Program-made: the position numbers and the translations under genes
Notes under the pieces: model-generated
Told to the model about the DNA's origin: nothing
Databases searched by the model: none
The model's input: the letters and a program-made list of their open reading frames with translations, nothing else
Assembly: GCF_003206065.1 (NCBI RefSeq)
Contig: NZ_PZJQ01000005.1
Location: 209,559 to 273,558 of the forward strand
Length of the DNA: 64,000 nt
Origin: Salinicola halimionae
GTDB lineage: Bacteria > Pseudomonadota > Gammaproteobacteria > Pseudomonadales > Halomonadaceae
Direction: 5' to 3'
In this document: positions 1-64,000 of the stretch, in pieces
Numbering within the stretch: position 1 is the stretch's first letter
Layout of the letters: the number at the start of each line of letters is the position of its first letter

Positions 1-36
1 TATCGGGGGCGCTTCACGTAGAGAGCGCCGACAGCC

Positions 37-603
37 TCAGTCGATTCGCTCTACACCCTTGATGGTGATCGGTGTCTTGGGCACGTCGGCGTGCGGGCCT
101 TGGCGTCCGGTGGGCATTCCGGCGATCTTGTCGACTACATCCATCCCGGAGATGACGTGGCCAAACACCGTATAGCCCGGGTTGTAGAGGTCGCGATAAT
201 TCAGCGCGCTATTGTCGACCAGATTGATGAAGAACTGGCTGGTCGCCGAATCCGGATTGGCGGTACGCGCCATGGCGATGGTCCCGCGAGTGTTTTCGAG
301 GCCGCTTTTTTCCAGCGCAATCGGCTCATGGGTCTCTTTCTGATCGAGATCCGCCGTCATTCCGCCACCCTGGATCATGAAATTCTGCATGACACGATGA
401 AAGACCGTGCCGGCGTAGAAACCTTCATCGACGTAGCTGAGAAAATTGTCCACGGTATTGGGTGCCGCCTTGGCATCGAGCTCGATCTCGATATTCCCTT
501 GGCTCGTCTCCAGACGCACGTGCGGGTGGACGTCATCGGCCAGTGCCGGTAAAGAGAACCAGGTCAGGGCGGACAGGCAAAGCGGAATCAGCGACTTGCG
601 CAT
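37..603 (-). CDS. ppiA: Secreted cyclophilin-type peptidyl-prolyl isomerase
   Basis: Cyclophilin-fold prolyl isomerase that speeds cis/trans isomerisation of X-Pro bonds, here in the periplasm. I start at the ATG at 603: it opens directly onto a signal peptide (MRKS..., hydrophobic stretch, cleavage after ALA) and has GGAG upstream; an ATG six codons earlier (621) only adds residues before the signal. The mature part carries the family marks FHRV (catalytic Arg), QGGG and SQFFINL. The Trp that binds cyclosporin in eukaryotic cyclophilins is absent, as in bacterial PpiA. Length 188 aa matches periplasmic PpiA. It stands alone; the next gene diverges. The symbol is by family, not by synteny. 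Confidence 0.9.
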   Translation of the reverse strand: MRKSLIPLCLSALTWFSLPALADDVHPHVRLETSQGNIEIELDAKAAPNTVDNFLSYVDEGFYAGTVFHRVMQNFMIQGGGMTADLDQKETHEPIALEKSGLENTRGTIAMARTANPDSATSQFFINLVDNSALNYRDLYNPGYTVFGHVISGMDVVDKIAGMPTGRQGPHADVPKTPITIKGVERID

Positions 604-733
604 CGAAGGCACTCCAGTCATTCATCGAAGCTCGCCAGCCTAGCGGGATCGGCACTCGCTGACCAGTGCTGGCGGTCCCAAGACGAGAGTCGGCCGGGTA
701 TGCGTCGTCCAGTCTCCAGCGACAGGATATGGC

Positions 734-1255
734 ATGGAACGTTATGAAACCGATCGGCTGATACTGAGAAAGCCGAATATGGCAGACGGGTCACGGCTTT
801 TCGCTATTTATGGCGACCCAGAAACCAATAGATTCAATCCTGCCGGCCCGCATGCCAATGCCTCGGCTTCGATGAAGGTGCTGATTCGGTGGAGAGACCA
901 CTGGCAGGACCATGGTTTCGGTGTCTGGGCAATCGAGGAAAAGGCGAACCCGGGTATCGTCACCGGGTTTGGCGGTCTTGGCTGGGCGGAAGAAGAGGGT
1001 TGGGGCTGGATCGTCAATCTGGGATATCGATTCTCCCCCGCCGTGTGGGGAAAAGGCTATGCCACTGAGATGGGGCAGGGCGCGATAGACTTCGCGACAG
1101 AGCGCCTGGCAGTCGAGGCACTTTATGGCCTGGTTCGCCCGCAGCACGAAAAGTCGTTGCACGTCCTGCGCAAACTGGGATTCGGCGAAGTCGGTACGCT
1201 GGAAGACACCCCCGGTGAGCCAGCCAGTCTGGTGCTCGAGCGATCACTGCGCTGA
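734..1255 (+). CDS. GNAT acetyltransferase, RimJ/RimL-like
   Basis: 173-aa single-domain acetyltransferase of the RimJ/RimL (Acetyltransf_3) type. The N-terminus ERYETDRLILRKP is the usual opening of this group, and the acetyl-CoA loop is seen as VWGKGYA around residues 105-111, followed by the helix containing GAIDFA. These enzymes acetylate protein N-termini or small amines; the substrate cannot be read from sequence. An AGGA lies just before the ATG. It converges on trmO, leaving only 5 bp between stops, so any terminator must lie inside a gene. Confidence 0.85.
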   Translation: MERYETDRLILRKPNMADGSRLFAIYGDPETNRFNPAGPHANASASMKVLIRWRDHWQDHGFGVWAIEEKANPGIVTGFGGLGWAEEEGWGWIVNLGYRFSPAVWGKGYATEMGQGAIDFATERLAVEALYGLVRPQHEKSLHVLRKLGFGEVGTLEDTPGEPASLVLERSLR

Positions 1256-1260
1256 ACCGG

Positions 1261-2079
1261 TCAGCGCGGTTCAATCGCCTCCACGTGGATTTCGGCTTCA
1301 CCGTCACGGTCCACGACGCGAAAGCGCACGTTGACGTCACGTAGGAACACGCCATAGCACCTCGCGGTATCGTTCAGACTAGACGGTGAAGACGCTCGGC
1401 CGTGATAGGCAGGGCGCGGATCCTGTGCCAGCACCTCGTCGATCAGCCGGGCCAGCGACTGGCCATCGTCGTGCCGCTGGAGGGCGTCGTTCGCCGCGAG
1501 GCTGAACGTGACCCGATGCCGGGGCGGTGATGAAGGCGCGAACCCGGTGCCGGCGTCAGGGCGAGACTCGACCCACGGTAGATACGGTTTGATGTCGAGA
1601 ATAGGCGTGGCATCGCAGAGATCGTGTCCACGGAGATGGAGTTTGACACGACTCTGATGCCCGGCGAGACGAGAGCCGGCGATCGGAACCCGCGCCGTCG
1701 AGGGCTTTGACGTGCATTCCACATCGATCAGCTCGACCAGTGACAGGCCGAGGCGGTTAGGCCGATGGGTGCTGCGGCTGGCGAAGACGCCGATACGTTG
1801 ATTGCCCCCCAGGCGCGGCGGTCTTACTCGTGGCGTCCAATGGTTCGGGCTGCGATCGAAGACGAAAGTTAGCCACAGATGAGTGATTGTGGACAGGCCC
1901 TCGACCGCAAGCGGGTCATCGAACGTCGGTGATAGATAGAGGATGGCGCGGGCAGACGGTGCCAGTCCCGGCTGTCGAGGAATCCCGAACTTGTCGGGAT
2001 AGTCGCTGGCCACATGCCCGATCGTCTCCAGCGTGAAAGCGCTATCGGTCACGTCGGCCTGAAATGGGGGCGCTTGCAT
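1261..2079 (-). CDS. trmO: tRNA t6A37 N6-methyltransferase TrmO
   Basis: TsaA/YaeB-family SAM-dependent enzyme that methylates N6-threonylcarbamoyl-adenosine at position 37 of certain tRNAs (m6t6A). The N-terminal beta-barrel (about residues 15-160) contains the family signature FASRSTHRPNRLGLSLVEL. The C-terminal domain contains DPRPAYHG and DVNVRFRV, matching the E. coli protein's C-terminal part in order and spacing. At 272 aa it is somewhat longer than the roughly 235-aa enterobacterial form; the extra length is mainly in the linker around residues 165-205. The ATG at 2079 is the only good start. It diverges from the cupin gene with about 112 bp between start codons. Confidence 0.92.
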   Translation of the reverse strand: MQAPPFQADVTDSAFTLETIGHVASDYPDKFGIPRQPGLAPSARAILYLSPTFDDPLAVEGLSTITHLWLTFVFDRSPNHWTPRVRPPRLGGNQRIGVFASRSTHRPNRLGLSLVELIDVECTSKPSTARVPIAGSRLAGHQSRVKLHLRGHDLCDATPILDIKPYLPWVESRPDAGTGFAPSSPPRHRVTFSLAANDALQRHDDGQSLARLIDEVLAQDPRPAYHGRASSPSSLNDTARCYGVFLRDVNVRFRVVDRDGEAEIHVEAIEPR

Positions 2080-2191
2080 CGTGAAATCGCTTCCAGAGGT
2101 GAAATTTCATAACGGTGCCATACTGCATGAGCGCTCGCACGGCGGGCGTCGGCAATTCGTAGACTCGCATGATACCAAGGAGAGGTGTTGG

Positions 2192-2752
2192 ATGAGTTTC
2201 TTACACGTTTACCACGAGGCGGATAGCGACCAACCGCTGCTGACCACGCATGACGCCTATCGAATCTCGCTGGAGCTGAGTTCGATCGAAGTCTATTTCG
2301 ATCGGCGTGAGCTGGTGGAGTTGCCGGTTGGCATTCAGCGCCAGCAACTGCTGATGTTGAACAACGAAACCGCGACCGAGATCCAGCAGCTGAGCGGACG
2401 CCGATACTGCGACATGCGCGGCATGAGCCCGCAATATCCCGACCTGGCTCTCAGGCGCGAGCTGCTGTGCACCGAGTCCTCGAACGATGAGGAAACCTGG
2501 CATCTGTTCCTGCGAGGCCAGGCCATTTTCTACTTCCATGTCAACGGTCGCGTCTACGTCGTCGGCTGTGATCGGGGAGATCTGATCTCGGTCCCCGCAG
2601 GCCTGTCACATTGGCTCGATATCGGGCCCGAGCCCGACTTCCTGTTACTGACGTTGAGCAACGTGCAATCGCCCGATCTGATTGCCACGGCAAGTGATAT
2701 CGCTCTGCGGTTCCCACGTTTCGAAAGGTTGGTCGACGGCGTCGCGGCGTGA
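2192..2752 (+). CDS. Acireductone dioxygenase-like cupin, probable metal-ligand loss
   Basis: Cupin closely resembling acireductone dioxygenase (MtnD/ARD), the Fe/Ni enzyme of the methionine salvage pathway. I choose the ATG at 2192 because AAGGAGAGG lies 6 bp upstream and ARDs begin with MSxLxVY as here; an upstream in-frame start at 2081 would add 37 residues unlike the family. Conserved parts are GDLISVPAGLSHWLDIGPEPDF (residues about 129-150) and FYFHVNGRVYVV. A gapless alignment to canonical ARD (HTHSEDEVRFFV) puts Ser96, Asn98 and Thr102 where the H-x-H-x(3)-E ligands should be; only the fourth ligand, His140, remains. No mtnABC genes are nearby. I infer a changed or non-enzymatic role. 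Confidence 0.7.
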   Translation: MSFLHVYHEADSDQPLLTTHDAYRISLELSSIEVYFDRRELVELPVGIQRQQLLMLNNETATEIQQLSGRRYCDMRGMSPQYPDLALRRELLCTESSNDEETWHLFLRGQAIFYFHVNGRVYVVGCDRGDLISVPAGLSHWLDIGPEPDFLLLTLSNVQSPDLIATASDIALRFPRFERLVDGVAA

Positions 2753-2791
2753 GGGAACTGCGACACGCTCGTCGATCCAGGAGAGAACGCG

Positions 2792-3295
2792 ATGCTCGAA
2801 CGGACCCGTTTCCGTCAAGCGCTCCCCAAGGACGCGCCGGATCAGGCCGAGGTCTTTCATCACGCGATCATGGATGGGGCGGCCGGCCGGTATACCCTGG
2901 CCCAGCGTCGAGCTTGGTCGATGGCGCTTCCACGCACGGCCGAGGCGTGGATGGTCCGCCAAGCCATCCATTTCACGCTGGTGGCGGAATGCGACGGTCA
3001 CTGTGTCGGCTTCTGCGAAAGTGATATGGCGGCCGGACGCATCGAAACCCTCTACGTCTGGCCCTCGGTGGCCCGGCAGGGTCTGGGCTCGCGACTGCTC
3101 TCGCTGTCGATCGATGCGTTGAGAGAGGCAGGCCACAAATCGGCGTTGATCGAAGCGAGCCTGGTTCTGGCGCCGTCACTGATCGCCCGAGGTTGGCAGA
3201 CCTTGAGCGAGGAGCGGGTCGAGCGTCACGGGGAGCTGCTGACTCGTCTGTGTATGCGGCTATCTCTTTCTACTCATGAAAATGATGAACATTGA
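2792..3295 (+). CDS. GNAT acetyltransferase
   Basis: 167-aa acetyltransferase of the GNAT superfamily. The core strand-turn-helix is visible as IETLYVWPSVARQGLGSRLL (about residues 84-103), where RQGLGS is the acetyl-CoA pyrophosphate loop. The C-terminal half has ALIEASLVLAPSLIARGW, the usual fourth strand and helix. GAGAG lies before the ATG. It follows the cupin gene after 39 bp in the same direction and may be cotranscribed with it. The substrate is not predictable. Confidence 0.8.
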   Translation: MLERTRFRQALPKDAPDQAEVFHHAIMDGAAGRYTLAQRRAWSMALPRTAEAWMVRQAIHFTLVAECDGHCVGFCESDMAAGRIETLYVWPSVARQGLGSRLLSLSIDALREAGHKSALIEASLVLAPSLIARGWQTLSEERVERHGELLTRLCMRLSLSTHENDEH

Positions 3296-3370
3296 CGAGA
3301 GCGCCCGTGGACAGAGGTCCTTTCTCGGATATTCCCTTGGGCTGGGAAATTCGGTAGAGTCGCTTCCATA

Positions 3371-3946
3371 ATGAAAGTGACTCACGATATTTCCGCTGTT
3401 TGCCCCGTGGCCCGCGCGCTGGACTGTGTCGGTGACAGCTGGACTCTGCTGATCCTGCGCGATGCCATGCAGGGAGCCCGCCGCTTCGACGAATTCCAGC
3501 GCGGGCTGGGCATCGCGTCCAGCATGCTGACGCGGCGTCTGGACCGTATGGTCGCCAGCGAGCTTCTGGAAAGACGCTGCTATCAGCAGCATCCACCGCG
3601 GCACGACTACCATTTGACCGCCAAGGGGCACGATCTCGCGCCGGTCATCCTGATGCTCTATCGCTGGGGCGAGCGCCACTTGCCGATAGAGGCCAACGCG
3701 TTTTATCTGATCGATCGACATTCGCAGCAACGCGTCGATCCGATCCTGTACGACCGGATCCAGCAGCGGCCACTGGCGCCTGGAGACGTGTCTATGGCGC
3801 CAGGGCCTGACGCGACACCGGCGGTTCACGTGCGGGTCGAACGCATGCGTAAAGCGCTGGAGCGCGGTACTTCTTCCGACTCGAGGGTGGAGGTGACGCC
3901 TATCATGCGTCAGACCGACATCACGAGTGATTCGATCAATGACTGA
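3371..3946 (+). CDS. HxlR-family transcriptional regulator
   Basis: 191-aa MarR-like winged-helix regulator of the HxlR family. The signature is plain: CPVARALDCVGDSWTLLILRDAMQGARRFDEF at residues 11-42, with the near N-terminal Cys11 that acts as a redox or aldehyde sensor in members such as HypR and HxlR, then the recognition helix SSMLTRRLDRM. The C-terminal 80 residues after the winged helix are longer than in minimal members (about 110-120 aa) and have no recognised domain. It lies 12 bp upstream of fabF on the same strand, so it probably belongs to one transcript and may respond to a substrate of that synthase. Confidence 0.88.
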   Translation: MKVTHDISAVCPVARALDCVGDSWTLLILRDAMQGARRFDEFQRGLGIASSMLTRRLDRMVASELLERRCYQQHPPRHDYHLTAKGHDLAPVILMLYRWGERHLPIEANAFYLIDRHSQQRVDPILYDRIQQRPLAPGDVSMAPGPDATPAVHVRVERMRKALERGTSSDSRVEVTPIMRQTDITSDSIND

Positions 3947-3958
3947 AAGGACATCGTC

Positions 3959-5221
3959 ATGCGACGTATCGTAGTGACAGGTATGGGAATCCTCTCGCCG
4001 CTGGGATGCGGTATCGAGACGGTATGGCAGCGTCTGCTGTCGGGAGCGTCCGGGCTGCGCCAGCTGCCGGCGGAGACCGTCGAAGGCCTGGCCGTCGGCG
4101 TGGGTGGTCCGGTGCCGACCATCGAGGAAGACAGCGCCGGTTTCGATCCCGATGCGACCATGGATCCCAAGGAGCGGCGCAAGATGGACCGCTTCATCCA
4201 GATGGCGGTGGCGGCGGCGGAAGAAGCGCTGACCCAGGCCAACTGGTTCCCGCAGACCGAAGCCGAAAAGGAGCGCACGGCGACCCTGATCGGCTCGGGA
4301 ATCGGCGGCTTCCCCGCCATCGCCGATGCGGTACGCACGGTCGACAGCCGCGGACCGCGACGGCTGTCGCCGTTCACCATTCCCTCGTTTCTGGCCAACC
4401 TTGCCTGTGGCCAGGTATCGATTCGCCACGGTTTCAAGGGGCCGCTCGGCGCGCCGGTCACCGCGTGCGCCGCCGGTCTGCAGGCGATTGGCGACGCGGC
4501 TCGCATGATTCACGCCGGCGAAGCCGATGTGGCGCTGTGCGGTGGCAGCGAAGCGTGTATCGATCGCGTCAGCCTGGGTGGCTTCGCGGCGGCCAAGGCG
4601 CTTTCGAGCCATTTCAACGACACGCCGGAGCAGGCCTCGCGCCCCTTCGATCAAGGTCGCGACGGTTTCGTGATGGGTGAGGGCGCCGGGCTGATCGTGA
4701 TCGAGACGCTCGAACACGCCTTGGCGCGCGGTGCGACCCCCATTGCGGAACTGGTTGGCTATGGCACGACATCGGACGCCTACCACATGACCGCGGGCCC
4801 GGAAGACGGTTCCGGTGCGGCGCGAGCAATGAAGATTGCGCTGCGACAGGCGGATCTGGAAGCGACCGAAATCCAGCACCTCAATGCCCACGCGACGTCG
4901 ACCCCGGTGGGCGACCGTGGTGAGCTGGCGGCCATTCACGGCCTGTTCGGCGATCGTTCTCCGGCGATCAGCGCCACCAAGGCGACCACCGGTCACCTGC
5001 TGGGCGCGGCCGGCGGTGTGGAGGCGATCTTTACGCTGCTGGCGCTGCGCGATCAGATTGCGCCGCTGACCCGTAACTACACTGATCCCGATCCGCTAGC
5101 GGCGGACCTGGACGTGGTCCACGGCCAATCGCGCAAGATGGAAATGGAGCACGCTATCTGTAACGGCTTCGGGTTCGGCGGGGTCAACGCCAGCGTGATC
5201 TTCAAGCGTTACGATGCTTAA
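3959..5221 (+). CDS. fabF: Beta-ketoacyl-ACP synthase II
   Basis: 420-aa condensing enzyme of the KAS I/II family, which elongates acyl-ACP with malonyl-ACP in fatty acid synthesis. The catalytic triad is present: Cys170 in VTACAAG, His311 in NAHATSTP and His346 in TTGHLLGAAGG. The thiolase fold is complete from MRRIVVTGMG to the C-terminal GFGFGGVNAS. It is not next to acpP/fabG/fabD, where the housekeeping fabF usually sits, but follows an HxlR regulator by 12 bp. It may therefore be a second, regulated paralogue; this is inference from context. A strong hairpin terminator follows about 50 bp after the stop. Confidence 0.9.
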   Translation: MRRIVVTGMGILSPLGCGIETVWQRLLSGASGLRQLPAETVEGLAVGVGGPVPTIEEDSAGFDPDATMDPKERRKMDRFIQMAVAAAEEALTQANWFPQTEAEKERTATLIGSGIGGFPAIADAVRTVDSRGPRRLSPFTIPSFLANLACGQVSIRHGFKGPLGAPVTACAAGLQAIGDAARMIHAGEADVALCGGSEACIDRVSLGGFAAAKALSSHFNDTPEQASRPFDQGRDGFVMGEGAGLIVIETLEHALARGATPIAELVGYGTTSDAYHMTAGPEDGSGAARAMKIALRQADLEATEIQHLNAHATSTPVGDRGELAAIHGLFGDRSPAISATKATTGHLLGAAGGVEAIFTLLALRDQIAPLTRNYTDPDPLAADLDVVHGQSRKMEMEHAICNGFGFGGVNASVIFKRYDA

Positions 5222-5271
5222 AACCGGCTGAAACGGGCTGCGCTCGGCGCCGCCTGATCCTACCCGGACAC

Positions 5272-5308
5272 AAAAAGCGCCGCTGGCCTCGAGGCTAGCG
5301 GCGCTTTT
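5272..5308 (+). terminator. Intrinsic terminator after fabF
   Basis: Near-perfect inverted repeat: the left arm starts AAAAAGCGCCGCT and the right arm ends AGCGGCGCTTTT, with a short TCGA loop inside GGCC/GGCT. The A-tract before and T-tract after make it usable in both directions, serving fabF (rightward) and possibly the SDR gene (leftward). Confidence 0.85.
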
Positions 5309-5351
5309 CTTTGGCAACCCAATCGATAATGGGAAACTCGGTGAGCGATGG

Positions 5352-5431
5352 TCAGACTAGGCGAAAATCGGCGAGGGCACGGAGTTTACCGGGGTAAATG
5401 AGTAGCCTGAGCCGATTTTCAACAACGTCTG
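5352..5431. repeat. Long-stem intergenic palindrome (REP/MITE-like)
   Basis: About 80 bases that fold into one long interrupted hairpin. Outer arms CAGAC (5352-5356) and GTCTG (5427-5431); main arms GAAAATCGGC (5363-5372) and GCCGATTTTC (5411-5420), a perfect 10-bp match; inner arms TTTACC (5385-5390) and GGTAAA (5393-5398). It lies between the fabF terminator and the SDR stop codon. The core pattern (GGAG, small palindrome, TGAG, then GAGC) resembles that of the MITE at 6622-6763, suggesting related elements. Confidence 0.7.
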
Positions 5432-5461
5432 GCCGAGCGTAGCCAGTTTACCAAAGCGATT

Positions 5462-6256
5462 TCAGGCCATCGTGTCGACGATCCCACCTTCGACCCGCAT
5501 CGCCGCACCGGTGGTAGCGCTGGCCTGCTCTGATGCCAGATAGACGCTGAGGTTGGCGACTTCTTCAACCTCGGCGACACGCTGAATGATCGAAGACGGG
5601 CGGTTTTCCTTGACGAAGTTGGCTTCCGCCTCGGCTTCGCTGACGCCTTGCTGCTTGGCGATGTCGGCAATCATCTTACCCACACCTTCGGATTTCGTCG
5701 GTCCCGGTAGTACGGCATTGACCGTGACCCGAGTGCCGGCGAGTACCTTGGCCAGCCCGCGCGAGATCGACTGCACTGCGCTCTTGGTCATGCCGTAATG
5801 AACCATTTCCGCCGGGATGTTGAGCGCGGATTCACTCGACAGAAACTGGATACGGCCCCAGTCGCGCTGTTTCATGCCCTGGGCATAGTGGCGCGATAGC
5901 CGCACGGCGCTCATCACGTTGACATCGAAGAACTGCTGCCACTCTTCATCGGAAATCTCGAAGAAATCCTTGGGGCCGAAGATGCCGACGTTGTTGATCA
6001 GGATATCGCAGTCCGGCTTCCGGTCGATCAGCGACTGACAACCCTCGGCGGTGCCCAGATCGGCGGCTACCCCATCGACGGTGGCGGTCGGGAGTGCCTG
6101 TTTGAGTGTGGCGATGGCGTCGTCGACGCGCGCCTGGGTCCGGCCGGTCACGGTCACGGCGGCGCCAGCGTTGGCCAGCCCCTTGGCGATGGCCAGCCCG
6201 ATACCGGCAGTGGAACCGGTGATGATGGCAGTCTTGCCTGTCAGATCGATTTTCAT
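5462..6256 (-). CDS. SDR-family oxidoreductase
   Basis: 264-aa classical short-chain dehydrogenase/reductase. The Rossmann fold opens with TGSTAGIG (residues 13-20), then NNVG (88-91), Asn113, and the catalytic Ser141, Tyr154 and Lys158 (YGMTK). Asn is followed by an Arg at 39 (TGRT), typical of NADP(H) preference. The tail TTGAAMRVEGGIVDTMA is the usual SDR C-terminus. AAGGAAG lies 7 bp before the ATG. The substrate is unknown; enzymes of this shape reduce 3-oxoacyl or sugar-like ketones. Single gene, transcribed towards the palindrome and the bidirectional terminator. Confidence 0.87.
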   Translation of the reverse strand: MKIDLTGKTAIITGSTAGIGLAIAKGLANAGAAVTVTGRTQARVDDAIATLKQALPTATVDGVAADLGTAEGCQSLIDRKPDCDILINNVGIFGPKDFFEISDEEWQQFFDVNVMSAVRLSRHYAQGMKQRDWGRIQFLSSESALNIPAEMVHYGMTKSAVQSISRGLAKVLAGTRVTVNAVLPGPTKSEGVGKMIADIAKQQGVSEAEAEANFVKENRPSSIIQRVAEVEEVANLSVYLASEQASATTGAAMRVEGGIVDTMA

Positions 6257-6404
6257 CAGATGTCTTCCTTAGCGGTTATGACCTGCGCCTCGCCGGCCGT
6301 GAGTCTGCGACGGTGGTGATCGACGAGGGGATGGTTCCCACGAAAGTGGCAGAGGTACACTCCGACATCGGGGCAGTCGTCGCGAACACAACCCGCGCGA
6401 TGAC

Positions 6405-6470
6405 GGTCAACCTGGAATTGATGTTCAACTCGGAGCTGACGTTCGACCCGGAGCTGATGTTAAGCCCGGG
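6405..6470. repeat. 18-bp degenerate tandem repeat, 3.7 copies
   Basis: Units at 6405-6422, 6423-6440, 6441-6458 and a partial at 6459-6470, with consensus close to GTTCAACCCGGAGCTGAT. It lies in the 529-base gap between the SDR start and astC. No gene is supported there: open frames across it show only the repetitive translation of these units (such as LELMF/SELTF/PELML). Confidence 0.75.
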
Positions 6471-6617
6471 CAAACGGGATGAACCATGGATTGCAATATT
6501 CTTGGCTAACAGAGCCTCCATGACGAACCTCGCGCCAACAGGGCGCTTTTCGCAATTCGCCGTCCCATCGCTGAAAGCCGCGAGGCCGTCGCCTCCTTAT
6601 ACTCAACTGAAACAACC

Positions 6618-6767
6618 CTAAGGAAACGCTGAATAAATCGACGAGCAGGATGAAGCGCAAGACGCACGGAGCGCAGGAACCGGAGCCTATGGGCTATAGG
6701 TGAGGATTCCGAGCACCGCGCAACGCAGCGATTCGCCTGCGCAGGCATTTATGCAGTGCTTCCCTAA
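6618..6767. mobile_element. IS5-group MITE, 142 bp, with CTAA target duplication
   Basis: Non-coding element from 6622 to 6763 flanked by CTAA at 6618-6621 and 6764-6767. Terminal inverted repeats: GGAAACGCTGAATAAAT on the left; the right end read on the minus strand is GGAAGCACTGCATAAAT (13 of 17 identical). A 4-bp YTAR target and a GGAA...GAATAA terminus are typical of the IS5 group. The centre (about 6665-6700) has an imperfect hairpin around GGAACCGGAG and GGTGAGGATTCC. It has no transposase, so it would need an IS5-type enzyme elsewhere. It ends 22 bp before the astC start and thus forms the leader of the ast operon. Confidence 0.85.
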
Positions 6768-9138
<2,371 letters not shown>

Positions 9139-9139
<1 letters not shown>

Positions 9140-10158
9140 TGCGGCTGCGACCCATTGGGCACCACGATATCGACGAACTGCAGGCATTGGCGCAGGAGAC
9201 CGGCGTCGGCTTCACTTCGCTGCCCAACAGCCGCGAATTTCTGACCGCCAAGATCGACAATGCGGTGGCGGCTTTCGAACGCCGTGTCCCCGAGCAGGAG
9301 CGACTCTACTTCTTCGTGCTCGAAGACGAGCAGAGCGGTGAACTGGCGGGCTGCTGCGCGATCGAGGCCGAGGTCGGCCGCGAGACGCCGTTCTATCACT
9401 ACCGCGTCGGCAAGTTGGCTCATTCGTCGGTCCAGCTCGATCTGCACCGCACCATCGATACGCTGTTTCTGAGCTCCGACCATACCGGCGATGCCGAAGT
9501 CGCCTCGCTGTTTCTGCGTCCGGCCTACCGCCGCGATCGCAACGGCACGCTGCTCTCCAAGGCGCGCTGGCTGTTCATGGCGGAGTTCCGCGAATGTTTT
9601 CCGGCCAAGGTGCTGGCGGAGATGCGCGGCGTGTTCAGCCCCGACGGCGTCAGCCCGTTCTGGGACAGTCTGGGCAGTCACTTCTTTCCGATGGAATTCA
9701 AGCAGGCCGACCAGCTCACCGGGCTGGGTCAGAAGAGTTTCATCGGCGAGCTGATGCCGAAATACCCGATCTACACGCCGTTTCTGCCGCAGGCGGCGCG
9801 GGAGTGTATTGGCCAGGTCCACGAGCACACCCGTCCCGCGCTGGAGATGCTGAAGAAGGAAGGACTGCGCTGGGAAGGCTATATCGACATCTTCGATGGC
9901 GGGCCCACGGTCGAGGCCTATATCGACGACGTTCGCGCGATTCGCCACTCATCCTGCGTCACGGTCGAGGTCAGCAGCGAGCGACTGGAACAGTCCGAAC
10001 GCCCCGGCTGGATGGCGGCCACCACCGGGATGAGTGATTTCCGCTGCAGCTGGATCGGCCGCGGCCCCAGCAAGGACGGTGTGATCACGCTGACCACGGC
10101 GGAAGCCGGGCGGTTGAACGTCACCAGTGGCGATGCCTTGCGGGTGCTCGAGTCCTGA
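9139..10158 (+). CDS. aruG: Arginine N-succinyltransferase, beta subunit
   Basis: 339-aa partner of AruF, together forming the arginine succinyltransferase. It repeats the same landmarks: RPIGHHDIDEL at the start, VASLFLRPAYRRDRNGTLLSKARWLFMAEF, GVSPFWDSLGSHFFPMEFKQAD, and YIDIFDGGPTVEAYIDD near residue 250. Length equals single-gene AstA of enterobacteria (about 340 aa). The ATG shares a base with the aruF TAA (TAATG), so the two subunits are translationally coupled, fitting a 1:1 complex. Confidence 0.93.
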
Positions 10159-10206
10159 GTGCCGACGAACGGCCGACGCAATTTCCAGAACAACCAGGAG
10201 TGATGT

Positions 10207-11676
10207 ATGCACGCCAAGCAACAACTGCTGATCGACGGTCATTGGATCGATGGCGCCGCTGCGCGGTTCGACAAGCGCGACCCCATCACGGGCGACACGT
10301 TATGGCAGGCCGCAGCGGCCTCCCCCGAGCAGGTCGACGAAGCGATCGCAGCGGCACGGCGTGCGTTCCCTGGCTGGGGGCGGCGGCCGTTCGCCGAGCG
10401 TCAGGCCGTGGCCGAGCGTTTCCGCGACGAGCTGGAAGCCAATCGCGAACCGCTCGCCCTTAGTATCGCCCATGAGACCGGCAAGCCGATCTGGGAAGCG
10501 CGCACGGAAGTGGGCGCGATGGTCGCCAAGGTGGCCATTTCGCTGACGGCCTATCACGAACGCACCGGCGAGCGCGCCCGCGATGCCGGCGGTACACGCG
10601 CGGTATTGCGACACCGCCCGCATGGCGTGCTGGCGGTTTTCGGCCCCTACAACTTCCCGGGGCATCTGCCCAACGGCCATATCGTGCCGTCACTGCTGGC
10701 GGGAAACTGCGTGGTGTTCAAGCCCAGCGAACAGACCCCGATGACCGCTGACCTGACCCTGCAGTGCTGGGAGCGGGCGGGCCTGCCTGCCGGTGTGATC
10801 AACTTGGTCCAGGGTGCGGCGGAAGTGGGGCAGGCATTGGCGGGCAACGCCGATATCGACGGCCTGTTGTTCACCGGCAGCGCCAAGGTCGGCGGGCTGC
10901 TGCATCGTCAGTTCGGCGGGCAGGTCGGCAAGATCCTGGCGCTGGAGCTGGGTGGCAACAACCCGCTGGTGGTCAAGGATGTGCGCGATCTCGATGCCGC
11001 CGTGCTGACCATCATCCAGTCGGCGTTTCTCTCCGGCGGTCAGCGCTGTACCTGTGCACGTCGTCTGATTGTGCCGCAGGGAGAATCCGGCGATCAGCTG
11101 ATCGAGAAGCTGGCGCGGACACTGGCCGAACTGCATGTGGCCGAGCCCTTCAGCGAACCGGCGCCGTTCTATGCCGGACTGGTCAGCCCGCAGGCGGCGG
11201 AAGGTCTGCTCGAGGCCCAGCGCGACCTTGAAGCCCGCGGTGGCCGGGTGCTGGTGCGGATGCAGTCGCTGCAGACTGGCACGAGTCTGCTGTCCCCGGG
11301 GCTGGTCGATGTCACCGGCTGCGACGTGCCCGATGAAGAGCACTTCGGCCCGCTGCTCAAGGTTACGCGCTACGGTGACTGGGACCAGGCGGTCGAGCTG
11401 GCCAACGATACCCGCTACGGGCTCTCCGCCGGTTTGATCGGTGGGGACCAGCCGGATTGGGACGATTTCCTGCTGCGGATTCGGGCCGGCATCGTCAACT
11501 GGAATCGTCAGACCACCGGTGCCTCCAGCGATGCGCCGTTTGGCGGGATCGGCGACAGCGGCAACCATCGCCCGAGCGCCTACTACGCGGCGGATTATTG
11601 CGCCTATCCGGTCGCCTCGATGGAGGCCGACACGCTGACCCTGCCCACGGAGCTGCCGCCCGGCATTCAGCTATGA
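10207..11676 (+). CDS. astD: Succinylglutamate-semialdehyde dehydrogenase
   Basis: 489-aa NAD-dependent aldehyde dehydrogenase, fourth step of the AST pathway (succinylglutamate semialdehyde to N-succinylglutamate). Catalytic residues: Asn150 in PYNFPGH, Glu247 in LELGGNN, nucleophile Cys281 in [10 protein letters not shown]; the NAD-binding GSAKVGG is at 224-230. The N-terminus [12 protein letters not shown] and the C-terminal [30 protein letters not shown] are AstD-like. GGAGTG lies before the ATG. The stop codon sits inside a short repeat that continues into the gap before astB. Confidence 0.94.
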
Positions 11677-11686
11677 GCGATTCCGT

Positions 11687-11722
11687 CAGCTATGCCATCA
11701 GCCATGTCATCAGTCATGCCAT
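11687..11722. repeat. 12-bp tandem repeat between astD and astB
   Basis: Three adjacent copies: CAGCTATGCCAT (11687-11698), CAGCCATGTCAT (11699-11710), CAGTCATGCCAT (11711-11722). The end of astD (CAGCTATGA at 11668-11676) looks like a further partial copy. ATGAGCGA is also present twice, across the astD stop and at the true astB start at 11738, suggesting local duplication of the junction. Confidence 0.75.
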
Positions 11723-11737
11723 AAGTGGAGTCACGCG

Positions 11738-13105
11738 ATGAGCGACACGACCAACGCTTTCGCGCCGGACGTTCGAGAGGTCAATTTCGACGGTCTGGTG
11801 GGTCCGACGCATAACTACGCCGGGCTGGCCCACGGCAACGTAGCGTCGATGCGTCATGGCGGACTCGCCTCCAATCCGCGTGAGGCCGCGCTCCAGGGCC
11901 TGGCCAAGATGAAGTCGCTGATGGACTCAGGCTATGCCCAGGGCGTGCTGCCGCCGCAGCAGCGCCCGGATCTGGGTGCGCTGCGTGCCCTGGGGTTTGG
12001 CGGCAGCAACACCGAGATACTCGCGCGAGCCGCGCAGGAAGCGCCGCAGCTTCTGCGCGCGGTGTGTTCGGCCTCCTCGATGTGGACCGCCAACGCGGCC
12101 ACCATCACGCCGGGTTTCGATGCTCCGGACGGTCGCGTGCACTTCACGCCGGCCAATCTGCAGTCGAGCTTCCATCGCTATCTCGAACCGGAAACCACCG
12201 GCCGCGTGCTGGCGTCGATTTTCCGTGACGAGCGCCACTTCGCCCATCATAGCGTGCTACCGGCGACGCCGGCGTTCTCCGACGAGGGCGCGGCCAACCA
12301 TACCCGCCTGTGCGGCGATCATCAGGAGCCCGGAGTGCACCTGTTCGTCTACGGGCGTCAGGCCTTCGGCGGCGAGCGTGCCCCCAAGCGCTATCCGGCT
12401 CGACAGACGCTGGAAGCGAGTCAGGCGATCGCGCGTCAGCACGGGCTCGAGGATTCCCAGACCGTGTTCGCCCAGCAGCATCCGGATGCCATCGACGCCG
12501 GCGTCTTCCACAACGACGTGATTGCGGTGGGCAACGGGCCGGTGCTGCTCTATCACGAGATGGCGTTTCTCGACGAGGAGAAGACGCTGGAGGCGCTGCG
12601 CGCCCGAATGGCTTCGCCGCTGATCCCGGTTCGGGTGCCGAGCGAGGCGATCGGCCTCGAGGACGCGGTCTCGACCTATCTGTTCAACTCGCAGCTGCTG
12701 TCGAATCCGGATGGCAGCATGACGCTGGTAGTGCCTGGGGAGTGTCAGGAAAACGAAGCGGTCTGGCGCACGATTCAGGATCTGCTGCTGGCGGGCTACA
12801 ATCCGATCAGCGAGGTCACGGTCAAGGACGTCAAGCAGAGCATGCGCAACGGCGGCGGCCCGGCGTGTCTGCGTCTGCGGGTGGTGCTCTCGGCCGCCGA
12901 GCGCCAGGCGCTGAGCGGACGGGTGCTGCTGAACGAGGCGCTGTATGCCGACCTGGTGGGCTGGGTCGAGCGCCACTACCGCGACAGCCTGACCCCGGAC
13001 GAGCTGGCCGATCCCCGGCTCGCCGACGAGACGCTCACCGCGCTCGACGAGCTGACACGACTGCTGGGAATCGGCAACGTCTATCCGTTTCAACTGGAGC
13101 CGTGA
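11738..13105 (+). CDS. astB: N-succinylarginine dihydrolase
   Basis: 455-aa amidinotransferase-fold hydrolase, second step of the AST pathway: succinylarginine to succinylornithine, CO2 and two NH3. The N-terminal signature [21 protein letters not shown] is present. The catalytic triad maps to Glu183 ([10 protein letters not shown]), His258 (FHND) and Cys377 ([12 protein letters not shown]). Length matches E. coli AstB (447 aa). It is the last gene of the operon here; astE is not next to it but at 40930-41949. A second ATGAGCGA at 11673 is out of use because it overlaps the astD stop. Confidence 0.94.
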
Positions 13106-13114
13106 ACCGGCCGA

Positions 13115-14164
13115 TCAGCCCTGACCCGCGGCACCGCCGACCATACCGCTGCGCAGGTCGGCGCCACTTTGGCGGTTGTTGACATGCTGGCTCACCACAT
13201 CTTCCGGTGAGCCGGCCATTTCCCGGAACATCCCCATGCTGCCCAGCAGCGCGGAAGACTCGTAAGGCACGAACACGCGTTCGCCATCCTTGGCCATGGT
13301 CGGGAGGGCCTTGATGTAGCTCTGGCCGAGCAGATAGCCCACCACGGTTCGCTTGTTCTCTTCATTCTCGCCGATGGCATTGAGCACCAGCTTGATCGAT
13401 TCCTGTTCACCCTGGGCGCGCAGAATGGCAGATTGCTTGTCACCCTCGGCATTGAGTATCGATGACTCGCGTTGGCCCTGCGCCATGGCAATGGCGGCGG
13501 ATTTCTCGCCCTCGGCTTCGGTGACCGTCGCGCGTCGTTTACGCTCAGCCGCCATCTGCAGGCGCATGGCGCTCTCGACCTCTTCCGGCATGGCGATGTC
13601 CTGCACCTCGACGCGAGAGATCTTGACGCCCCATTTGGAAGCGGGTTCTTCCATGGCGGATTGAATCGCGTTGTTGACCTCGGCACGAGACTCGAACAGC
13701 TTGTCCAGCTCCATCTTGCCCACCACCGAACGTAGCGTGGTCTTGGCCAGCACCTCGACCGCCTGACTCATGTTGGCGACTTCATAGACGGCCCGCTTGG
13801 GATCGATGATCTGGTAGTAGAGCGCGCCGTTGATGGTGACCGTCACGTTGTCGGTGGTCACCACCGGTTGTCCCGGAAAGTCCATTACCGTTTCGCGGCG
13901 GTCGATGCGGATCTCGTCGGTGGCGATCGGGTAGTACTCTTCGCCCTGCTTGCGATAGCGGATCATGCTGATGGCGCGCGGCTGTTCGATGAACGGGATG
14001 ATGAAGTTGATCCCGCTTTCGAGCAGCCGGTTGAAGGAGCCCAGACGCTCCACGACCATCACCTCCGACTGGCGAACGATCACCAGCCCTTTGACGATGA
14101 GCAGCACGCCAATGGCGACGATGATCAGGCTGAGAATCAGCCCCGGGCTGGCGAAGAGATCCAT
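13115..14164 (-). CDS. qmcA: SPFH/stomatin-like membrane protein
   Basis: 349-aa prohibitin-homology protein. One N-terminal membrane segment (residues 7-29, LILSLIIVAIGVLLIVKGLV), then the SPFH domain (about 30-190; YRKQGEEYYPIATDEIRIDRRE, ALYYQIIDPKRAVYEV), then a long charged helix rich in Ala, Glu and Lys (190-280; AAERKRRATVTEAEGEKSAA), and a C-terminal tail. Such proteins form large membrane-bound cages or microdomains, with an NfeD partner. The nfeD gene lies 5 bp upstream in the same direction, the usual QmcA/YbbK pairing. Related to paraslipin/YbbK; the symbol is by family. Confidence 0.88.
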   Translation of the reverse strand: MDLFASPGLILSLIIVAIGVLLIVKGLVIVRQSEVMVVERLGSFNRLLESGINFIIPFIEQPRAISMIRYRKQGEEYYPIATDEIRIDRRETVMDFPGQPVVTTDNVTVTINGALYYQIIDPKRAVYEVANMSQAVEVLAKTTLRSVVGKMELDKLFESRAEVNNAIQSAMEEPASKWGVKISRVEVQDIAMPEEVESAMRLQMAAERKRRATVTEAEGEKSAAIAMAQGQRESSILNAEGDKQSAILRAQGEQESIKLVLNAIGENEENKRTVVGYLLGQSYIKALPTMAKDGERVFVPYESSALLGSMGMFREMAGSPEDVVSQHVNNRQSGADLRSGMVGGAAGQG

Positions 14165-14169
14165 ATGCG

Positions 14170-14625
14170 TTACTCCGGTGAGCGTTTCAGCGTCACGATG
14201 GCTTCAGTGCCATCGAAGCGCTGAAAGATGACCGCTCTGCCCACGGGCAGTTCGGTCGTGTCGGTGTCGGCGATTCTCAGTCGATAGAAATCGCCGTTGA
14301 TCTTGAGGCCGGTCGCGCCGTCGAAATCGCGCTTGAGCGTGCGGTATTCATGGCCTTTCTCGACGCCGGTGCCGGTCGTGCCGTAATCGACGCCCGGTGG
14401 TGAAAACCACGGTCGGATCACCTTGATCACCACGGGCAGGAGCACTCCGGCGACGATCCCTAGGCCCAACAATTGCCAGGTCATCGACGCGCCCAGCCAG
14501 GCCAGTAGCGCGGCCACAGCGGCCGCGATCGCCAGCGCCAGCAGCACCAGCGCCCCGGAGGCCAACTCCGCCAGGCCCAGCAACAGCGCAATGGCGAGCC
14601 AGACATAAGCCACGTTCCAGTCCAT
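14170..14625 (-). CDS. NfeD-family membrane protein
   Basis: 151-aa NfeD-like protein (short form, NfeD1b/YbbL type). I start at the ATG at 14625 (MDWNVAYVWLAIALLLGL), which has GAGGA 5 bp upstream; an earlier in-frame start at 14679 adds 18 polar residues. Membrane segments at about residues 5-25, 28-45 and 50-70, then a C-terminal OB-fold domain (YGTTGTGVEKG... LKINGDFYRLRIADTDTTELPVGRAVIFQRFDGTEAIV). It partners the SPFH protein downstream. Confidence 0.85.
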   Translation of the reverse strand: MDWNVAYVWLAIALLLGLAELASGALVLLALAIAAAVAALLAWLGASMTWQLLGLGIVAGVLLPVVIKVIRPWFSPPGVDYGTTGTGVEKGHEYRTLKRDFDGATGLKINGDFYRLRIADTDTTELPVGRAVIFQRFDGTEAIVTLKRSPE

Positions 14626-14808
14626 ATCGGTCCTCGGCGAACGATTCAGGGTAAGTCTCTCGACGTCAGCGACCGTCAACGCGTTCGGCCGCGTCAGACT
14701 CGCTGGACCTGGCAGCGTATCAGAGATTGCCGCTACAAAAGGTCAGCGTTTACCGTCGGTGCCGATGTGGGAGGTAATGTGACTGGTGGAATATGATCGA
14801 TGGCCGAA

Positions 14809-16008
14809 TCAATCATCGCCTAGCCTGACCATTTTGGGTCGGCCGATTAGCACACCGGCCACGCTCTGGGCCGCGAGAAGCAAGATCAGAAATATCAGTG
14901 ACGCCTGCCAGTCACCGGTCCAGCCATGCATGGCGCCGAACAGCAGCGGGCCGCTGGCACCCATCAGATAGCCGATGCTCTGCGACATGCCCGAGAGCAT
15001 GGCGGCGTGCTGGGGCTGGCGGGTGCGCAGCACGATCATGGTCAGCGCGAAGGCGAAACAGCCCCCCTGACCGGCGCCCAGCAGCAGTGCCCACAGCAGT
15101 GGCGAGGCGGTCGGTGCCAGCAGCAGGCCGAACAGCGCCAAACCTACCAGCGAACAGAGCCCGACGACCAGCAGACTGTGATGGGTCAGCCGCGACGCCA
15201 GGCGGGCGACGATGTAGCTGCCGGGGATGCTGGTGAGGTTGATCAGCGACAGCATGATTCCGGCCGTTGCCTCGGGCACCCCAGCCTGAATCGCCACCGC
15301 CGGTACCCACGTCTGCAACGTATAGAAGCTCAGTGACTGTGCGCCCATGAACAGCGTAAGCGTCCACGCCACCGGGCTTCGGAACAGCCGAGACATCGGC
15401 GGCCGCCGCGTAGCGGCCGCTTCGGCGGGTGCCAGAGACAGCGCTACACGCCACCACACGATGGCGGAGCCGATACCGAAGGCGGCCCACAGCCAGATCG
15501 GAGTGGACCAGCTCCCCGAGAGGTTCATCAGCGGAATGGCGCTACCGGCACTGATCGTGGCGCCAACACCCATCATCACCGTGTAGAGGCCCATGGTGCG
15601 GCCCAGACGGTCACCGCGGTCGCGCTTGACCAGGCTCGGCATGAACACGTTGCCGAAGGCGATGCCCATCCCCGCGCATAGCGTACCCAGCAACATGATC
15701 GTCAGGCTCTCGACGCCGCGTAGCACGCCGCCAATCGCAATCAGCGTGACCGCACAGGCGATGGCGCGGTCCAGGCCGACGCGGTCGGCGAAACCGGGCG
15801 CCAGCGGCGAAAGCAGCCCGAAACAGAGGATCATGCCGGTAGTGAAAAGGCTCGCCGTTCCCGCACCGATGGAGAGCGTCGACATGATTGGATCGAGTAC
15901 CGGCCCGATGACGACGATCGGCGCGCGCAGATTGATCGCCGCCAGACCGAAAGCGACGAGCCACAGCCAGGCCGGTAGCGAGGGACGAGAAAACGAGGCT
16001 GACGGCAC
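14809..16008 (-). CDS. MFS transporter, CynX/NimT type
   Basis: 399-aa major facilitator protein with twelve predicted membrane segments. The opening LRAPIVVIGPVLDPI (about 28-42) is the hallmark of the CynX/NimT cyanate/2-nitroimidazole branch, and RDRGDRLGRTMGLYT is the loop between segments 4 and 5. The midpoint loop (about 195-210, LAPAEAAATRRPPMSRLF) separates the two six-helix halves. The substrate cannot be told. It is transcribed away from the TetR gene and has its own promoter region; it shares no visible operator with the TetR system. Confidence 0.85.
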   Translation of the reverse strand: MPSASFSRPSLPAWLWLVAFGLAAINLRAPIVVIGPVLDPIMSTLSIGAGTASLFTTGMILCFGLLSPLAPGFADRVGLDRAIACAVTLIAIGGVLRGVESLTIMLLGTLCAGMGIAFGNVFMPSLVKRDRGDRLGRTMGLYTVMMGVGATISAGSAIPLMNLSGSWSTPIWLWAAFGIGSAIVWWRVALSLAPAEAAATRRPPMSRLFRSPVAWTLTLFMGAQSLSFYTLQTWVPAVAIQAGVPEATAGIMLSLINLTSIPGSYIVARLASRLTHHSLLVVGLCSLVGLALFGLLLAPTASPLLWALLLGAGQGGCFAFALTMIVLRTRQPQHAAMLSGMSQSIGYLMGASGPLLFGAMHGWTGDWQASLIFLILLLAAQSVAGVLIGRPKMVRLGDD

Positions 16009-16143
16009 GAGCGACCACCAAAGAATGAACGGGCCGGCATTCTAGCATTCGGCAGTCGAGAGACAGACTCAAACATTGATCGAACGGTCAGGAAGCTGGA
16101 CGACCTGACCCTGCGTCAGGAACTTTGGGGGATTAGGTCAAAT

Positions 16144-16165
16144 ATGTAAAATGATCGTTTTACAT
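16144..16165. promoter_or_regulatory. Probable TetR operator 1
   Basis: Palindrome with perfect 8-bp arms ATGTAAAA (16144-16151) and TTTTACAT (16158-16165) around TGATCG. It lies 52 bp upstream of the TetR start. A 19-of-22 match, on the other strand, lies upstream of the next gene at 16852-16873. Confidence 0.75.
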
Positions 16166-16217
16166 GCGCGTCGTTACGATCTAGGGTAGAGACAGACAAG
16201 CGAGGCAAGGGAGAGGT

Positions 16218-16754
16218 ATGAGCACCGACATCGACATTCGCACACGGCTTCTCGGGACCGCCGAGCAGCTCTTCGACCGGCACGGCTTCACCGCCACCGG
16301 CATGGATCGGCTCACGAGCGGTGCCGGTATCTCCAGCCGTACGCTTTACAAGCATATCGGCAGCAAGACTCGGCTGGTGGCAGCGGTGTTGAACGAACGT
16401 GACCGTCGCTTCATGCGTTCGCTGCAAGTCGATAGCGTCGACGCACTGTTCGACGCGCTGGAAGGCTGGTTCGCCACGGAAGGGGCGCGGGGGTGTCTTT
16501 TCCTGCGCACATGGGGCGAGACCGGTGGTGACGTGGCTGAAGTCACCGAGGCCATGGCACGGCACAAGCAGCGGCTCTTGTCGCGGATCGGCGAGATCGT
16601 CGCGGCGGAAATCGGCCGACACGACGATGAACTCGCCGAGCAGATCCTGATCCTGTTCGAGGGCGCGACCCACGCCACGACGTATCGCGGTGAAACGGCG
16701 ATTTCCGCGGCCCGGCGCGCCGCAGGCCTATTGATCGCTGGCGCACGCGCCTAG
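16218..16754 (+). CDS. TetR-family regulator
   Basis: 178-aa TetR repressor. The DNA-binding domain covers residues 8-55: LLGTAEQLFDRHGFTATGMDRL, then ISSRTLYKHIGSKTRLVAAVL, with the classic YxHxGSK recognition helix. The C-terminal ligand domain has CLFLRTWGETGGDVAEV, as in the YjdC/AcrR-like TetR_C_33-type group. GGGAGAGG lies before the ATG. It probably represses itself and the MFS gene 170 bp downstream through the two matching palindromes. Confidence 0.88.
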   Translation: MSTDIDIRTRLLGTAEQLFDRHGFTATGMDRLTSGAGISSRTLYKHIGSKTRLVAAVLNERDRRFMRSLQVDSVDALFDALEGWFATEGARGCLFLRTWGETGGDVAEVTEAMARHKQRLLSRIGEIVAAEIGRHDDELAEQILILFEGATHATTYRGETAISAARRAAGLLIAGARA

Positions 16755-16851
16755 CGGATGCCGATCAGGCGCGGCGATCCCTGCTCCTGACAGCCTGACA
16801 TTACCAAGGCTCTATTTTCCGGTTCAAAGCTGGCGAATTTGTCACGGCTGT

Positions 16852-16873
16852 AGGGAAAACGATCACTTTACAT
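16852..16873. promoter_or_regulatory. Probable TetR operator 2
   Basis: Sequence containing AAAACGATCACTTTACAT; it agrees with the reverse complement of operator 1 at 19 of 22 positions. It ends 50 bp upstream of the MFS start, at about the same distance as operator 1 from tetR, which is good evidence that one protein binds both. Confidence 0.75.
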
Positions 16874-16923
16874 CAGGGCCATGAGACGCGGCGTTTGCCG
16901 CGCCAGGCCGAGGAGGCATCAAC

Positions 16924-18249
16924 ATGATCCACAAAGAACTTCGACTTATCGTTGCCGGCACGCTGCTGATCGGCGTGAGCTACGGACTGGCGCGCTTCGC
17001 CTACGGTCTGTTTTTGCCCAGCATGCGCGAGGACGTCGGGCTGAGTTCGGCCATGGCCGGGGCCATCGGCAGTGGCGCCTACGTCGGCTACTGTCTCGCC
17101 ATCGTGGCCAGTGCCGTACTGGTGGAGCGTTTCGGCGCTCGACCGATGGCCGTCGCCGCCGCCCTGATCGCGGCGGCAGGCATGGCGGTCGTTTCGATCA
17201 GCGAGAGCCCGCTGTTGTTGGCCGGCGCCATTCTGCTGGCGGGAACGAGTACCGGATTGGCCTCGCCGCCCATGGCCCAGGCCGTCTCGCGCGCGATTCC
17301 GGAAGCCCATCAGAGCCGGGCCAACACCTTCATCAACGCCGGCACCAGTCTCGGCGTCGCGGTCTCCGGCCCCGTGGCGTTTCTGGCCACTGGTCAATGG
17401 CGAGTCGCTTACGCAGCCTTTGCGATAACTGCGCTGTTGAACGCCGGCCTGCTGCTGCTCGGCGTGCCACGTTCCCAGGGCGCCGACGAAGGTGGCGAGG
17501 CATCCTCGAAGGAAAATAGTCGTCCGAACCGAGACGGACTATGGCGCCCACGCGCGATCCGGGTCGTGCTGGCCGCAACCGGGATGGGGCTTGCCAGTGC
17601 CGCCTACTGGACGTTCTCGAGCGAGGCAGTCGTCAAGCTGGGACACTTCGATCAGTCGGTGGCCAATATCGTCTGGATTCTGATCGGCGTTGCAGGCCTG
17701 GCCGGCGGATTGGCGGGGGACCTCGTCAAACGCTTCGGCCTCGACGTCGTCCATTGCGGTTCGCTCGGCGCGCTGGCGCTCTCGCTCTGTCTGCTCGCAC
17801 TGATGCCTGCCAGTCTCCCGGCGATGCTCGTCTCGGCGGCGCTTTTCGGTGGCGCTTACATCATGCTCACCGGCGTCTACCTCGTCTGGGGTATCCGGCT
17901 CTACACGGATCGGCCCGCCATCGGTCTCGGTTTGCCATTTCTGATGATCGCCGTGGGCCAGATCCTCGGCTCGCCGTTGGCGGGCTATCTGATCGGCAGC
18001 CAGGGGTACGCCTTCTGCTTCATTGCCTTTGCACTGATTGCCGTGGCGACGATGCTGGCCGGATACCGGGCGGATAAGCCGAGCGACGCGGGAACCGGTC
18101 AAGATGTTGCCGCCCGACGAGATATGCCGCGAGCCCCGCATCCTTCGATCCATCGCTTCTACATGCCGGCCATGCCGCCGCTATGGCTGATCGAAAAGAT
18201 CGGCCGGAGGTTCAGCGGCGGGGTTGGCTCCGGCACCGACAGACGCTGA
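16924..18249 (+). CDS. MFS transporter, YbfB-like
   Basis: 441-aa major facilitator protein. The start VAGTLLIGVSYGLARFAYGLFLPSMRE (residues 11-37) is characteristic of the YbfB/YjiJ group (GxxRFAYGLLLP). Twelve membrane segments can be traced to about residue 380, with RFGARP as the loop 2-3 motif. About 55 residues follow the last segment (RADKPSDAG... SGTDRR), longer than usual and lacking a recognised domain. Probably an efflux or drug pump controlled by the adjacent TetR protein. Confidence 0.85.
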   Translation: MIHKELRLIVAGTLLIGVSYGLARFAYGLFLPSMREDVGLSSAMAGAIGSGAYVGYCLAIVASAVLVERFGARPMAVAAALIAAAGMAVVSISESPLLLAGAILLAGTSTGLASPPMAQAVSRAIPEAHQSRANTFINAGTSLGVAVSGPVAFLATGQWRVAYAAFAITALLNAGLLLLGVPRSQGADEGGEASSKENSRPNRDGLWRPRAIRVVLAATGMGLASAAYWTFSSEAVVKLGHFDQSVANIVWILIGVAGLAGGLAGDLVKRFGLDVVHCGSLGALALSLCLLALMPASLPAMLVSAALFGGAYIMLTGVYLVWGIRLYTDRPAIGLGLPFLMIAVGQILGSPLAGYLIGSQGYAFCFIAFALIAVATMLAGYRADKPSDAGTGQDVAARRDMPRAPHPSIHRFYMPAMPPLWLIEKIGRRFSGGVGSGTDRR

Positions 18250-18314
18250 AGCCGTCGATAGGCCTATGCGACAACGACGGGCACGCCTGAAGGTGATCGA
18301 CGGCTCTGAGTGGA

Positions 18315-19691
18315 TCAGTCTCCCAACATCGCTTCGACGACACTTGCGTGTTGCAACAGGGTCACATCGTCGCCCTGAGGCCGCGACAGCATCAGACCGA
18401 TCGGCAGTTCGGCGCCGGCCGCGAAGTAAGGCAGCGAGATCGAGGCGGCGTCGAGATAGTTGAAGATGCTGGTATTACGCAGAGCCAACCGGTTCGCACG
18501 CTGGAATGCGGCGGCGTCGTTTTCGAGCTCGGCTCGCTTTGGCGGCAACGTGGCGACGGTGGGCAGTAGTACGGCGTCGAAGCCGGCCATCTCGGCCGCA
18601 AAGCGCCGCTGCCAGCCCGCTCTCGGCCACAGGCGCTGAAGATAGTCTGCGGCGCTGATATCACGGCCGCCATTCAGGCGCTCGGCGATCAGCGGATCGT
18701 AGTCCGCCTCGGCATGCGCGAGCTGCTCGCGATGCAGCGCTGCCGCCTCGGGTACCACCAGACCGCCTTGCTGATTGATCGCCAGGGCACCGTCGACGGC
18801 ATCGAAGCTCAGGCGCTCGACGCGGCATCCCTTGGCTTCGAGTGCGGCGATCGCTGCCTCGAAGCCGTCGCGGACGGCGTCGTCGAGTTCGCTCAGCAGT
18901 CCGCCATCGGCAATCGCCAGGCGTAGTGGCCGCGGAGCGGAATCCAGCGCTGGCATCGGTCGATCGGCCAGCACTGACCACAGCCGCGCGCAGCAGTCGA
19001 CGCTGGGTGCGATGGGGCCGACGCAATCCAGGCTCGGCGCGAGCGGGTAGGCGCCTTCGCCCGGCACGGCTTGCTGGCTCGGCTTGAACCCGGTCAGCCC
19101 GCAGAAAGCGGCAGGAATCCGCAGCGAGCCTCCGGTGTCACTGCCCAGCGTCGCTGCCGCCAGGCCAAAGGCGACCGAAGCTGCACCGCCGGAGGTCGAG
19201 CCGCCGGTGATACGCTCGGCGTCGAACGGGTTGGGCGGGGTGCCGAAATTCTGATTGAGCCCGAGTCCCGAAAACGCGAACTCGCTCATGGTGGTACGTC
19301 CGGTCAACAGCGCGCCGGCGCGACGGAGGCGGGCAACCGAGGGCGCATCCGTCGTGGCGGGTGCACTTTTACCCAGCACCCGGGAAGCCGCCTGGGTCAC
19401 TTCACCGCGCACATCGAACAGGTCCTTGATGCTGATCGGAATACCGCCCAGCGACTCGCTCGGATCGATCCGCGTCAGCCGGTCACGCAGCTTGTCGACA
19501 TCGAAGTCGATGAAGGTCGTGGCGGCGACGTCGGGCATCGTCTTTGCCCGTTCGATCAGCGCCTCGAGTGCGTCTGCAGGCGTGAAGTCGCCGTCGTCGA
19601 ACGCCCCCTGCCAGTCCGCCAGCCGCCGTCGATGTGGCGGCCGAGCCCAGAATGCTGTCGCGGCATCCTGTGGCGTCTCTGGTGAGCTCAT
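18315..19691 (-). CDS. Amidase (amidase-signature family)
   Basis: 458-aa amidase-signature hydrolase that cleaves a carboxamide. The Ser-cisSer-Lys triad is Lys89 (SIKDLFDV), Ser165 (GGSTSGG) and Ser189 (SDTGGSLRIP); the spacing of 24 between the serines is the family norm. I choose the ATG at 19691, which overlaps the stop of the DUF2848 gene as ATGA; an in-frame extension of 42 residues upstream lies inside that gene and looks non-coding (Arg-rich). Last gene of the leftward TRAP operon, so the substrate is probably what the TRAP system imports or a product of DUF2848. Confidence 0.9.
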   Translation of the reverse strand: MSSPETPQDAATAFWARPPHRRRLADWQGAFDDGDFTPADALEALIERAKTMPDVAATTFIDFDVDKLRDRLTRIDPSESLGGIPISIKDLFDVRGEVTQAASRVLGKSAPATTDAPSVARLRRAGALLTGRTTMSEFAFSGLGLNQNFGTPPNPFDAERITGGSTSGGAASVAFGLAAATLGSDTGGSLRIPAAFCGLTGFKPSQQAVPGEGAYPLAPSLDCVGPIAPSVDCCARLWSVLADRPMPALDSAPRPLRLAIADGGLLSELDDAVRDGFEAAIAALEAKGCRVERLSFDAVDGALAINQQGGLVVPEAAALHREQLAHAEADYDPLIAERLNGGRDISAADYLQRLWPRAGWQRRFAAEMAGFDAVLLPTVATLPPKRAELENDAAAFQRANRLALRNTSIFNYLDAASISLPYFAAGAELPIGLMLSRPQGDDVTLLQHASVVEAMLGD

Positions 19692-20371
19692 TGCGCTACC
19701 TCGAGCTCGATGACGGAATAGACGTGGCTGAGGCGACGGTCCAGGACAGGATCGTTGAGCGTCATCGAAAAGCACGCGCTGGGACGAATGCCGCCGATCG
19801 CCGGCACCGTTCCGCACAGCAGCAGCGTATTGGGCGCGAGGAATTCGCCCTGCTTGAGAGCGGAGGGCAGTTTGGCCAGCAGCGTATCGACGTCAAGCAG
19901 CTCGGCGAGCGTGCCTTGCTGATAGGTGACATTGTGGCCGTTCTCCTCGATCTCGCTCGAAAGCTCCAGCGAGTCCCAGTGGTCCCGAATCTCTTCCAGC
20001 GCCCAGGCCTGGGTGGCGACCGGCTTGGCGCAGAGCTGCTTGGACTCGGCCACGCCCACGGCTTCCAGCTTGCGGTCGGTGTGGTCGGATGCCAGCGTCA
20101 CCCACAGCCGACCTTCGCTATCACTGACCAGACAGACCTCGGCTTCGCCGGAGCCTTCGCCGCCGAGCATCTCGACGTCCGGCGCCTGGGTCAGTAGCTG
20201 GGCGCTGGCGCGATAGAACAGCGGTACGCTCGACGGCGGCTTGACGCCGAGCTCGGCCAGCTCCTCGATATGGTGCTGCACGCCGGCCTGATCGCGGCCG
20301 GCCCAGCCGGCGATGGCCAGGCGCTGAGGCGAGAGAGTGAAGGTGCCCTGCGGTGTTTCGAAAGTCAGCAT
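19688..20371 (-). CDS. DUF2848 family protein
   Basis: 227-aa member of DUF2848, distantly related to fumarylacetoacetate hydrolase. Family marks are GRDQAGVQHHIEELAELGV near residues 25-43, SVPLFYRASAQLLTQA (48-63), the GEAEVCLVSDSEGRLWVTLASDHTDR block (74-100) and CGTVPAIGGIRPS near the end. Function is not established; neighbours in other genomes, as here, are TRAP or ABC carboxylate importers and amidases. The gene lies between dctM (66 bp upstream) and the amidase (4-base overlap), so it is surely part of the operon. Confidence 0.85.
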   Translation of the reverse strand: MLTFETPQGTFTLSPQRLAIAGWAGRDQAGVQHHIEELAELGVKPPSSVPLFYRASAQLLTQAPDVEMLGGEGSGEAEVCLVSDSEGRLWVTLASDHTDRKLEAVGVAESKQLCAKPVATQAWALEEIRDHWDSLELSSEIEENGHNVTYQQGTLAELLDVDTLLAKLPSALKQGEFLAPNTLLLCGTVPAIGGIRPSACFSMTLNDPVLDRRLSHVYSVIELEVAQ

Positions 20372-20436
20372 GAGATCGTTTTCCTGTTCAAGGGTGCGTC
20401 ATTGAGCGCGTCAGTCAGGGCGTCAATGAATGAAAG

Positions 20437-21717
20437 TCACAGTGAGTTGGGTAGCCACAGCGCGATGCTCGGGAATATCACCAGCAGCGCGGCCATCAAT
20501 AGCATGGCGACGATGAATGGCAGGGTGCCGACGATCACGTCCGAGAACGGCTTGCCGCGTCGGGCGGCCTGCACGATGTAGAGGTTGAGGCCCACCGGCG
20601 GGGTGATCAGCGCCATCTCGACGAACAGGATCATGATGATGCCGAACCACACCTTGTCGAAGCCGGCGGCAGCGATCAGCGGCGTGACGATGGGAATGGT
20701 GATCACCATCAGCGACAGCGTCTCGATGAAGAAGCCCAGTACGATGAACAGCGCGATGACGGCCAGCAGCAGGCCATACGGCGAGAGATCGTAGGTATTC
20801 AACAGCGTGGTCAGTTTCTGGACCAGCCCCGACGAGGTCAGCGCGAAGTTCAGAAACGAGGCCGCCAGAATGATGAACAGCAGCATCGAGGTCGTCTTGA
20901 CCGTGCCATCGAGCGCGGCCGTCAGCATCTTGCGATCCAGGCGCCGGTTGGCGGCGGCCAGACCCAGCGAGACGATGACGCCGACGGCGGCCGCTTCGGT
21001 GGGGGTGGCCCAGCCGAGATAGATCGAGCCGACGATCACCGCGAACAGAATCAGCAGTGGCGCGAGGAATGCCAGACTGCGAAAACGCGCCTCCCAACTG
21101 GCGACGTTGCGCGGCCCACCGAGGCTCGGCTTCCACCAGCACAGCACCAATGCCACGGCCATGAACAGCAACGACAGCCCCAGACCGGGCACCAGCCCCG
21201 CCATGAACAGCTTGGGAATCGACGTTTCGGTCAGGAACCCGTAGACGATCAGGTTGATCGACGGCGGAATCAGAATTCCCAGCGTGCCGCCGGCCGCGAT
21301 GCTGCCGCAGAAGAGTCGGGGATCATAGTTGAGCTTGTCGCCCTGGGGTAGCGCCACGGTGGAGATCGTCGCGGCGGTGGCGACCGACGAGCCCGATGTC
21401 GCCGAGAACAGCGCGGCCGTGGTGATGTTGGCGTGAATCAGGCCACCCGGCAGCCACGAAAGCCAGTGATCCATGGCGCGGTAGGCCTTTTCGGCGATAC
21501 CGGCACGCACGATGATCTCGCCCATCAGCACGAACAGCGGAATCGCGATCAGCAGAAACGAGTCCGCTGCCGACCACAGATTCTGTCCCAGCGCCTTGGT
21601 CAGCGGAAAGAACGAGAAAAACTGGTCGACACCGAAGGCGAGCAAAAACAGCGTGACTGCCACCGGAATGCCGGCCAGCAGCAGGACCAGAATTCCCACC
21701 GAGAGAAATCCAAGCAT
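20437..21717 (-). CDS. TRAP transporter large permease (DctM)
   Basis: 426-aa TRAP-T large membrane subunit, about 12 segments. Motifs: LLIAIPLFVLMGEIIVRAGI near residues 52-71, LFSATSGSSVATAATISTVA (about 103-122), and PTEAAAVGV. It carries the sodium-coupled substrate translocation path. Its ATG shares a base with the dctQ stop. Order dctP-dctQ-dctM as is normal. Confidence 0.93.
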   Translation of the reverse strand: MLGFLSVGILVLLLAGIPVAVTLFLLAFGVDQFFSFFPLTKALGQNLWSAADSFLLIAIPLFVLMGEIIVRAGIAEKAYRAMDHWLSWLPGGLIHANITTAALFSATSGSSVATAATISTVALPQGDKLNYDPRLFCGSIAAGGTLGILIPPSINLIVYGFLTETSIPKLFMAGLVPGLGLSLLFMAVALVLCWWKPSLGGPRNVASWEARFRSLAFLAPLLILFAVIVGSIYLGWATPTEAAAVGVIVSLGLAAANRRLDRKMLTAALDGTVKTTSMLLFIILAASFLNFALTSSGLVQKLTTLLNTYDLSPYGLLLAVIALFIVLGFFIETLSLMVITIPIVTPLIAAAGFDKVWFGIIMILFVEMALITPPVGLNLYIVQAARRGKPFSDVIVGTLPFIVAMLLMAALLVIFPSIALWLPNSL

Positions 21718-22307
21718 CAGCGTGACTCCTCGTTGAGCGGTGCTTCGGAGAGTTCGCCGTTATCCATACCGACCAGCGCATCGAGCGTCGTCGTATCCCG
21801 CTGGCACAGCGCGACCAGCACCCTCAAACCCATGACGCTGGTGGTGAAGGCAAACCAGCAGTAGCCGGCGGCCCACAACAATTGCGGGATCCAGAGCGGC
21901 GTTGCCAACGGCGTGTTGGCGGTCGAACCATTGGCGAGAGATTTGGCCAGTACCGGATAGGCATTCAGCGCGATCGTCCACGCCACCAGATTGAGTGCCA
22001 ACAGTGACACGATATTGAGGGTGTGCTGCGACAACGGCGGCAGTCGCCCGTGGACGACATCGATACGGATATGTGCCCGCTCGAGCAGCGTATGAGAAAT
22101 CCCCCAGGCCGAGAGTACGGCCAGCACGTAGCCCGAGTACTCGTGGACACCGGCGAGCGAGTGGCCGGCCAGCTTGCGCAGCAGGATCTCGACGCCGATG
22201 AAGATGACGACCGCCAGCAGGGCAAAGCCGATCACGCGTGCGGCGAGCCTGGACAGGCCGCGGGTGAAGCGCACCAGCCCGTCCAGGCTCTGGATCAATG
22301 GAGACAT
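21717..22307 (-). CDS. TRAP transporter small permease (DctQ)
   Basis: 196-aa TRAP small subunit with four membrane segments (about 22-42, 55-75, 98-118, 140-162). EILLRKLAGHSLAGVHEYSGYVLAVL matches the DctQ domain core (the EL/EYS segment). It scaffolds DctM. The gene lies 72 bp after dctP and touches dctM. Confidence 0.9.
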   Translation of the reverse strand: MSPLIQSLDGLVRFTRGLSRLAARVIGFALLAVVIFIGVEILLRKLAGHSLAGVHEYSGYVLAVLSAWGISHTLLERAHIRIDVVHGRLPPLSQHTLNIVSLLALNLVAWTIALNAYPVLAKSLANGSTANTPLATPLWIPQLLWAAGYCWFAFTTSVMGLRVLVALCQRDTTTLDALVGMDNGELSEAPLNEESR

Positions 22308-22379
22308 GAGAGGGTCCTGTCCATCAGTGATGGGAGCCGCGCGTGTCGGCCGTTGTCGACCGACGCGCGCGAACGGTTG

Positions 22380-23462
22380 TCAGGGCGCCTTGGCCTGCAG
22401 GTCGACGATCTTGCCGACGCCGGCGTTCCACTGGTCGAGGGTATCGGCATCGACGCGGCCGGCCCAGGCGGGCAGTACCACATCCTGAAGCGCCTGGCGT
22501 GCCCGCGCGACATCGGCCTGGGTCGGTTTGACCAACGTCATGCTGGCCGGCTCGCCAGCGGCGCACTCGCCCTGACCGGTCAAGCAGGCAATCCCGCGCT
22601 GGGTTTCGGTCTTGGCGTTCGCCCACACCGGGGCGGTGAACTGCTTGTCGACCTGCGCCTGGATCAGCTGCTGTTCCTCGGGGCTGAGGCTGCTCCACTT
22701 GTCCTGATTGATGGCGGTGATGACGTAGTCCCAGCCACCGATGGGCAGCGGCAGCATGTGGCTGGAGACGTCGTACCAGCCGGCGCTGTAACCGGACATC
22801 GATCCGGTCACGGCGCAGTCGATCACCCCCCGCTCGAGCGATCCGGGTACCTCGTTGAACGCGATATTGAGACTCTGCGCGCCGAGGGCTTCGAGGAATT
22901 CGCCGGTCGAGCGGCCGCTGCCGCGCACTTTCTTGCCCTCGAGATCGGAAAGACCCGAGATCGGCGTGTTGCAGAACAGCACCTGGGCGGGGTAGGGGAC
23001 GATCGCCAGCACATGGCTGTTGAAGCGCTCGTTCATTGCCTTCTCGGCGATCGGCCGAAAGGCATCCGCCACGGCACGGGCCTTGTCGGTGTCGGTCGTC
23101 ATCATCGGCAGATCGAGACCTTCGAGCTCCGGCGCATCGCTGACGGTGTAGTCACCCACCGTCATGCCGACGTCGAACAGCCCGTCGCCGAGGTAACGGA
23201 ACACGTCGCCGCTGGCGATACCCATCTGATCGAAGCTGGTGACTTGGGTAGTGATGTCGCCGTCGCTGGCTTTCGGCAGCGTCTCGCTCCAGAACGGCTG
23301 CTCGAACTTCTGGTGCAGTTCGAGGCTGCCCCAACTGCCGACGACATTGAGCGAGGTCTCCGCCAGGGCGGGAGTACAGACGACGGTGGCGGAAAGGACG
23401 GTTGCCGCAAAAGCAGCAACCGGCTTGCGCCAGCTGGCGCGGGGGTGGACGTTGGAGATCAT
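22380..23462 (-). CDS. TRAP substrate-binding protein (DctP)
   Basis: 360-aa periplasmic binding protein. I take the ATG at 23462 (MISNVHPRASWRKPV...), which follows AAGAGG; a longer in-frame start at 23519 adds 19 hydrophilic residues before the signal peptide. Signal: VAAFAATVLSATVVCTPALA, cleavage before ETSL. The fold follows DctP, with the expected Arg near KVRGSGRSTGEFLEALGAQ (about residues 180-198) that salt-bridges the substrate carboxylate. The ligand is unknown; neighbours suggest an amide-linked or lactam carboxylate. Confidence 0.9.
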   Translation of the reverse strand: MISNVHPRASWRKPVAAFAATVLSATVVCTPALAETSLNVVGSWGSLELHQKFEQPFWSETLPKASDGDITTQVTSFDQMGIASGDVFRYLGDGLFDVGMTVGDYTVSDAPELEGLDLPMMTTDTDKARAVADAFRPIAEKAMNERFNSHVLAIVPYPAQVLFCNTPISGLSDLEGKKVRGSGRSTGEFLEALGAQSLNIAFNEVPGSLERGVIDCAVTGSMSGYSAGWYDVSSHMLPLPIGGWDYVITAINQDKWSSLSPEEQQLIQAQVDKQFTAPVWANAKTETQRGIACLTGQGECAAGEPASMTLVKPTQADVARARQALQDVVLPAWAGRVDADTLDQWNAGVGKIVDLQAKAP

Positions 23463-23566
23463 GGATTCAGCCTCTTTTTTAGCGTTGTCAGGAGATTGGC
23501 ACTGTCTACGAACCGCCACCGCCTTGGAGGTCGGCAGCCGTTGGGGGTGTGCCCGATCGGCTCGGG

Positions 23567-23614
23567 CTAGCCGTACTTTTAGTTCCAGCCGTATTTCCAG
23601 TTCTAGCCGTACTT
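23567..23614. repeat. 18-bp tandem repeat copying the DUF1445 gene end
   Basis: Three copies of CTAGCCGTACTT-like units at spacings of 18 bp (about 23567, 23585, 23603). The last coincides with the final codons of the DUF1445 gene (Lys-Tyr-Gly-stop read on the minus strand), so the gene's 3' end appears tandemly duplicated into the gap before dctP. Confidence 0.7.
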
Positions 23615-24403
23615 CAGTCGATGATTGGGGATATCGGTGATCAGCATATGCCCCGGGCTGTGGGTGATCACCAGGGGCAGACCTGCGGCTTCGATGGCCG
23701 CCTGGGGCGTCACGCCGCAGGCCCAGAAAACCGGTAGCTCGTCGTCATGGATGACCGGCGCGTCGCCGAAGTCCGGTCGGGCCAGATCGGCGATACCCAG
23801 TGACGCCGGCAGGCCGATATGCACCGGTGCGCCATGGACTCGCGGCATGTCCGTGGTGATCTGGATCGCGCGGATGGCATCGGCCGGTCTGAACGGGCGC
23901 ATCGACACGACCAGATTGCCGCCGAACGGGCCGCTGGACTCGAGAGGGACGTGAGTGCGATACATCGGGACATTGCGGTCGAGCTGGATGTGGCGGACCT
24001 CGAGGCCGTCAGCGATCAATGCGTCCTCGAACGAGAACGAACAGCCGATCGAGAAGGTGACGAAATCGTCCTGCCACAGATCGGCGATGTCCGAGGGCTC
24101 CGCGTTCGAGACGCCGTTCCGATAAACACGATAACGTGGCACGTCGTGACGTAGATCGATATCGGCGCCGAGCGAGCGTGGATGCGGGTCGCCCGGGTCG
24201 GTTACGTCCAGCAGTGGACAGGCGCGCGAATTACGCTGGCAGAAGCGCAGAAAGTCTTCGGCGTAACGGGAGGGGAGGATCACCAGGTTGGCCTGAGCGT
24301 AACCCGGCGCAAGCCCGCTGGTGTGTCGCTGCCACTGGCCACAGCGAATGGCCTGCCGGGCGGCAAGCGGTCGTGATAGATCGGTCAAGGCGTCGGCGGT
24401 CAT
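23603..24403 (-). CDS. DUF1445 putative hydro-lyase (D-glutamate cyclase-like)
   Basis: 266-aa protein of the DUF1445/YcsI family. Family marks: [17 protein letters not shown] near residues 28-44, [43 protein letters not shown] (about 117-139), [27 protein letters not shown], and [11 protein letters not shown] near the C-terminus. The vertebrate homologue makes 5-oxo-D-proline from D-glutamate, which is the only biochemical lead. I use the ATG at 24403; a TTG at 24436 would add 11 residues. It belongs to the leftward operon between the LysR gene and dctP. Confidence 0.85.
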
Positions 24404-24498
24404 GTCGATGACTCGGTTGTGATTATCTTTCGACAATAAAAAGCTGCCGGTGATAAGGCAAATCGATTTTTTTGATATCAGTCGATCGGAATAACCTT

Positions 24499-25422
24499 TC
24501 AGTCGGTGGTAATTGCCCCTTCGACAGGCGGCGTGTCGTGCTGTTGATCGAGTCGGGCGATCTCGATCGCCAGCTCCGTGACACCCTCGGCCAGCGATTT
24601 ATCCAGGTGCTGGGGCCAGGAGGCGGTGAACTCGAGCTCGGGCAGGTCGATGGGCAGGGCGATCAGCTTGCCTTCCGTCAACTCGTCCTGCACCAGTCGC
24701 GGGGGGATGGCGCCGAGGCCCAGGCCATCCAGCGTCATCCGCACGATCGTCCACAGCGAACTGGAGCAGTGCAGCTTGAGGTGCTCGAGCTTCTGCTGAT
24801 GAAGCAGCGAGCCGAGCTCGCGATAGGGCCGGCTGTCACGGGCGAAAGTAATCAAGGGTAGCCCGCGCACCCGGTGCAGCGAGAAGTGCGCGGGGTCCAG
24901 CCCTAGCCGCGGGCTCGCAATCAGGCCCATGGTGTAGTGGCAGAGAAATCGATTAAACACTTCCTGAACGTTGACCGGCCCCATCAGAAACGCCATGTCG
25001 ACATCGCGGTTGTGCAGCTTGGCAGCCAGCCCGGGCGAGCTATCCACCTCGAGTTCCAGCGTCATTTCCGGAAAGCGGCGTGAAAGCTCGGCCAGAAACT
25101 GGGGCAGCCAACTGTGGGCAATCGACTCGACGACGCCCAGCCGAAGCGTGCCCTGGAAGGGCGTTGCCAGTTCCAGCATGGCCATGGCTTCCTCGCGGGC
25201 TTCCATCAGCCGCAGCGCGTGACGATAGAACTGACGGCCTTTGGGTGTCGGCTTGATCGGCCGTTGGGTCCGTTCCAGCAGGGATTCGCCGACGATCGAC
25301 TCGAGTCGTGCGATACGGTCGGATACCGAGGGCTGGGTCAGGTGCAGGTGGCGCGCGGCCAGGCGGAACGACCCCAGGCGGACGATCCAGACGAAGGCTT
25401 CGATTTCCTTGAAGTCGAACAT
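24499..25422 (-). CDS. LysR-family regulator of the TRAP operon
   Basis: 307-aa LysR regulator. Winged helix at residues 3-60 ([40 protein letters not shown]), then the two-lobed effector domain (90-295). The ATG at 25422 starts at the usual LysR position; in-frame upstream codons are unlike the family. It is first in the leftward cluster, in the same direction as the genes it likely controls; unusual, since LysR genes more often diverge. Confidence 0.9.
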
Positions 25423-25593
25423 GGCGGGCTCGCTCGGGTCGCGATGGGAAGGATCATCAGGATGAATCTGGCGTCTGTCAGTATTGCATACTCGGGTTGG
25501 CTGACGCAGATGCCAGATTTCCGCCATGGTCGGATGTCCGCGCGTGCTTCGGCCCGCTACAATGGGTCACCCTTTTTCTGCGCGGGGCGTGGC

Positions 25594-25655
25594 GAGTCGC
25601 TTCATCCAGGTCGTTTCACTAGAAGAGCCGCTTCACGAGAGCCGTCTCATCAAGA
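25594..25655. repeat. 14-17 bp degenerate repeats upstream of ilvD
   Basis: Four degenerate copies recognisable by TCGCTTCA (25597), TCGTTTCA (25611), CCGCTTCA (25628) and CCGTCTCA (25642). They lie in the 390-base gap between the LysR and ilvD starts. I see no gene in that gap; the divergent promoters must lie there. Confidence 0.6.
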
Positions 25656-25812
25656 AACACTAGGCCCGCGCATCGTCATCTGACCGTGACACCTCGACGC
25701 ACGCCGACCGTCATCTTTCGCTGCATCACCCAGCCGGCATGTGTCGCTCAACCTCTGCCCGACGAGCAGCCAGATTGCCCTCGAGGCGAACAGACGAAAA
25801 CAGGAGCGCTCG

Positions 25813-27522
<1,710 letters not shown>

Positions 27523-27572
27523 AACGGCGGGATGGCGAGATAACCTGATCGTTCATCCGAGAGTCTGAACCG

Positions 27573-27614
27573 AACGCCTCGATGCCTTGAATTCACTTGG
27601 CATCGAGGCGTTTT
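27573..27614 (+). terminator. Intrinsic terminator after ilvD
   Basis: Perfect 14-bp inverted repeat, AACGCCTCGATGCC (27573-27586) and GGCATCGAGGCGTT (27599-27612), 12-base loop, followed by TT. Confidence 0.88.
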
Positions 27615-27802
27615 GCATGGGGGATTGCCAGGACATCGATGCCGTCATGAGCGGTATTCATCCACGAGTCGAGAAATTTTCACGTCGCTGTTGGGCATGC
27701 GCCGGGTAGCGCTTGAGTATTCTTGGTGACCGGACCCGATCGGTGCCAACCGGCATCTTTTCGCTGCCACTCGTTGCCATTCATTGCCTCAGGGATAGCT
27801 CC

Positions 27803-28984
27803 ATGAAGACCAGTCGCGACCGTATCATCACCACCCACACCGGCAGCCTGCCGAGAACTCTCGAGCTGTCGAAGCTGCTGGTGATGCGCGAGCAGGGGAA
27901 AGCGGTCGATGCTGCGACCTTCGATAGTGAGGTCGCACGCTGTTTGGATGGGGTGATCGCCGCACAGCTCGATGCCGGACTCGACAGCATCAACAACGGC
28001 GAAGCGCCACGAGTCGGTTTCTCGACCTACGTTACCGAGCGCATGACCGGCTTCGGCGGCGAAGGGCGGCGCAAGCCGACGCTGGATATTCAGCGCTTCC
28101 CCGGCTATGCCGAACACATGGCGCGCCAGATCGGCGTCTCCAAGGACCTGGCCAAGGTCTGGAACACGCCGCTGGCGCAGCGTGCGGTGCAGTACGATCC
28201 GACGCTTTCGGGCGTAAAGGCCGAGCTGGCGTCGTTCTCCACGGCGCTGGCCAACGCCCCGGCACCGCTAGAGACCTTCATGACGGCGGCGTCTCCCGGT
28301 GTCGTGACTACCACCATGCTGCGCGCCGACGACAATCCCGACTACCCGACCGACCGCGACTACGTGCTGGCCGTCGCGCGCGAGATGAAGCAGGAATACG
28401 AGGCGATCGTGGCGGCCGGGCATATCCTCCAGCTCGATGCACCGGATCTCGCGATGGAGCGTGTCATCATGTTCGGCGATGACGATCTGGGAACGTTCCT
28501 GGAGCGGGTCGAGCTGCACGTCGAGGCGATCAATCTGGCGCTGGAGAATATTCCCGCCGACAAGGTGCGCCTGCACGTCTGCTGGGGCAACTGGCAGGGC
28601 CCGCACCAGGACGACGTGCCGGTAGCGGAACTGCTGCCGATTCTCTACCGGGCCAAGGTCGGAGCGTTGAGCATTCCACTGGGCAATCCGCGTCACGAAC
28701 ACGAGACCGTGTCGTTCAAGACGCATCCATTGCCGGATCACATGCTGCTGATGCCCGGCGTGATCGATGTCACCACCAACTATCTTGAACACCCCGAAGT
28801 CGTCGCCAATCGTATCTGTGCCTCGGTCGACGCCGTCGGCGACCGCGAGCGCGTCGTGGCGGGCACGGACTGCGGCTTCGGCACGTTCGCCAGCTACGAG
28901 TTCGTCGCCCAGGACGTGGCCTGGGCCAAGCTCAAGGCCCTGAGTGAAGGTGCCGCCATCGCCACTCGTCGGCTGTGGGGCTGA
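27803..28984 (+). CDS. MetE C-terminal-like (cobalamin-independent methionine synthase family II)
   Basis: 393-aa TIM-barrel protein related to the C-terminal catalytic half of MetE. Start at ATG 27803 (MKTSRDRIITTHTGSLPR) after AGGGAT; the earlier frame is rejected because the family begins here. Zinc-site residues appear as His258 and Cys260 (LHVCWGNWQGPH), an acidic residue in RHEHE (299/301) and Cys357 (GTDCGFGT). Such stand-alone proteins transfer methyl or alkyl groups to or from thiols (for example the coenzyme-M transferase group); the actual substrate here is unknown. No metE N-terminal half or met genes are adjacent. Confidence 0.85.
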   Translation: MKTSRDRIITTHTGSLPRTLELSKLLVMREQGKAVDAATFDSEVARCLDGVIAAQLDAGLDSINNGEAPRVGFSTYVTERMTGFGGEGRRKPTLDIQRFPGYAEHMARQIGVSKDLAKVWNTPLAQRAVQYDPTLSGVKAELASFSTALANAPAPLETFMTAASPGVVTTTMLRADDNPDYPTDRDYVLAVAREMKQEYEAIVAAGHILQLDAPDLAMERVIMFGDDDLGTFLERVELHVEAINLALENIPADKVRLHVCWGNWQGPHQDDVPVAELLPILYRAKVGALSIPLGNPRHEHETVSFKTHPLPDHMLLMPGVIDVTTNYLEHPEVVANRICASVDAVGDRERVVAGTDCGFGTFASYEFVAQDVAWAKLKALSEGAAIATRRLWG

Positions 28985-29067
28985 ACGGTACGCCGAGGCA
29001 ATTTTCGTGCAGTGATGCAGGGCTCTCCTATACTGCGAGAGCAAATGGCACAACAGGGAGAGGTGCA

Positions 29068-29517
29068 ATGTCGTCTAAATGGATGATGAATGCTGGTATG
29101 GGTCTGGCGCTCAGCGCGATGCTGGTCGCCGGCGGCGCGATGGCTCAGGACAAGACGAGCGATCAGCCCGAGACGGACAAGCAGTCGGGTTCGCAGACCG
29201 AAGATCAGCAGGGTGCCCATGAAACCGAAACTCAGGAGAAAGGTGCCCCCAAGCTCGCTAAAGAGTGTCTCGATCTTGCCCTGAAACAGGATGAGGATCG
29301 CGAAGAGTTCCGAGGCAATTCCATCTACGAGAACAATGCCAAGGATTACGATGCCGGCGAGCTGGAAAAGGGGGATACCTTCGAGCTGCTGGTCGATCTA
29401 CTCGGCGAAGGTAATGCCAAGTACAACCTGACCTGCCAGGTCGACGCCGATGGCAACATGACCTACGAAGACATGGAAAAGACGTCGTCGGTCAAGTCCA
29501 ACCCTGGTGGTGCTTGA
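29068..29517 (+). CDS. Small secreted acidic protein, unknown
   Basis: 149-aa protein I do not recognise. GGGAGAGG lies before the ATG at 29068. Signal peptide MSSKWMMNAGMGLALSAMLVAGGAMA, cleavage before QDKT. The next about 45 residues are low-complexity and acidic/polar (Asp, Gln, Glu, Thr), then a folded-looking part (about 65-140) with two Cys (CLDLALKQ and LTCQVDADG) that could form one disulfide. The high acidity fits an exported protein of a halophile. Followed by a hairpin terminator, so a single-gene transcript. Confidence 0.7.
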   Translation: MSSKWMMNAGMGLALSAMLVAGGAMAQDKTSDQPETDKQSGSQTEDQQGAHETETQEKGAPKLAKECLDLALKQDEDREEFRGNSIYENNAKDYDAGELEKGDTFELLVDLLGEGNAKYNLTCQVDADGNMTYEDMEKTSSVKSNPGGA

Positions 29518-29537
29518 GACGGTCACATCCGCCGCGA

Positions 29538-29562
29538 AAACGGTCCCTCTTCGGGGCCGTTT
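29538..29562 (+). terminator. Intrinsic terminator
   Basis: AAACGGTCCC (29538-29547) pairs with GGGGCCGTTT (29553-29562), one G-T wobble, loop TCTTC. Ends the small secreted protein transcript. Confidence 0.75.
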
Positions 29563-29609
29563 ATCGTTTGGCTCGATTCCTTTATCTGTAAATCGATTTC
29601 GGAGCGTTC

Positions 29610-30110
29610 ATGGCCGTGACGATTCCTTCCGAAACGCTCGAGACCCGGTCCCCCGTGGGCGTCATCTCGGATACGCACGGGCTACTGCGCGAGGAAGCTC
29701 TGGCGTTACTGGCCGATTGCTCTCCGTTGATTCACCTGGGCGATGTTGGCGATCCGGCCATTCTAGAGCGGTTGTCCGCCATCGCGCCCGTCTATGCGAT
29801 TCGCGGCAATATCGATCGCGATGGTGCCTGCGCGGCATTGCCCCTGCATCGGCGCCTGGTAATCAATGGTCGCGCCTTACAACTGGTTCACGATATCGTG
29901 GATATCGACGACCGAATGACCTTCGAAGCTGTGCTCCACGGTCATTCACACAAGCCGCGCAACGAATGGCGGGAAAGCGCCGGCGAACATCGGTTATGGT
30001 TCAATCCCGGCGCCGCAGGCAAGCGCCGCTTTCGCTTGCCGACCACGCTGGGCAAGTTATGGATCGATACCCACGGTATCCGTAGCGCCCTCATTCATCT
30101 GCCACTTTGA
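29610..30110 (+). CDS. Metallophosphoesterase, YfcE/MJ0936 type
   Basis: 166-aa calcineurin-like phosphoesterase. Metal-site motifs in order: VISDTHG (residues 18-24), HLGDVGD (42-48), RGNID (65-69), VHDIVD (around 92, where many relatives have HG) and HGHSHKP (109-115). Small one-domain members hydrolyse phosphodiesters in vitro; the cellular substrate is unknown. It converges on the sugar dehydrogenase gene with 8 bp between stops. Confidence 0.87.
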   Translation: MAVTIPSETLETRSPVGVISDTHGLLREEALALLADCSPLIHLGDVGDPAILERLSAIAPVYAIRGNIDRDGACAALPLHRRLVINGRALQLVHDIVDIDDRMTFEAVLHGHSHKPRNEWRESAGEHRLWFNPGAAGKRRFRLPTTLGKLWIDTHGIRSALIHLPL

Positions 30111-30118
30111 ACTCGGAA

Positions 30119-31366
30119 TCACTCGCTTCCGGGGACGATCCGGATCAGGGCGCCGTTGCGGGAATCGGTCAGCACCCATAGCGCGCCGTCCCCACTCTCC
30201 GCCACGTCGCGAACACGCCCGAGGTTTTGTACGAGGCGCTGCTCGCCGGTCACTCTTTCGCCGTCCAGCGTCAGCCGAACCAAGCCGCCGGGGGAGAGCG
30301 AGGCGATGATCAGATTGCCTTGCCAACCGGGAAAGCGCTCTCCCTGATAGAAGGTCATGTCGCCCGGGGCGATGACCGGATCCCAATAGTAGATCGGCTG
30401 CTCCATGCCTTCCTTGGCGGTCAGCCCATCACCGATCGGCGCGCCGCTGTAATCCTCGCCGTAGGTGATCACCGGCCAGCCGTAGTTCTTGCCGGCCTCG
30501 GGAACGTTGAGTTCGTCGCCACCCTTGGGGCCATGCTCGATCGTCCACAGCTTGCCGCTGTTTGGTTCCAGCGCCGCGCCCTGGACGTTGCGATGACCGT
30601 AGGACCAGATCTCGGCCAGCCCGGCTTTGGCGACACTGACGTTCCGGCCATCGGCAAACGGGTTGTCTTCGGGAATCGAGCCATCCGCGTGAATTCTCAC
30701 CACTTTGCCGAGATGGGCGCCCAGATCCTGCGCCAGTTGACGCGGTTCGGGTAGAGAGCGCTCGCCCAGTGTCACGTAGAGCCTGTCTTCGTCATCCCAC
30801 ACCAGGGCGGAACCGAAATGTTTGGTGGAGTCCCACGCCGGGGTCTGACGGAAGATGACCTCGACATTCGTCAGACGACTGTGGTCCTGGCTGAGGACGC
30901 CGCGAGCGATGGACGTTCCGTTCTCGCCACTCTCGTTCTTTCCGTTCTCTCTCGGTTCGGCGTAGCTGAAGTAGACTCGACGATTGTTGGCGAAGTCGGG
31001 ATCGAGGCCCACGTCGAGCAGGCCGCCCTGGCCACGAGCGTCGATCTTCGGCAGGCCCTCGATGGGCGGAGACAACGTGCCGTTTTGCAGATCGACGGCG
31101 CGCAGGCGCCCGGGACGCTCGGTCACCAGCGCCATGTCGTTGTCGACAAACGCCAGTCCCCAGGGATGCTCCAATCCTGTCGTGATCGTCGTCGTCGCCA
31201 GATCGATCTGGTCGTCGATCGCGGGGGCTCGAGTCTGCCCCTTGAAAGCCGGCGTTTGATCCGGCGCATTGGGCGGGCCGCTCTGCACTGGCGTCTGGGC
31301 AAGAGATTCGCTGCTCAGCGATAACAGCAGGGCAGCACTGGAAGAGGTCAAGAAGTTGCGTAGCAT
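30119..31366 (-). CDS. PQQ-dependent aldose sugar dehydrogenase-like protein
   Basis: 415-aa periplasmic six-bladed propeller of the soluble glucose/aldose dehydrogenase (Asd/YliI) family. I start at ATG 31366, with GTGGAG 6-8 bp upstream; the codon at 31378 is GTG. Signal peptide LTSSSAALLLSLSSESLA. Marks: GLEHPWGLAFVDND, TERPGRLRAVD, RNVQGAALEPNSGKLWTIEHGPKGGDELNVPEAGKNYGWPVITYG (PQQ and calcium site region), and YYWDPVIAPGDMTFY. It would oxidise aldoses in the periplasm if PQQ is available. Confidence 0.88.
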   Translation of the reverse strand: MLRNFLTSSSAALLLSLSSESLAQTPVQSGPPNAPDQTPAFKGQTRAPAIDDQIDLATTTITTGLEHPWGLAFVDNDMALVTERPGRLRAVDLQNGTLSPPIEGLPKIDARGQGGLLDVGLDPDFANNRRVYFSYAEPRENGKNESGENGTSIARGVLSQDHSRLTNVEVIFRQTPAWDSTKHFGSALVWDDEDRLYVTLGERSLPEPRQLAQDLGAHLGKVVRIHADGSIPEDNPFADGRNVSVAKAGLAEIWSYGHRNVQGAALEPNSGKLWTIEHGPKGGDELNVPEAGKNYGWPVITYGEDYSGAPIGDGLTAKEGMEQPIYYWDPVIAPGDMTFYQGERFPGWQGNLIIASLSPGGLVRLTLDGERVTGEQRLVQNLGRVRDVAESGDGALWVLTDSRNGALIRIVPGSE

Positions 31367-31533
31367 GTCGGTCTCCACGAGGTGGGGATGGCATCCCGTT
31401 TCCTACTTGACTGTAGCAGCCTGCAACGCGAGCGACGTTGCCGATAAGCTGACGTTGGGTCCATGGATTGTCGACAAACGCTGCCCCAGATTGTTCAAAC
31501 TTGATATCATTAGGCTTTTATCGGAGTTCGATC

Positions 31534-32634
31534 TTGCCCGCTGACTCTCCTGTGCCTCGCTCGCATCCACCTCGCGTTTCCCCCCCGACGTGGGCTCGTT
31601 GGCTGCTGCTCATACTCGGGTGTGTCGTCGCCAACCGTCTGCTCAACGCGGTACACATGCCGGCCGGGGGATTTATCGGCCCCATGGCAGTGTCGATCGC
31701 CTACGGCGTGATGATCGGCGGCCTGAAGCTGCCTCGCATTGGCTTCAAGCTTAGCCAGGGCATCATCGGCGTGCTGATTGCTCAGACGCTGACGATGTCG
31801 GTACTGTTGAAGATTCTCGATGCCTGGCCGGTGATGCTGATGGCCACGGCGATCACGTTGCTGTTGAGTCTGTTCGTGGGGATCGGGCTGGTGCGCTACG
31901 GCGGACTACCGGGTTCGACTGCTGCCTGGGGTACGACCCCCGGTGCGGCGGCGGCTATGGTGGCGATGGCCGAGGAGAGCGATGCCGACCCGCGGATCGT
32001 GGCGGCGATGCAGTATGTGCGGGTGGTCTGTGTGGTGCTGGTGGGAGCGCTGGTCAGCCATTACCTTGGCGTGACGGATGCCAGTGGGGCGGATCACGCT
32101 GCTGACCTGCCGGTGAGTTTGGGAGATGTGGGGCATTTCGCTGCGACGCTCGCGGTCGTTGTCCTCGGCGTGTGGATCTTTGATCGAAGGCTGCCGGCCG
32201 GTGCGCTGCTGGGACCTGTCGTGCTGGGTAGTGTCCTGCACCTGACCGGGGTGCTCACTATCGTGCTGCCGCAGCCGCTGCTCGAGCTGGCCTACGGCGT
32301 TATCGGTACCTACGTCGGCTTGCGTTTCGATCGCGAGACGGTCCACAACATCGCGCGTGCCCTCGGCAAGATGATATTCGCCTCACTGGTATTGATCGCA
32401 CTCTGCGCGCTGTCGGCCTGGCTGATGATGCTGTTGATGCACACCCAGTTCATCACCGCCTATTTGGGGACCAGCCCCGGTGGTCTTGATTCGATGACGA
32501 TTATCGCCATCGATACCCATGCCGACGTGGGCTTGGTGGTGGCGTTGCAGACGTTGAGATTGTTTACCGTTGTCCTGGTCGGACCTGGGATGGCGCGGCT
32601 GGTGTCCCGCTTTGCGCGGCCTTCTCCGGTCTAG
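31534..32634 (+). CDS. AbrB-family membrane protein
   Basis: About 366-aa membrane protein of the AbrB/DUF795 family (once called ammonia monooxygenase-like), with roughly ten segments in two repeats. Repeated motif: MPAGGFIGPMAVSIAYG and LPAGALLGPVVLGSVLHL; also GLPGSTAAWGTTPGAAAAMVAMAEE and the second-half TSPGGLDSMTIIAIDTHADV. The best-placed start is TTG at 31534, with TCGGAG 7 bp upstream; an earlier in-frame TTG at 31468 has no ribosome site and adds a polar stretch. Function is unclear; some relatives act in transport or regulation of carbon storage. Confidence 0.82.
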   Translation: MPADSPVPRSHPPRVSPPTWARWLLLILGCVVANRLLNAVHMPAGGFIGPMAVSIAYGVMIGGLKLPRIGFKLSQGIIGVLIAQTLTMSVLLKILDAWPVMLMATAITLLLSLFVGIGLVRYGGLPGSTAAWGTTPGAAAAMVAMAEESDADPRIVAAMQYVRVVCVVLVGALVSHYLGVTDASGADHAADLPVSLGDVGHFAATLAVVVLGVWIFDRRLPAGALLGPVVLGSVLHLTGVLTIVLPQPLLELAYGVIGTYVGLRFDRETVHNIARALGKMIFASLVLIALCALSAWLMMLLMHTQFITAYLGTSPGGLDSMTIIAIDTHADVGLVVALQTLRLFTVVLVGPGMARLVSRFARPSPV

Positions 32635-32750
32635 TCCAAGCTTCTGACCATTCCAAGCTCCCGTGGCAGCGCTGATTCCAAGCTCCATTGCCAGCGCTAT
32701 CTCCAAGCTCCATTGCCAGCTTAATCCACACTCCACTGCCAACGCCTATG
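32635..32750. repeat. 23-25 bp tandem repeats copying a gene 3' end
   Basis: Units begin TCCAAGCT at 32635, 32652, 32677 and 32702, and TCCACACT at 32725; the core is TCCAAGCTCCATTGCCAGCG. The last unit is the 3' end of the minus-strand membrane protein gene (coding Trp-Gln-Trp-Ser-Val-Asp-stop), and the others repeat it degenerately beyond the stop codon. The array fills the gap between two convergent genes. Confidence 0.78.
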
Positions 32751-33233
32751 GGTGCCTTTCGAAGGCTTGGGCGCCGGCGTATGGCTGCGTACTCGGCTGA
32801 CCCAGGCCCGGCGGGCTTCCCAGCGGATCAGATAGACGGTCTCGCCGTCGCGCAGGGGAGGGTTGGCAGGGTCGATAAGGACGGCCTCGAACCAGCGCGA
32901 GAGATGGAATACCTGCAGTTTTCCACTGACCGGGTGGGTGGCTACCTGGACGGCAGCTTCCGTACCTCTCTCGCCAGCGGGTGACATGGAGGTGGCGAGC
33001 CATGCGGGCAGGCGCAGTTCAAACGTCAGTACGAACAGCATCAGCAGCATGGAAAATGCCACCATCAAGTCGAGGTTAACTGACGTAACCGGCCACTCGA
33101 TCCACGACGCCCATGCGATAGCGACGATGGCAAGTATGGCCGTGCGGGAAACGGACCGATAGATCAAGGCGAGCGAACACAGGCCCAGACACAGGACGAT
33201 CCCTTCCAGCGTTGAATTGAGCCATTGTTCCAT
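32721..33233 (-). CDS. Small membrane protein, unknown
   Basis: About 170-aa protein I do not recognise. I start at ATG 33233 (MEQWLNSTLEGIVLCLGL); the in-frame extension to 33275 adds 14 residues. Three likely membrane segments (about 8-24, 31-48, 58-78), then a soluble tail of about 90 residues with VSGKLQVFHLSRWFEAVLIDPANPPLRDGETVYLIRWE, which could be a small beta domain. Very basic C-terminus, ending WQWSVD. The 3' end lies inside a tandem repeat array. Stands alone, convergent with the AbrB-type gene. Confidence 0.6.
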   Translation of the reverse strand: MEQWLNSTLEGIVLCLGLCSLALIYRSVSRTAILAIVAIAWASWIEWPVTSVNLDLMVAFSMLLMLFVLTFELRLPAWLATSMSPAGERGTEAAVQVATHPVSGKLQVFHLSRWFEAVLIDPANPPLRDGETVYLIRWEARRAWVSRVRSHTPAPKPSKGTHRRWQWSVD

Positions 33234-33655
<422 letters not shown>

Positions 33656-35176
33656 ATGCAACGACAATCCTCCAACATTCAATATCGACAACAAGATGCC
33701 AGCTACTTCGAGCAGCGCGGGCTGAGCCGCTACGCTGGCCCCTGGTCTCTATGGGCGCTGGGCGTGGGAGCTGTAATATCCGGCCATTATTCGGGATGGA
33801 ATCTGGGGCTATCGCTCGGTGGTTGGGGCGGCATGATGATCGCGACGGTCTTGATTGCGATCATGTATCTGGGGCTGACATTCTGTATCGCCGAAATGTC
33901 TCCAGCGCTACCGCACACCGGGGCGGCGTATTCGTTTGCCCGATCGTCGATGGGACCCTGGGGTGGCTTCATTACCGGATTGTGCGAGAACGTCGAGTAC
34001 ATTCTGACACCGGCGGTCATCGTCTTCTTCATCGGCTCCTATCTAGGCAGTATCTTCGAGACACCGGCGGCGATGCAGCCATTATGGTGGGTCATCGGCT
34101 ACATCCTGTTCGTGGGCCTCAACATCATCGGCGTGGAGCTCTCCTTCAAGGTGACGTTGACGGTGACGCTGATGGCCCTGGCCGTGCTGGTGGTGTTCTG
34201 GATATCGGCCATTCCCAATATCGATTTCTCGGTCTGGGCGCTGAACATCGGCAGTGACGGCGAGCTGTTGGAAGGTGGCGGCGGGCCGTTCCTGCCCATG
34301 GGCATCAGCGGCGCGCTAGCGGCGATGCCCTTCGCGGTATGGCTGTTTCTCGCCATCGAGCAACTGCCGCTGGCCGCCGAGGAAGCCGTCGATCCCAAAC
34401 GCGACATGCCCAAGGGCATCATTCTGGGCATGATCACGCTGATCGTCTCGGCATCGATGGTGCTGTTCTTGAACCCATCGCTGGTCGGTGTCGGTGCTTA
34501 TGCGCTGGGCCAGAGTGGCGAGCCATTGCTGGACGGTTTCACGGCAATCTACGGTAGCGGTCTGGCCAAGGTGCTGGCGCTGGTGGCGATCATCGGGCTG
34601 ATCTCGAGTTTCCACACCATCATCTTTGCCCAAGGGCGTCAGATCTACTCGCTCTCGCGCGCCGGTTATTTCCCGACCTGGTTGTCGGTCACGCACGGAA
34701 CGCGCAAGACCCCGCATGTGGCGATGATCGCCGGTGCCTGTCTCGGTCTCGTCATCATGCTGGTGCTGTTCATCGGCCTGGGTATCGATCAGGGGTCGGC
34801 GGTTATCGGTGGCACGTTGCTCAACATGGCGGTGTTCGGTGCCATGTGTTCCTACATTGCCCAGGCCGCTTCATTCATTCTGCTGCGCAAGAATCGCGCC
34901 GACATCGTTCGACCCTACCGCAGCCCTTTCGGCGTGCCCGGGGCCTGGGTTACGATCGTCATCGCGCTGGTGACGCTGTTCTTCCAACTGAGCGACCCGA
35001 CCTATCGTGTCGGCATCCTCGGAGTCATCGCGTGGTTTGCGGTGGCCATCTCCTACTTCGCCATCGTGGGCCGCCATCGGCTGATTCTGTCGCCGGAAGA
35101 GGAGTTCGCACTGGAGCAGCGCAAGCCAGGGGGCGCCGGCGCGACTGAGACAGTGTCGAGCGAGCCAAAGTCGTGA
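33656..35176 (+). CDS. APC-family permease, ethanolamine permease-like
   Basis: 506-aa amino acid/polyamine permease of the ethanolamine (Eat) branch. Marks: GPWSLWALGVGAVISGHYSGWNLGL near residues 27-51, ALPHTGAAYSFARSSMGPWGG (about 83-103), FLAIEQLPLAAEEAVDPKRDMPKGI (about 228-252), and PYRSPFGVPG near residue 420. About twelve membrane segments. No ethanolamine ammonia-lyase genes are near. The ATG has GAGAGGCAGG before it, behind a hexamer microsatellite. A bidirectional terminator separates it from the converging binding protein. Confidence 0.87.
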   Translation: MQRQSSNIQYRQQDASYFEQRGLSRYAGPWSLWALGVGAVISGHYSGWNLGLSLGGWGGMMIATVLIAIMYLGLTFCIAEMSPALPHTGAAYSFARSSMGPWGGFITGLCENVEYILTPAVIVFFIGSYLGSIFETPAAMQPLWWVIGYILFVGLNIIGVELSFKVTLTVTLMALAVLVVFWISAIPNIDFSVWALNIGSDGELLEGGGGPFLPMGISGALAAMPFAVWLFLAIEQLPLAAEEAVDPKRDMPKGIILGMITLIVSASMVLFLNPSLVGVGAYALGQSGEPLLDGFTAIYGSGLAKVLALVAIIGLISSFHTIIFAQGRQIYSLSRAGYFPTWLSVTHGTRKTPHVAMIAGACLGLVIMLVLFIGLGIDQGSAVIGGTLLNMAVFGAMCSYIAQAASFILLRKNRADIVRPYRSPFGVPGAWVTIVIALVTLFFQLSDPTYRVGILGVIAWFAVAISYFAIVGRHRLILSPEEEFALEQRKPGGAGATETVSSEPKS

Positions 35177-35214
35177 TCGTACAGCGCCTCGCAGGCTGAG
35201 GGCCCTCCAACGCA

Positions 35215-35242
35215 AAAGCCCCGATCCAAGGATCAGGGCTTT
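35215..35242. terminator. Bidirectional terminator
   Basis: AAAGCCCCGATCC pairs with GGATCAGGGCTTT (12 of 13), loop AA. A-tract and T-tract on both sides serve the two convergent genes. Confidence 0.85.
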
Positions 35243-35290
35243 GCTGTCTTTCAGGACGCGCCTAGGCGGCGCCCCCGATTCTTACAGCGC

Positions 35291-36061
35291 TTACTGCTGA
35301 GTCTTGAAGTACTTATCGTAGATTTCGTCATAGGTACCGTTCTGCTTCAGAGTCGCCAGCGCATCGTCGAAGCGATTGGCGAGATCCTTGTCGCGTGGGC
35401 GGAAAGCCATGCCGAAACCTTCGCCGAAATATTTCGCCGGCTCGCTGATCATGTCGCCAACGCTGACGTAATCACCGTCCTTGCTGTCCAGCAGGGTGGA
35501 CTTGCCGACCGGGAAGTCGAGGAAGGCGATGTCGACGCGTCCGGCGTCCATGTCCAGCACCAGGTCGTCGGCCGTGGTATAGCGGCTGATATTGGCATCG
35601 TCGCCGTACATGTCGGTCACGTAGTTGTCCTGCAACGTGCCGCGCTGAACGCCGATGGTCTTGCCTTTCAATGACTCTGGATAGGTCGTTTCGATGCCAC
35701 TGTCGGCAGTGGCGAACCACGCAGAGGGCGGCTTGATGTAAGGATCGGAGAACAGCACGGTTTCGCGACGTTCGTCGTTGATCGTCATCGACGACATGAT
35801 GGCGTCGTACTTGCGTGCCAACAGCCCCGGAATGATGCCGTCCCAGGCTTGGACGACCCATTCACAGTCGGCCTTGATCTGTTTGCACATGGCGTTGCCG
35901 AGTTCGATATCGAAGCCGGTCAGTTCGCCGTCCGGAGTGCGATACTCCATCGGCTCGTAGGGCACATCGACGCCGATACGCAGCTGTTCGGTATCCTGGG
36001 CCTGGGCGACACCCGCGATCAGCGCGGCGCCGAGCAGGCTGGTAGTCAGCAGTTTTTTCAT
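35291..36061 (-). CDS. Amino acid-binding protein, second copy (Arg/Lys/Orn type)
   Basis: 256-aa periplasmic binding protein of the polar amino acid family. ATG at 36061 opens a clear signal peptide (MKKLLTTSLLGAALIAGVAQA); the longer frame is non-coding. Mature part begins QDTEQLRIGVDVPYEPMEYRTPDGELTGFDIELGNAMC, typical of arginine/ornithine (ArtJ/AotJ) binding proteins, and has IGVQRGTLQDNYV. It is clearly related to the binding protein at 37434-38261 and lies at the end of the aot cluster, 165 bp after aotO, perhaps with its own promoter. Two binding proteins may widen the ligand range of one permease. Confidence 0.88.
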   Translation of the reverse strand: MKKLLTTSLLGAALIAGVAQAQDTEQLRIGVDVPYEPMEYRTPDGELTGFDIELGNAMCKQIKADCEWVVQAWDGIIPGLLARKYDAIMSSMTINDERRETVLFSDPYIKPPSAWFATADSGIETTYPESLKGKTIGVQRGTLQDNYVTDMYGDDANISRYTTADDLVLDMDAGRVDIAFLDFPVGKSTLLDSKDGDYVSVGDMISEPAKYFGEGFGMAFRPRDKDLANRFDDALATLKQNGTYDEIYDKYFKTQQ

Positions 36062-36225
36062 GGATCGCTTCTCTTTAGTGATACGTGTGTTCTTGTGTGT
36101 TGCGACTTGGTCCCGATTCGATGGCGACCCTATCTGGTCACGAACGCCCCGCGACTTCCAATGGACGACAACCGCAGCATAACGAAACCTTACACGATTG
36201 AATATCATCCCAGTCAACGGCTGAT

Positions 36226-37356
36226 TCACGGCGCCAGTAGATACCCGCTTCGGTGGCTCTGATGACCGGCGATATCGGCGACGATCATCCCGGCCGTGGC
36301 CATTCGACGTTGGCTGCGCGCGTAGAACATGCCGGCCTGCGGTGCGTGAACCGGCTCGACGCGATCGCTGATCGGATCGATGATCTCGGCAATCAGCTGA
36401 CCCGCCTCGACGGCGGTTCCCGGGGAGGCATGGAACACCAGCAGCCCGCCGATCGGCGCGTGCAGAAAGTCCATCGCCGCCAGCTCGGTGGGGGGATAGG
36501 CCAGCTCGGGCAGCGCGGGCGCCTCGCCGGCAATCAGGCCGAGATGTCGAAGCCAGTCAATGATCGCCTGGGCGTCGTTGTCGGCGAGGTGGTGATCGAC
36601 GTCTCGCTGGCCGCGCAGTTCCAGCGTGACCGACTGGCAGCCGTAATCGATCGGAAAGCGCTCGCCGAAAGTCTGCTGCAGCTGTTCCCACACCAGCGTG
36701 AAGCACTCGTCGAACGATTGGCCGCCGGAATCGGTGGCCAGCATGTTGGCCTTGGAGCCGAAGTAGCGCGCTAGGGGCTCGAACACGGGCCACGCCGCGG
36801 GTGTGGTGTAGAGATGCTCCACGGCGTCGAAGTCGCAGTGCAGGTCGAGCACGAAATCGGCGCGGCAGGCCAGGCGCTGCAGAGTCAGCCGCATCGACTC
36901 GAGCGTGGTGGTCGGCCCAGTTGTCGCGAGAGCCGTGAGCAGTGCCGCCTCGAAGCGATCACGAATCACTTCACGGTTGTGCGCGATATCGTCGTTCAGC
37001 TCGGGTTCGAGCGCCTCGACGATGCTCTCGGTGACGCTGGCATAGCGGCGGTTGAAGTTGGTCAGGCTCTCGAAATCGTAGCGTCCCAGCGGCGTATCCA
37101 TCAGCTGCTGATCCAGCCCCACCGGGTTGGCGACCGGCACGAGGGTCACGCGGCAGGCCAGCTGCCCCTGTGCCTCGAGTTCGGCCAAACGCTGTTTCAG
37201 GGTCCAGGCGACCAGCATGCCGGGTAGTTCGTCGGCGTGTAGCGCGCCCTGGACGTAGAGATGCCGCTCGGCATCCGCCGGGCCGAAATGAAAGCTGTCG
37301 ATGTGGCGCTCGGTGCCGGGCACTGGGCTGATCAAGGCATGTTTCTGGTGTTCCAC
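36226..37356 (-). CDS. aotO: AotO-like succinylglutamate desuccinylase/aspartoacylase-family protein
   Basis: 376-aa metallocarboxypeptidase-fold protein. Zinc-site residues: His40 and Glu43 in GALHADELPG, and the third His in DFVLDLHCDFD (about residue 200). The C-terminal about 80 residues (FLHAPIGGLLVFHASPGTAVEAGQLIAEIIDPISDRVEPVHAPQAGMFYAR) resemble a biotinyl/lipoyl-like barrel seen in this branch. In Pseudomonas, aotO lies within the arginine transporter operon, as here between aotJ and the second binding protein. The reaction is unproven; an amide or acyl-amino acid deacylase is likely. Distinct from AstE at 40930-41949. Confidence 0.82.
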   Translation of the reverse strand: MEHQKHALISPVPGTERHIDSFHFGPADAERHLYVQGALHADELPGMLVAWTLKQRLAELEAQGQLACRVTLVPVANPVGLDQQLMDTPLGRYDFESLTNFNRRYASVTESIVEALEPELNDDIAHNREVIRDRFEAALLTALATTGPTTTLESMRLTLQRLACRADFVLDLHCDFDAVEHLYTTPAAWPVFEPLARYFGSKANMLATDSGGQSFDECFTLVWEQLQQTFGERFPIDYGCQSVTLELRGQRDVDHHLADNDAQAIIDWLRHLGLIAGEAPALPELAYPPTELAAMDFLHAPIGGLLVFHASPGTAVEAGQLIAEIIDPISDRVEPVHAPQAGMFYARSQRRMATAGMIVADIAGHQSHRSGYLLAP

Positions 37357-37433
37357 GACGCTTCCTCGGCTCGAGTATCGAAAAGCCCGAACGCTGGAAT
37401 GACGACCAGCGTGCCGGGCGGATGATGGCGGGT

Positions 37434-38261
37434 TTACTTGGCGCAGTCCTGCTCGCTCGGACGTACCGACAGGTCGTAGTCGAAGTACTGATCCATCAGT
37501 TTGTCGAAAGTGCCGTCGGCATAGACTTCGCAGATCGCCTTGTCGAACTTCGCGGCCAGCGCCTTGTCGCGCTGACGGAACGCCATGGCGGCACCTTTAC
37601 CGAAGATCGAAGTCGGCGTCTTGATGCTGTCACCGAGCTGCTTGTAGGGGCTGTTGTCCTTGCGGAAATCGATAGCGTCATTGGCGATCGGGAAGTCTTC
37701 GAACGTCAGATCGAGGCGACCGGATTTGAGATCGTTGACCACGTCCTGAGAAGAGCCGTAACGGTTGATATCGAGCACGTCGCCATATTCCTGGGTGACA
37801 TAGACGTCACGGATGGTGCCACGCTGCACGCCGACGGAAAGCCCCTTGAGGGAGTCCTTGTCGTTGATATCGATATCGCGATCGCGGGCGGTGATCCAGA
37901 CGCTCGGCGTGTTGTAGTAGGGCAGCGAGAACATGACCTGACGCTCGCGCTCCGGGGTGATTGCCATCGATGACAGAATGGCGTCGTACTTGCGCGCCAG
38001 CAGGCCGGGGATGATGCCGTCCCAGCTCTGCTCGACCCAGCTGCACTCGAGGTTGGCGCGAGCGCACAGCTCGTTGCCGAGATCGATTTCGAAACCTTCG
38101 AGCTGGCCGTCCGCATCGCGCATGACGAAGGGTTCGTAGGGCACGTCGATACCCAGGCGAATGGCGTCTTTCGGTTCGCTGTCCTGAGCAATCGCCTGGC
38201 TGGAAATCTGTCCGGCGAGAAGGCCGCCGACGATCAGGGCGCTGGTGATCCATTTGTTCAT
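37434..38261 (-). CDS. aotJ: Arginine/ornithine-binding protein
   Basis: 275-aa periplasmic binding protein of the ArtJ/AotJ type. Signal peptide MNKWITSALIVGGLLAGQISSQAIA. Mature part has RLGIDVPYEPFVMRDADGQLEGFEIDLGNELC, SWDGIIPGLLARKYDAILSSMAITPERERQVMFSLPYY and VGVQRGTIRDVYVTQEYG, the two-lobe binding core. AGAGAGGA lies upstream. Fourth gene of the leftward aotPQMJO cluster. Confidence 0.9.
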   Translation of the reverse strand: MNKWITSALIVGGLLAGQISSQAIAQDSEPKDAIRLGIDVPYEPFVMRDADGQLEGFEIDLGNELCARANLECSWVEQSWDGIIPGLLARKYDAILSSMAITPERERQVMFSLPYYNTPSVWITARDRDIDINDKDSLKGLSVGVQRGTIRDVYVTQEYGDVLDINRYGSSQDVVNDLKSGRLDLTFEDFPIANDAIDFRKDNSPYKQLGDSIKTPTSIFGKGAAMAFRQRDKALAAKFDKAICEVYADGTFDKLMDQYFDYDLSVRPSEQDCAK

Positions 38262-38359
38262 GAGGAATCCTCTCTTGTGATTGGTGACTTTTGATCAGTA
38301 ACTTGGGATGAATGGCAGAGCGTCGGGCGGTGACCCCTTTGGAGATCAGTCGCTCGCGA

Positions 38360-39091
38360 TCAGCTTCCGCGAGGGCGTAGATGCGCCAGAAGTCTTTTCT
38401 CCAGCCTGCGGAACACGAACATGATACTGAAGGTCAGGCAGAGGTAGATCAGCGCGACGAAGATGAACGCATCGAACGGCGCGTAGAAGCGGGCATAGAC
38501 ATAGTAGGCCGCGCCGGTCAGATCCATGATCGTGACGACGCTTGCCACCGCGCTGGCATGCAGCATGAAGATCACTTCATTGCCATAGGCCGGCAGGGCG
38601 CGACGAAAGGCGCTGGGCAGAATGATGCGTCGCATCATCAGCTTGCGCGACATGCCATAGGCGCGCGCTGCCTCGATTTCGCCCTTGGCGGTATTCTTGA
38701 TCGCGCCGTGGAAGATCTCGGTGGTGTAGGCCGTCGTGTTGAGCGTGAACGCGATCAGCGCCGGGAAGAACGCCTGCTTGAACACCACCCAGAAGATACT
38801 GTCCTGAATGCCGTCGAAGAAAACGACGCCGTAGTAGACCAGATAAAGCTGGATCAACAGCGGCGTGCCGCGGAAAACATAGGTGTAGGCGTATATCGGC
38901 AGCTTGATCCAGCGCCGTTTCGAACCCCGACCGATGGCCAGCGGTACCGCCAGGACGATGCCCAGCAGCAGGCATAGAAAGACCAACTGCACCGTGGTGA
39001 CGAGGCCGCCCCAGTAAAAACTCAGCGTATTGGCCGTAAAGATCGTGTTGCCGGACAGCAGCTCGGTGAACCAGCCGTTCAATTGTTCCAT
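38360..39091 (-). CDS. aotM: Arginine ABC transporter permease
   Basis: About 243-aa inner membrane permease of the HisM/AotM type. Start at ATG 39091 (MEQLNGWFTELLSGNTIF), overlapping the end of aotQ by 13 bases; the longer frame is inside aotQ. Five membrane segments; the EAA loop reads EIEAARAYGMSRKLMMRRIILPSAFRRALPAYGNE (about 145-180), contacting the ATPase. Confidence 0.9.
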   Translation of the reverse strand: MEQLNGWFTELLSGNTIFTANTLSFYWGGLVTTVQLVFLCLLLGIVLAVPLAIGRGSKRRWIKLPIYAYTYVFRGTPLLIQLYLVYYGVVFFDGIQDSIFWVVFKQAFFPALIAFTLNTTAYTTEIFHGAIKNTAKGEIEAARAYGMSRKLMMRRIILPSAFRRALPAYGNEVIFMLHASAVASVVTIMDLTGAAYYVYARFYAPFDAFIFVALIYLCLTFSIMFVFRRLEKRLLAHLRPRGS

Positions 39092-39795
39092 TCGCTGGAC
39101 TCCCCGAAGCCTGTGTTGTAACGCTTGGTCAACTTGGCGAAGCCCCACTCGGAAAGCGTGGCGATCAGCAGATAGACCATCGCGACCGGAATCATGAACA
39201 TGAACGGCTCATGCGTGGCCTTGGTCGCCTCGGCGGCAACGCGGACCATATCGGTCAGGCCGATGATCGAGACCAGCGCGGTGGTCTTGAGCAATACCAT
39301 CCAGTTATTGCCGATCCCCGGCAGTGCATGGCGCATCATCAGCGGGAAGCGTACGTGCCGAAAAGCGAGCAATGGGCTCATGCCGTAGGCGCGTGCGGCT
39401 TCCATCTGACCCTCTTCCACCGCCTGAAAGGCACCGCGGAAGGTTTCGCCCATGTAGGCCCCGAAAATCAGGCCGATGGTGATGACCCCCGCGACGAAGG
39501 CGTTGACGTTGATGAAGATATCGATATCGAAGGCGTAATAGAGCTGATCGGTGAGCATGTTGATGCCGATCTGGCCGCCATAGAACAGCAGCATCATCAG
39601 CACCAGATCCGGCACGCCACGCACCAGCGTGGTGTAGAGCGTACCGACGGCGTGGATGAGCCGATTGCGCGACAGCTTGGCGCTGGCGGTCAACAGCCCC
39701 AGGATGACTGCCAGTATCAGCGAAAGCACGGCCAGCTCGATGGTGACCAGAGCCCCCTCGAGCAGGCGCGGGCCGTAGCCTTGCAGGTCGATCAT
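39079..39795 (-). CDS. aotQ: Arginine ABC transporter permease
   Basis: 238-aa permease of the HisQ/AotQ type with five membrane segments. The EAA loop is EEGQMEAARAYGMSPLLAFRHVRFPLMMRHALPGIGNN (about residues 137-175). It pairs with AotM in the membrane. The gene starts 13 bp after aotP and overlaps aotM. Confidence 0.9.
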   Translation of the reverse strand: MIDLQGYGPRLLEGALVTIELAVLSLILAVILGLLTASAKLSRNRLIHAVGTLYTTLVRGVPDLVLMMLLFYGGQIGINMLTDQLYYAFDIDIFINVNAFVAGVITIGLIFGAYMGETFRGAFQAVEEGQMEAARAYGMSPLLAFRHVRFPLMMRHALPGIGNNWMVLLKTTALVSIIGLTDMVRVAAEATKATHEPFMFMIPVAMVYLLIATLSEWGFAKLTKRYNTGFGESSEWNN

Positions 39796-39808
39796 GATGG
39801 AATCCGCC

Positions 39809-40579
39809 TCAGTGCTTGGGCGCCAGGAACTGGCGCAGGCGCTCGGAGCGCGGGTTGTCGAGAACGTCGGCTGGCGCTCCGGTCTCTTCCACCACGCCCT
39901 GGTGCAGGTAGATCACCTGACTGGAAACGTCCCGGGCGAAAGCGATCTCATGGGTGACCAGAATCATGGTACGGCCCTCGTCGGCGAGACCGCGCATGAC
40001 CTTGAGCACGTCGCCGACCAGTTCCGGGTCGAGTGCCGAGGTCGGTTCGTCGAACAGCATGACTTCCGGATCCATCGCCAGGGCGCGGGCGATGGCGCCA
40101 CGCTGCTGCTGGCCGCCGGACATCTGGGTCGGGTAGTAGTCGGCGCGATCCAGCAGGCCGACGCGATCTAGCAGCGCGCGAGCATCGTCGATCGCCTGTT
40201 TCTTGGGTTTCTTGAGCACGTAGACGGGAGCTTCGATGACGTTTTCGAGCAGCGTCATGTGCGACCAGAGATTGAAATTCTGGAACACCATCGAGAGCTT
40301 GGCGCGGATCCGCTCGACCTGTTTCCAGTCAGCCGGTTCACGGCCCTGTTTGGTGGCGCGAAAATTGATCGCCTCGTTGTGAACGATCAGTTCGCCTTCG
40401 TCGGGCTGTTCCAGCAGGTTCATGCAGCGGAGAAAGGTGCTTTTCCCGGAGCCCGAAGCACCGATCAGCGTGATGACGTCGCCCTTCTGCGCCTGGAGAG
40501 AGATCCCCTTGAGTACCTCGACGTCGCCGAAGCGCTTCTTGATGCCCTGTGCTTCCAGGGGGATGGGGGTCGCGGCCAT
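39809..40579 (-). CDS. aotP: Arginine ABC transporter ATPase
   Basis: About 256-aa ATPase of the HisP/AotP type. Walker A GASGSGKST (about residue 37), Q-loop VFQNFNLWSH, signature MSGGQQQRGAIARAL, Walker B VMLFDEPTSALDPEL, and the switch His in LVTHEIAFAR. ATG at 40579 is preferred; a GTG four codons upstream is the alternative. First gene of the leftward operon; promoter should lie in 40580-40830. Confidence 0.92.
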   Translation of the reverse strand: MAATPIPLEAQGIKKRFGDVEVLKGISLQAQKGDVITLIGASGSGKSTFLRCMNLLEQPDEGELIVHNEAINFRATKQGREPADWKQVERIRAKLSMVFQNFNLWSHMTLLENVIEAPVYVLKKPKKQAIDDARALLDRVGLLDRADYYPTQMSGGQQQRGAIARALAMDPEVMLFDEPTSALDPELVGDVLKVMRGLADEGRTMILVTHEIAFARDVSSQVIYLHQGVVEETGAPADVLDNPRSERLRQFLAPKH

Positions 40580-40831
40580 GATGTTGTCCACCGAGTGGGT
40601 TGGCTGGCTGGCGGGGAGATGCCTGGCGTCTGATGGCCCGTGTTGCTGTTGATCGTGCCATCGTTCGAAGGTGCTGGCGACGCCGACTCCCCGGCGAAAA
40701 ATCCGGCGATTCTAGCAGTTTCGCCGTTAGGTTCCAGACAAGGCCGGATTCAAGCGGCAGCGCGGCGGGACGGTGAGGGGGTAATCGAATGGTAACTTAT
40801 TGTTCATCTTAAGAAACTCCTGAGCAGTCTT

Positions 40832-40906
40832 GTCGTTGTTGATCTATTCGTCGTTGGTCGAATCGTTGGCCTTGGAATCGTTGATCATGGAATCGTCGGT
40901 GACCCC
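40832..40906. repeat. About 15-bp degenerate tandem repeats upstream of aotP, beyond the astE stop
   Basis: Units ATCGTTGGCCTTGGA (40862-40876), ATCGTTGATCATGGA (40877-40891) and ATCGTCGG... (from 40892), with more degenerate copies from 40832. The array lies in the 350-base gap between the aotP start and the astE stop, just downstream of astE. The rest of the gap shows no supported gene. Confidence 0.65.
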
Positions 40907-40929
40907 GTCATCGATCGATGCCAGGGCCA

Positions 40930-41949
40930 TCACGGTGAATCGGGTGGCGCACACGGGCGGACCAGCAACGCCGCCCGCGCATTCAGCTCGACGTTCGCAT
41001 TGGGAAAGACCACCGAGAGCGGTGCATCCTGCACGATGAAAGGCCCGCGCTGTTCACCCTCGGCAAGCGTTTCGCCGATGGGGAACTCGGTGAAGTTGGC
41101 GACGTTCTCGGCAAACGCGAGGCGGAAAGCGTCGCTCGTGCGCATCAGTTCGTGAGCGACCTGAAAGAAGCGAAGATCGCCAAGCTCTTCGCTCGAGAAC
41201 CAGCGCCCTTCCGCGAGGGCGGCAAGCCAGCTGCGCATATCACTCAAAGCGTCGAGATCGTTGTCACCAAAAGGACGCACCTTGCCTAGTTCCAGAGTAT
41301 AGGCTTCGGCCGCGTGGTAATGGCGTGAATAGTGGGAAAAGGTCCAGCTGTGCTGATGCTGGAGCAACACGGCCTGCATGCCTGCTGCTGCCAGCGATTG
41401 CCAACTCGACGAGGGCTGTGTCTCGGTATAGGGGACGACGGCAAAGCGCGGATAACGGCTGTCACGAATGGCGGTATGCATGTCGAGATGCAGCGGTCGA
41501 TCGGGATGTCTTGCAAAAAAATCGTCGACGGATTGCATCAGCGTTCTGGCACGATCCGGCTCGCCGCCCGCCAGATCGAGGTCCCGCTGGAACAGACGAT
41601 TGAGATTGGTAGTGACGAAGCGGCTCTGCGCGCGGATCGAAGGGATGTTGCCGAGAATGACCAGCACCGGCGCGCCCAGCGTAAGGCGCCCGGTCTCGAG
41701 AGCCGCGAGTAGCTCGCCGACCAGTTCGATGGGGGCTGTCTCGTTGCCATGAATGCCGGCGGATATCACCACGCTGCGCGCATCCTTGGCGACGGTATCC
41801 GGCGTCAGCTCGAGGATGCCCTCGCCATGGATTCGGTAGCGGCCGCCGGGCAGACGACCCTGCTCCATGGCATCATGAGGGGATGGCCCGGTGCTGTCGT
41901 TCAGCGCCGATGCTTCGTCCAGGGTTGCCGCGAGCCACTTATCCAGCAT
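40930..41949 (-). CDS. astE: Succinylglutamate desuccinylase
   Basis: 339-aa zinc hydrolase; last step of the AST pathway, N-succinylglutamate to glutamate plus succinate. Metal and catalytic residues: His67 and Glu70 (GIHGNETAP), His158 (LDMHTAIRDSRYP), Glu220 (AYTLELGKVRPFG). RFVTTNLNRLF (about 110-120) and FARHPDRPLHLDMHTAIR are AstE signatures, and the length fits (E. coli 322 aa). It is not in the ast operon at 6.8-13.1 kb but just upstream of the arginine transporter, same direction. The second supply of the pathway thus travels with arginine uptake. Confidence 0.92.
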   Translation of the reverse strand: MLDKWLAATLDEASALNDSTGPSPHDAMEQGRLPGGRYRIHGEGILELTPDTVAKDARSVVISAGIHGNETAPIELVGELLAALETGRLTLGAPVLVILGNIPSIRAQSRFVTTNLNRLFQRDLDLAGGEPDRARTLMQSVDDFFARHPDRPLHLDMHTAIRDSRYPRFAVVPYTETQPSSSWQSLAAAGMQAVLLQHQHSWTFSHYSRHYHAAEAYTLELGKVRPFGDNDLDALSDMRSWLAALAEGRWFSSEELGDLRFFQVAHELMRTSDAFRLAFAENVANFTEFPIGETLAEGEQRGPFIVQDAPLSVVFPNANVELNARAALLVRPCAPPDSP

Positions 41950-42254
41950 GATGCGCTCGCAGCGCCGGAAACGCTTGAATGACGAACGAGGGCAAGGGGA
42001 GCAATAAGTTCGGCACGGTAGACTCTCGCCGATTTTCGGCTGCTATCAATGAGCGGCCAGCTTACCCCGTTGGCGGTCTCCGGCAAGTCGCCTCGTCGAT
42101 ACGCTGAAAAAACGCGGTACGATCATGAAAGCGCAGTTCTTGAAATTTTGGCTGTGAAGTCTTTTTTCCTGTCTTCCGTTACGGGAAGGCGTCTTGCGGT
42201 GTTTGATCCGGCTAGCCGGATCCATGCACCACTCGCTCAGGAGTCCGTCAGGCT
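41950..42254. other. Intergenic region, 305 bases
   Basis: Between the astE start and the SMP-30 gene stop. It should hold the astE promoter. The one clear structure is a perfect 18-bp palindrome at 42205-42222 (two GATCCGGCT-type arms with no loop), 33 bases after the SMP-30 stop; it could end that transcript or bind a protein. No gene supported. Confidence 0.5.
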
Positions 42255-43289
42255 TCAGGCAAGCCCACGGGTTCCGGTATAGAGGGTGTAGATCGAACGG
42301 CTGGCGGTCATCAACAGCCGGTTGCGATGCTCGCCGACGAAACACAGGTTGGCGCACACCTCCGGCAACAGGATTCTGCCGATTCGATCTCCGTTGGGTG
42401 CAAAGATCGATACGCCATCATGACCCTTGCCACCCGAAACCGCGGCCCAGAGATTGTCGTCCTGGTCGAGAGTGATGCCATCGTAGGTTTCGGTGTCCTT
42501 GCTCGACACCACGGTTTCGTGGTTGCTGAGCGATTGGCCATCCTGAGAGAGCGCCCAGCGTGACACCGTCGCCGGCCGATCCGGAAAATGTGAAGGCGCG
42601 GTATCGCTGACGTAGAGCCGGCGCTTGTCGCTGGATAGTGCAATACCGTTGGGTTTGCCCGGTTCGTCGGTCAACAGCTTGGGCGCGTCCAGCGTGTCGT
42701 CGATGTAGTAAACCGCCGGTTTGAGCGCCAGAGGACGCTTTTCGCCTTCATAATCGACGTGGGCGCCGTATCCGGGGTCGGTGAAGATCACGCCATCGTT
42801 GGGCAGAACTACCAGATCGTTGGGCGCGTTCAGGCGCTTGCCCTGAAAGTGACTGGCCAGCACGGTCGTGGTGCCATTCCATTCATAACGCACGACTCGC
42901 GCTGGCGAATGTTCGCAGGCGATCAGGCGGCCATGATGATCGAACGCGTTGCCGTTGGAGTGACCGACGCCTTCGCGCAGCACGCTGACCTGGCCGGTCA
43001 TCTCGTCCCAGCGCATCTGCCGGGCACGGGGAATATCGCTGAAGACGGCGTAGCGGCCGACCGCGTTCCAGGCTGGGCCTTCCAGCCACAGGCCGTCCGA
43101 CCAGTGACGCTCGAGCGGAGTATTGAAGAGGTAATAAGGTTTGAAACGGTCATCCAGCACCTGCCAGGCCTCGTCCGGATAGCGAGCGGGAGGCGCGCCA
43201 GTCGTCTGAGCGAGAAGGCCGGGCGAGAAAGCAACGGCTGCGCCGATCAAGGCAGAATTGCGCAGTAGCTGTCGACGATCGAGGGTCAT
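42255..43289 (-). CDS. SMP-30/gluconolactonase-like protein, Tat-type signal
   Basis: 344-aa six-bladed propeller lactonase-like protein. The N-terminus DRRQLLRNSALIGAAVAFSPGLLAQ carries a twin Arg before a hydrophobic stretch, suggesting Tat export. Marks: GLWLEGPAWNAVGRYAVFSDIP (about 66-87, metal-binding Glu in EGPAW), NGNAFDHHGRLIACEH, LNAPNDLVV, DEPGKPNGIALSSDKRRLYVSDT and DGITLDQDDNLWAAV. Related to gluconolactonases; the true substrate is unknown. Stands alone. Confidence 0.87.
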   Translation of the reverse strand: MTLDRRQLLRNSALIGAAVAFSPGLLAQTTGAPPARYPDEAWQVLDDRFKPYYLFNTPLERHWSDGLWLEGPAWNAVGRYAVFSDIPRARQMRWDEMTGQVSVLREGVGHSNGNAFDHHGRLIACEHSPARVVRYEWNGTTTVLASHFQGKRLNAPNDLVVLPNDGVIFTDPGYGAHVDYEGEKRPLALKPAVYYIDDTLDAPKLLTDEPGKPNGIALSSDKRRLYVSDTAPSHFPDRPATVSRWALSQDGQSLSNHETVVSSKDTETYDGITLDQDDNLWAAVSGGKGHDGVSIFAPNGDRIGRILLPEVCANLCFVGEHRNRLLMTASRSIYTLYTGTRGLA

Positions 43290-43388
43290 TGGCAGGCTCC
43301 GAGTCAGAATGCTGTACCCACTATAGAACGCTTGCCGGAGGGTGCGAGATAGGAGCCTTGAACGTCGACCAAAGCATGAGCGTCCGGT

Positions 43389-43973
43389 TCAGCCGGACAC
43401 TTCTCCGATATTGCCGGTTCGCTGGCAGGTTTCCGGATCCTGGGAGACCTGAACCAGTTCATCGACCGGGAACTCGAGTTCGCGTGCCTGAGAGATCAGA
43501 GCCGCATACGTGGGTTCGTCCAGCGTCGGGTCTCGTGAAAGTATCCACAGGTAGTCTCGGTCCGGTCCTGCGACGAGTGCATGTTGATAACTATCGTCCA
43601 GCGACAGCACGCTATAGCCCGCGTAAAACGGGCCGAAGAAGCTGACCTTGAGATGGGCGACACTGGGATCGCCGACGAAACTGGCTTGACCCTCGGCACT
43701 TTCCCAGCGCTGCTCGACCGGATCGTAGCCGCGATTGATGACGCGAATATCGCCATCGTCACGACGGCTGTAATCAGCGGTGACGCATTCGAGTCCCTCT
43801 TCGAAACCGTGGTCCAGGCGGGCGATCTCGTACCACTGACCCAGATAATGGTCGATCTGGAAGTCGCTGACCGGCTGCGTTCCCTCGGGGATGCCCGTGC
43901 ACCCAGCCAATAACGTGAACGGCGCAAGCCAGGTCAGACGGGAATAATGCGGGAGTTTTGTTGGCAACAGCAT
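43389..43973 (-). CDS. blc: Bacterial lipocalin lipoprotein (Blc-like)
   Basis: 194-aa outer membrane lipocalin. ATG at 43973 follows AAGGAAAG; upstream in-frame sequence is unlike coding. Lipoprotein signal MLLPTKLPHYSRLTWLAPFTLLAGC with lipobox LAGC. Lipocalin motifs: YLGQWYEIARLDHGFEEGLECVTADY (GxW at the first strand), FFGPFYAGYSVLSLDDSYQHALVAGPDRDYLWILSRDP. Blc binds lysophospholipids or fatty acids under envelope stress. It is followed upstream by a hemerythrin gene with a 129-base gap, same direction. Confidence 0.9.
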   Translation of the reverse strand: MLLPTKLPHYSRLTWLAPFTLLAGCTGIPEGTQPVSDFQIDHYLGQWYEIARLDHGFEEGLECVTADYSRRDDGDIRVINRGYDPVEQRWESAEGQASFVGDPSVAHLKVSFFGPFYAGYSVLSLDDSYQHALVAGPDRDYLWILSRDPTLDEPTYAALISQARELEFPVDELVQVSQDPETCQRTGNIGEVSG

Positions 43974-44102
43974 GAATATCTTTCCTTTTACGGCTGTTGC
44001 TGAGAGTTCCTCGATGAGAAAAAGTTGCATCCGATATCGCCGGATCCTGAGGGAAAAGCGCGACGACCGCTCTGGCTGGAGCGGTCGAGAGGTGTCCGTC
44101 AT

Positions 44103-44552
44103 TCAGTTGGCTTCTCGGGCTTCCATTTCCTGCCGATAGGTCTTGGCCAGGGCAACTTTCTTTGCATCGTCCAAGGCCCGGCCTGCCAGCTGGAAAACTT
44201 CCTGCTCCTCTTCATCGAGATGATGCGTCACCAGATCCTGGAGCTTCTTGGCGCTGGCCAGCCAGCCGGGAGAGTCGTATTCGGTGCCTTCCAGCGCCTC
44301 GATCAGCTCGTCGATCTCGTGATGCTCGGCAACGCTGTGACGCGCCTTCTCCTGCGTCATGTCGTGCTCCATCATCGGAATGTAGAGCGCGCGCTCTTCC
44401 GCGACGGCATGATTCTCGAGCTCGGCGCGCAGACGCTTGAACAGCTCGTCGCGACCTTCGCTGTCGCCGTGGGTCTTGACCAGCAGGTCCAGCAGGCGGC
44501 GCTGCTTGTCGTGGCTCTCACGCAGGTCTTCAAAAAGCGTCATCTTCTTCAT
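44103..44552 (-). CDS. Hemerythrin HHE-domain protein
   Basis: 149-aa four-helix bundle that binds a diiron centre. Ligand motifs in order: ESHDKQRRLLDLL (about 13), HAVAEERALYIPMM (about 52), ARHSVAEHHEIDELI (about 73-87), THHLDEEEQEVF (about 112). Proteins of this type bind O2/NO or help iron-sulfur repair. A short CTTCAT...(ATG) start at 44552; divergent from the sugar-acid island with about 205 bases between. Confidence 0.88.
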   Translation of the reverse strand: MKKMTLFEDLRESHDKQRRLLDLLVKTHGDSEGRDELFKRLRAELENHAVAEERALYIPMMEHDMTQEKARHSVAEHHEIDELIEALEGTEYDSPGWLASAKKLQDLVTHHLDEEEQEVFQLAGRALDDAKKVALAKTYRQEMEAREAN

Positions 44553-44717
44553 CCTTGTATCACGGTCCTGGCGGGTGTCGGCAACGGGTCAGGGCCGCTG
44601 CCACAGACAAGGTTAGGTGATATGGGCAGCGGCTGCTAAATCCTTCATGACTATCCTGTCGCGAGGGCAGTTACGGCTTAAGTCGGATGTCCATGGCTCT
44701 CCAATTGTGGTTATTTA

Positions 44718-44746
44718 CGTCAATAATATTATCAATAATATTGACG
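44718..44746. promoter_or_regulatory. AT-rich palindrome, probable GntR operator
   Basis: Outer half-sites CGTCAATA and its mirror ATTGACG, 29 bases overall; it also reads as two direct copies of TCAATAATATT (44720-44730 and 44732-44742). It ends 11 bases before the dehydratase ATG, so a bound protein would block initiation. A related TTGTCAA/TTGACAA pair lies at 47568-47586 before tctC. Confidence 0.65.
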
Positions 44747-44757
44747 ACGAGGGTGCC

Positions 44758-46527
44758 ATGGCAGACGAGCCTAATAACGAGCAGCACGGCGAGCAAAACG
44801 ACAAGCCGGATGACGAGCGGCAGACCGGGCTCAATCAGGGTCTGGTCAACTATGGCGACGCCGGATTTTCGCTGTTTCTACGCAAGGCGTTCATCAAGGG
44901 GGCGGGTTACAGCGATGATGCGCTCAACCGTACTATCGTCGGCATCGCCAACACGGGGAGCGGCTACAACCCCTGTCATGGCAACATGCCGCAACTGATC
45001 GAGGCAGTGAAACGCGGGGTGATGCTGGAGGGTGGACTGCCGATCGAATTCCCCACCATCTCGATCGCCGAGAGTTTTTCCACGCCCACCAGCATGTACC
45101 TGCGCAACCTGATGTCGATGGATACCGAGGAGATGATTCGGGCCCAGCCGATGGACTCGGTGGTGCTGATCGGCGGCTGCGACAAGACGGTGCCCGCCCA
45201 GTTGATGGGCGCCGCTTCGGCCAATCTACCCATGCTCGAGCTGGTGACCGGCGCGATGCTGACCAGTGGCCACCGTGGCGTCCGCGTGGGCGCGTGCACC
45301 GACTGTCGTCGCTACTGGGGCATGTATCGTGGCCAGGAGATCGACGATCAGGAGATCGAAGAGGTCAACGCCAAACTGGTCGGCAGTGTCGGCACCTGCT
45401 CGGTCATGGGGACGGCCAGCACCATGGCGTGTATCAGCGAAGCGCTGGGCATCGCCTTGCCGGGCAGCGCCTCGCCGCCAGCGGTGACTGCGGATCGCAT
45501 GCGCGTCGCCGAGGCGACGGGTCGGCAAGCCGTGATCAACGCGCGAGCCCGTGTGACGCCGGACAAGATCCTGACCGAAAAAGCGTTCGAGAATGCGCTG
45601 CGGGTGTTGCTGGCAATCGGCGGTTCGACCAACGGTATCATTCATCTGACCGCTATCGCCGGACGTATGGGCATTGATATCGATCTCGCGGCTTTCGATC
45701 GCATGAGTCGAGAGACGCCGGTGCTGGTCGATCTCAAGCCGTCGGGCCAACATTATATGGAGGATCTGCATCGTGCCGGCGGGTTGCCGACCGTACTGCG
45801 CGAATTGAAACCGCTGTTGCATCTCGACGCCATGACCGTAACTGGCCGCACGCTGGGAGAAGAGATCGATGCGGTGCCGACGTTCGAGCAGCAGGTGGTG
45901 CACCGATTCGATTCTCCGCTCTATCCGGCGGGGGGGATCGCCTTCGTGCGCGGCAACCTGGCGCCGGATGGCGCGATCATCAAGCAGTCGGCGGCCGATG
46001 CCAGACTGATGGAGCATGAAGGGCGCGCGGTGGTGTTCGAAGACGCCGAGGACATGGCCGCGCGCATCGACGATCCCGAGCTGGACGTAACACCGGAGGA
46101 CGTTCTCGTGCTCAAGCGGATCGGCCCAGTTGGGGCACCGGGTATGCCCGAAGCGGGTTATCTGCCGATCCCGCGCAAGCTGGCGCGGCAAGGCGTGCGC
46201 GACATGCTACGAATCTCCGACGGCCGCATGAGCGGCACGGCGGCGGGCTCCATCGTGCTGCACGTGACGCCGGAAGCCGCCTTGGGCGGGCCACTGGCAC
46301 TGGTCGAGAACGGTGACAGGATTCGTCTGAGTGTGAGCGAAAGACGACTGGAGCTGCTAGTCGACGACGCAGAACTTGCACGTCGTCGGGAAGGCTGGAG
46401 ACCGATTGCCCTGACTGCCGAGCGGGGGTATCGCAAGCTGTTTCTCGAGCAGATAACTCAGGCGGATCAAGGCTGCGATTTCACCTTCCTGCGCCCGCCG
46501 AACATCCAGCGCCGCGTACCAAAATGA
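44758..46527 (+). CDS. IlvD/Edd-family sugar-acid dehydratase
   Basis: 589-aa dehydratase of the IlvD/EDD family, close in type to L-arabonate, D-xylonate or D-galactonate dehydratases. I take the ATG at 44758 (after GAGGGTGCC); in-frame codons before it lie across the operator. Cluster Cys: NTGSGYNPCHGNMP (about residue 70), IGGCDKTVPAQ (about 138) and GSVGTCSVMGTASTM (about 210). N-terminal 25 residues are polar and Glu/Asp/Asn-rich. It removes water from an aldonic acid to give a 2-keto-3-deoxy acid. Not redundant with ilvD at 25813, which has a different pattern. A hairpin follows the stop. Confidence 0.85.
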   Translation: MADEPNNEQHGEQNDKPDDERQTGLNQGLVNYGDAGFSLFLRKAFIKGAGYSDDALNRTIVGIANTGSGYNPCHGNMPQLIEAVKRGVMLEGGLPIEFPTISIAESFSTPTSMYLRNLMSMDTEEMIRAQPMDSVVLIGGCDKTVPAQLMGAASANLPMLELVTGAMLTSGHRGVRVGACTDCRRYWGMYRGQEIDDQEIEEVNAKLVGSVGTCSVMGTASTMACISEALGIALPGSASPPAVTADRMRVAEATGRQAVINARARVTPDKILTEKAFENALRVLLAIGGSTNGIIHLTAIAGRMGIDIDLAAFDRMSRETPVLVDLKPSGQHYMEDLHRAGGLPTVLRELKPLLHLDAMTVTGRTLGEEIDAVPTFEQQVVHRFDSPLYPAGGIAFVRGNLAPDGAIIKQSAADARLMEHEGRAVVFEDAEDMAARIDDPELDVTPEDVLVLKRIGPVGAPGMPEAGYLPIPRKLARQGVRDMLRISDGRMSGTAAGSIVLHVTPEAALGGPLALVENGDRIRLSVSERRLELLVDDAELARRREGWRPIALTAERGYRKLFLEQITQADQGCDFTFLRPPNIQRRVPK

Positions 46528-46530
46528 TGG

Positions 46531-46551
46531 GGGCCGCGCTTGTGGCGGCCC
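46531..46551 (+). terminator. Hairpin after the dehydratase gene
   Basis: GGGCCGC (46531-46537) pairs with GCGGCCC (46545-46551), 7-base loop; only a weak T-run follows. It separates two convergent genes. Confidence 0.55.
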
Positions 46552-46623
46552 TTCAGTCAGTTTCGAATATGCAATTCTTGCGAGCCGGGTTCTGACGACT
46601 CGGTTCTTTCACGCGCTGAGCCC

Positions 46624-47352
46624 TCAGCCGCCTTCTCTGAGCCGATAGAGATGCAGATAACGCTCTTTCGACGGTTGGAGATGTCGGTAGCAAAGGCGAT
46701 GCAGTTCGGCGCGATCCTGCCGCTCGAGCGCGTCGATCATGGCGAGGTGTTCGTCGCGAGCGAGCAGGATGGACTGTCGGTCGGTGGTACCGATGAAACG
46801 AATGGCATGCGCCTTCTGGGCGAACTCGTTGATCGTGTCAGACAGATACTCGTTGCCGCAGGCCGCGAACAGCGTGCGGTGGAAGGCGATGTTTTGATGG
46901 AACACCGCGCTTAGGTCTCCGTTCTCCACGGCCGCGCTGTGCTGTGCCTGAATCGCAGTCAGTTCGTTGATCAGCGAGGAGGGAGCCGGCATCGGAATAC
47001 GGTCGGCGGCCGCCTCTTCCAGCAGTTCACGCATGACGTAGATCCCCTCGACCTCGTCTGGCGTATAGGATTTGACGAAAGCACCACGATTCTTGATGCG
47101 TTCCACCAGTCCGGCGTTCTCGAGCTGAAATAGCGCCTGACGCACCACATGGCGCTTGCCGGCGAAGCGTTGCATCAAGTCTTCCTCGACCAGCCGCTCC
47201 TTCGGGTGCGCCCGATTCAGCACGATATCCTCTTCGATGGCCGAGACGATATCGGCGACGCTCACCGCCTCGGCGATCATCTCAGTGTTTTCGTCGGCGA
47301 GGCGTCGGCCAGTGTCGGCGGTGGTGGGTTTGGCGATGTCTCGCTTTGGCAT
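46624..47352 (-). CDS. GntR/FCD-family regulator of the sugar-acid island
   Basis: 242-aa GntR regulator. N-terminal winged helix (about 35-100): IVSAIEEDIVLNRAHPKERLVEEDLMQRFAGKRHVVRQALFQLENAGLVERIKNRGAFVKSY; C-terminal FCD helical domain (about 105-235) with metal-binding His in HQNIAFHRTLFAACGN, EHLAMIDAL and CYRHLQ. FCD ligands are often sugar acids. It lies between the dehydratase and the TctCBA genes, pointing away from tctC; similar GTCAA-type palindromes occur before both. Confidence 0.9.
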   Translation of the reverse strand: MPKRDIAKPTTADTGRRLADENTEMIAEAVSVADIVSAIEEDIVLNRAHPKERLVEEDLMQRFAGKRHVVRQALFQLENAGLVERIKNRGAFVKSYTPDEVEGIYVMRELLEEAAADRIPMPAPSSLINELTAIQAQHSAAVENGDLSAVFHQNIAFHRTLFAACGNEYLSDTINEFAQKAHAIRFIGTTDRQSILLARDEHLAMIDALERQDRAELHRLCYRHLQPSKERYLHLYRLREGG

Positions 47353-47567
47353 GAACGTGTTCCCGTCATGATGAAATTTCCGGCACTCGGTCCGTCATTG
47401 TCTTCAGCAGGGCGGGGGTGGAGCAAGTGCCTCGCCTCTGCGTGAGAGAACCTTGTTTGCAGAAATGCTGATTGCAGAATCGATTCTTCCCATCGATATC
47501 TCGAATAAGGCTCATTTTGCAGCCGTTGCCGACATTTTGTACGACGTTAGTGCTTTAGTCTCTATTG

Positions 47568-47586
47568 TTGTCAAGATTATTGACAA
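47568..47586. promoter_or_regulatory. Probable GntR operator before tctC
   Basis: Perfect inverted repeat TTGTCAA (47568-47574) and TTGACAA (47580-47586), spacer GATTA. It lies within the 341-base gap between the divergent gntR and tctC genes and shares the GTCAA/TTGAC half-sites of 44718-44746. Confidence 0.65.
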
Positions 47587-47616
47587 TATGATTGATAAAT
47601 TACTACGTTCTCTCTG

Positions 47617-47667
47617 GCACGACAACGACGACCCAGCACGAAGACGATCAAGCACGACAACGATAAA
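47617..47667. repeat. 16-19 bp degenerate tandem repeat before tctC
   Basis: Three units, starting GCACGACAACGA (47617), GCACGAAGACGA (47636) and GCACGACAACGA (47652). It lies in the leader of tctC, 26 bp before its ATG, and shares the ACGACAACGA word with the hexamer array at 33604-33645. Confidence 0.7.
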
Positions 47668-47693
47668 CAGACTCCGTCAGAGAGGAATCGATC

Positions 47694-48674
47694 ATGCACG
47701 CCAAAGCCCTTCGCCACTGGCTAACGATCACCGCCATGGCCATCAGTCTCTCCCCCTTGGCGCAAGCCGCCGATTACGTGGGCGGTGACGAGATCACCGT
47801 ACTGCAGGGATTCAAACCCGGGGGTGGTAGTGATGCCCTGGCTCAGCTTGTGCAGCCGCGCCTGAGCGAGATCCTCGGTGTCGACTTCGTCAATGAGTAC
47901 ATGCCGGGCGCCACTGGCGCCATTGCCTGGACTCGATTGGCCAAACAGTCGCCCAAGAATGGCGGCACCATCAGCATCACCAACACGCCGATGCTGATGA
48001 CCAACTACATCATGAACGATGCCATCACCTATAAGACCGATGAGTTGACCCCGATCGCCAATGTGGTCACTGACCCGGGCATCGTCGTCGTCAATGCCGA
48101 CAGTCCTTATCAGACCATCGAGGATCTTTTCGAGGATGCCGAGCAGAATCCAGGCACGGTAACCATCGGCAACTCCGGCGTGGGGGGGGACGATTTCTTT
48201 ACCACCATTCTGCTCGAGCAGGCCAAGGGTCTGTCGCTCAAGAAGGTTCCGTTCCAAGGTGACGGCCCCTCCGCGACGGCGGCCATGGGCGGCAAGATCG
48301 ATGCCAGCTTCAACAACGTCGGCAACGTCTACGGCCAGATTCAGTCCGGTAACTTGCGCGCACTGGCCGTCTTCTCCGAGAAGCGTCTGACCAGCCTGCC
48401 TGACGTACCGACCATGAAAGAGAAGGGCGTTGATGTGGTAGCGGGCTCTTCGCGTGGTTACAGCGCACCGGCGGGCATTCCCGACGAGGCCCGTCAGCAG
48501 TTGATCGAGGCATTCGAGACCCTGGCCAAGGATCCCGATTTCCAGGCCCAGGCGGAAAAGCGTGCCATGAATCTCGACGTCGTTACCGGCGATGACTACC
48601 GCGCCATGATCGACCAGATGGAAAGCGACTATCGCGGCATCTGGGAATCGGTCAAGGACGAAGTCGGCCGCTGA
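47694..48674 (+). CDS. tctC: Tripartite tricarboxylate transporter binding protein (TctC)
   Basis: 326-aa periplasmic binding protein of the Bug/TctC family. Signal peptide MHAKALRHWLTITAMAISLSPLAQA. Marks: VLQGFKPGGGSDALAQLVQPRL (about residues 37-58), NEYMPGATGAIAWTRLAKQ, and VGGDDFF in the ligand loop. The GGGSD pattern is the usual first loop. The substrate is inferred to be a sugar acid because catabolic genes follow; the symbol is by family. GAGAGGA lies before the ATG. Confidence 0.88.
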   Translation: MHAKALRHWLTITAMAISLSPLAQAADYVGGDEITVLQGFKPGGGSDALAQLVQPRLSEILGVDFVNEYMPGATGAIAWTRLAKQSPKNGGTISITNTPMLMTNYIMNDAITYKTDELTPIANVVTDPGIVVVNADSPYQTIEDLFEDAEQNPGTVTIGNSGVGGDDFFTTILLEQAKGLSLKKVPFQGDGPSATAAMGGKIDASFNNVGNVYGQIQSGNLRALAVFSEKRLTSLPDVPTMKEKGVDVVAGSSRGYSAPAGIPDEARQQLIEAFETLAKDPDFQAQAEKRAMNLDVVTGDDYRAMIDQMESDYRGIWESVKDEVGR

Positions 48675-48706
48675 GTGGCTGACGAACTATCGAGGAGGAG
48701 GACGCC

Positions 48707-49201
48707 ATGAATGTCAGTCGTTTGCTGCTGGGGGTGTTTGGCATCGCCTTGGCCGGCGTCTTCTTCTTCGATGCCAGCCAGTACCCTCGGGCCGCCGCCC
48801 AGATGCCGATGATCTATGCGGTGGCCGTGGCGCTGCTGTCGTTGGCGATGGTCGCCAGCGAGCTGCGGTTTCAGCGTCGTGCATCGGCCTACCGTGAAAC
48901 GGGAACGACCAAGGTGCATGACGCCGTAGCGTCGGATGAAGCGAACGACGCGTCGCCGGCGCCTCGGCGCTGGGCGGCGGTCGCTGCCATTTTTCTGCTG
49001 GCGGTGGCGTATGTTGCGGTGATGACGACGCTCGGCTACGTGCTTGCCACGGCGCTGTTCATGGCCCTGGCGCTGGCGATTCTGCGCACCGTGAAGTGGA
49101 CCTTCGCGCTGATCGGGGGCGCGGTCCTGATCGGCATGGTCTGTCTGGTGTTCGTGCAGTTCCTGGGCCTGCCGATTCCGCTGCTGCCAAGCTTTTTATA
49201 A
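48707..49201 (+). CDS. tctB: TTT small membrane subunit (TctB)
   Basis: 164-aa TctB-family membrane protein with four segments (about 3-20, 34-52, 90-108, 112-150). LLLGVFGIALAGVFFFDASQYPRAAAQMP is the typical first segment and loop. The polar insert between segments 2 and 3 (about residues 55-88) is long. GAGGAGGA precedes the ATG, 32 bp after tctC. Confidence 0.85.
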   Translation: MNVSRLLLGVFGIALAGVFFFDASQYPRAAAQMPMIYAVAVALLSLAMVASELRFQRRASAYRETGTTKVHDAVASDEANDASPAPRRWAAVAAIFLLAVAYVAVMTTLGYVLATALFMALALAILRTVKWTFALIGGAVLIGMVCLVFVQFLGLPIPLLPSFL

Positions 49202-49284
49202 GTGTTCATCAAAGAGAGCTTGTAAGCATTCGCCACAACCGGCGGCCCACGTTGCTCAAATCGAGCGCAGGAGAGTAGACGCGC

Positions 49285-50793
49285 ATGGATTCCTCTTTGG
49301 TAATGATCGGCCTGGCCAATGTGCTAAGCGTCAACAACATTGCCTGCATCCTCGGCGGCACGCTGCTGGGGCTGTTCGTCGGGGCAATGCCGGGGCTTTC
49401 GGCGACGATGGCGTTGGCTTTGCTGTTGCCGCTGACGTTCAGCTTCGATCCGGCGACAGGGCTGAGCATGCTGGCCTCGCTCTACGTCGGAGCCTCTTAC
49501 GGTGGCTCCATCGCCGCGATTCTGCTGCGCACGCCCGGAACACCATCGGCGGCGGCGACCGTCCTCGATGGCTTTCCGTTGTCGCAGCAGGGCCGTGCCG
49601 GCGAGGCGCTGGGGGTGTCGCTGTTCGCGTCGTTCTTCGGCGGGCTGCTGAGTGGCATCGCGTTGCTGACGGCGGCGCCGCTACTCGGCACGCTGGTGCT
49701 CGAGTTCGGTCCGATCGAGCTGTTCGCGATTGCCGTGCTGGGCATCACGATCATCGGCTCGCTGGCTCAGGGTTCGGTCATCAGTGGCTTGCTCTCCGGC
49801 GGGTTGGGGCTGTTGCTCAGCACGGTCGGGATGGACCTCACCACCGGCACGCCGCGCATGACCTTCGACCAGATCAATCTGTTCGGCGGGATCGATTTCA
49901 CGGTGGCATTGATCGGGCTGTTCTCGGTGCCACAGGCGCTGACCCTGATCGAGAACTCCCATCAGGGTGGCAAGGTGGCCAGCCGCATTACTGACCGGCT
50001 GATGCCGCGGTGGAGCACCATCAAGCAATTGATGCCCAATATCCTGCGCTCCAGCGGTATCGGTATCGTCGTGGGGCTGATTCCCGGCACCGGTGGCGAT
50101 ACTGCCAGCTGGTTTGCCTATAACGAGGCCAAGCGCTTCGCCAAGGACAAGAGCCAGTTCGGTAAAGGTGATATCGCCGGGGTCGCTGCGCCGGAGTCTG
50201 CCAATAATGCGGTCGTCGGTGGCGCACTGATTCCCACCATCGCATTGGGGATACCGGGAAGCTCCTCCACGGCGATTCTGCTGGGGGCGCTGATGGTGCA
50301 GGGCATTCTTCCAGGTCCCAATCTGCTGACCGATTATGGCGATGTCACCTATACCCTGATCTGGGCGGTGATTCTCGCCAACATCGCGCTGCTGGTGGTG
50401 GGGTTGGCGTTCACCAAGATGAGCGTGTCGGTTACCAAGATTCCTGATGGCTTCATTGCCTGCGCGATTCTGACGCTCTGCATCATTGGCGCCTTCGCCA
50501 TCAACAACAGTCTGTTCGATGTCGGGCTCATGCTGGGCTTCGGTCTGTTTGGCTATTGGATGAGCAAGGCCGGCGTCTCGCCGGCGCCGATGGTGATCGG
50601 CCTGATTCTGGGACCGGTGATGGAAATCAGCTTCCAGCAGTCGATGCTGATCGGCAACGACAGCTTCGGTGTCTTCCTGGAAAGTCCGATCGCCACGGTT
50701 CTGCTGATTCTGGCGCTGCTTTCGATACTCCAGGCAACGCCTGTCTTCCGCTGGCTGCGTATGCCGTTCAAGCGTCGCCTGAAACAGGGCTGA
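49285..50793 (+). CDS. tctA: TTT large membrane subunit (TctA)
   Basis: 502-aa TctA-family permease with about eleven membrane segments. Family marks: GGTLLGLFVGAMPGLSATMALALLLPLTF (about 22-50), YVGASYGGSIAAILLRTPGTPSAAATVLDGFPL (about 66-100), and GIGIVVGLIPGTGGDTASWFAYNEAKR (about 257-283), the two P-G-x-G-type motifs of this fold. GAGGAG-like site before the ATG. With TctC and TctB it makes a complete sodium- or proton-driven importer. Confidence 0.9.
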   Translation: MDSSLVMIGLANVLSVNNIACILGGTLLGLFVGAMPGLSATMALALLLPLTFSFDPATGLSMLASLYVGASYGGSIAAILLRTPGTPSAAATVLDGFPLSQQGRAGEALGVSLFASFFGGLLSGIALLTAAPLLGTLVLEFGPIELFAIAVLGITIIGSLAQGSVISGLLSGGLGLLLSTVGMDLTTGTPRMTFDQINLFGGIDFTVALIGLFSVPQALTLIENSHQGGKVASRITDRLMPRWSTIKQLMPNILRSSGIGIVVGLIPGTGGDTASWFAYNEAKRFAKDKSQFGKGDIAGVAAPESANNAVVGGALIPTIALGIPGSSSTAILLGALMVQGILPGPNLLTDYGDVTYTLIWAVILANIALLVVGLAFTKMSVSVTKIPDGFIACAILTLCIIGAFAINNSLFDVGLMLGFGLFGYWMSKAGVSPAPMVIGLILGPVMEISFQQSMLIGNDSFGVFLESPIATVLLILALLSILQATPVFRWLRMPFKRRLKQG

Positions 50794-50847
50794 TCCGTCT
50801 GGATTCGTCCCCTCTATTTTGCCTACGACTCTTGGGAGAAACGATCG

Positions 50848-51969
50848 ATGGCCAGAATTACCGATGTGCAGGCGCGTACGGTCAATGTCGCGCTGGATAA
50901 CCCGACCAGTTTTTCCAATCGACAGGTATTCAAGCGCGACTATGCGCTGGTCAAGGTGACTGGCGACGACGGCGTCAGCGGCATTGGCTTCTGCTATGGC
51001 GGCAACAACGCCGGCCATCTGGTGACGCAGGCAGTGCGCGATCTGCTCAAGCCCGTACTGATGGGGCAGGATACCCATCGTGTCGAAGGGCTGTGGCAGG
51101 AGATGTACCAGGAAAGCTTGCTCCATGGTCGCACCGGTTCGGTGATGCGCGCCTTGAGCATTCTCGATGTGGCTCTGTGGGACCGCAATGCCCGCGCCGC
51201 CAGCCTGCCCCTTTACAAGTTTCTTGGCGCCAGTGACGAAGAGAGTGTGGCGGCCTATGCCAGCGGTGGTTATTACCTCGAGGGCAAGACGCCGGCCAAG
51301 CTGGCGGAGGAGATGACGGGCTACGTCGACAAGGGCTTCAAGGCGGTCAAGATGAAAGTGGGGCGCGAAGATCTGGCCGGCGAAGAGGCGCGGCTGGCGG
51401 CCGTTCGCGAAGCCATCGGTCCCGACGTGCTGCTGATGATGGATGCCAACAATGCCTGGCGCGATCTTCCTTCGGCCCTGGCATTCGCGCGGATGGCCGA
51501 GCCCTATTCCCCCTACTGGATCGAAGAGCCGTTCAGTCCCGACGATATCGACAATCACCGTCGTCTCGCCGAGCGCACGCCGATCCCGGTGGCGACAGGC
51601 GAGATCGAAGCCGGTCGCTGGCGGTTCAAGGAGCTGCTGGACAAGGAAGCGGCGATGATTCTGCAGACCGACGCTGCGGTCTGCGGCGGGGTGACGGAAT
51701 TCCGTCGTATCGCGGCCACGGCGGCCAGTTATGGCGTGGAAATCTGCCCGCACTGGTTCCATGATCTTCACGTGCATCTGGTCGGTTCGACGCCGAATGC
51801 ACCTTTCGTCGAATTCTTCGCCGACGATCAAGTGCTTAACTTTCGTAGGCTGATCGATACGCAACTGACCTTCCGCGAGGGGCGCCTGCATCTACCGCAG
51901 ACGCCGGGATTGGGATTCGACTTCGACGAAGACGCATTATCCCGCTACGCCGTCGAGCCCTGGTCCTGA
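50848..51969 (+). CDS. Enolase-superfamily (mandelate racemase-type) dehydratase
   Basis: 373-aa member of the mandelate racemase subgroup. Base Lys pair KxK at Lys168/Lys170 (KAVKMKVG), metal ligands Asp199 (MMDANNAW), Glu226 (WIEEPF) and Glu252 (ATGEIEAG), Asp275 (QTDAAV) and the His of the second base at His302 (CPHWF). A KxK/His pair is used by acid-sugar dehydratases such as galactarate, talarate and gluconate types; the exact substrate cannot be told. Close coupling (54 bp) to tctA and a following DapA-type gene support a role in a sugar-acid route. Confidence 0.88.
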   Translation: MARITDVQARTVNVALDNPTSFSNRQVFKRDYALVKVTGDDGVSGIGFCYGGNNAGHLVTQAVRDLLKPVLMGQDTHRVEGLWQEMYQESLLHGRTGSVMRALSILDVALWDRNARAASLPLYKFLGASDEESVAAYASGGYYLEGKTPAKLAEEMTGYVDKGFKAVKMKVGREDLAGEEARLAAVREAIGPDVLLMMDANNAWRDLPSALAFARMAEPYSPYWIEEPFSPDDIDNHRRLAERTPIPVATGEIEAGRWRFKELLDKEAAMILQTDAAVCGGVTEFRRIAATAASYGVEICPHWFHDLHVHLVGSTPNAPFVEFFADDQVLNFRRLIDTQLTFREGRLHLPQTPGLGFDFDEDALSRYAVEPWS

Positions 51970-52059
51970 TTCGATCGCTATCGGACGGCGGACCACGGTC
52001 CACGGTTTTCACTGCCTGTCATACGGTTTTTACATTTGCCCAGCCAGAGGTCAGCACCC

Positions 52060-52983
52060 ATGTCGCCGAATGCGCCCTGCGGTACCGTACTCTCACCGGT
52101 CATCACGCCTTTTCGCGATGATCTTTCCCCTGATGCGGCGCGCTTCGTCGATCATTGCCGCTGGCTGATGGCCAACGATGTCGGTCTGGCAATCTTCGGC
52201 ACCAATTCCGAGGCTAACTCGCTGTCGGTGCAGGAAAGAGTCGGCCTGCTCGACCAGCTGGTCGCGGCGGGACTCGATACCTCCCGACTGATGCCGGGAA
52301 CCGGCTGCTGCTCGATACCCGACAGCGTGACCCTGACCCGACATGCCGTCAGTCAAGGAGTCGGGGGCGTGTTGATGCTGCCGCCTTTCTACTACAAGGG
52401 CGTTTCGGAAGAGGGGCTGTTTCGGTTCTACTCCGAGGTGATCGAACGCGTCGGCGATGACCGGCTGCGGCTCTACCTCTATCACATTCCGCCGGTCGCC
52501 CAGGTGCCCATCGGCCTGGGCCTGATCGAACGCTTGCTGAAGCGTTATCCCGAGGTCGTGGCGGGAATCAAGGACAGCTCCGGCGACTGGGCAAATACTC
52601 AGGCTGTCATCGATGCCTTCGGCACGCAGGGGTTCCGTGTCTATGCCGGTAGCGAGCGCTTCCTACTGCCAACGTTGCGAGCTGGCGGCGCCGGCTGTAT
52701 CAGCGCCACGGCCAACGTCAATCCCCGCGCGATTTCGGCACTGGGCGGCAGTTGGCAACAGGAAGACGCCGATGCGCGTCAGCAGGCGCTCAACGAGATT
52801 CGGGATATCTTCGAGAGCGTGCCGATGATTCCGGCGCTCAAGGCCGCGACGGCGCATTTCAGCGGTGACCCCGCCTGGGACCGTCTGCGCCCACCGTTGA
52901 TCTCCCTTGACGACAGTCAGCGCGACACGTTGCTGGCAGCGCTGACGCAGTGCGGTTTCGCGATGCCAGGCCTGGCAAGATAA
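52060..52983 (+). CDS. DapA-family aldolase/dehydratase
   Basis: 307-aa class I aldolase of the DHDPS/NAL superfamily. ATG at 52060 is preferred (CAGAGG 10 bp upstream); a TTG at 52036 is the alternative. Schiff-base Lys in VAGIKDSSGDW (about residue 167), Tyr in YLYHIPP (about 139), and GTNSEANSLSVQER in the GxxGE-like loop (residues 47-60). The usual GTTGE of DapA is GTNSE, so it is not a true DHDPS; relatives cleave or dehydrate 2-keto-3-deoxy sugar acids. It would act on the product of the dehydratases in this island. Confidence 0.87.
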   Translation: MSPNAPCGTVLSPVITPFRDDLSPDAARFVDHCRWLMANDVGLAIFGTNSEANSLSVQERVGLLDQLVAAGLDTSRLMPGTGCCSIPDSVTLTRHAVSQGVGGVLMLPPFYYKGVSEEGLFRFYSEVIERVGDDRLRLYLYHIPPVAQVPIGLGLIERLLKRYPEVVAGIKDSSGDWANTQAVIDAFGTQGFRVYAGSERFLLPTLRAGGAGCISATANVNPRAISALGGSWQQEDADARQQALNEIRDIFESVPMIPALKAATAHFSGDPAWDRLRPPLISLDDSQRDTLLAALTQCGFAMPGLAR

Positions 52984-53034
52984 TCGCTACCCTCGTATCG
53001 TCGATTTCCTCTCTCCCGCGATTAAGGATCGCCC

Positions 53035-54204
53035 GTGACGCGCCAACAACGCCGCTTGTCCCGTATACGTAATTTCCTGGACCTCGAACGCGCCGGCAAA
53101 CGCCATCTTCCCCGGCCGCTTCACGGATACGTTGCCAACGCGGCGGAAGACGGTAAAAGCCTGGCTGCCAATCGCGCGGCCTTCGACGACTACAGTTTCC
53201 TGCCGCGGGCGCTGACCGATGTCTCCCGCATCTCGCTTGAAACCGAACTGCTGGGCAAGCGCTACGCCGCCCCGTTCGGTATCGCTCCCATGGGAATCAG
53301 CGCGCTTTCCGCTTACCGAGGTGATCTGGTGATGGCTAGAGCGGCGGCTCAGGCCGGTGTGCCGATGATCATGAGCGGCTCGTCGCTGATCCCGATGGAA
53401 GAGGTGGCCAGAATCGAGGGCGCGGATTGGTTCCAGGCCTATCTGCCAGGGGATCGGCCCGGGATCGAGGCGTTGATTGCTCGCATTCAGCGAGCGGGCT
53501 TTCGCAATCTGGTCATCACCGTCGATTACGCCGTACCGCCCAATCCGGACAACAACCGACGCAGCGGTTTTTCATCACCGATCCGCCCGAGTGTTCGCCT
53601 GGCACTGGATGGGCTGGTCAAACCGCGTTGGCTCTACGAAACGTTTTACAAGACGCTTCGTCATCACGGCATTCCGCATTTCGAAAACAATCACGCGACC
53701 CGGGGAATCCCGGTCATCTCGCGCCACGTCAATCGCGACTTTTCAGGGCGCACGCATCTCGACTGGGATTATCTCGCGATGGTGCGAGAACGCTGGCCGG
53801 GCAACCTGATCGTCAAGGGCATCCTGCATCCCGAGGATGCCAGGCGCGCCAAGGCGCAAGGCGTCGACGCCATCATCGTGTCCAACCATGGCGGCAGGCA
53901 GCTGGACGGCACGATAGCACCCCTACGTATACTTCCCGAAGTGATCGACGCGGTCGGAGACTTTCCTGTCATGATCGATAGCGGCTTCCGACGCGGTACC
54001 GATGTTCTGAAAGCCTTGGCCTTGGGCGCTCGCTTCGTCTTCTTCGGCCGTCCCTTCAATTACGCGGCTGCCTACGCCGGCGAAGCCGGCGTCAGTCATG
54101 CGATCCGATTGATGCAGGACGAGATCACGCGGGACATGGCTCTTCTCGGCATCACGGAAATCCGGCAAATGGATATGAGTCGCATGCGAACAGCTCGTGA
54201 GTGA
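53035..54204 (+). CDS. FMN-dependent alpha-hydroxy acid oxidase/dehydrogenase
   Basis: 389-aa TIM-barrel flavoenzyme of the LldD/glycolate oxidase family. GTG start at 53035 with AAGGA upstream; no earlier ATG. Marks: FDDYSFLPRALTDVSRISLETELLGKRYAAPFGIAPMGI (residues 50-88), LVITVDYAVPPNPDNNRR (about 160), SFxRxx-like, and the active-site VSNHGGRQLDG (about 281-291) with the base His, then PVMIDSGFRRGTDVLKALALGARFVFFGRPF (FMN phosphate site). It oxidises a 2-hydroxy acid such as lactate, glycerate-type or glycolate. Last gene of the island; a possible product of the aldolase step would be its substrate. Confidence 0.88.
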   Translation: MTRQQRRLSRIRNFLDLERAGKRHLPRPLHGYVANAAEDGKSLAANRAAFDDYSFLPRALTDVSRISLETELLGKRYAAPFGIAPMGISALSAYRGDLVMARAAAQAGVPMIMSGSSLIPMEEVARIEGADWFQAYLPGDRPGIEALIARIQRAGFRNLVITVDYAVPPNPDNNRRSGFSSPIRPSVRLALDGLVKPRWLYETFYKTLRHHGIPHFENNHATRGIPVISRHVNRDFSGRTHLDWDYLAMVRERWPGNLIVKGILHPEDARRAKAQGVDAIIVSNHGGRQLDGTIAPLRILPEVIDAVGDFPVMIDSGFRRGTDVLKALALGARFVFFGRPFNYAAAYAGEAGVSHAIRLMQDEITRDMALLGITEIRQMDMSRMRTARE

Positions 54205-54601
54205 CCCTCTTTACGACATCCCATATCGTCGACTGTCGCCAAATGGCATCAATGACTAATATGACAGGTGGGCGATCTGCAACGATATGAGTATGCTGTG
54301 AAATAAGTCGCCTGAGGTGGTCGGACGTTGCCGCGGATTGCGTGCGCCAGGATCAGGTGGCGAATAACGACGTAACGCCAGGGAACAGCTATTGACTGGA
54401 GGTGAAGTCTGGTGGCTTATCCAGCGAGATAACAATCGTTGCTGACGCTATTCCTGACATGCCAGATGCCCCAATCTGCCACACTGTGCGATGAACTGAA
54501 GTACCGTCGTTCGGTATCCTTCAGATTGAGTCGATTTCGAATCGGGGTTTGTCTTTGACGATGGCAATGACAAAAGCACGCGTGTCACGGGGGCATGACG
54601 C
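54205..54601. other. Intergenic region, 397 bases
   Basis: Left border of the four-gene module. I see no gene, tRNA or clear hairpin, and no integrase or direct-repeat border. The promoter of the module is probably in its right half. Confidence 0.5.
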
Positions 54602-55030
54602 ATGCGGCGGATGCTGACCGGAGGCCTATTGCTACTCGCGCTTGTCTCGTTCGGCAGCCGCGGAGATGAGTTGGCGGTCATCATTATTGCCAATCCCGCT
54701 GTGCAGCAATCTTCCCTGCCGCTGGAAACGCTCAGGGCCGTCTTCGCGATGCGGCAAAGAACTCTGCCTGGCGGGCAAGCCGTACACGTCTTCGTCCTGC
54801 CCGATGACAATCCGGTTCATGAAGAATTTTCCAAGAAAATCTTGGGTGTTTATCCGCATCAATTACGATTGGCCTGGGACCGCGCGGTGTTTTCCGGAAC
54901 GGGGCAGGCGCCCAACGAGGTTGAAGACGAGGCGGATATGCTCGAAGCCGTTGCCTCTACCCCGGGTAGTATCGGGTATATCAAACAATCAAGCCTGAAT
55001 GATCAGGTTCGGGTGCTCGACATTGAATAG
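54602..55030 (+). CDS. Small PstS-like periplasmic phosphate-binding-domain protein
   Basis: 142-aa secreted one-domain protein of the PBP-like (phosphate ABC binding) superfamily. N-terminal hydrophobic signal MRRMLTGGLLLLALVSFGSRG; then VIIIANPAVQQSSLPLETLRAVFAMRQRTLPGGQAVHVFVLPDDNPVHEEFSKKILG. The motif of NP...L and the C-terminal TPGSIGYI are those of short PstS-like proteins, which lack the second lobe of true binding proteins. A ligand role is unproven. It overlaps the outer-membrane gene by 32 bases and leads the four-gene module. Confidence 0.75.
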   Translation: MRRMLTGGLLLLALVSFGSRGDELAVIIIANPAVQQSSLPLETLRAVFAMRQRTLPGGQAVHVFVLPDDNPVHEEFSKKILGVYPHQLRLAWDRAVFSGTGQAPNEVEDEADMLEAVASTPGSIGYIKQSSLNDQVRVLDIE

Positions 55031-56216
55031 ATTGAATCCTTTCTTGATCGCTGCTAACGCGGCGGTATCCATGTTGTTGGCCGCCAATGCCCATGCCGTA
55101 GAGATGTCGGATACCTTTCAGGTTCACGGCTTCATGAGTCAGGCACTCATCGTGACTGATCATAACGATTTCTTCGGCCCGAGTAGTGACGGAGGCGGCA
55201 GTCTGGAATATACCGAGCTGGGGTTGAATGCCTCTTTCCGTCCTTTGAACAACGTGCTCGTGGCAGGCCAGCTTCTTGCGAGGCAAGCTGGTGATATCCA
55301 AGAGTTAAATGATATAGAACTTGATTATGGTGTCATTGATTATCAGTTTTATAGCAGCTCTAATATGACGTCGGGGGTGCAGCTGGGACGATTTAAAAAC
55401 CCGCTTGGCCTCTACAATCAAACGCGAGATATCGCTATCACGCGCCCTAGTATACTGCTGCCTCAGTCTATTTACTTTGACCGTACCAGAAAGCCCGCAT
55501 TATCTGCTGATGGTGTGAGTGGTTATCTTGAAAAGCCCTTAAATAATGGCGTATTGAGATTTCAAATTGGTGCGGGTAAACCTCGCATGGATTCGCAGTC
55601 AGAAGTGTCGGCTTTTGGCAGGGATGACCTCGGAAGCTATTCTGGGAAAACATCCTACATTGGACAGCTCCGTTATGAACATGACGGCGGTGGCATGATT
55701 TTAGCGATGACTTACGCTAATGTTAATGCTCGATTAGACTCTAAGCCGTCTGGCCCGGGATCAGGGCGCTTTTCATTCCAACCTTGGATATTTTCTTTCC
55801 AATATAATAGGGAAAGTTGGTCTGTGACGAGCGAATATGCCCTCAGGCATGTCAAATCAAGCGGATTTTCTGAGCCTTACAACTACGAAGCAACAGGAGA
55901 AAGTTGGTATATTCAATTTACTCGTCGCCTGAGTGCTGATTGGCAGTGGCTAGTGAGATATGATTCATTGGTGACGAATAAAGCGGACCGCGCTGGAAGT
56001 GACTACGAAGAGAGAACGGGAAGGCCTGCTTACACGAGGTATGCTAAAGATTGGACGACCGGATTGCAATGGCAACCATACTCTCGATTTTTGATTTCTT
56101 CTGAATTTCACAATATTGAAGGAACTGGTTGGGTGCCGTTCCAAGATGCATCAGAAATTAGTTCTCAGGAGAAATACTGGAATATGTTGCTTTTTCAAGT
56201 TTCTTACTTCTTTTAA
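54999..56216 (+). CDS. Outer-membrane beta-barrel protein, porin-like
   Basis: 405-aa outer membrane protein. Signal segment PFLIAANAAVSMLLAANAHA; then alternating hydrophobic/polar strands, for example LEYTELGLNASFRPLNNVLVAGQLL and WIFSFQYNRESWSVTSEYALRH, ending in QVSYFF with the terminal Phe used for BAM insertion. Weak resemblance to phosphate-selective or DcaP-like porins (DYGVIDYQF, QLGRFKNPLGLYNQTRD). The ATG at 54999 is inside the previous gene; a TTG at 55023 is also possible. AT-richer than its neighbours: the line 55321-55380 has 24 G+C of 60. Confidence 0.8.
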   Translation: MIRFGCSTLNRLNPFLIAANAAVSMLLAANAHAVEMSDTFQVHGFMSQALIVTDHNDFFGPSSDGGGSLEYTELGLNASFRPLNNVLVAGQLLARQAGDIQELNDIELDYGVIDYQFYSSSNMTSGVQLGRFKNPLGLYNQTRDIAITRPSILLPQSIYFDRTRKPALSADGVSGYLEKPLNNGVLRFQIGAGKPRMDSQSEVSAFGRDDLGSYSGKTSYIGQLRYEHDGGGMILAMTYANVNARLDSKPSGPGSGRFSFQPWIFSFQYNRESWSVTSEYALRHVKSSGFSEPYNYEATGESWYIQFTRRLSADWQWLVRYDSLVTNKADRAGSDYEERTGRPAYTRYAKDWTTGLQWQPYSRFLISSEFHNIEGTGWVPFQDASEISSQEKYWNMLLFQVSYFF

Positions 56217-56248
56217 GCAGGTTGTTGATCACTTTAGGGCGTACTGAG

Positions 56249-59050
56249 ATGCACGCAGACAGAAGGAGTTTTCGGTTAGACCTAAAGTGGCGAGCGATGC
56301 TGTTAACCAGCTTTCTCTTGCTGGCCCTGACTAGCCTGATTGTATGGGTAAGCAACCATTCTCTGATGAGTCAGTTTCAGCAATCCCGAGACGAATTTTA
56401 TGAGAGTCAAAGCCAAGAGGTGAAATTCAATGTACAGCGATCTGCAGACGTTATGAGGCAGATGGCCGGCATGGTCGCGTCTTCAGAGGATTTGGGGTAC
56501 GCACTTCTAAATAATAATGAACCTGACGCTGAATTGGCAATAAAGGCTTTGTGGCCGACGTTGCAGCTTGACGTCGGGCTTGATGATATTGTTGTTTATA
56601 ATCGCGAATTGCGCCCTATTGTTACTTTCGGACATAAGTTAGAGTTTCTGGGTGGAGCAGGTAGTGATGACTGGTTGGGTGATGTTTTAGATAATGAGAG
56701 GCCAAGGGATAAGCTTCTCTGCACCGAATCCTGTAAGCAATATGTGGCTGTTCCTGTGCTTGCCGGGGGAGTGGATGCGGGTGTTGTAATGATCTCCCGG
56801 TCCCTAGCAGACATTACACGTTATTTGCAAAAAAGTTCGGGTAGCGAAGTGGCTCTACTCGTTGGTTCGGATAAGCCCTCACTCGAGGGGAGGTATCTTC
56901 CTAGCTGGGGTATTTCTTTAGCCGCGTTGACGCATGAGTCTACAGTATTTCCCTTTATCCAAGAGTTGTCACGGAAATTTTCTTTTTCAGAAACTCAAGG
57001 GAAAGCTCTAAGCTATATCTACGATGGGAAAAAATACGAAATTTCTTCCATTGCTTTGGGAGCGGGAAGTAATGATAGGCGGCCCAGTTATTTTCTATTG
57101 ATTTCCAATGTTACGGATCAATTAAATGGAATTTTGAAAACAACACAGACAATCCTCACGATTTCTTTGGTTGGGTGGGCTGCTGCAGAAATTCTGCTTT
57201 ATCTTATTTTACGTTATCGAATGGGGCGTTTAAGAGAGATTAGCCGCAAGCTTCCTTTGCTAGCTGAACGAAAATATAATGTGATGCGGCATAGTATTAA
57301 GGCTAGAAGATCTTTGTTCGTTGATGAAATTGATGCGTTAGAAACAACTGCTGTAGAGCTCGAGATAAAGCTGGAGGGCTTGGAAGCAGAAGTCGGCAAG
57401 CGAGGTCTGCAGCTTGAAGCTAAGATTAAAGACTTGGCTAGGGAAAGAGACTTTATTAGAGGGCTGATGAATACCGCACAGGTCCTGGTTTTGACTCACC
57501 GTCGAGATGGCTTTATTACTTTGACAAACCGTCTTTGTCAAACCATGACTGGGCTTAGCGATCAAGCCTTGCTGCATTGTAGCTTTCAACAGTTATTCTC
57601 GATGGATTTTTTTAACGTTGATGAGTTTTTTAATGCGGGAGGACAGCAAGAAAGTCATTTTGTATCGGTGGATGGAACTGTCAGAACTATTGTCTGGTAT
57701 CACACTCCACTTAGAATTGACGAGGAACGTCGAGAATTGATTTCCGTCGGGGTTGATATTACCGAACGGAAGTTGGCAGAAAATCGTCTTGCTTGGCTCG
57801 CAAATAGAGATTCTTTGACGGAGCTCTATAACCGTCGGTTTTTCGAAGAGGCTCTTAATCGTGCAGTCGTTGCTGGAGCTTTTGGTGCTGTACTTTACCT
57901 GGATCTAGATCGTTTTAAAGACGTCAATGAACTGAGCGGGCATCAAACCGGTGACCAGCTGCTGCGAGCGGTCGCCTCCACCCTATCCGGACTGAGCCAC
58001 GGATATATCGTGGCCCGACTTGGCGGAGACGAGTTTGCGGTTCTGATGGAGCACACGTCGACTGATGCCGCTGTCGATTTAGCTAGAAAAATAGCTGATC
58101 ACCTGGACCAGCAGAGTATCCATATTCATGGGCGCACACATCGAGCCAGCGCTAGTATCGGTATTGCTGCCTATCCCGATCACGGTGATCGCCCTGACAA
58201 GCTAATGGCTAATGCAGACTATGCCATGTATAGAGCTAAAGAGGATATGGCTAAGCGTTGGCATCTACTACAACCCGATCAGCAGGACCGTGAAGAGTTA
58301 AAGCAGCGGGTGTACTGGGCTGAGAGAATACGCAGCGCGCTACTGTATGATCAGTTCGAGCTAATGCTACAACCCATCTTTAGACTGACAGATTTCAACA
58401 TTCAACATTATGAGGCACTGCTAAGATTGAGGGGCGACGACGGTGAATATCTCTCTCCGGGTGCCTTCATTCCCATTGCTGAGCGAAACGGCCAGATCGC
58501 AGCTATTGACCGATGGGTGGTAGCGAAGGGGATTGAGTTGATTTCGAGGTTTGTTGACAATTCTATAAGCCTTGCTATCAACCTCTCAGGGCAGTCTTTG
58601 CAAGACAAAGAGTTGATGCCTTTAATGGAGTCTGAATTTGAAAAATGGGAGGTAGAACCTCGCCGCCTGATTGTGGAAGTTACTGAGACTGCTGCCGTGA
58701 CTGATTTTACTTCCGCGAGAGGGGTGCTTGAAGACATCCGACGTTTAGGCTGCCAGGTTGCATTGGATGATTTTGGGGTAGGATTCAGCAGTTTTTACTA
58801 TCTTGGCCAACTTCCGTCTGATTATATTAAAGTAGATGGTTCGTTCATCACGACGCTTCCAGATAGCGAGGAAAATCAGCTTATCGTCAAGGCAATTGCC
58901 GACATTGCTAAGGGACTAGGTAAGAAAACGGTGGCAGAATTTGTCGACAAGCCTTCCATACTACCATATCTAAGAAAATACAATATTGACTATGTCCAAG
59001 GATTCTATTTGGGAAGGCCTCAGCCGGCCACAGAGGTTGGGATTAAGTGA
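56249..59050 (+). CDS. Membrane GGDEF-EAL protein with periplasmic sensor and PAS
   Basis: 933-aa cyclic-di-GMP enzyme. First membrane segment about 18-39 (MLLTSFLLLALTSLIVWV), a periplasmic domain of about 255 residues with a CHASE4/dCache look, second segment about 297-320 (GWAAAEILLYLILRY), coiled region, PAS about 410-510, GGDEF domain with intact GGDEF (about 592-596) and Asp at LDLDRFKD, and EAL domain with HYEALLRL (about 720), NLSGQSL, VEVTET, ALDDFGVGFSSF and QGFYLGRP. No RxxD inhibitory site precedes GGDEF (HGYI there). Both activities look possible; an intact EAL supports hydrolysis. Start at ATG 56249; the earlier TTG is less likely. AT-rich: 57181-57240 has 22 G+C of 60. Confidence 0.9.
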   Translation: MHADRRSFRLDLKWRAMLLTSFLLLALTSLIVWVSNHSLMSQFQQSRDEFYESQSQEVKFNVQRSADVMRQMAGMVASSEDLGYALLNNNEPDAELAIKALWPTLQLDVGLDDIVVYNRELRPIVTFGHKLEFLGGAGSDDWLGDVLDNERPRDKLLCTESCKQYVAVPVLAGGVDAGVVMISRSLADITRYLQKSSGSEVALLVGSDKPSLEGRYLPSWGISLAALTHESTVFPFIQELSRKFSFSETQGKALSYIYDGKKYEISSIALGAGSNDRRPSYFLLISNVTDQLNGILKTTQTILTISLVGWAAAEILLYLILRYRMGRLREISRKLPLLAERKYNVMRHSIKARRSLFVDEIDALETTAVELEIKLEGLEAEVGKRGLQLEAKIKDLARERDFIRGLMNTAQVLVLTHRRDGFITLTNRLCQTMTGLSDQALLHCSFQQLFSMDFFNVDEFFNAGGQQESHFVSVDGTVRTIVWYHTPLRIDEERRELISVGVDITERKLAENRLAWLANRDSLTELYNRRFFEEALNRAVVAGAFGAVLYLDLDRFKDVNELSGHQTGDQLLRAVASTLSGLSHGYIVARLGGDEFAVLMEHTSTDAAVDLARKIADHLDQQSIHIHGRTHRASASIGIAAYPDHGDRPDKLMANADYAMYRAKEDMAKRWHLLQPDQQDREELKQRVYWAERIRSALLYDQFELMLQPIFRLTDFNIQHYEALLRLRGDDGEYLSPGAFIPIAERNGQIAAIDRWVVAKGIELISRFVDNSISLAINLSGQSLQDKELMPLMESEFEKWEVEPRRLIVEVTETAAVTDFTSARGVLEDIRRLGCQVALDDFGVGFSSFYYLGQLPSDYIKVDGSFITTLPDSEENQLIVKAIADIAKGLGKKTVAEFVDKPSILPYLRKYNIDYVQGFYLGRPQPATEVGIK

Positions 59051-59057
59051 AAACCTT

Positions 59058-59846
59058 ATGTCGTCAGAAGGTCGTCAGGATGGCGAGACGTCGAACAATC
59101 GATTTTTGAGAAAATTCAATTTCCTTTTAGCAACGAATGAGCGAGATAGAGCACGGGTTTTTTCTCTTAGACATCGTGTTTTCTGCGAGGAGTTAGGGTT
59201 TTTCTCGCTTGATTTGGCGGATCGCCTAGAACAGGATACGTTCGATGCTAATTCTCTTCACTGTCTGGTAGAACACCGTGATACAGGACTAGCGATAGGT
59301 TGCCTACGCGTAGTCATGGCGCTCGACTCTATGGGCAGGGCTTCGATATTACCCGTAGAGAAACATTGCCGAGATCTTGGTGTGGCGATCGATCTTGAAG
59401 TAGGGGAGATTAATAGGAAAAGCCTATGCGAAATTTCACGCGTGGCTATACCTCGATTTTTTCGATCTGGCGGTAAAGATGAGTCGCTCGCGACCGAGCT
59501 AGAGAAATGGGTCTTTAGCCAGCACGAGCGTCAAGATTTTCTCATGACAGGTGTTGCTCTCAATCTTTGCGCAACTGCATTAAGCGGTATCTCGGAACGT
59601 TATCATGTGTTGGCAATGATTGAGCCGCGTTTCCAACGGTTGTTGGCTCGGGTCGGTTTGCGCTTCGAACAAGTCAGCCCGACGGTAGAACTTCTAGGAC
59701 TACGAGCTGCTTTCTATATCAATCAGCAGCGTGCTGAGGGAGAACTCCGCCAAACGGTTCGGCCGCTCTACGAGGCACTACGGGATGATTTGAAAGCGCA
59801 ATATATTCTCGAGGGAGGAGGTGCTCAGATAGGCGCTTTTCGTTGA
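59058..59846 (+). CDS. Exosortase-associated/FeeM-type acyltransferase
   Basis: 262-aa acyltransferase resembling the PEP-CTERM/exosortase-associated acyltransferase family and N-acyl amino acid synthase FeeM, themselves related to autoinducer synthases (LuxI fold). The key core is ARVFSLRHRVFCEELGFF (about 33-50), as in RYxVxCxExGF, then DTFDANSLHCLVEHRDTGLAIGCLRVVM and EISRVAIPRFFRSGG. These enzymes use acyl-ACP or acyl-CoA to acylate an amine. The ATG at 59058 is 8 bp after the preceding stop; another at 58992 would overlap it. Ribosome site is weak for both. No exosortase gene is near. A hairpin follows. Confidence 0.75.
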   Translation: MSSEGRQDGETSNNRFLRKFNFLLATNERDRARVFSLRHRVFCEELGFFSLDLADRLEQDTFDANSLHCLVEHRDTGLAIGCLRVVMALDSMGRASILPVEKHCRDLGVAIDLEVGEINRKSLCEISRVAIPRFFRSGGKDESLATELEKWVFSQHERQDFLMTGVALNLCATALSGISERYHVLAMIEPRFQRLLARVGLRFEQVSPTVELLGLRAAFYINQQRAEGELRQTVRPLYEALRDDLKAQYILEGGGAQIGAFR

Positions 59847-59854
59847 TACATCGT

Positions 59855-59904
59855 CGATCATCGATCATCGATCATCGGCGGCGGCGATATCGATCGCCGC
59901 CGCC
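59855..59904. repeat. Heptamer repeat and 12-bp hairpin between convergent genes
   Basis: CGATCAT three times (59855-59861, 59862-59868, 59869-59875), then a perfect hairpin GGCGGCGGCGAT (59877-59888) and ATCGCCGCCGCC (59893-59904), 4-base loop. It has no T-run but could end transcripts from either side. It is at the right edge of the AT-rich module. Confidence 0.8.
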
Positions 59905-59910
59905 ACTCCG

Positions 59911-61035
59911 CTAGCCGATCGCTCTGGCAATCTTTTCGCCTAGACTTTGTGTCGTGCCTTTCCCCTTCAGGTCCGGTGTAAGCGCGGACTTGTCGTCGCC
60001 TGCCAGGACTTCCTCGATCGCGCTGACCATCGCGTCGCCTGCTTCCTTGTAACCGAGATGTTCGAGCATCATCGCGCCGCACCAGATCTGGCCGATGGGA
60101 TTGGCGATGCCCTTGCCGGCGATATCCGGGGCGCTACCGTGAACCGGTTCGAACAGACTCGGAAACTTGCCTTCCGGATTGATGTTGGCCGAGGGAGCAA
60201 CGCCGATGGTGCCGGTACAGGCGGGACCGAGGTCGGAGAGAATATCGCCGAACAGATTGCTGGCGACGACGACGTCGAACCAGTCCGGATGCAACACGAA
60301 GTTGGCGGTCAGAATATCGATGTGGAACTGGTCGACGCTGACGTCCGTATAGTTTTTGGCCATCGCTTTTACGCGCTCATCCCAGTACGGCATGGTGATC
60401 GAGATGCCGTTGGACTTGGTCGCAGAGGTCAGCTTCCTGCGCGGACGACTCTGGGCCAGTTCGAAGGCATATTTCAGTACTCGGTCCACCCCGGTGCGCG
60501 TCATGACGGTTTCCTGCATCACCGTCTCGCGTTCGGTGCCTTCGAAAATCTTGCCGCCGATGCTCGAGTATTCCCCTTCGGTATTTTCGCGAACCACGTA
60601 GAAGTCGATATCGCCCGGCTCGCGATCGGCCAGCGGACTCTTGATACCGGGCATTAGGCGGCAGGGTCGCAGGTTGATGTATTGGTCGAAGTGGCGACGG
60701 AACTGCAGCAGCGAGCCCCACAGCGAAATATGATCCGGCACCTTGTCCGGCCAGCCTACCGCGCCGTAGAAGATGGCGTCGAAGCCGGAGAGCGTCTCGA
60801 ACCAGTCGTCCGGCAGCATCTTGCCGTGTTCCAGATAATAGTCGCAGCTGCCGAATTCGAAGTGCTCGAACTCGAGATCGAGTTTGAATCGCTTGGCAGC
60901 CGCTTCCAGCGCGCGCAGACCTTCCGGTACCACTTCGGTACCGATGCCGTCGCCGGCGATGACCGCAATCTTGTGGGCCCCGTTCTGAGTCTTCTTTTCA
61001 GTCTGGGTCTTCGCTTGAGTTTGGTTCTGAGCCAT
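59911..61035 (-). CDS. Tartrate dehydrogenase / D-malate dehydrogenase family
   Basis: 374-aa NAD-dependent oxidative decarboxylase of the isocitrate/isopropylmalate dehydrogenase superfamily, TtuC/DmlA branch. Marks: IAVIAGDGIGTEVVPEG (residues 23-39), DYYLEHGKMLPDDWF, YGAVGWPDKVPDHISLWG, FYVVRENTEGEYSSIGG (substrate-binding region), ATKSNGI and VVASNLFGDILSDLGP with the metal Asp. An N-terminal tail of 20 Gln/Lys/Thr-rich residues (AQNQTQAKTQTEKKTQ) precedes the fold and is a coding short repeat. Acts on tartrate or D-malate. It lies 7 bp before the hydrolase gene in the same operon. Confidence 0.88.
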   Translation of the reverse strand: MAQNQTQAKTQTEKKTQNGAHKIAVIAGDGIGTEVVPEGLRALEAAAKRFKLDLEFEHFEFGSCDYYLEHGKMLPDDWFETLSGFDAIFYGAVGWPDKVPDHISLWGSLLQFRRHFDQYINLRPCRLMPGIKSPLADREPGDIDFYVVRENTEGEYSSIGGKIFEGTERETVMQETVMTRTGVDRVLKYAFELAQSRPRRKLTSATKSNGISITMPYWDERVKAMAKNYTDVSVDQFHIDILTANFVLHPDWFDVVVASNLFGDILSDLGPACTGTIGVAPSANINPEGKFPSLFEPVHGSAPDIAGKGIANPIGQIWCGAMMLEHLGYKEAGDAMVSAIEEVLAGDDKSALTPDLKGKGTTQSLGEKIARAIG

Positions 61036-61042
61036 GGCGGGT

Positions 61043-61945
61043 TTACCTCATGAAGTCGATGAGTTGCTGGAAGACCGTATCCGGCGCTTCCTCGGGAAGA
61101 TAATGTCCGCAGGGCAGGGCGCCACCGTCGACACTGGCGTGGGAGACGGCACGCCACTCGGCGAGCGCATCGAAGCAGCGTTCGATGGTCCCGAATTCGC
61201 CCCAGAGTACGTTCAGCGGTACCGAGAGATGTTGCCCGGCGTCGCGGTCGGCGCGGTCGTGTTCCAGGTCGACGGTGCGAGAGGCGCGGTAGTCTTCACA
61301 CAGGCCGTGAGCCGCACCGGGAAGTGCCAGACAGCGCTGGTACTCGGCGATCGCTTGCGGATCGAACGGCTCCAATCCGGCATGACGGCCGCCCATGATC
61401 CGGGTGACATAGTCGGCGGGTGACGCTTCGATCCAGGATTCCGGCAGCGGGCTGGGCTGAATCAGGAAGAACCAGTGCCAGTAAGCGGTCGCGAACGTGA
61501 GATCGGTGGCTTCATACATTGCCAACGTCGGTGCGATATCCAGCACCATCAGCTTGTCCACTCGCTCTGCATGATCCAGCGCCAGCCGGTGTGCGACACG
61601 TCCGCCGCGATCGTGACCGCAGAGGAAGAAACGTTCGAATCCCAACGCCTGCATGACGCCGACCTGATCCAACGCCATCCGTCGCTTGCTGTAGTTGGAA
61701 TGGTGTTCTTCACCCGCCGACTTGCCGGAATCGCCCTTGGGCTTGCCGGAATCACCATAGCCGCGCAGATCGGTCGCGACCACGGTGTAGTGTTCGGCCA
61801 GACGGGGTGCGAGCCGATGCCAGATGACGTGCGTCTGCGGGTGGCCATGGAGGAGCAGCAGCGGCGGACCTTCGCCACCGATCACCCCGTGAATGGCGAC
61901 GTCGTTCTCCACCTCGATATCGAACTCGCGAAATCCATCGAACAT
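61043..61945 (-). CDS. Haloacetate-dehalogenase-like alpha/beta hydrolase
   Basis: 300-aa alpha/beta hydrolase very like fluoroacetate dehalogenase. Relative to R. palustris FAcD (D110, R111, R114, D134, H155, W156, Y219, H280), I find Asp112, Arg113, Arg116, Asp136, His157, Trp158, Tyr219 and His281, nearly all with a constant offset of two. The halide-pocket Trp185 has no obvious match: the region near 187 reads GGRHAG. So it may not release fluoride. It lies upstream of the dehydrogenase gene in the same direction, and the LysR gene diverges from it. Confidence 0.85.
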   Translation of the reverse strand: MFDGFREFDIEVENDVAIHGVIGGEGPPLLLLHGHPQTHVIWHRLAPRLAEHYTVVATDLRGYGDSGKPKGDSGKSAGEEHHSNYSKRRMALDQVGVMQALGFERFFLCGHDRGGRVAHRLALDHAERVDKLMVLDIAPTLAMYEATDLTFATAYWHWFFLIQPSPLPESWIEASPADYVTRIMGGRHAGLEPFDPQAIAEYQRCLALPGAAHGLCEDYRASRTVDLEHDRADRDAGQHLSVPLNVLWGEFGTIERCFDALAEWRAVSHASVDGGALPCGHYLPEEAPDTVFQQLIDFMR

Positions 61946-62049
61946 CGGCTTGGCCTCGAGTATTGGCTTCGTCCTTATCTTTGATTTCAGTGTAGCGGCT
62001 GAATTGATCGGGATAATCCGAGTAAAATTGAAACGACTGTTGCGCTGAG

Positions 62050-62976
62050 ATGGAGAATAGAGTGGCGTCGATCGATGATCTGGCTTTTTTCCAGCGTATC
62101 GCCCAGGCCGGTAGTTTGACCGGCGCGGCCCGGGAGCTGGGGCTTTCCCTGTCCGCCGTCAGCAAGCGGCTGCAGCAGTTGGAGTCGCGCCTGGGCGTTT
62201 CCCTGGCCGCACGAACGACGCGGCGTCTGGCGCTGACGGCGGAAGGGGAGCGCTACCTGAGGCGAGGGTCGATGATTCTCGATGACCTCGGGGAACTGGA
62301 AAGCTCGCTACATGACCAGGGCGCCATGCTATCGGGCCGGCTGCGAATCAACGCGACGTTCGGCTTCGGCCGGCGGCATGTGGCGCCGCTGATTTCGCGT
62401 TTTGCCATGCTTCACCCACAGCTGGAATTACTGCTGGAACTGACCAGCTTCCCGGTGGGTCTCGACGAGCAGGGGTTCGACATCAACATTCGTGTCGGCG
62501 AGCCGCCGGATTCACGCTGGATCGCCAGACGTCTGCTCGCCAATCGCCGGATATTGTGCGCTGCGCCTGACTATCTAGCGAATGCCCCCAAACTCGAGCG
62601 GTTGGAGGATCTGGGCCGTCATCGTTGTCTGATCGTACGAGAGAACGATACCGACTACTCGTTATGGCGGTTCGAAGCCACCGACGGCACCTGTGGCCAA
62701 CGCGCCATTCGGGTCCAGGGTCGGCTTTCGAGTAACGACGCCGAAGCGATGACGCGGATGGCACTGGATGGTCATGGCGTGCTGCTGCGTTCCTGGTGGG
62801 ATGTCCACGAGCACTTGGCGAGCGGTGAGCTGGTGGCGCTGCTGCCGTCATGGCAGGGGATCCGCGCGGATTTTCATCTGCTCTACAGCGAACGCGCGCG
62901 CGATAGCGCGAGGATCCGGCAGTTCGTCGACTTCATGGTCACTGAAATGACCGGCCGGGTGCCGGCGCTACCCTGA
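62050..62976 (+). CDS. LysR-family regulator
   Basis: 308-aa LysR regulator. Winged helix at 7-66 (IDDLAFFQRIAQAGSLTGAARELGLSLSAVSKRLQQLESRLGVSLAARTTRRL), effector domain 95-300. The type (DmlR/YhjC) is that usually found beside tartrate or D-malate genes. It diverges from the hydrolase-dehydrogenase operon with 104 bp between starts, so it is the likely regulator. Confidence 0.9.
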   Translation: MENRVASIDDLAFFQRIAQAGSLTGAARELGLSLSAVSKRLQQLESRLGVSLAARTTRRLALTAEGERYLRRGSMILDDLGELESSLHDQGAMLSGRLRINATFGFGRRHVAPLISRFAMLHPQLELLLELTSFPVGLDEQGFDINIRVGEPPDSRWIARRLLANRRILCAAPDYLANAPKLERLEDLGRHRCLIVRENDTDYSLWRFEATDGTCGQRAIRVQGRLSSNDAEAMTRMALDGHGVLLRSWWDVHEHLASGELVALLPSWQGIRADFHLLYSERARDSARIRQFVDFMVTEMTGRVPALP

Positions 62977-63037
62977 GGGTGGCTACGAAAAGGAATGGGC
63001 ATTCGGGCGCCGAGATCTCGGCGGCGGAATGACAGGC

Positions 63038-63068
63038 AAAAAAAATGCCTACCAGGGGATGGTAGGCA
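63038..63068 (-). terminator. Terminator of the betaine-binding protein gene
   Basis: On the minus strand TGCCTACC, 7-base loop, GGTAGGCA, then eight T residues. Arms perfect. Confidence 0.9.
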
Positions 63069-63083
63069 AGTAAGGGATCATTC

Positions 63084-63119
63084 AAGGGAACATTAACTCA
63101 GAGTGCAGCGTGTTCCCTT
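63084..63119. repeat. Second inverted repeat near the gene end
   Basis: Perfect 9-bp arms AAGGGAACA (63084-63092) and TGTTCCCTT (63111-63119) with an 18-base loop, between the terminator and the coding end. It could stabilise the 3' end or be a protein site. Confidence 0.6.
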
Positions 63120-63227
63120 TAGTTCCAACGAGGGTCAAAAAAAGTGCCATGAATTTGTAACGGTTTTTTGCTGACACCGTTTACGCTTCGAGCGTCGATT
63201 CTTTCGCTTGATCCTTCCGCGTCGACG

Positions 63228-64000
63228 TTACAGCGAGAACGCCGATTTCACCGCTGGCCATGCGGGCTGTTCATCCTGCGTCTTCACACCCTTCATCATG
63301 GCTTCGATGCGATCCGGATGGTCTTCGATCCAGGTTTTGGCGACCTCTTCCATCGATTTTTCTTCCTGACCGTACTGCTTGATCATCCAGCTCTGTTCTT
63401 CGGCAGAGAACGAGAACTGATTGAAGAAGGTCACCAGATTCGGATTGGCATCGGCGTAGTCGCTAGCCATCAAGGTGCGCACATCGCTTGCGCCGTTGCC
63501 CTCGCCGAACAGATTCTTGGAGTCGCTGAGATATTGCATCGGCAGTTCGAGGTTCATCCAGTGCGGCGTCCAGCCGACCCAGACGATGGGCTCCTCGTTG
63601 GCGATATGGCTCTTGGCCGCGCTCAGCATGCCGACCGTGCTGGTATCGACCAGGGTCCAGTCACCCAGGCCCCAGGTATCTTCATCGATCGCCTTGTTGA
63701 GAATCTCGCTGGCGGCCGAGCCCGCACCAAAGCCGTAGATCTCGCCATTGAACTCATCGCGATGTGCATCGAGATCGGCAAACGAGGTGATCCCGCTGTC
63801 AGAGACGTAGTCGGGCACGGCCAGCGTCATCTGGGCACCGGTCACATTGGTGGCCAGACGGGTGATGCTGCCATCGTCTTCCAACGGCTCCAGCATCGGA
63901 TTCTGTGCCGGCAGCCAGGCGCCGAGAAAAACGTCCACGTCGCCCGTGTTGAGGCCCTGATAGATCACTTGCAGGCCGATGTCCTGGGCCTTGCTCTGGT
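63228..64000 (-). CDS. Glycine betaine ABC transporter binding protein, 3' part
   Basis: Partial OpuAC/ProX-family binding protein; the frame stays open to the window edge, so the 5' end and signal peptide are outside. Visible parts: GDVDVFLGAWLPAQNPML (strand 2), VWVGWTPHWMNLELPMQYL with Trp residues of the aromatic betaine cage, and the C-terminal EVAKTWIEDHPDRIEAM. Glycine betaine uptake is a major osmoprotection route in halophiles. Transcription stops at the terminator at 63038-63068. Confidence 0.9.
   Translation of the reverse strand, partial: QSKAQDIGLQVIYQGLNTGDVDVFLGAWLPAQNPMLEPLEDDGSITRLATNVTGAQMTLAVPDYVSDSGITSFADLDAHRDEFNGEIYGFGAGSAASEILNKAIDEDTWGLGDWTLVDTSTVGMLSAAKSHIANEEPIVWVGWTPHWMNLELPMQYLSDSKNLFGEGNGASDVRTLMASDYADANPNLVTFFNQFSFSAEEQSWMIKQYGQEEKSMEEVAKTWIEDHPDRIEAMMKGVKTQDEQPAWPAVKSAFSL

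What the first reader, a model, noticed from the sequence alone, without database searches (positions are those of the whole stretch)
54602..59850. AT-rich four-gene module: PstS-like protein, outer-membrane barrel, GGDEF-EAL sensor, autoinducer-like acyltransferase
Seen: four same-direction genes with overlaps or gaps of under 35 bp, mostly AT-richer (60-base samples with 24 and 22 G+C, against 44 at 12961-13020) than flanking genes, bounded by convergent gene and hairpin. Known: the acyltransferase family is usually linked to exosortase loci or makes N-acyl amino acids, and PstS-like proteins with outer-membrane barrels occur next to c-di-GMP sensors. Inference: a self-contained signalling unit in which a periplasmic ligand sensed through barrel and PstS-like protein sets c-di-GMP and an acylated signal or lipid. 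No exosortase or EPS genes are within the window, so the usual explanation for the acyltransferase does not apply here.
Basis: partly seen in the sequence, partly recalled or inferred. Interest (0 to 1): 0.8.

Follow-up and report, generated by a model that had tools for sequence, protein, structure and literature searches.

The report
Matched porin and signal-enzyme alleles
In salt-loving Halomonadaceae bacteria, a four-gene cyclic-di-GMP operon carries an outer-membrane barrel and an autoinducer-synthase-like enzyme that vary together between species as matched, lock-and-key-like versions, which looks like a chemical self-recognition system.

Summary
The four genes are real: a small PstS-lobe-like protein (A), a predicted 16-strand outer-membrane barrel (B), a dCache-PAS-GGDEF-EAL protein (C) and an acyltransferase predicted to have the LuxI/FeeM fold (D). 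The genome is Salinicola or very near it. D is in 116 of 201 family genomes; 111 of the 115 other loci hold A-B-C-D in order, the remaining 4 being cut by contig ends. No exosortase passes cut-off in 201 family genomes.

In Salinicola (18 species held) the block from inside B to the end of D exists in two old classes that cut across the species tree, while A and the downstream flank do not follow the classes. In Halomonas/Billgrantia/Vreelandella two separate islands differ, barrel residues ~161-320 and D, while C between them can be 96% identical. Thirteen D classes map perfectly onto the barrel-segment tree and poorly onto trees of A, C or the rest of B. Co-variation is highest around predicted extracellular loops.

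Best reading: D makes a variable acylated self-signal, the barrel recognises it, A and C turn this into c-di-GMP. The matching is shown; chemistry and relay are inferred.

The parts
54602..55030 (+). Gene A: small protein of 142 aa, probably exported, resembles part of PstS
   Evidence: ORF; weak Pfam match; profile to PstS chains E 8e-4; 32 invariant residues in 52 rows
54999..56216 (+). Gene B: outer-membrane barrel, 405 aa, predicted 16 strands, with a low-confidence segment within 134-168
   Evidence: ORF; AlphaFold mean pLDDT 80.7; Foldseek hits are porins (VhChiP, Omp32, DcaP, OprP, OmpF)
55479..55958 (+). B residues 161-320: segment whose alleles match the alleles of gene D in Halomonas/Vreelandella-type genomes
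55584..55631 (+). Predicted extracellular loop L4 of B (residues 196-211), highest co-variation with D
   Evidence: sidedness from the short-turn rule (recalled)
55743..55763 (+). Predicted extracellular loop L5 of B (residues 249-255), at a second peak of co-variation with D (246-251)
55863..55883 (+). Predicted extracellular loop L6 of B (residues 289-295), a lesser peak (0.31-0.34)
56222..59050 (+). Gene C: dCache_3 sensor, PAS, GGDEF and EAL; ATG start possible at 56249
58992..59846 (+). Gene D: acyltransferase, TIGR03694 by score, LuxI/FeeM-like predicted fold; start more likely 59058
55240..59846 (+). Approximate extent of the block that differs as one allele (class I or II) among Salinicola species, from within B to the end of D
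59877..59904 (.). Hairpin (12-bp stem) between D and the convergent dehydrogenase gene

Best explanation
A polymorphic self-recognition operon. D joins an acyl chain to an amino-bearing acceptor and makes a signal whose structure differs between D alleles. The barrel B, through extracellular loops L4-L6 and the strands that carry them, recognises the signal made by the matching D allele. The conserved part of the barrel and the small protein A pass this on to the dCache domain of C, which changes c-di-GMP through its GGDEF and EAL domains. Alleles of the barrel segment and of D are exchanged between species by homologous recombination at a fixed chromosomal site, and mostly matched pairs persist. 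Shown: the operon, its conservation, the matched polymorphism, intact catalytic motifs. Inferred: the signal, its binding by B, the relay through A, the effect on c-di-GMP, and selection as the reason for the match.
For: Class I/II dimorphism in Salinicola: on the corrected gyrB tree the class needs 5 changes and one clade is rejected (AU p 4.7e-7), also by A (p 2.0e-4) and by the downstream flank gene (p 1.9e-4). B, C and D trees each show the classes as one fully supported split. G095 vs G112: 96.5% gyrB DNA identity; about 90% through A, about 50% from mid-B to the end of D, 83% then about 95% in the downstream gene. In 60 Halomonas/Vreelandella-type genomes D co-varies with B 161-320 (partial r 0.65 given A and C, 0 of 999 permutations as high), less with B 321-405 (0.26, 0 of 999), hardly with B 40-155 (0.07, 60 of 999) or C (0.17 given A, 1 of 999). 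Equally variable 40-residue segments of C show 0.02-0.11. Taxon-disjoint pairs with C at least 80%: B 161-320 is 75% or less in 14 of 14 with D under 55%, above 75% in 19 of 19 with D 65% or more. The 13 D classes with two or more members need 12 changes on the B 161-320 tree (the minimum) and 18-24 on the five trees of B 40-155, B 321-405, A, C sensor and C GGDEF-EAL. Co-variation is highest at predicted extracellular loops. D keeps its catalytic residues in 113 of 113 and is predicted to fold like TofI, LasI, BjaI and FeeM.
Against: No product or ligand is known. The limits 161-320 were taken from the same data in which the match was then tested. In Salinicola, C differs together with B and D, so a B-D match cannot be separated there; over 108 family genomes C also correlates with D (0.47-0.48 given A) and B 161-320 falls to 0.41 given A and C. 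Of 82 close pairs one goes clearly against the match: G144/G200, B 161-320 91% with D 41%; it was not among the pairs that the greedy choice kept, and G144 is a singleton class not counted. Strands next to the loops co-vary too (0.2-0.5). A bears no clear signalling domain, and no complex could be modelled.
Confidence: 0.5

Rival explanations
1. The barrel is the specific exit or entry channel for the D product, and the ligand is read in the periplasm by A and the dCache domain of C rather than by the barrel.
For: The predicted fold is a porin fold; the first hits include chitoporin VhChiP, Omp32, DcaP and OprP. A resembles part of a binding protein. In Vibrio cholerae the binding protein NspS works with MbaA (start of abstract PMC5646818, listing).
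Against: If A and C read the variable ligand they should vary with D; in 60 Halomonas/Vreelandella-type genomes they do so little. Co-variation is highest at predicted extracellular loops.
Confidence: 0.2
2. The D product is an antagonistic or membrane-active compound and the matched barrel protects the producer, so the pair is a kin-discrimination weapon rather than a signal; C merely controls deployment.
For: Matched polymorphism kept by frequency-dependent selection would look the same; polymorphic outer-membrane loci of myxobacteria serve self-recognition and toxin delivery (starts of abstracts).
Against: The enzyme has the predicted fold and active-site residues of autoinducer and N-acyl amino acid synthases, and D stands beside a GGDEF-EAL gene in all 111 complete loci. 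No export or immunity gene was noticed, but none was sought.
Confidence: 0.13
3. Barrel loops diverge under phage or predator pressure, and D is carried along on the same recombination tracts.
For: Predicted extracellular loops are among the most variable parts, and the whole block differs together in Salinicola.
Against: In pairs of Halomonas/Vreelandella-type genomes C, between the two islands, is 80-96% identical in protein while both islands have diverged, so D is not simply carried on one tract; the D classes counted match barrel classes without exception.
Confidence: 0.06
4. D makes a membrane aminolipid that the barrel needs for assembly or gating, so the match is a lipid-protein fit with no signal between cells.
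For: D scores weakly with an ornithine N-acyltransferase model (NF052554, 23.8 bits against a cut-off of 350); strands as well as loops co-vary.
Against: That model is far below cut-off, and the highest co-variation is at loops.
Confidence: 0.08

Closest known systems
ComQXPA pherotypes of Bacillus subtilis (also pneumococcal CSP types)
   Same: A locus in which signalling genes are strongly polymorphic and strains fall into communication groups (PMC4408185: start of abstract, passages; PMC5629823: start of abstract)
   Different: Those use peptide signals and, for ComP, a histidine kinase (PMC4008528, start of abstract); here the enzyme is an autoinducer-synthase-like acyltransferase and the matched partner is an outer-membrane barrel in an operon with a GGDEF-EAL protein
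TraA self-recognition receptor of myxobacteria
   Same: A polymorphic cell-surface protein that sets self from non-self (starts of abstracts PMC6372800, PMC3820747, PMC13184517)
   Different: TraA recognises other TraA proteins; here two different proteins, an enzyme and a barrel, carry the matched variation
TIGR03694 PEP-CTERM/exosortase-associated acyltransferase and FeeM-type N-acyl amino acid synthase
   Same: D passes the TIGR03694 cut-off (168 vs 112 bits) and is predicted to fold like FeeM and LuxI enzymes
   Different: No exosortase passes cut-off in 201 family genomes; the 14 picked genomes with D but without A-B in the fetched stretch all have one
NspS/MbaA of Vibrio cholerae
   Same: A periplasmic binding protein that works with MbaA (start of abstract PMC5646818; that MbaA is a GGDEF-EAL protein is recalled)
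   Different: No barrel and no signal synthase in that operon (recalled); polyamine ligand instead of a self-made acyl product

Membership tests
TIGR03694 exosort_acyl | Score above the curated cut-off | tested here: met
   168.3 bits against 111.95
TIGR03694 exosort_acyl | Exosortase/PEP-CTERM system in the genome | tested here: not met
   PF09721: none in this genome; 0 of 201 family genomes above cut-off, one sub-threshold hit of 20.7 bits in G024. PEP-CTERM motifs themselves not searched
LuxI-type AHL synthase | Catalytic residues equivalent to the LuxI set (equivalence recalled) | tested here: met
   Arg60, Glu80, Asp82, Arg106, Glu147, Ser149, Arg150 invariant in 113 of 113 D sequences (numbering from ATG 58992)
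LuxI-type AHL synthase | PF00765 over the cut-off | tested here: inconclusive
   26.0 bits against 24 for the window protein; only 4 of 18 Salinicola-genus genomes pass, all four at gene D; none of the 14 control genomes rings, so there was no positive control
LuxI-type AHL synthase | Makes acyl-homoserine lactone | not testable with these tools
   Needs chemistry
ComQXPA/agr-like polymorphic signalling locus | Matched polymorphism of signal-making gene and receptor at a fixed locus | tested here: met
   Matched polymorphism. That D makes a signal and that B is the receptor is inferred
ComQXPA/agr-like polymorphic signalling locus | Peptide precursor gene and sensor histidine kinase | tested here: not met
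   No histidine kinase domain in A-D, a GGDEF-EAL protein instead; short peptide genes were not searched
GGDEF-EAL c-di-GMP enzymes | Catalytic motifs kept | tested here: met
   GGDEF in 113 of 114 (one GGGEF); DDFG and the Lys motif in 114 of 114; the Glu motif in 113 of 114 shown; the EAL motif itself listed for 79 of 114, all with its Glu. Activity not tested
PstS phosphate-binding proteins | Full-length binding protein over a curated cut-off | tested here: not met
   142 aa; PBP_like_2 13.4 bits against 27; partial resemblance only
OprP/OprO and other specific porins | Curated family match | tested here: not met
   No Pfam or NCBIfam match at E 0.1; fold resemblance only, 11-12% identity to OprP/OprO

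The most novel reading that the evidence does not exclude
A Gram-negative pherotype system in which an outer-membrane barrel is the cell-surface receptor for an acyl autoinducer made by its own operon, with many matched enzyme/barrel specificities shuffled among Halomonadaceae species and read out as c-di-GMP.
Probability: 0.4. Interest if true: 0.93.

Novelty: new variant of a known kind. Interest (0 to 1): 0.8.

Why it matters
Acyl autoinducers in Gram-negative bacteria are usually thought to be read inside the cell by LuxR or at the inner membrane by kinases (recalled). A barrel in the outer membrane matched allele by allele to a signal-type enzyme would be a new place and mode of reception, and would tie self-recognition to c-di-GMP. 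Natural pairs such as G119/G133 (G133 has the contig length of Billgrantia ethanolica), alike except for the two islands, are ready-made allele-swap experiments. [quoted passage not shown] whether D has anything to do with this is a testable question. Whether those two species carry D was not checked.

Tried and rejected
Rejected: a recently acquired foreign module (operon in all 18 genus members held, with the same downstream gene in the fetched stretch of all 18). Rejected: exosortase context. Rejected as sole cause: one recombination tract carrying B, C and D everywhere (two separate islands). Considered and not supported: C as the variable receptor in Halomonas/Vreelandella-type genomes.

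Weakened on checking: a link to AHL activity in Salinicola. In PMC4187203 S. salarius gave a signal as low as uninoculated medium on TLC and only a plate response, and the legend of its LuxI tree lists Salinicola, so a LuxI fragment may have been amplified from that genus; one search found no LuxI other than D in 18 genomes, but without a positive control.

Redone or led nowhere: the first gyrB extraction took the wrong strand or frame for some genomes, which spoils the gyrB summary and the gyrB tree (the 96.5% for G095/G112 comes from two loci without stop warnings); one search is the corrected tree. One search stopped on three missing rows and was completed. A profile search of solved structures with B gave no porin. 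The nine literature searches listed no paper whose title or abstract start describes this operon or a barrel/acyltransferase allele match; the library is open-access, and only PMC4187203 (passages and one section) and PMC4408185 (passages) were opened.

Limits: one genome per species, so variation within a species was not seen. Pairs are not independent; one search uses taxon-disjoint pairs (chosen greedily) and trees. Segment limits and thresholds were chosen on the same data. Rows dropped: short B in 4, short C in 2 and short D in 3 loci; so 60 of 64 g10+g20 genomes and 108 of 116 family genomes had all four; five singleton D classes were not counted. The 26 B-bearing loci outside the family were picked from 40 genomes, the 14 D-only loci from the stronger hits.
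Full report
What is there. Four same-strand genes lie at 54602-59846. A (142 aa) resembles part of PstS. B (405 aa) has no family match and is predicted as a 16-strand barrel (mean pLDDT 80.7); its first solved-structure hits are porins. C (942 aa from TTG, 933 from ATG 56249) has dCache_3, PAS (below cut-off), GGDEF and EAL domains. D scores 168 bits with TIGR03694 and is predicted (mean pLDDT 89.9) to fold like TofI, LasI, BjaI and FeeM. The stretch 55040-59846 has 46.7% GC against 61.8%.

Where it occurs. The genome is Salinicola or very near: genus-mates have contigs of the same lengths as records named Salinicola. D is found in 116 of 201 family genomes, B in the same 116 plus G091, which holds an 86-residue fragment. 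Of the 115 non-self loci fetched, 111 show A, B, C, D on one strand in this order and 4 are cut by contig ends; the A-B overlap is exactly 32 nt in 90 of the 111. Some of the 111 are not intact by length: B and D in G023, D in G088, C in G010 and G015. Outside the family 40 class genomes of 369 searched (own genome and two family members set aside) have a B match, many weak or partial. I fetched 26 of these: all 26 have A beside B, 21 have a C-type sensor gene beside B (20 on the same strand), and 8 have a D relative close by, in varied order and orientation. Fourteen stretches with D relatives from other families of the order show no A, B or C-sensor match (one, L352, is only 3.4 kb, and L353 has a GGDEF-type frame beside D). 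All 14 of those genomes carry an exosortase, as do 5 of the 8 genomes outside the family with D near A-B; in the family none of 201 passes the cut-off. I infer that D was combined, perhaps more than once, with an older A-B-C core.

Two old alleles in Salinicola. All 18 genomes held for the genus carry B and D, with the same dehydrogenase gene in the fetched stretch of all 18. D falls into class I (10 species, window included) and class II (8), 30-37% identical between classes, with C 46-50% and B 46-57%. The window and G066 share 93% in A and 93-97% in four flanking proteins but 34% in D. On the corrected gyrB tree the class changes at least 5 times and one clade is rejected (AU p 4.7e-7); the downstream gene (p 1.9e-4) and A (p 2.0e-4) reject it too. 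B, C and D trees each show the classes as one fully supported split. DNA identity of G095 against G112 falls from about 90% to about 50% inside B and is 83% and then about 95% after D. The simplest reading is exchange of an allele block between species at a fixed site.

Two islands in Halomonas, Billgrantia and Vreelandella. In the two large genera (codes g20 and g10) 60 of 64 genomes have all four genes alignable. D identity follows B residues 161-320 and not B 1-160, and little C, which lies between B and D. Among 82 pairs with C at least 85% identical, Spearman correlation with D is 0.89 for B 161-320, 0.77 for B 321-405, 0.36 for B 40-155, 0.29 for C and 0.24 for A. The partial correlation for B 161-320 given A and C is 0.65 (0 of 999 permutations as high); for B 321-405 it is 0.26 (0 of 999), for B 40-155 0.07 (60 of 999), and for C given A 0.17 (1 of 999). 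G119 and G133 are 96% identical in A, 97% in B 40-155 and 96% in C but 51% in B 161-320 and 37% in D; at DNA level both islands sit near 50% in a locus otherwise mostly near 90-95%, and the D island begins in the last few tens of codons of C. Taxon-disjoint pairs with C at least 80% separate completely: 14 of 14 with D under 55% have B 161-320 at or below 75%, 19 of 19 with D at 65% or more are above 75%. Eighteen D classes at 55% average identity, 13 with two or more members, need 12 changes on the B 161-320 tree, which is the minimum, against 18 (B 321-405), 21 (B 40-155), 21 (GGDEF-EAL), 23 (sensor) and 24 (A) (only the 13 are counted). Across the two genera, the 25 pairs of the same D class average 75.6% in B 161-320 (lowest 66) against 52.9% (highest 71) for 754 pairs of different class, with differences of 4-10 points in A, C and the rest of B.

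Results against a simple story. G144/G200 have like barrels (91%) and unlike D (41%); the greedy choice did not keep this pair and one search does not count G144. Family-wide, over 108 genomes, C too correlates with D given A (0.47-0.48), and B 161-320 has 0.41 given A and C. That is expected if whole blocks differ in Salinicola and Kushneria-type genomes (C 49-50% with A 85-90%), but it means that the separation of C rests on two genera. Segment limits and thresholds were found in the data in which they were tested.

Where the match lies. With short turns placed in the periplasm, as is usual for barrels (recalled), the highest co-variation, at residues 201-216 and 246-251, lies at loops L4 and L5, with a lesser peak (286-291) at L6; neighbouring strands show 0.2-0.5; L1, L2, L7, L8 and the conserved 134-161 segment stay at 0.26 or less. 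In D the co-variation with the barrel is spread, with maxima around 111, 176-186 and 221. Seven catalytic-type positions of D are invariant in 113 of 113, so the alleles look like active enzymes with varied surfaces.

Mechanism. D makes an acylated product (family knowledge: LuxI and FeeM enzymes). A matched partner exposed outside the cell is most simply a receptor for that product. A and C are little matched in the two large genera, so they probably read the state of the barrel and not the ligand. C keeps both sets of c-di-GMP motifs. The sign of the c-di-GMP change is unknown. The matching is well shown; receptor role, relay and output are inference. Rivals are a specific channel with a periplasmic reader, a weapon with matched self-protection, an aminolipid fit, and phage-driven loops with hitch-hiking.

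Relation to known systems. It works like a pherotype locus (ComQXPA) or a self-recognition locus (TraA) but is not a member of either: no kinase, and two unlike proteins are matched. D is a TIGR03694 member by score but lacks the exosortase setting. In the genus the LuxI family model finds only D (4 of 18 genomes; no positive control) and a LuxR ligand-binding domain in 4 of 18, not in this genome. A 2013 survey reported AHL activity across the family including two Salinicola species, weakly for S. salarius, and its LuxI tree legend lists Salinicola (PMC4187203), so a link between D and AHLs is open. None of the nine literature searches named in Tried and rejected listed a description of this operon.

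Noticed in passing
G196, G171, G059, G120 (L145, L091, L121, L068; pieces): All four family loci that are cut by contig ends have B broken between residues about 128 and 181, with the two pieces on different contigs (for G120 the second piece of B was not found). In G196 the sequence next to the break looks like a transposase fragment of IS1380 type (recognised from memory); in G171 the neighbouring bases were not identified.
   Followed up: partly
G088 (L141), G023 (L146), G015 (L136), G010 (L061): Copies that may be decaying: D in two pieces in G088; B and D reduced to fragments in G023; shorter C frames in G015 and G010.
   Followed up: no
L199 (SLSJ01000029.1): A metagenome bin titled Ectothiorhodospiraceae carries a barrel 53% identical to the window's, with A and C but no D found in the stretch held.
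   Followed up: no
L345 (G603), L349 (G609), L355 (G567): Genomes of other families in the order carry two D relatives back to back in opposite directions, without A or B in the stretch.
   Followed up: no
g10+g20 genomes, gene D: D has lower GC than C in 58 of 60 genomes (mean 53.1% against 60.4%); reason unknown.
   Followed up: partly
Salinicola-genus genomes (18): PF00765 finds no LuxI apart from gene D, although a 2013 paper tested two Salinicola species as AHL-positive and lists the genus in its LuxI tree legend; the two do not agree.
   Followed up: partly
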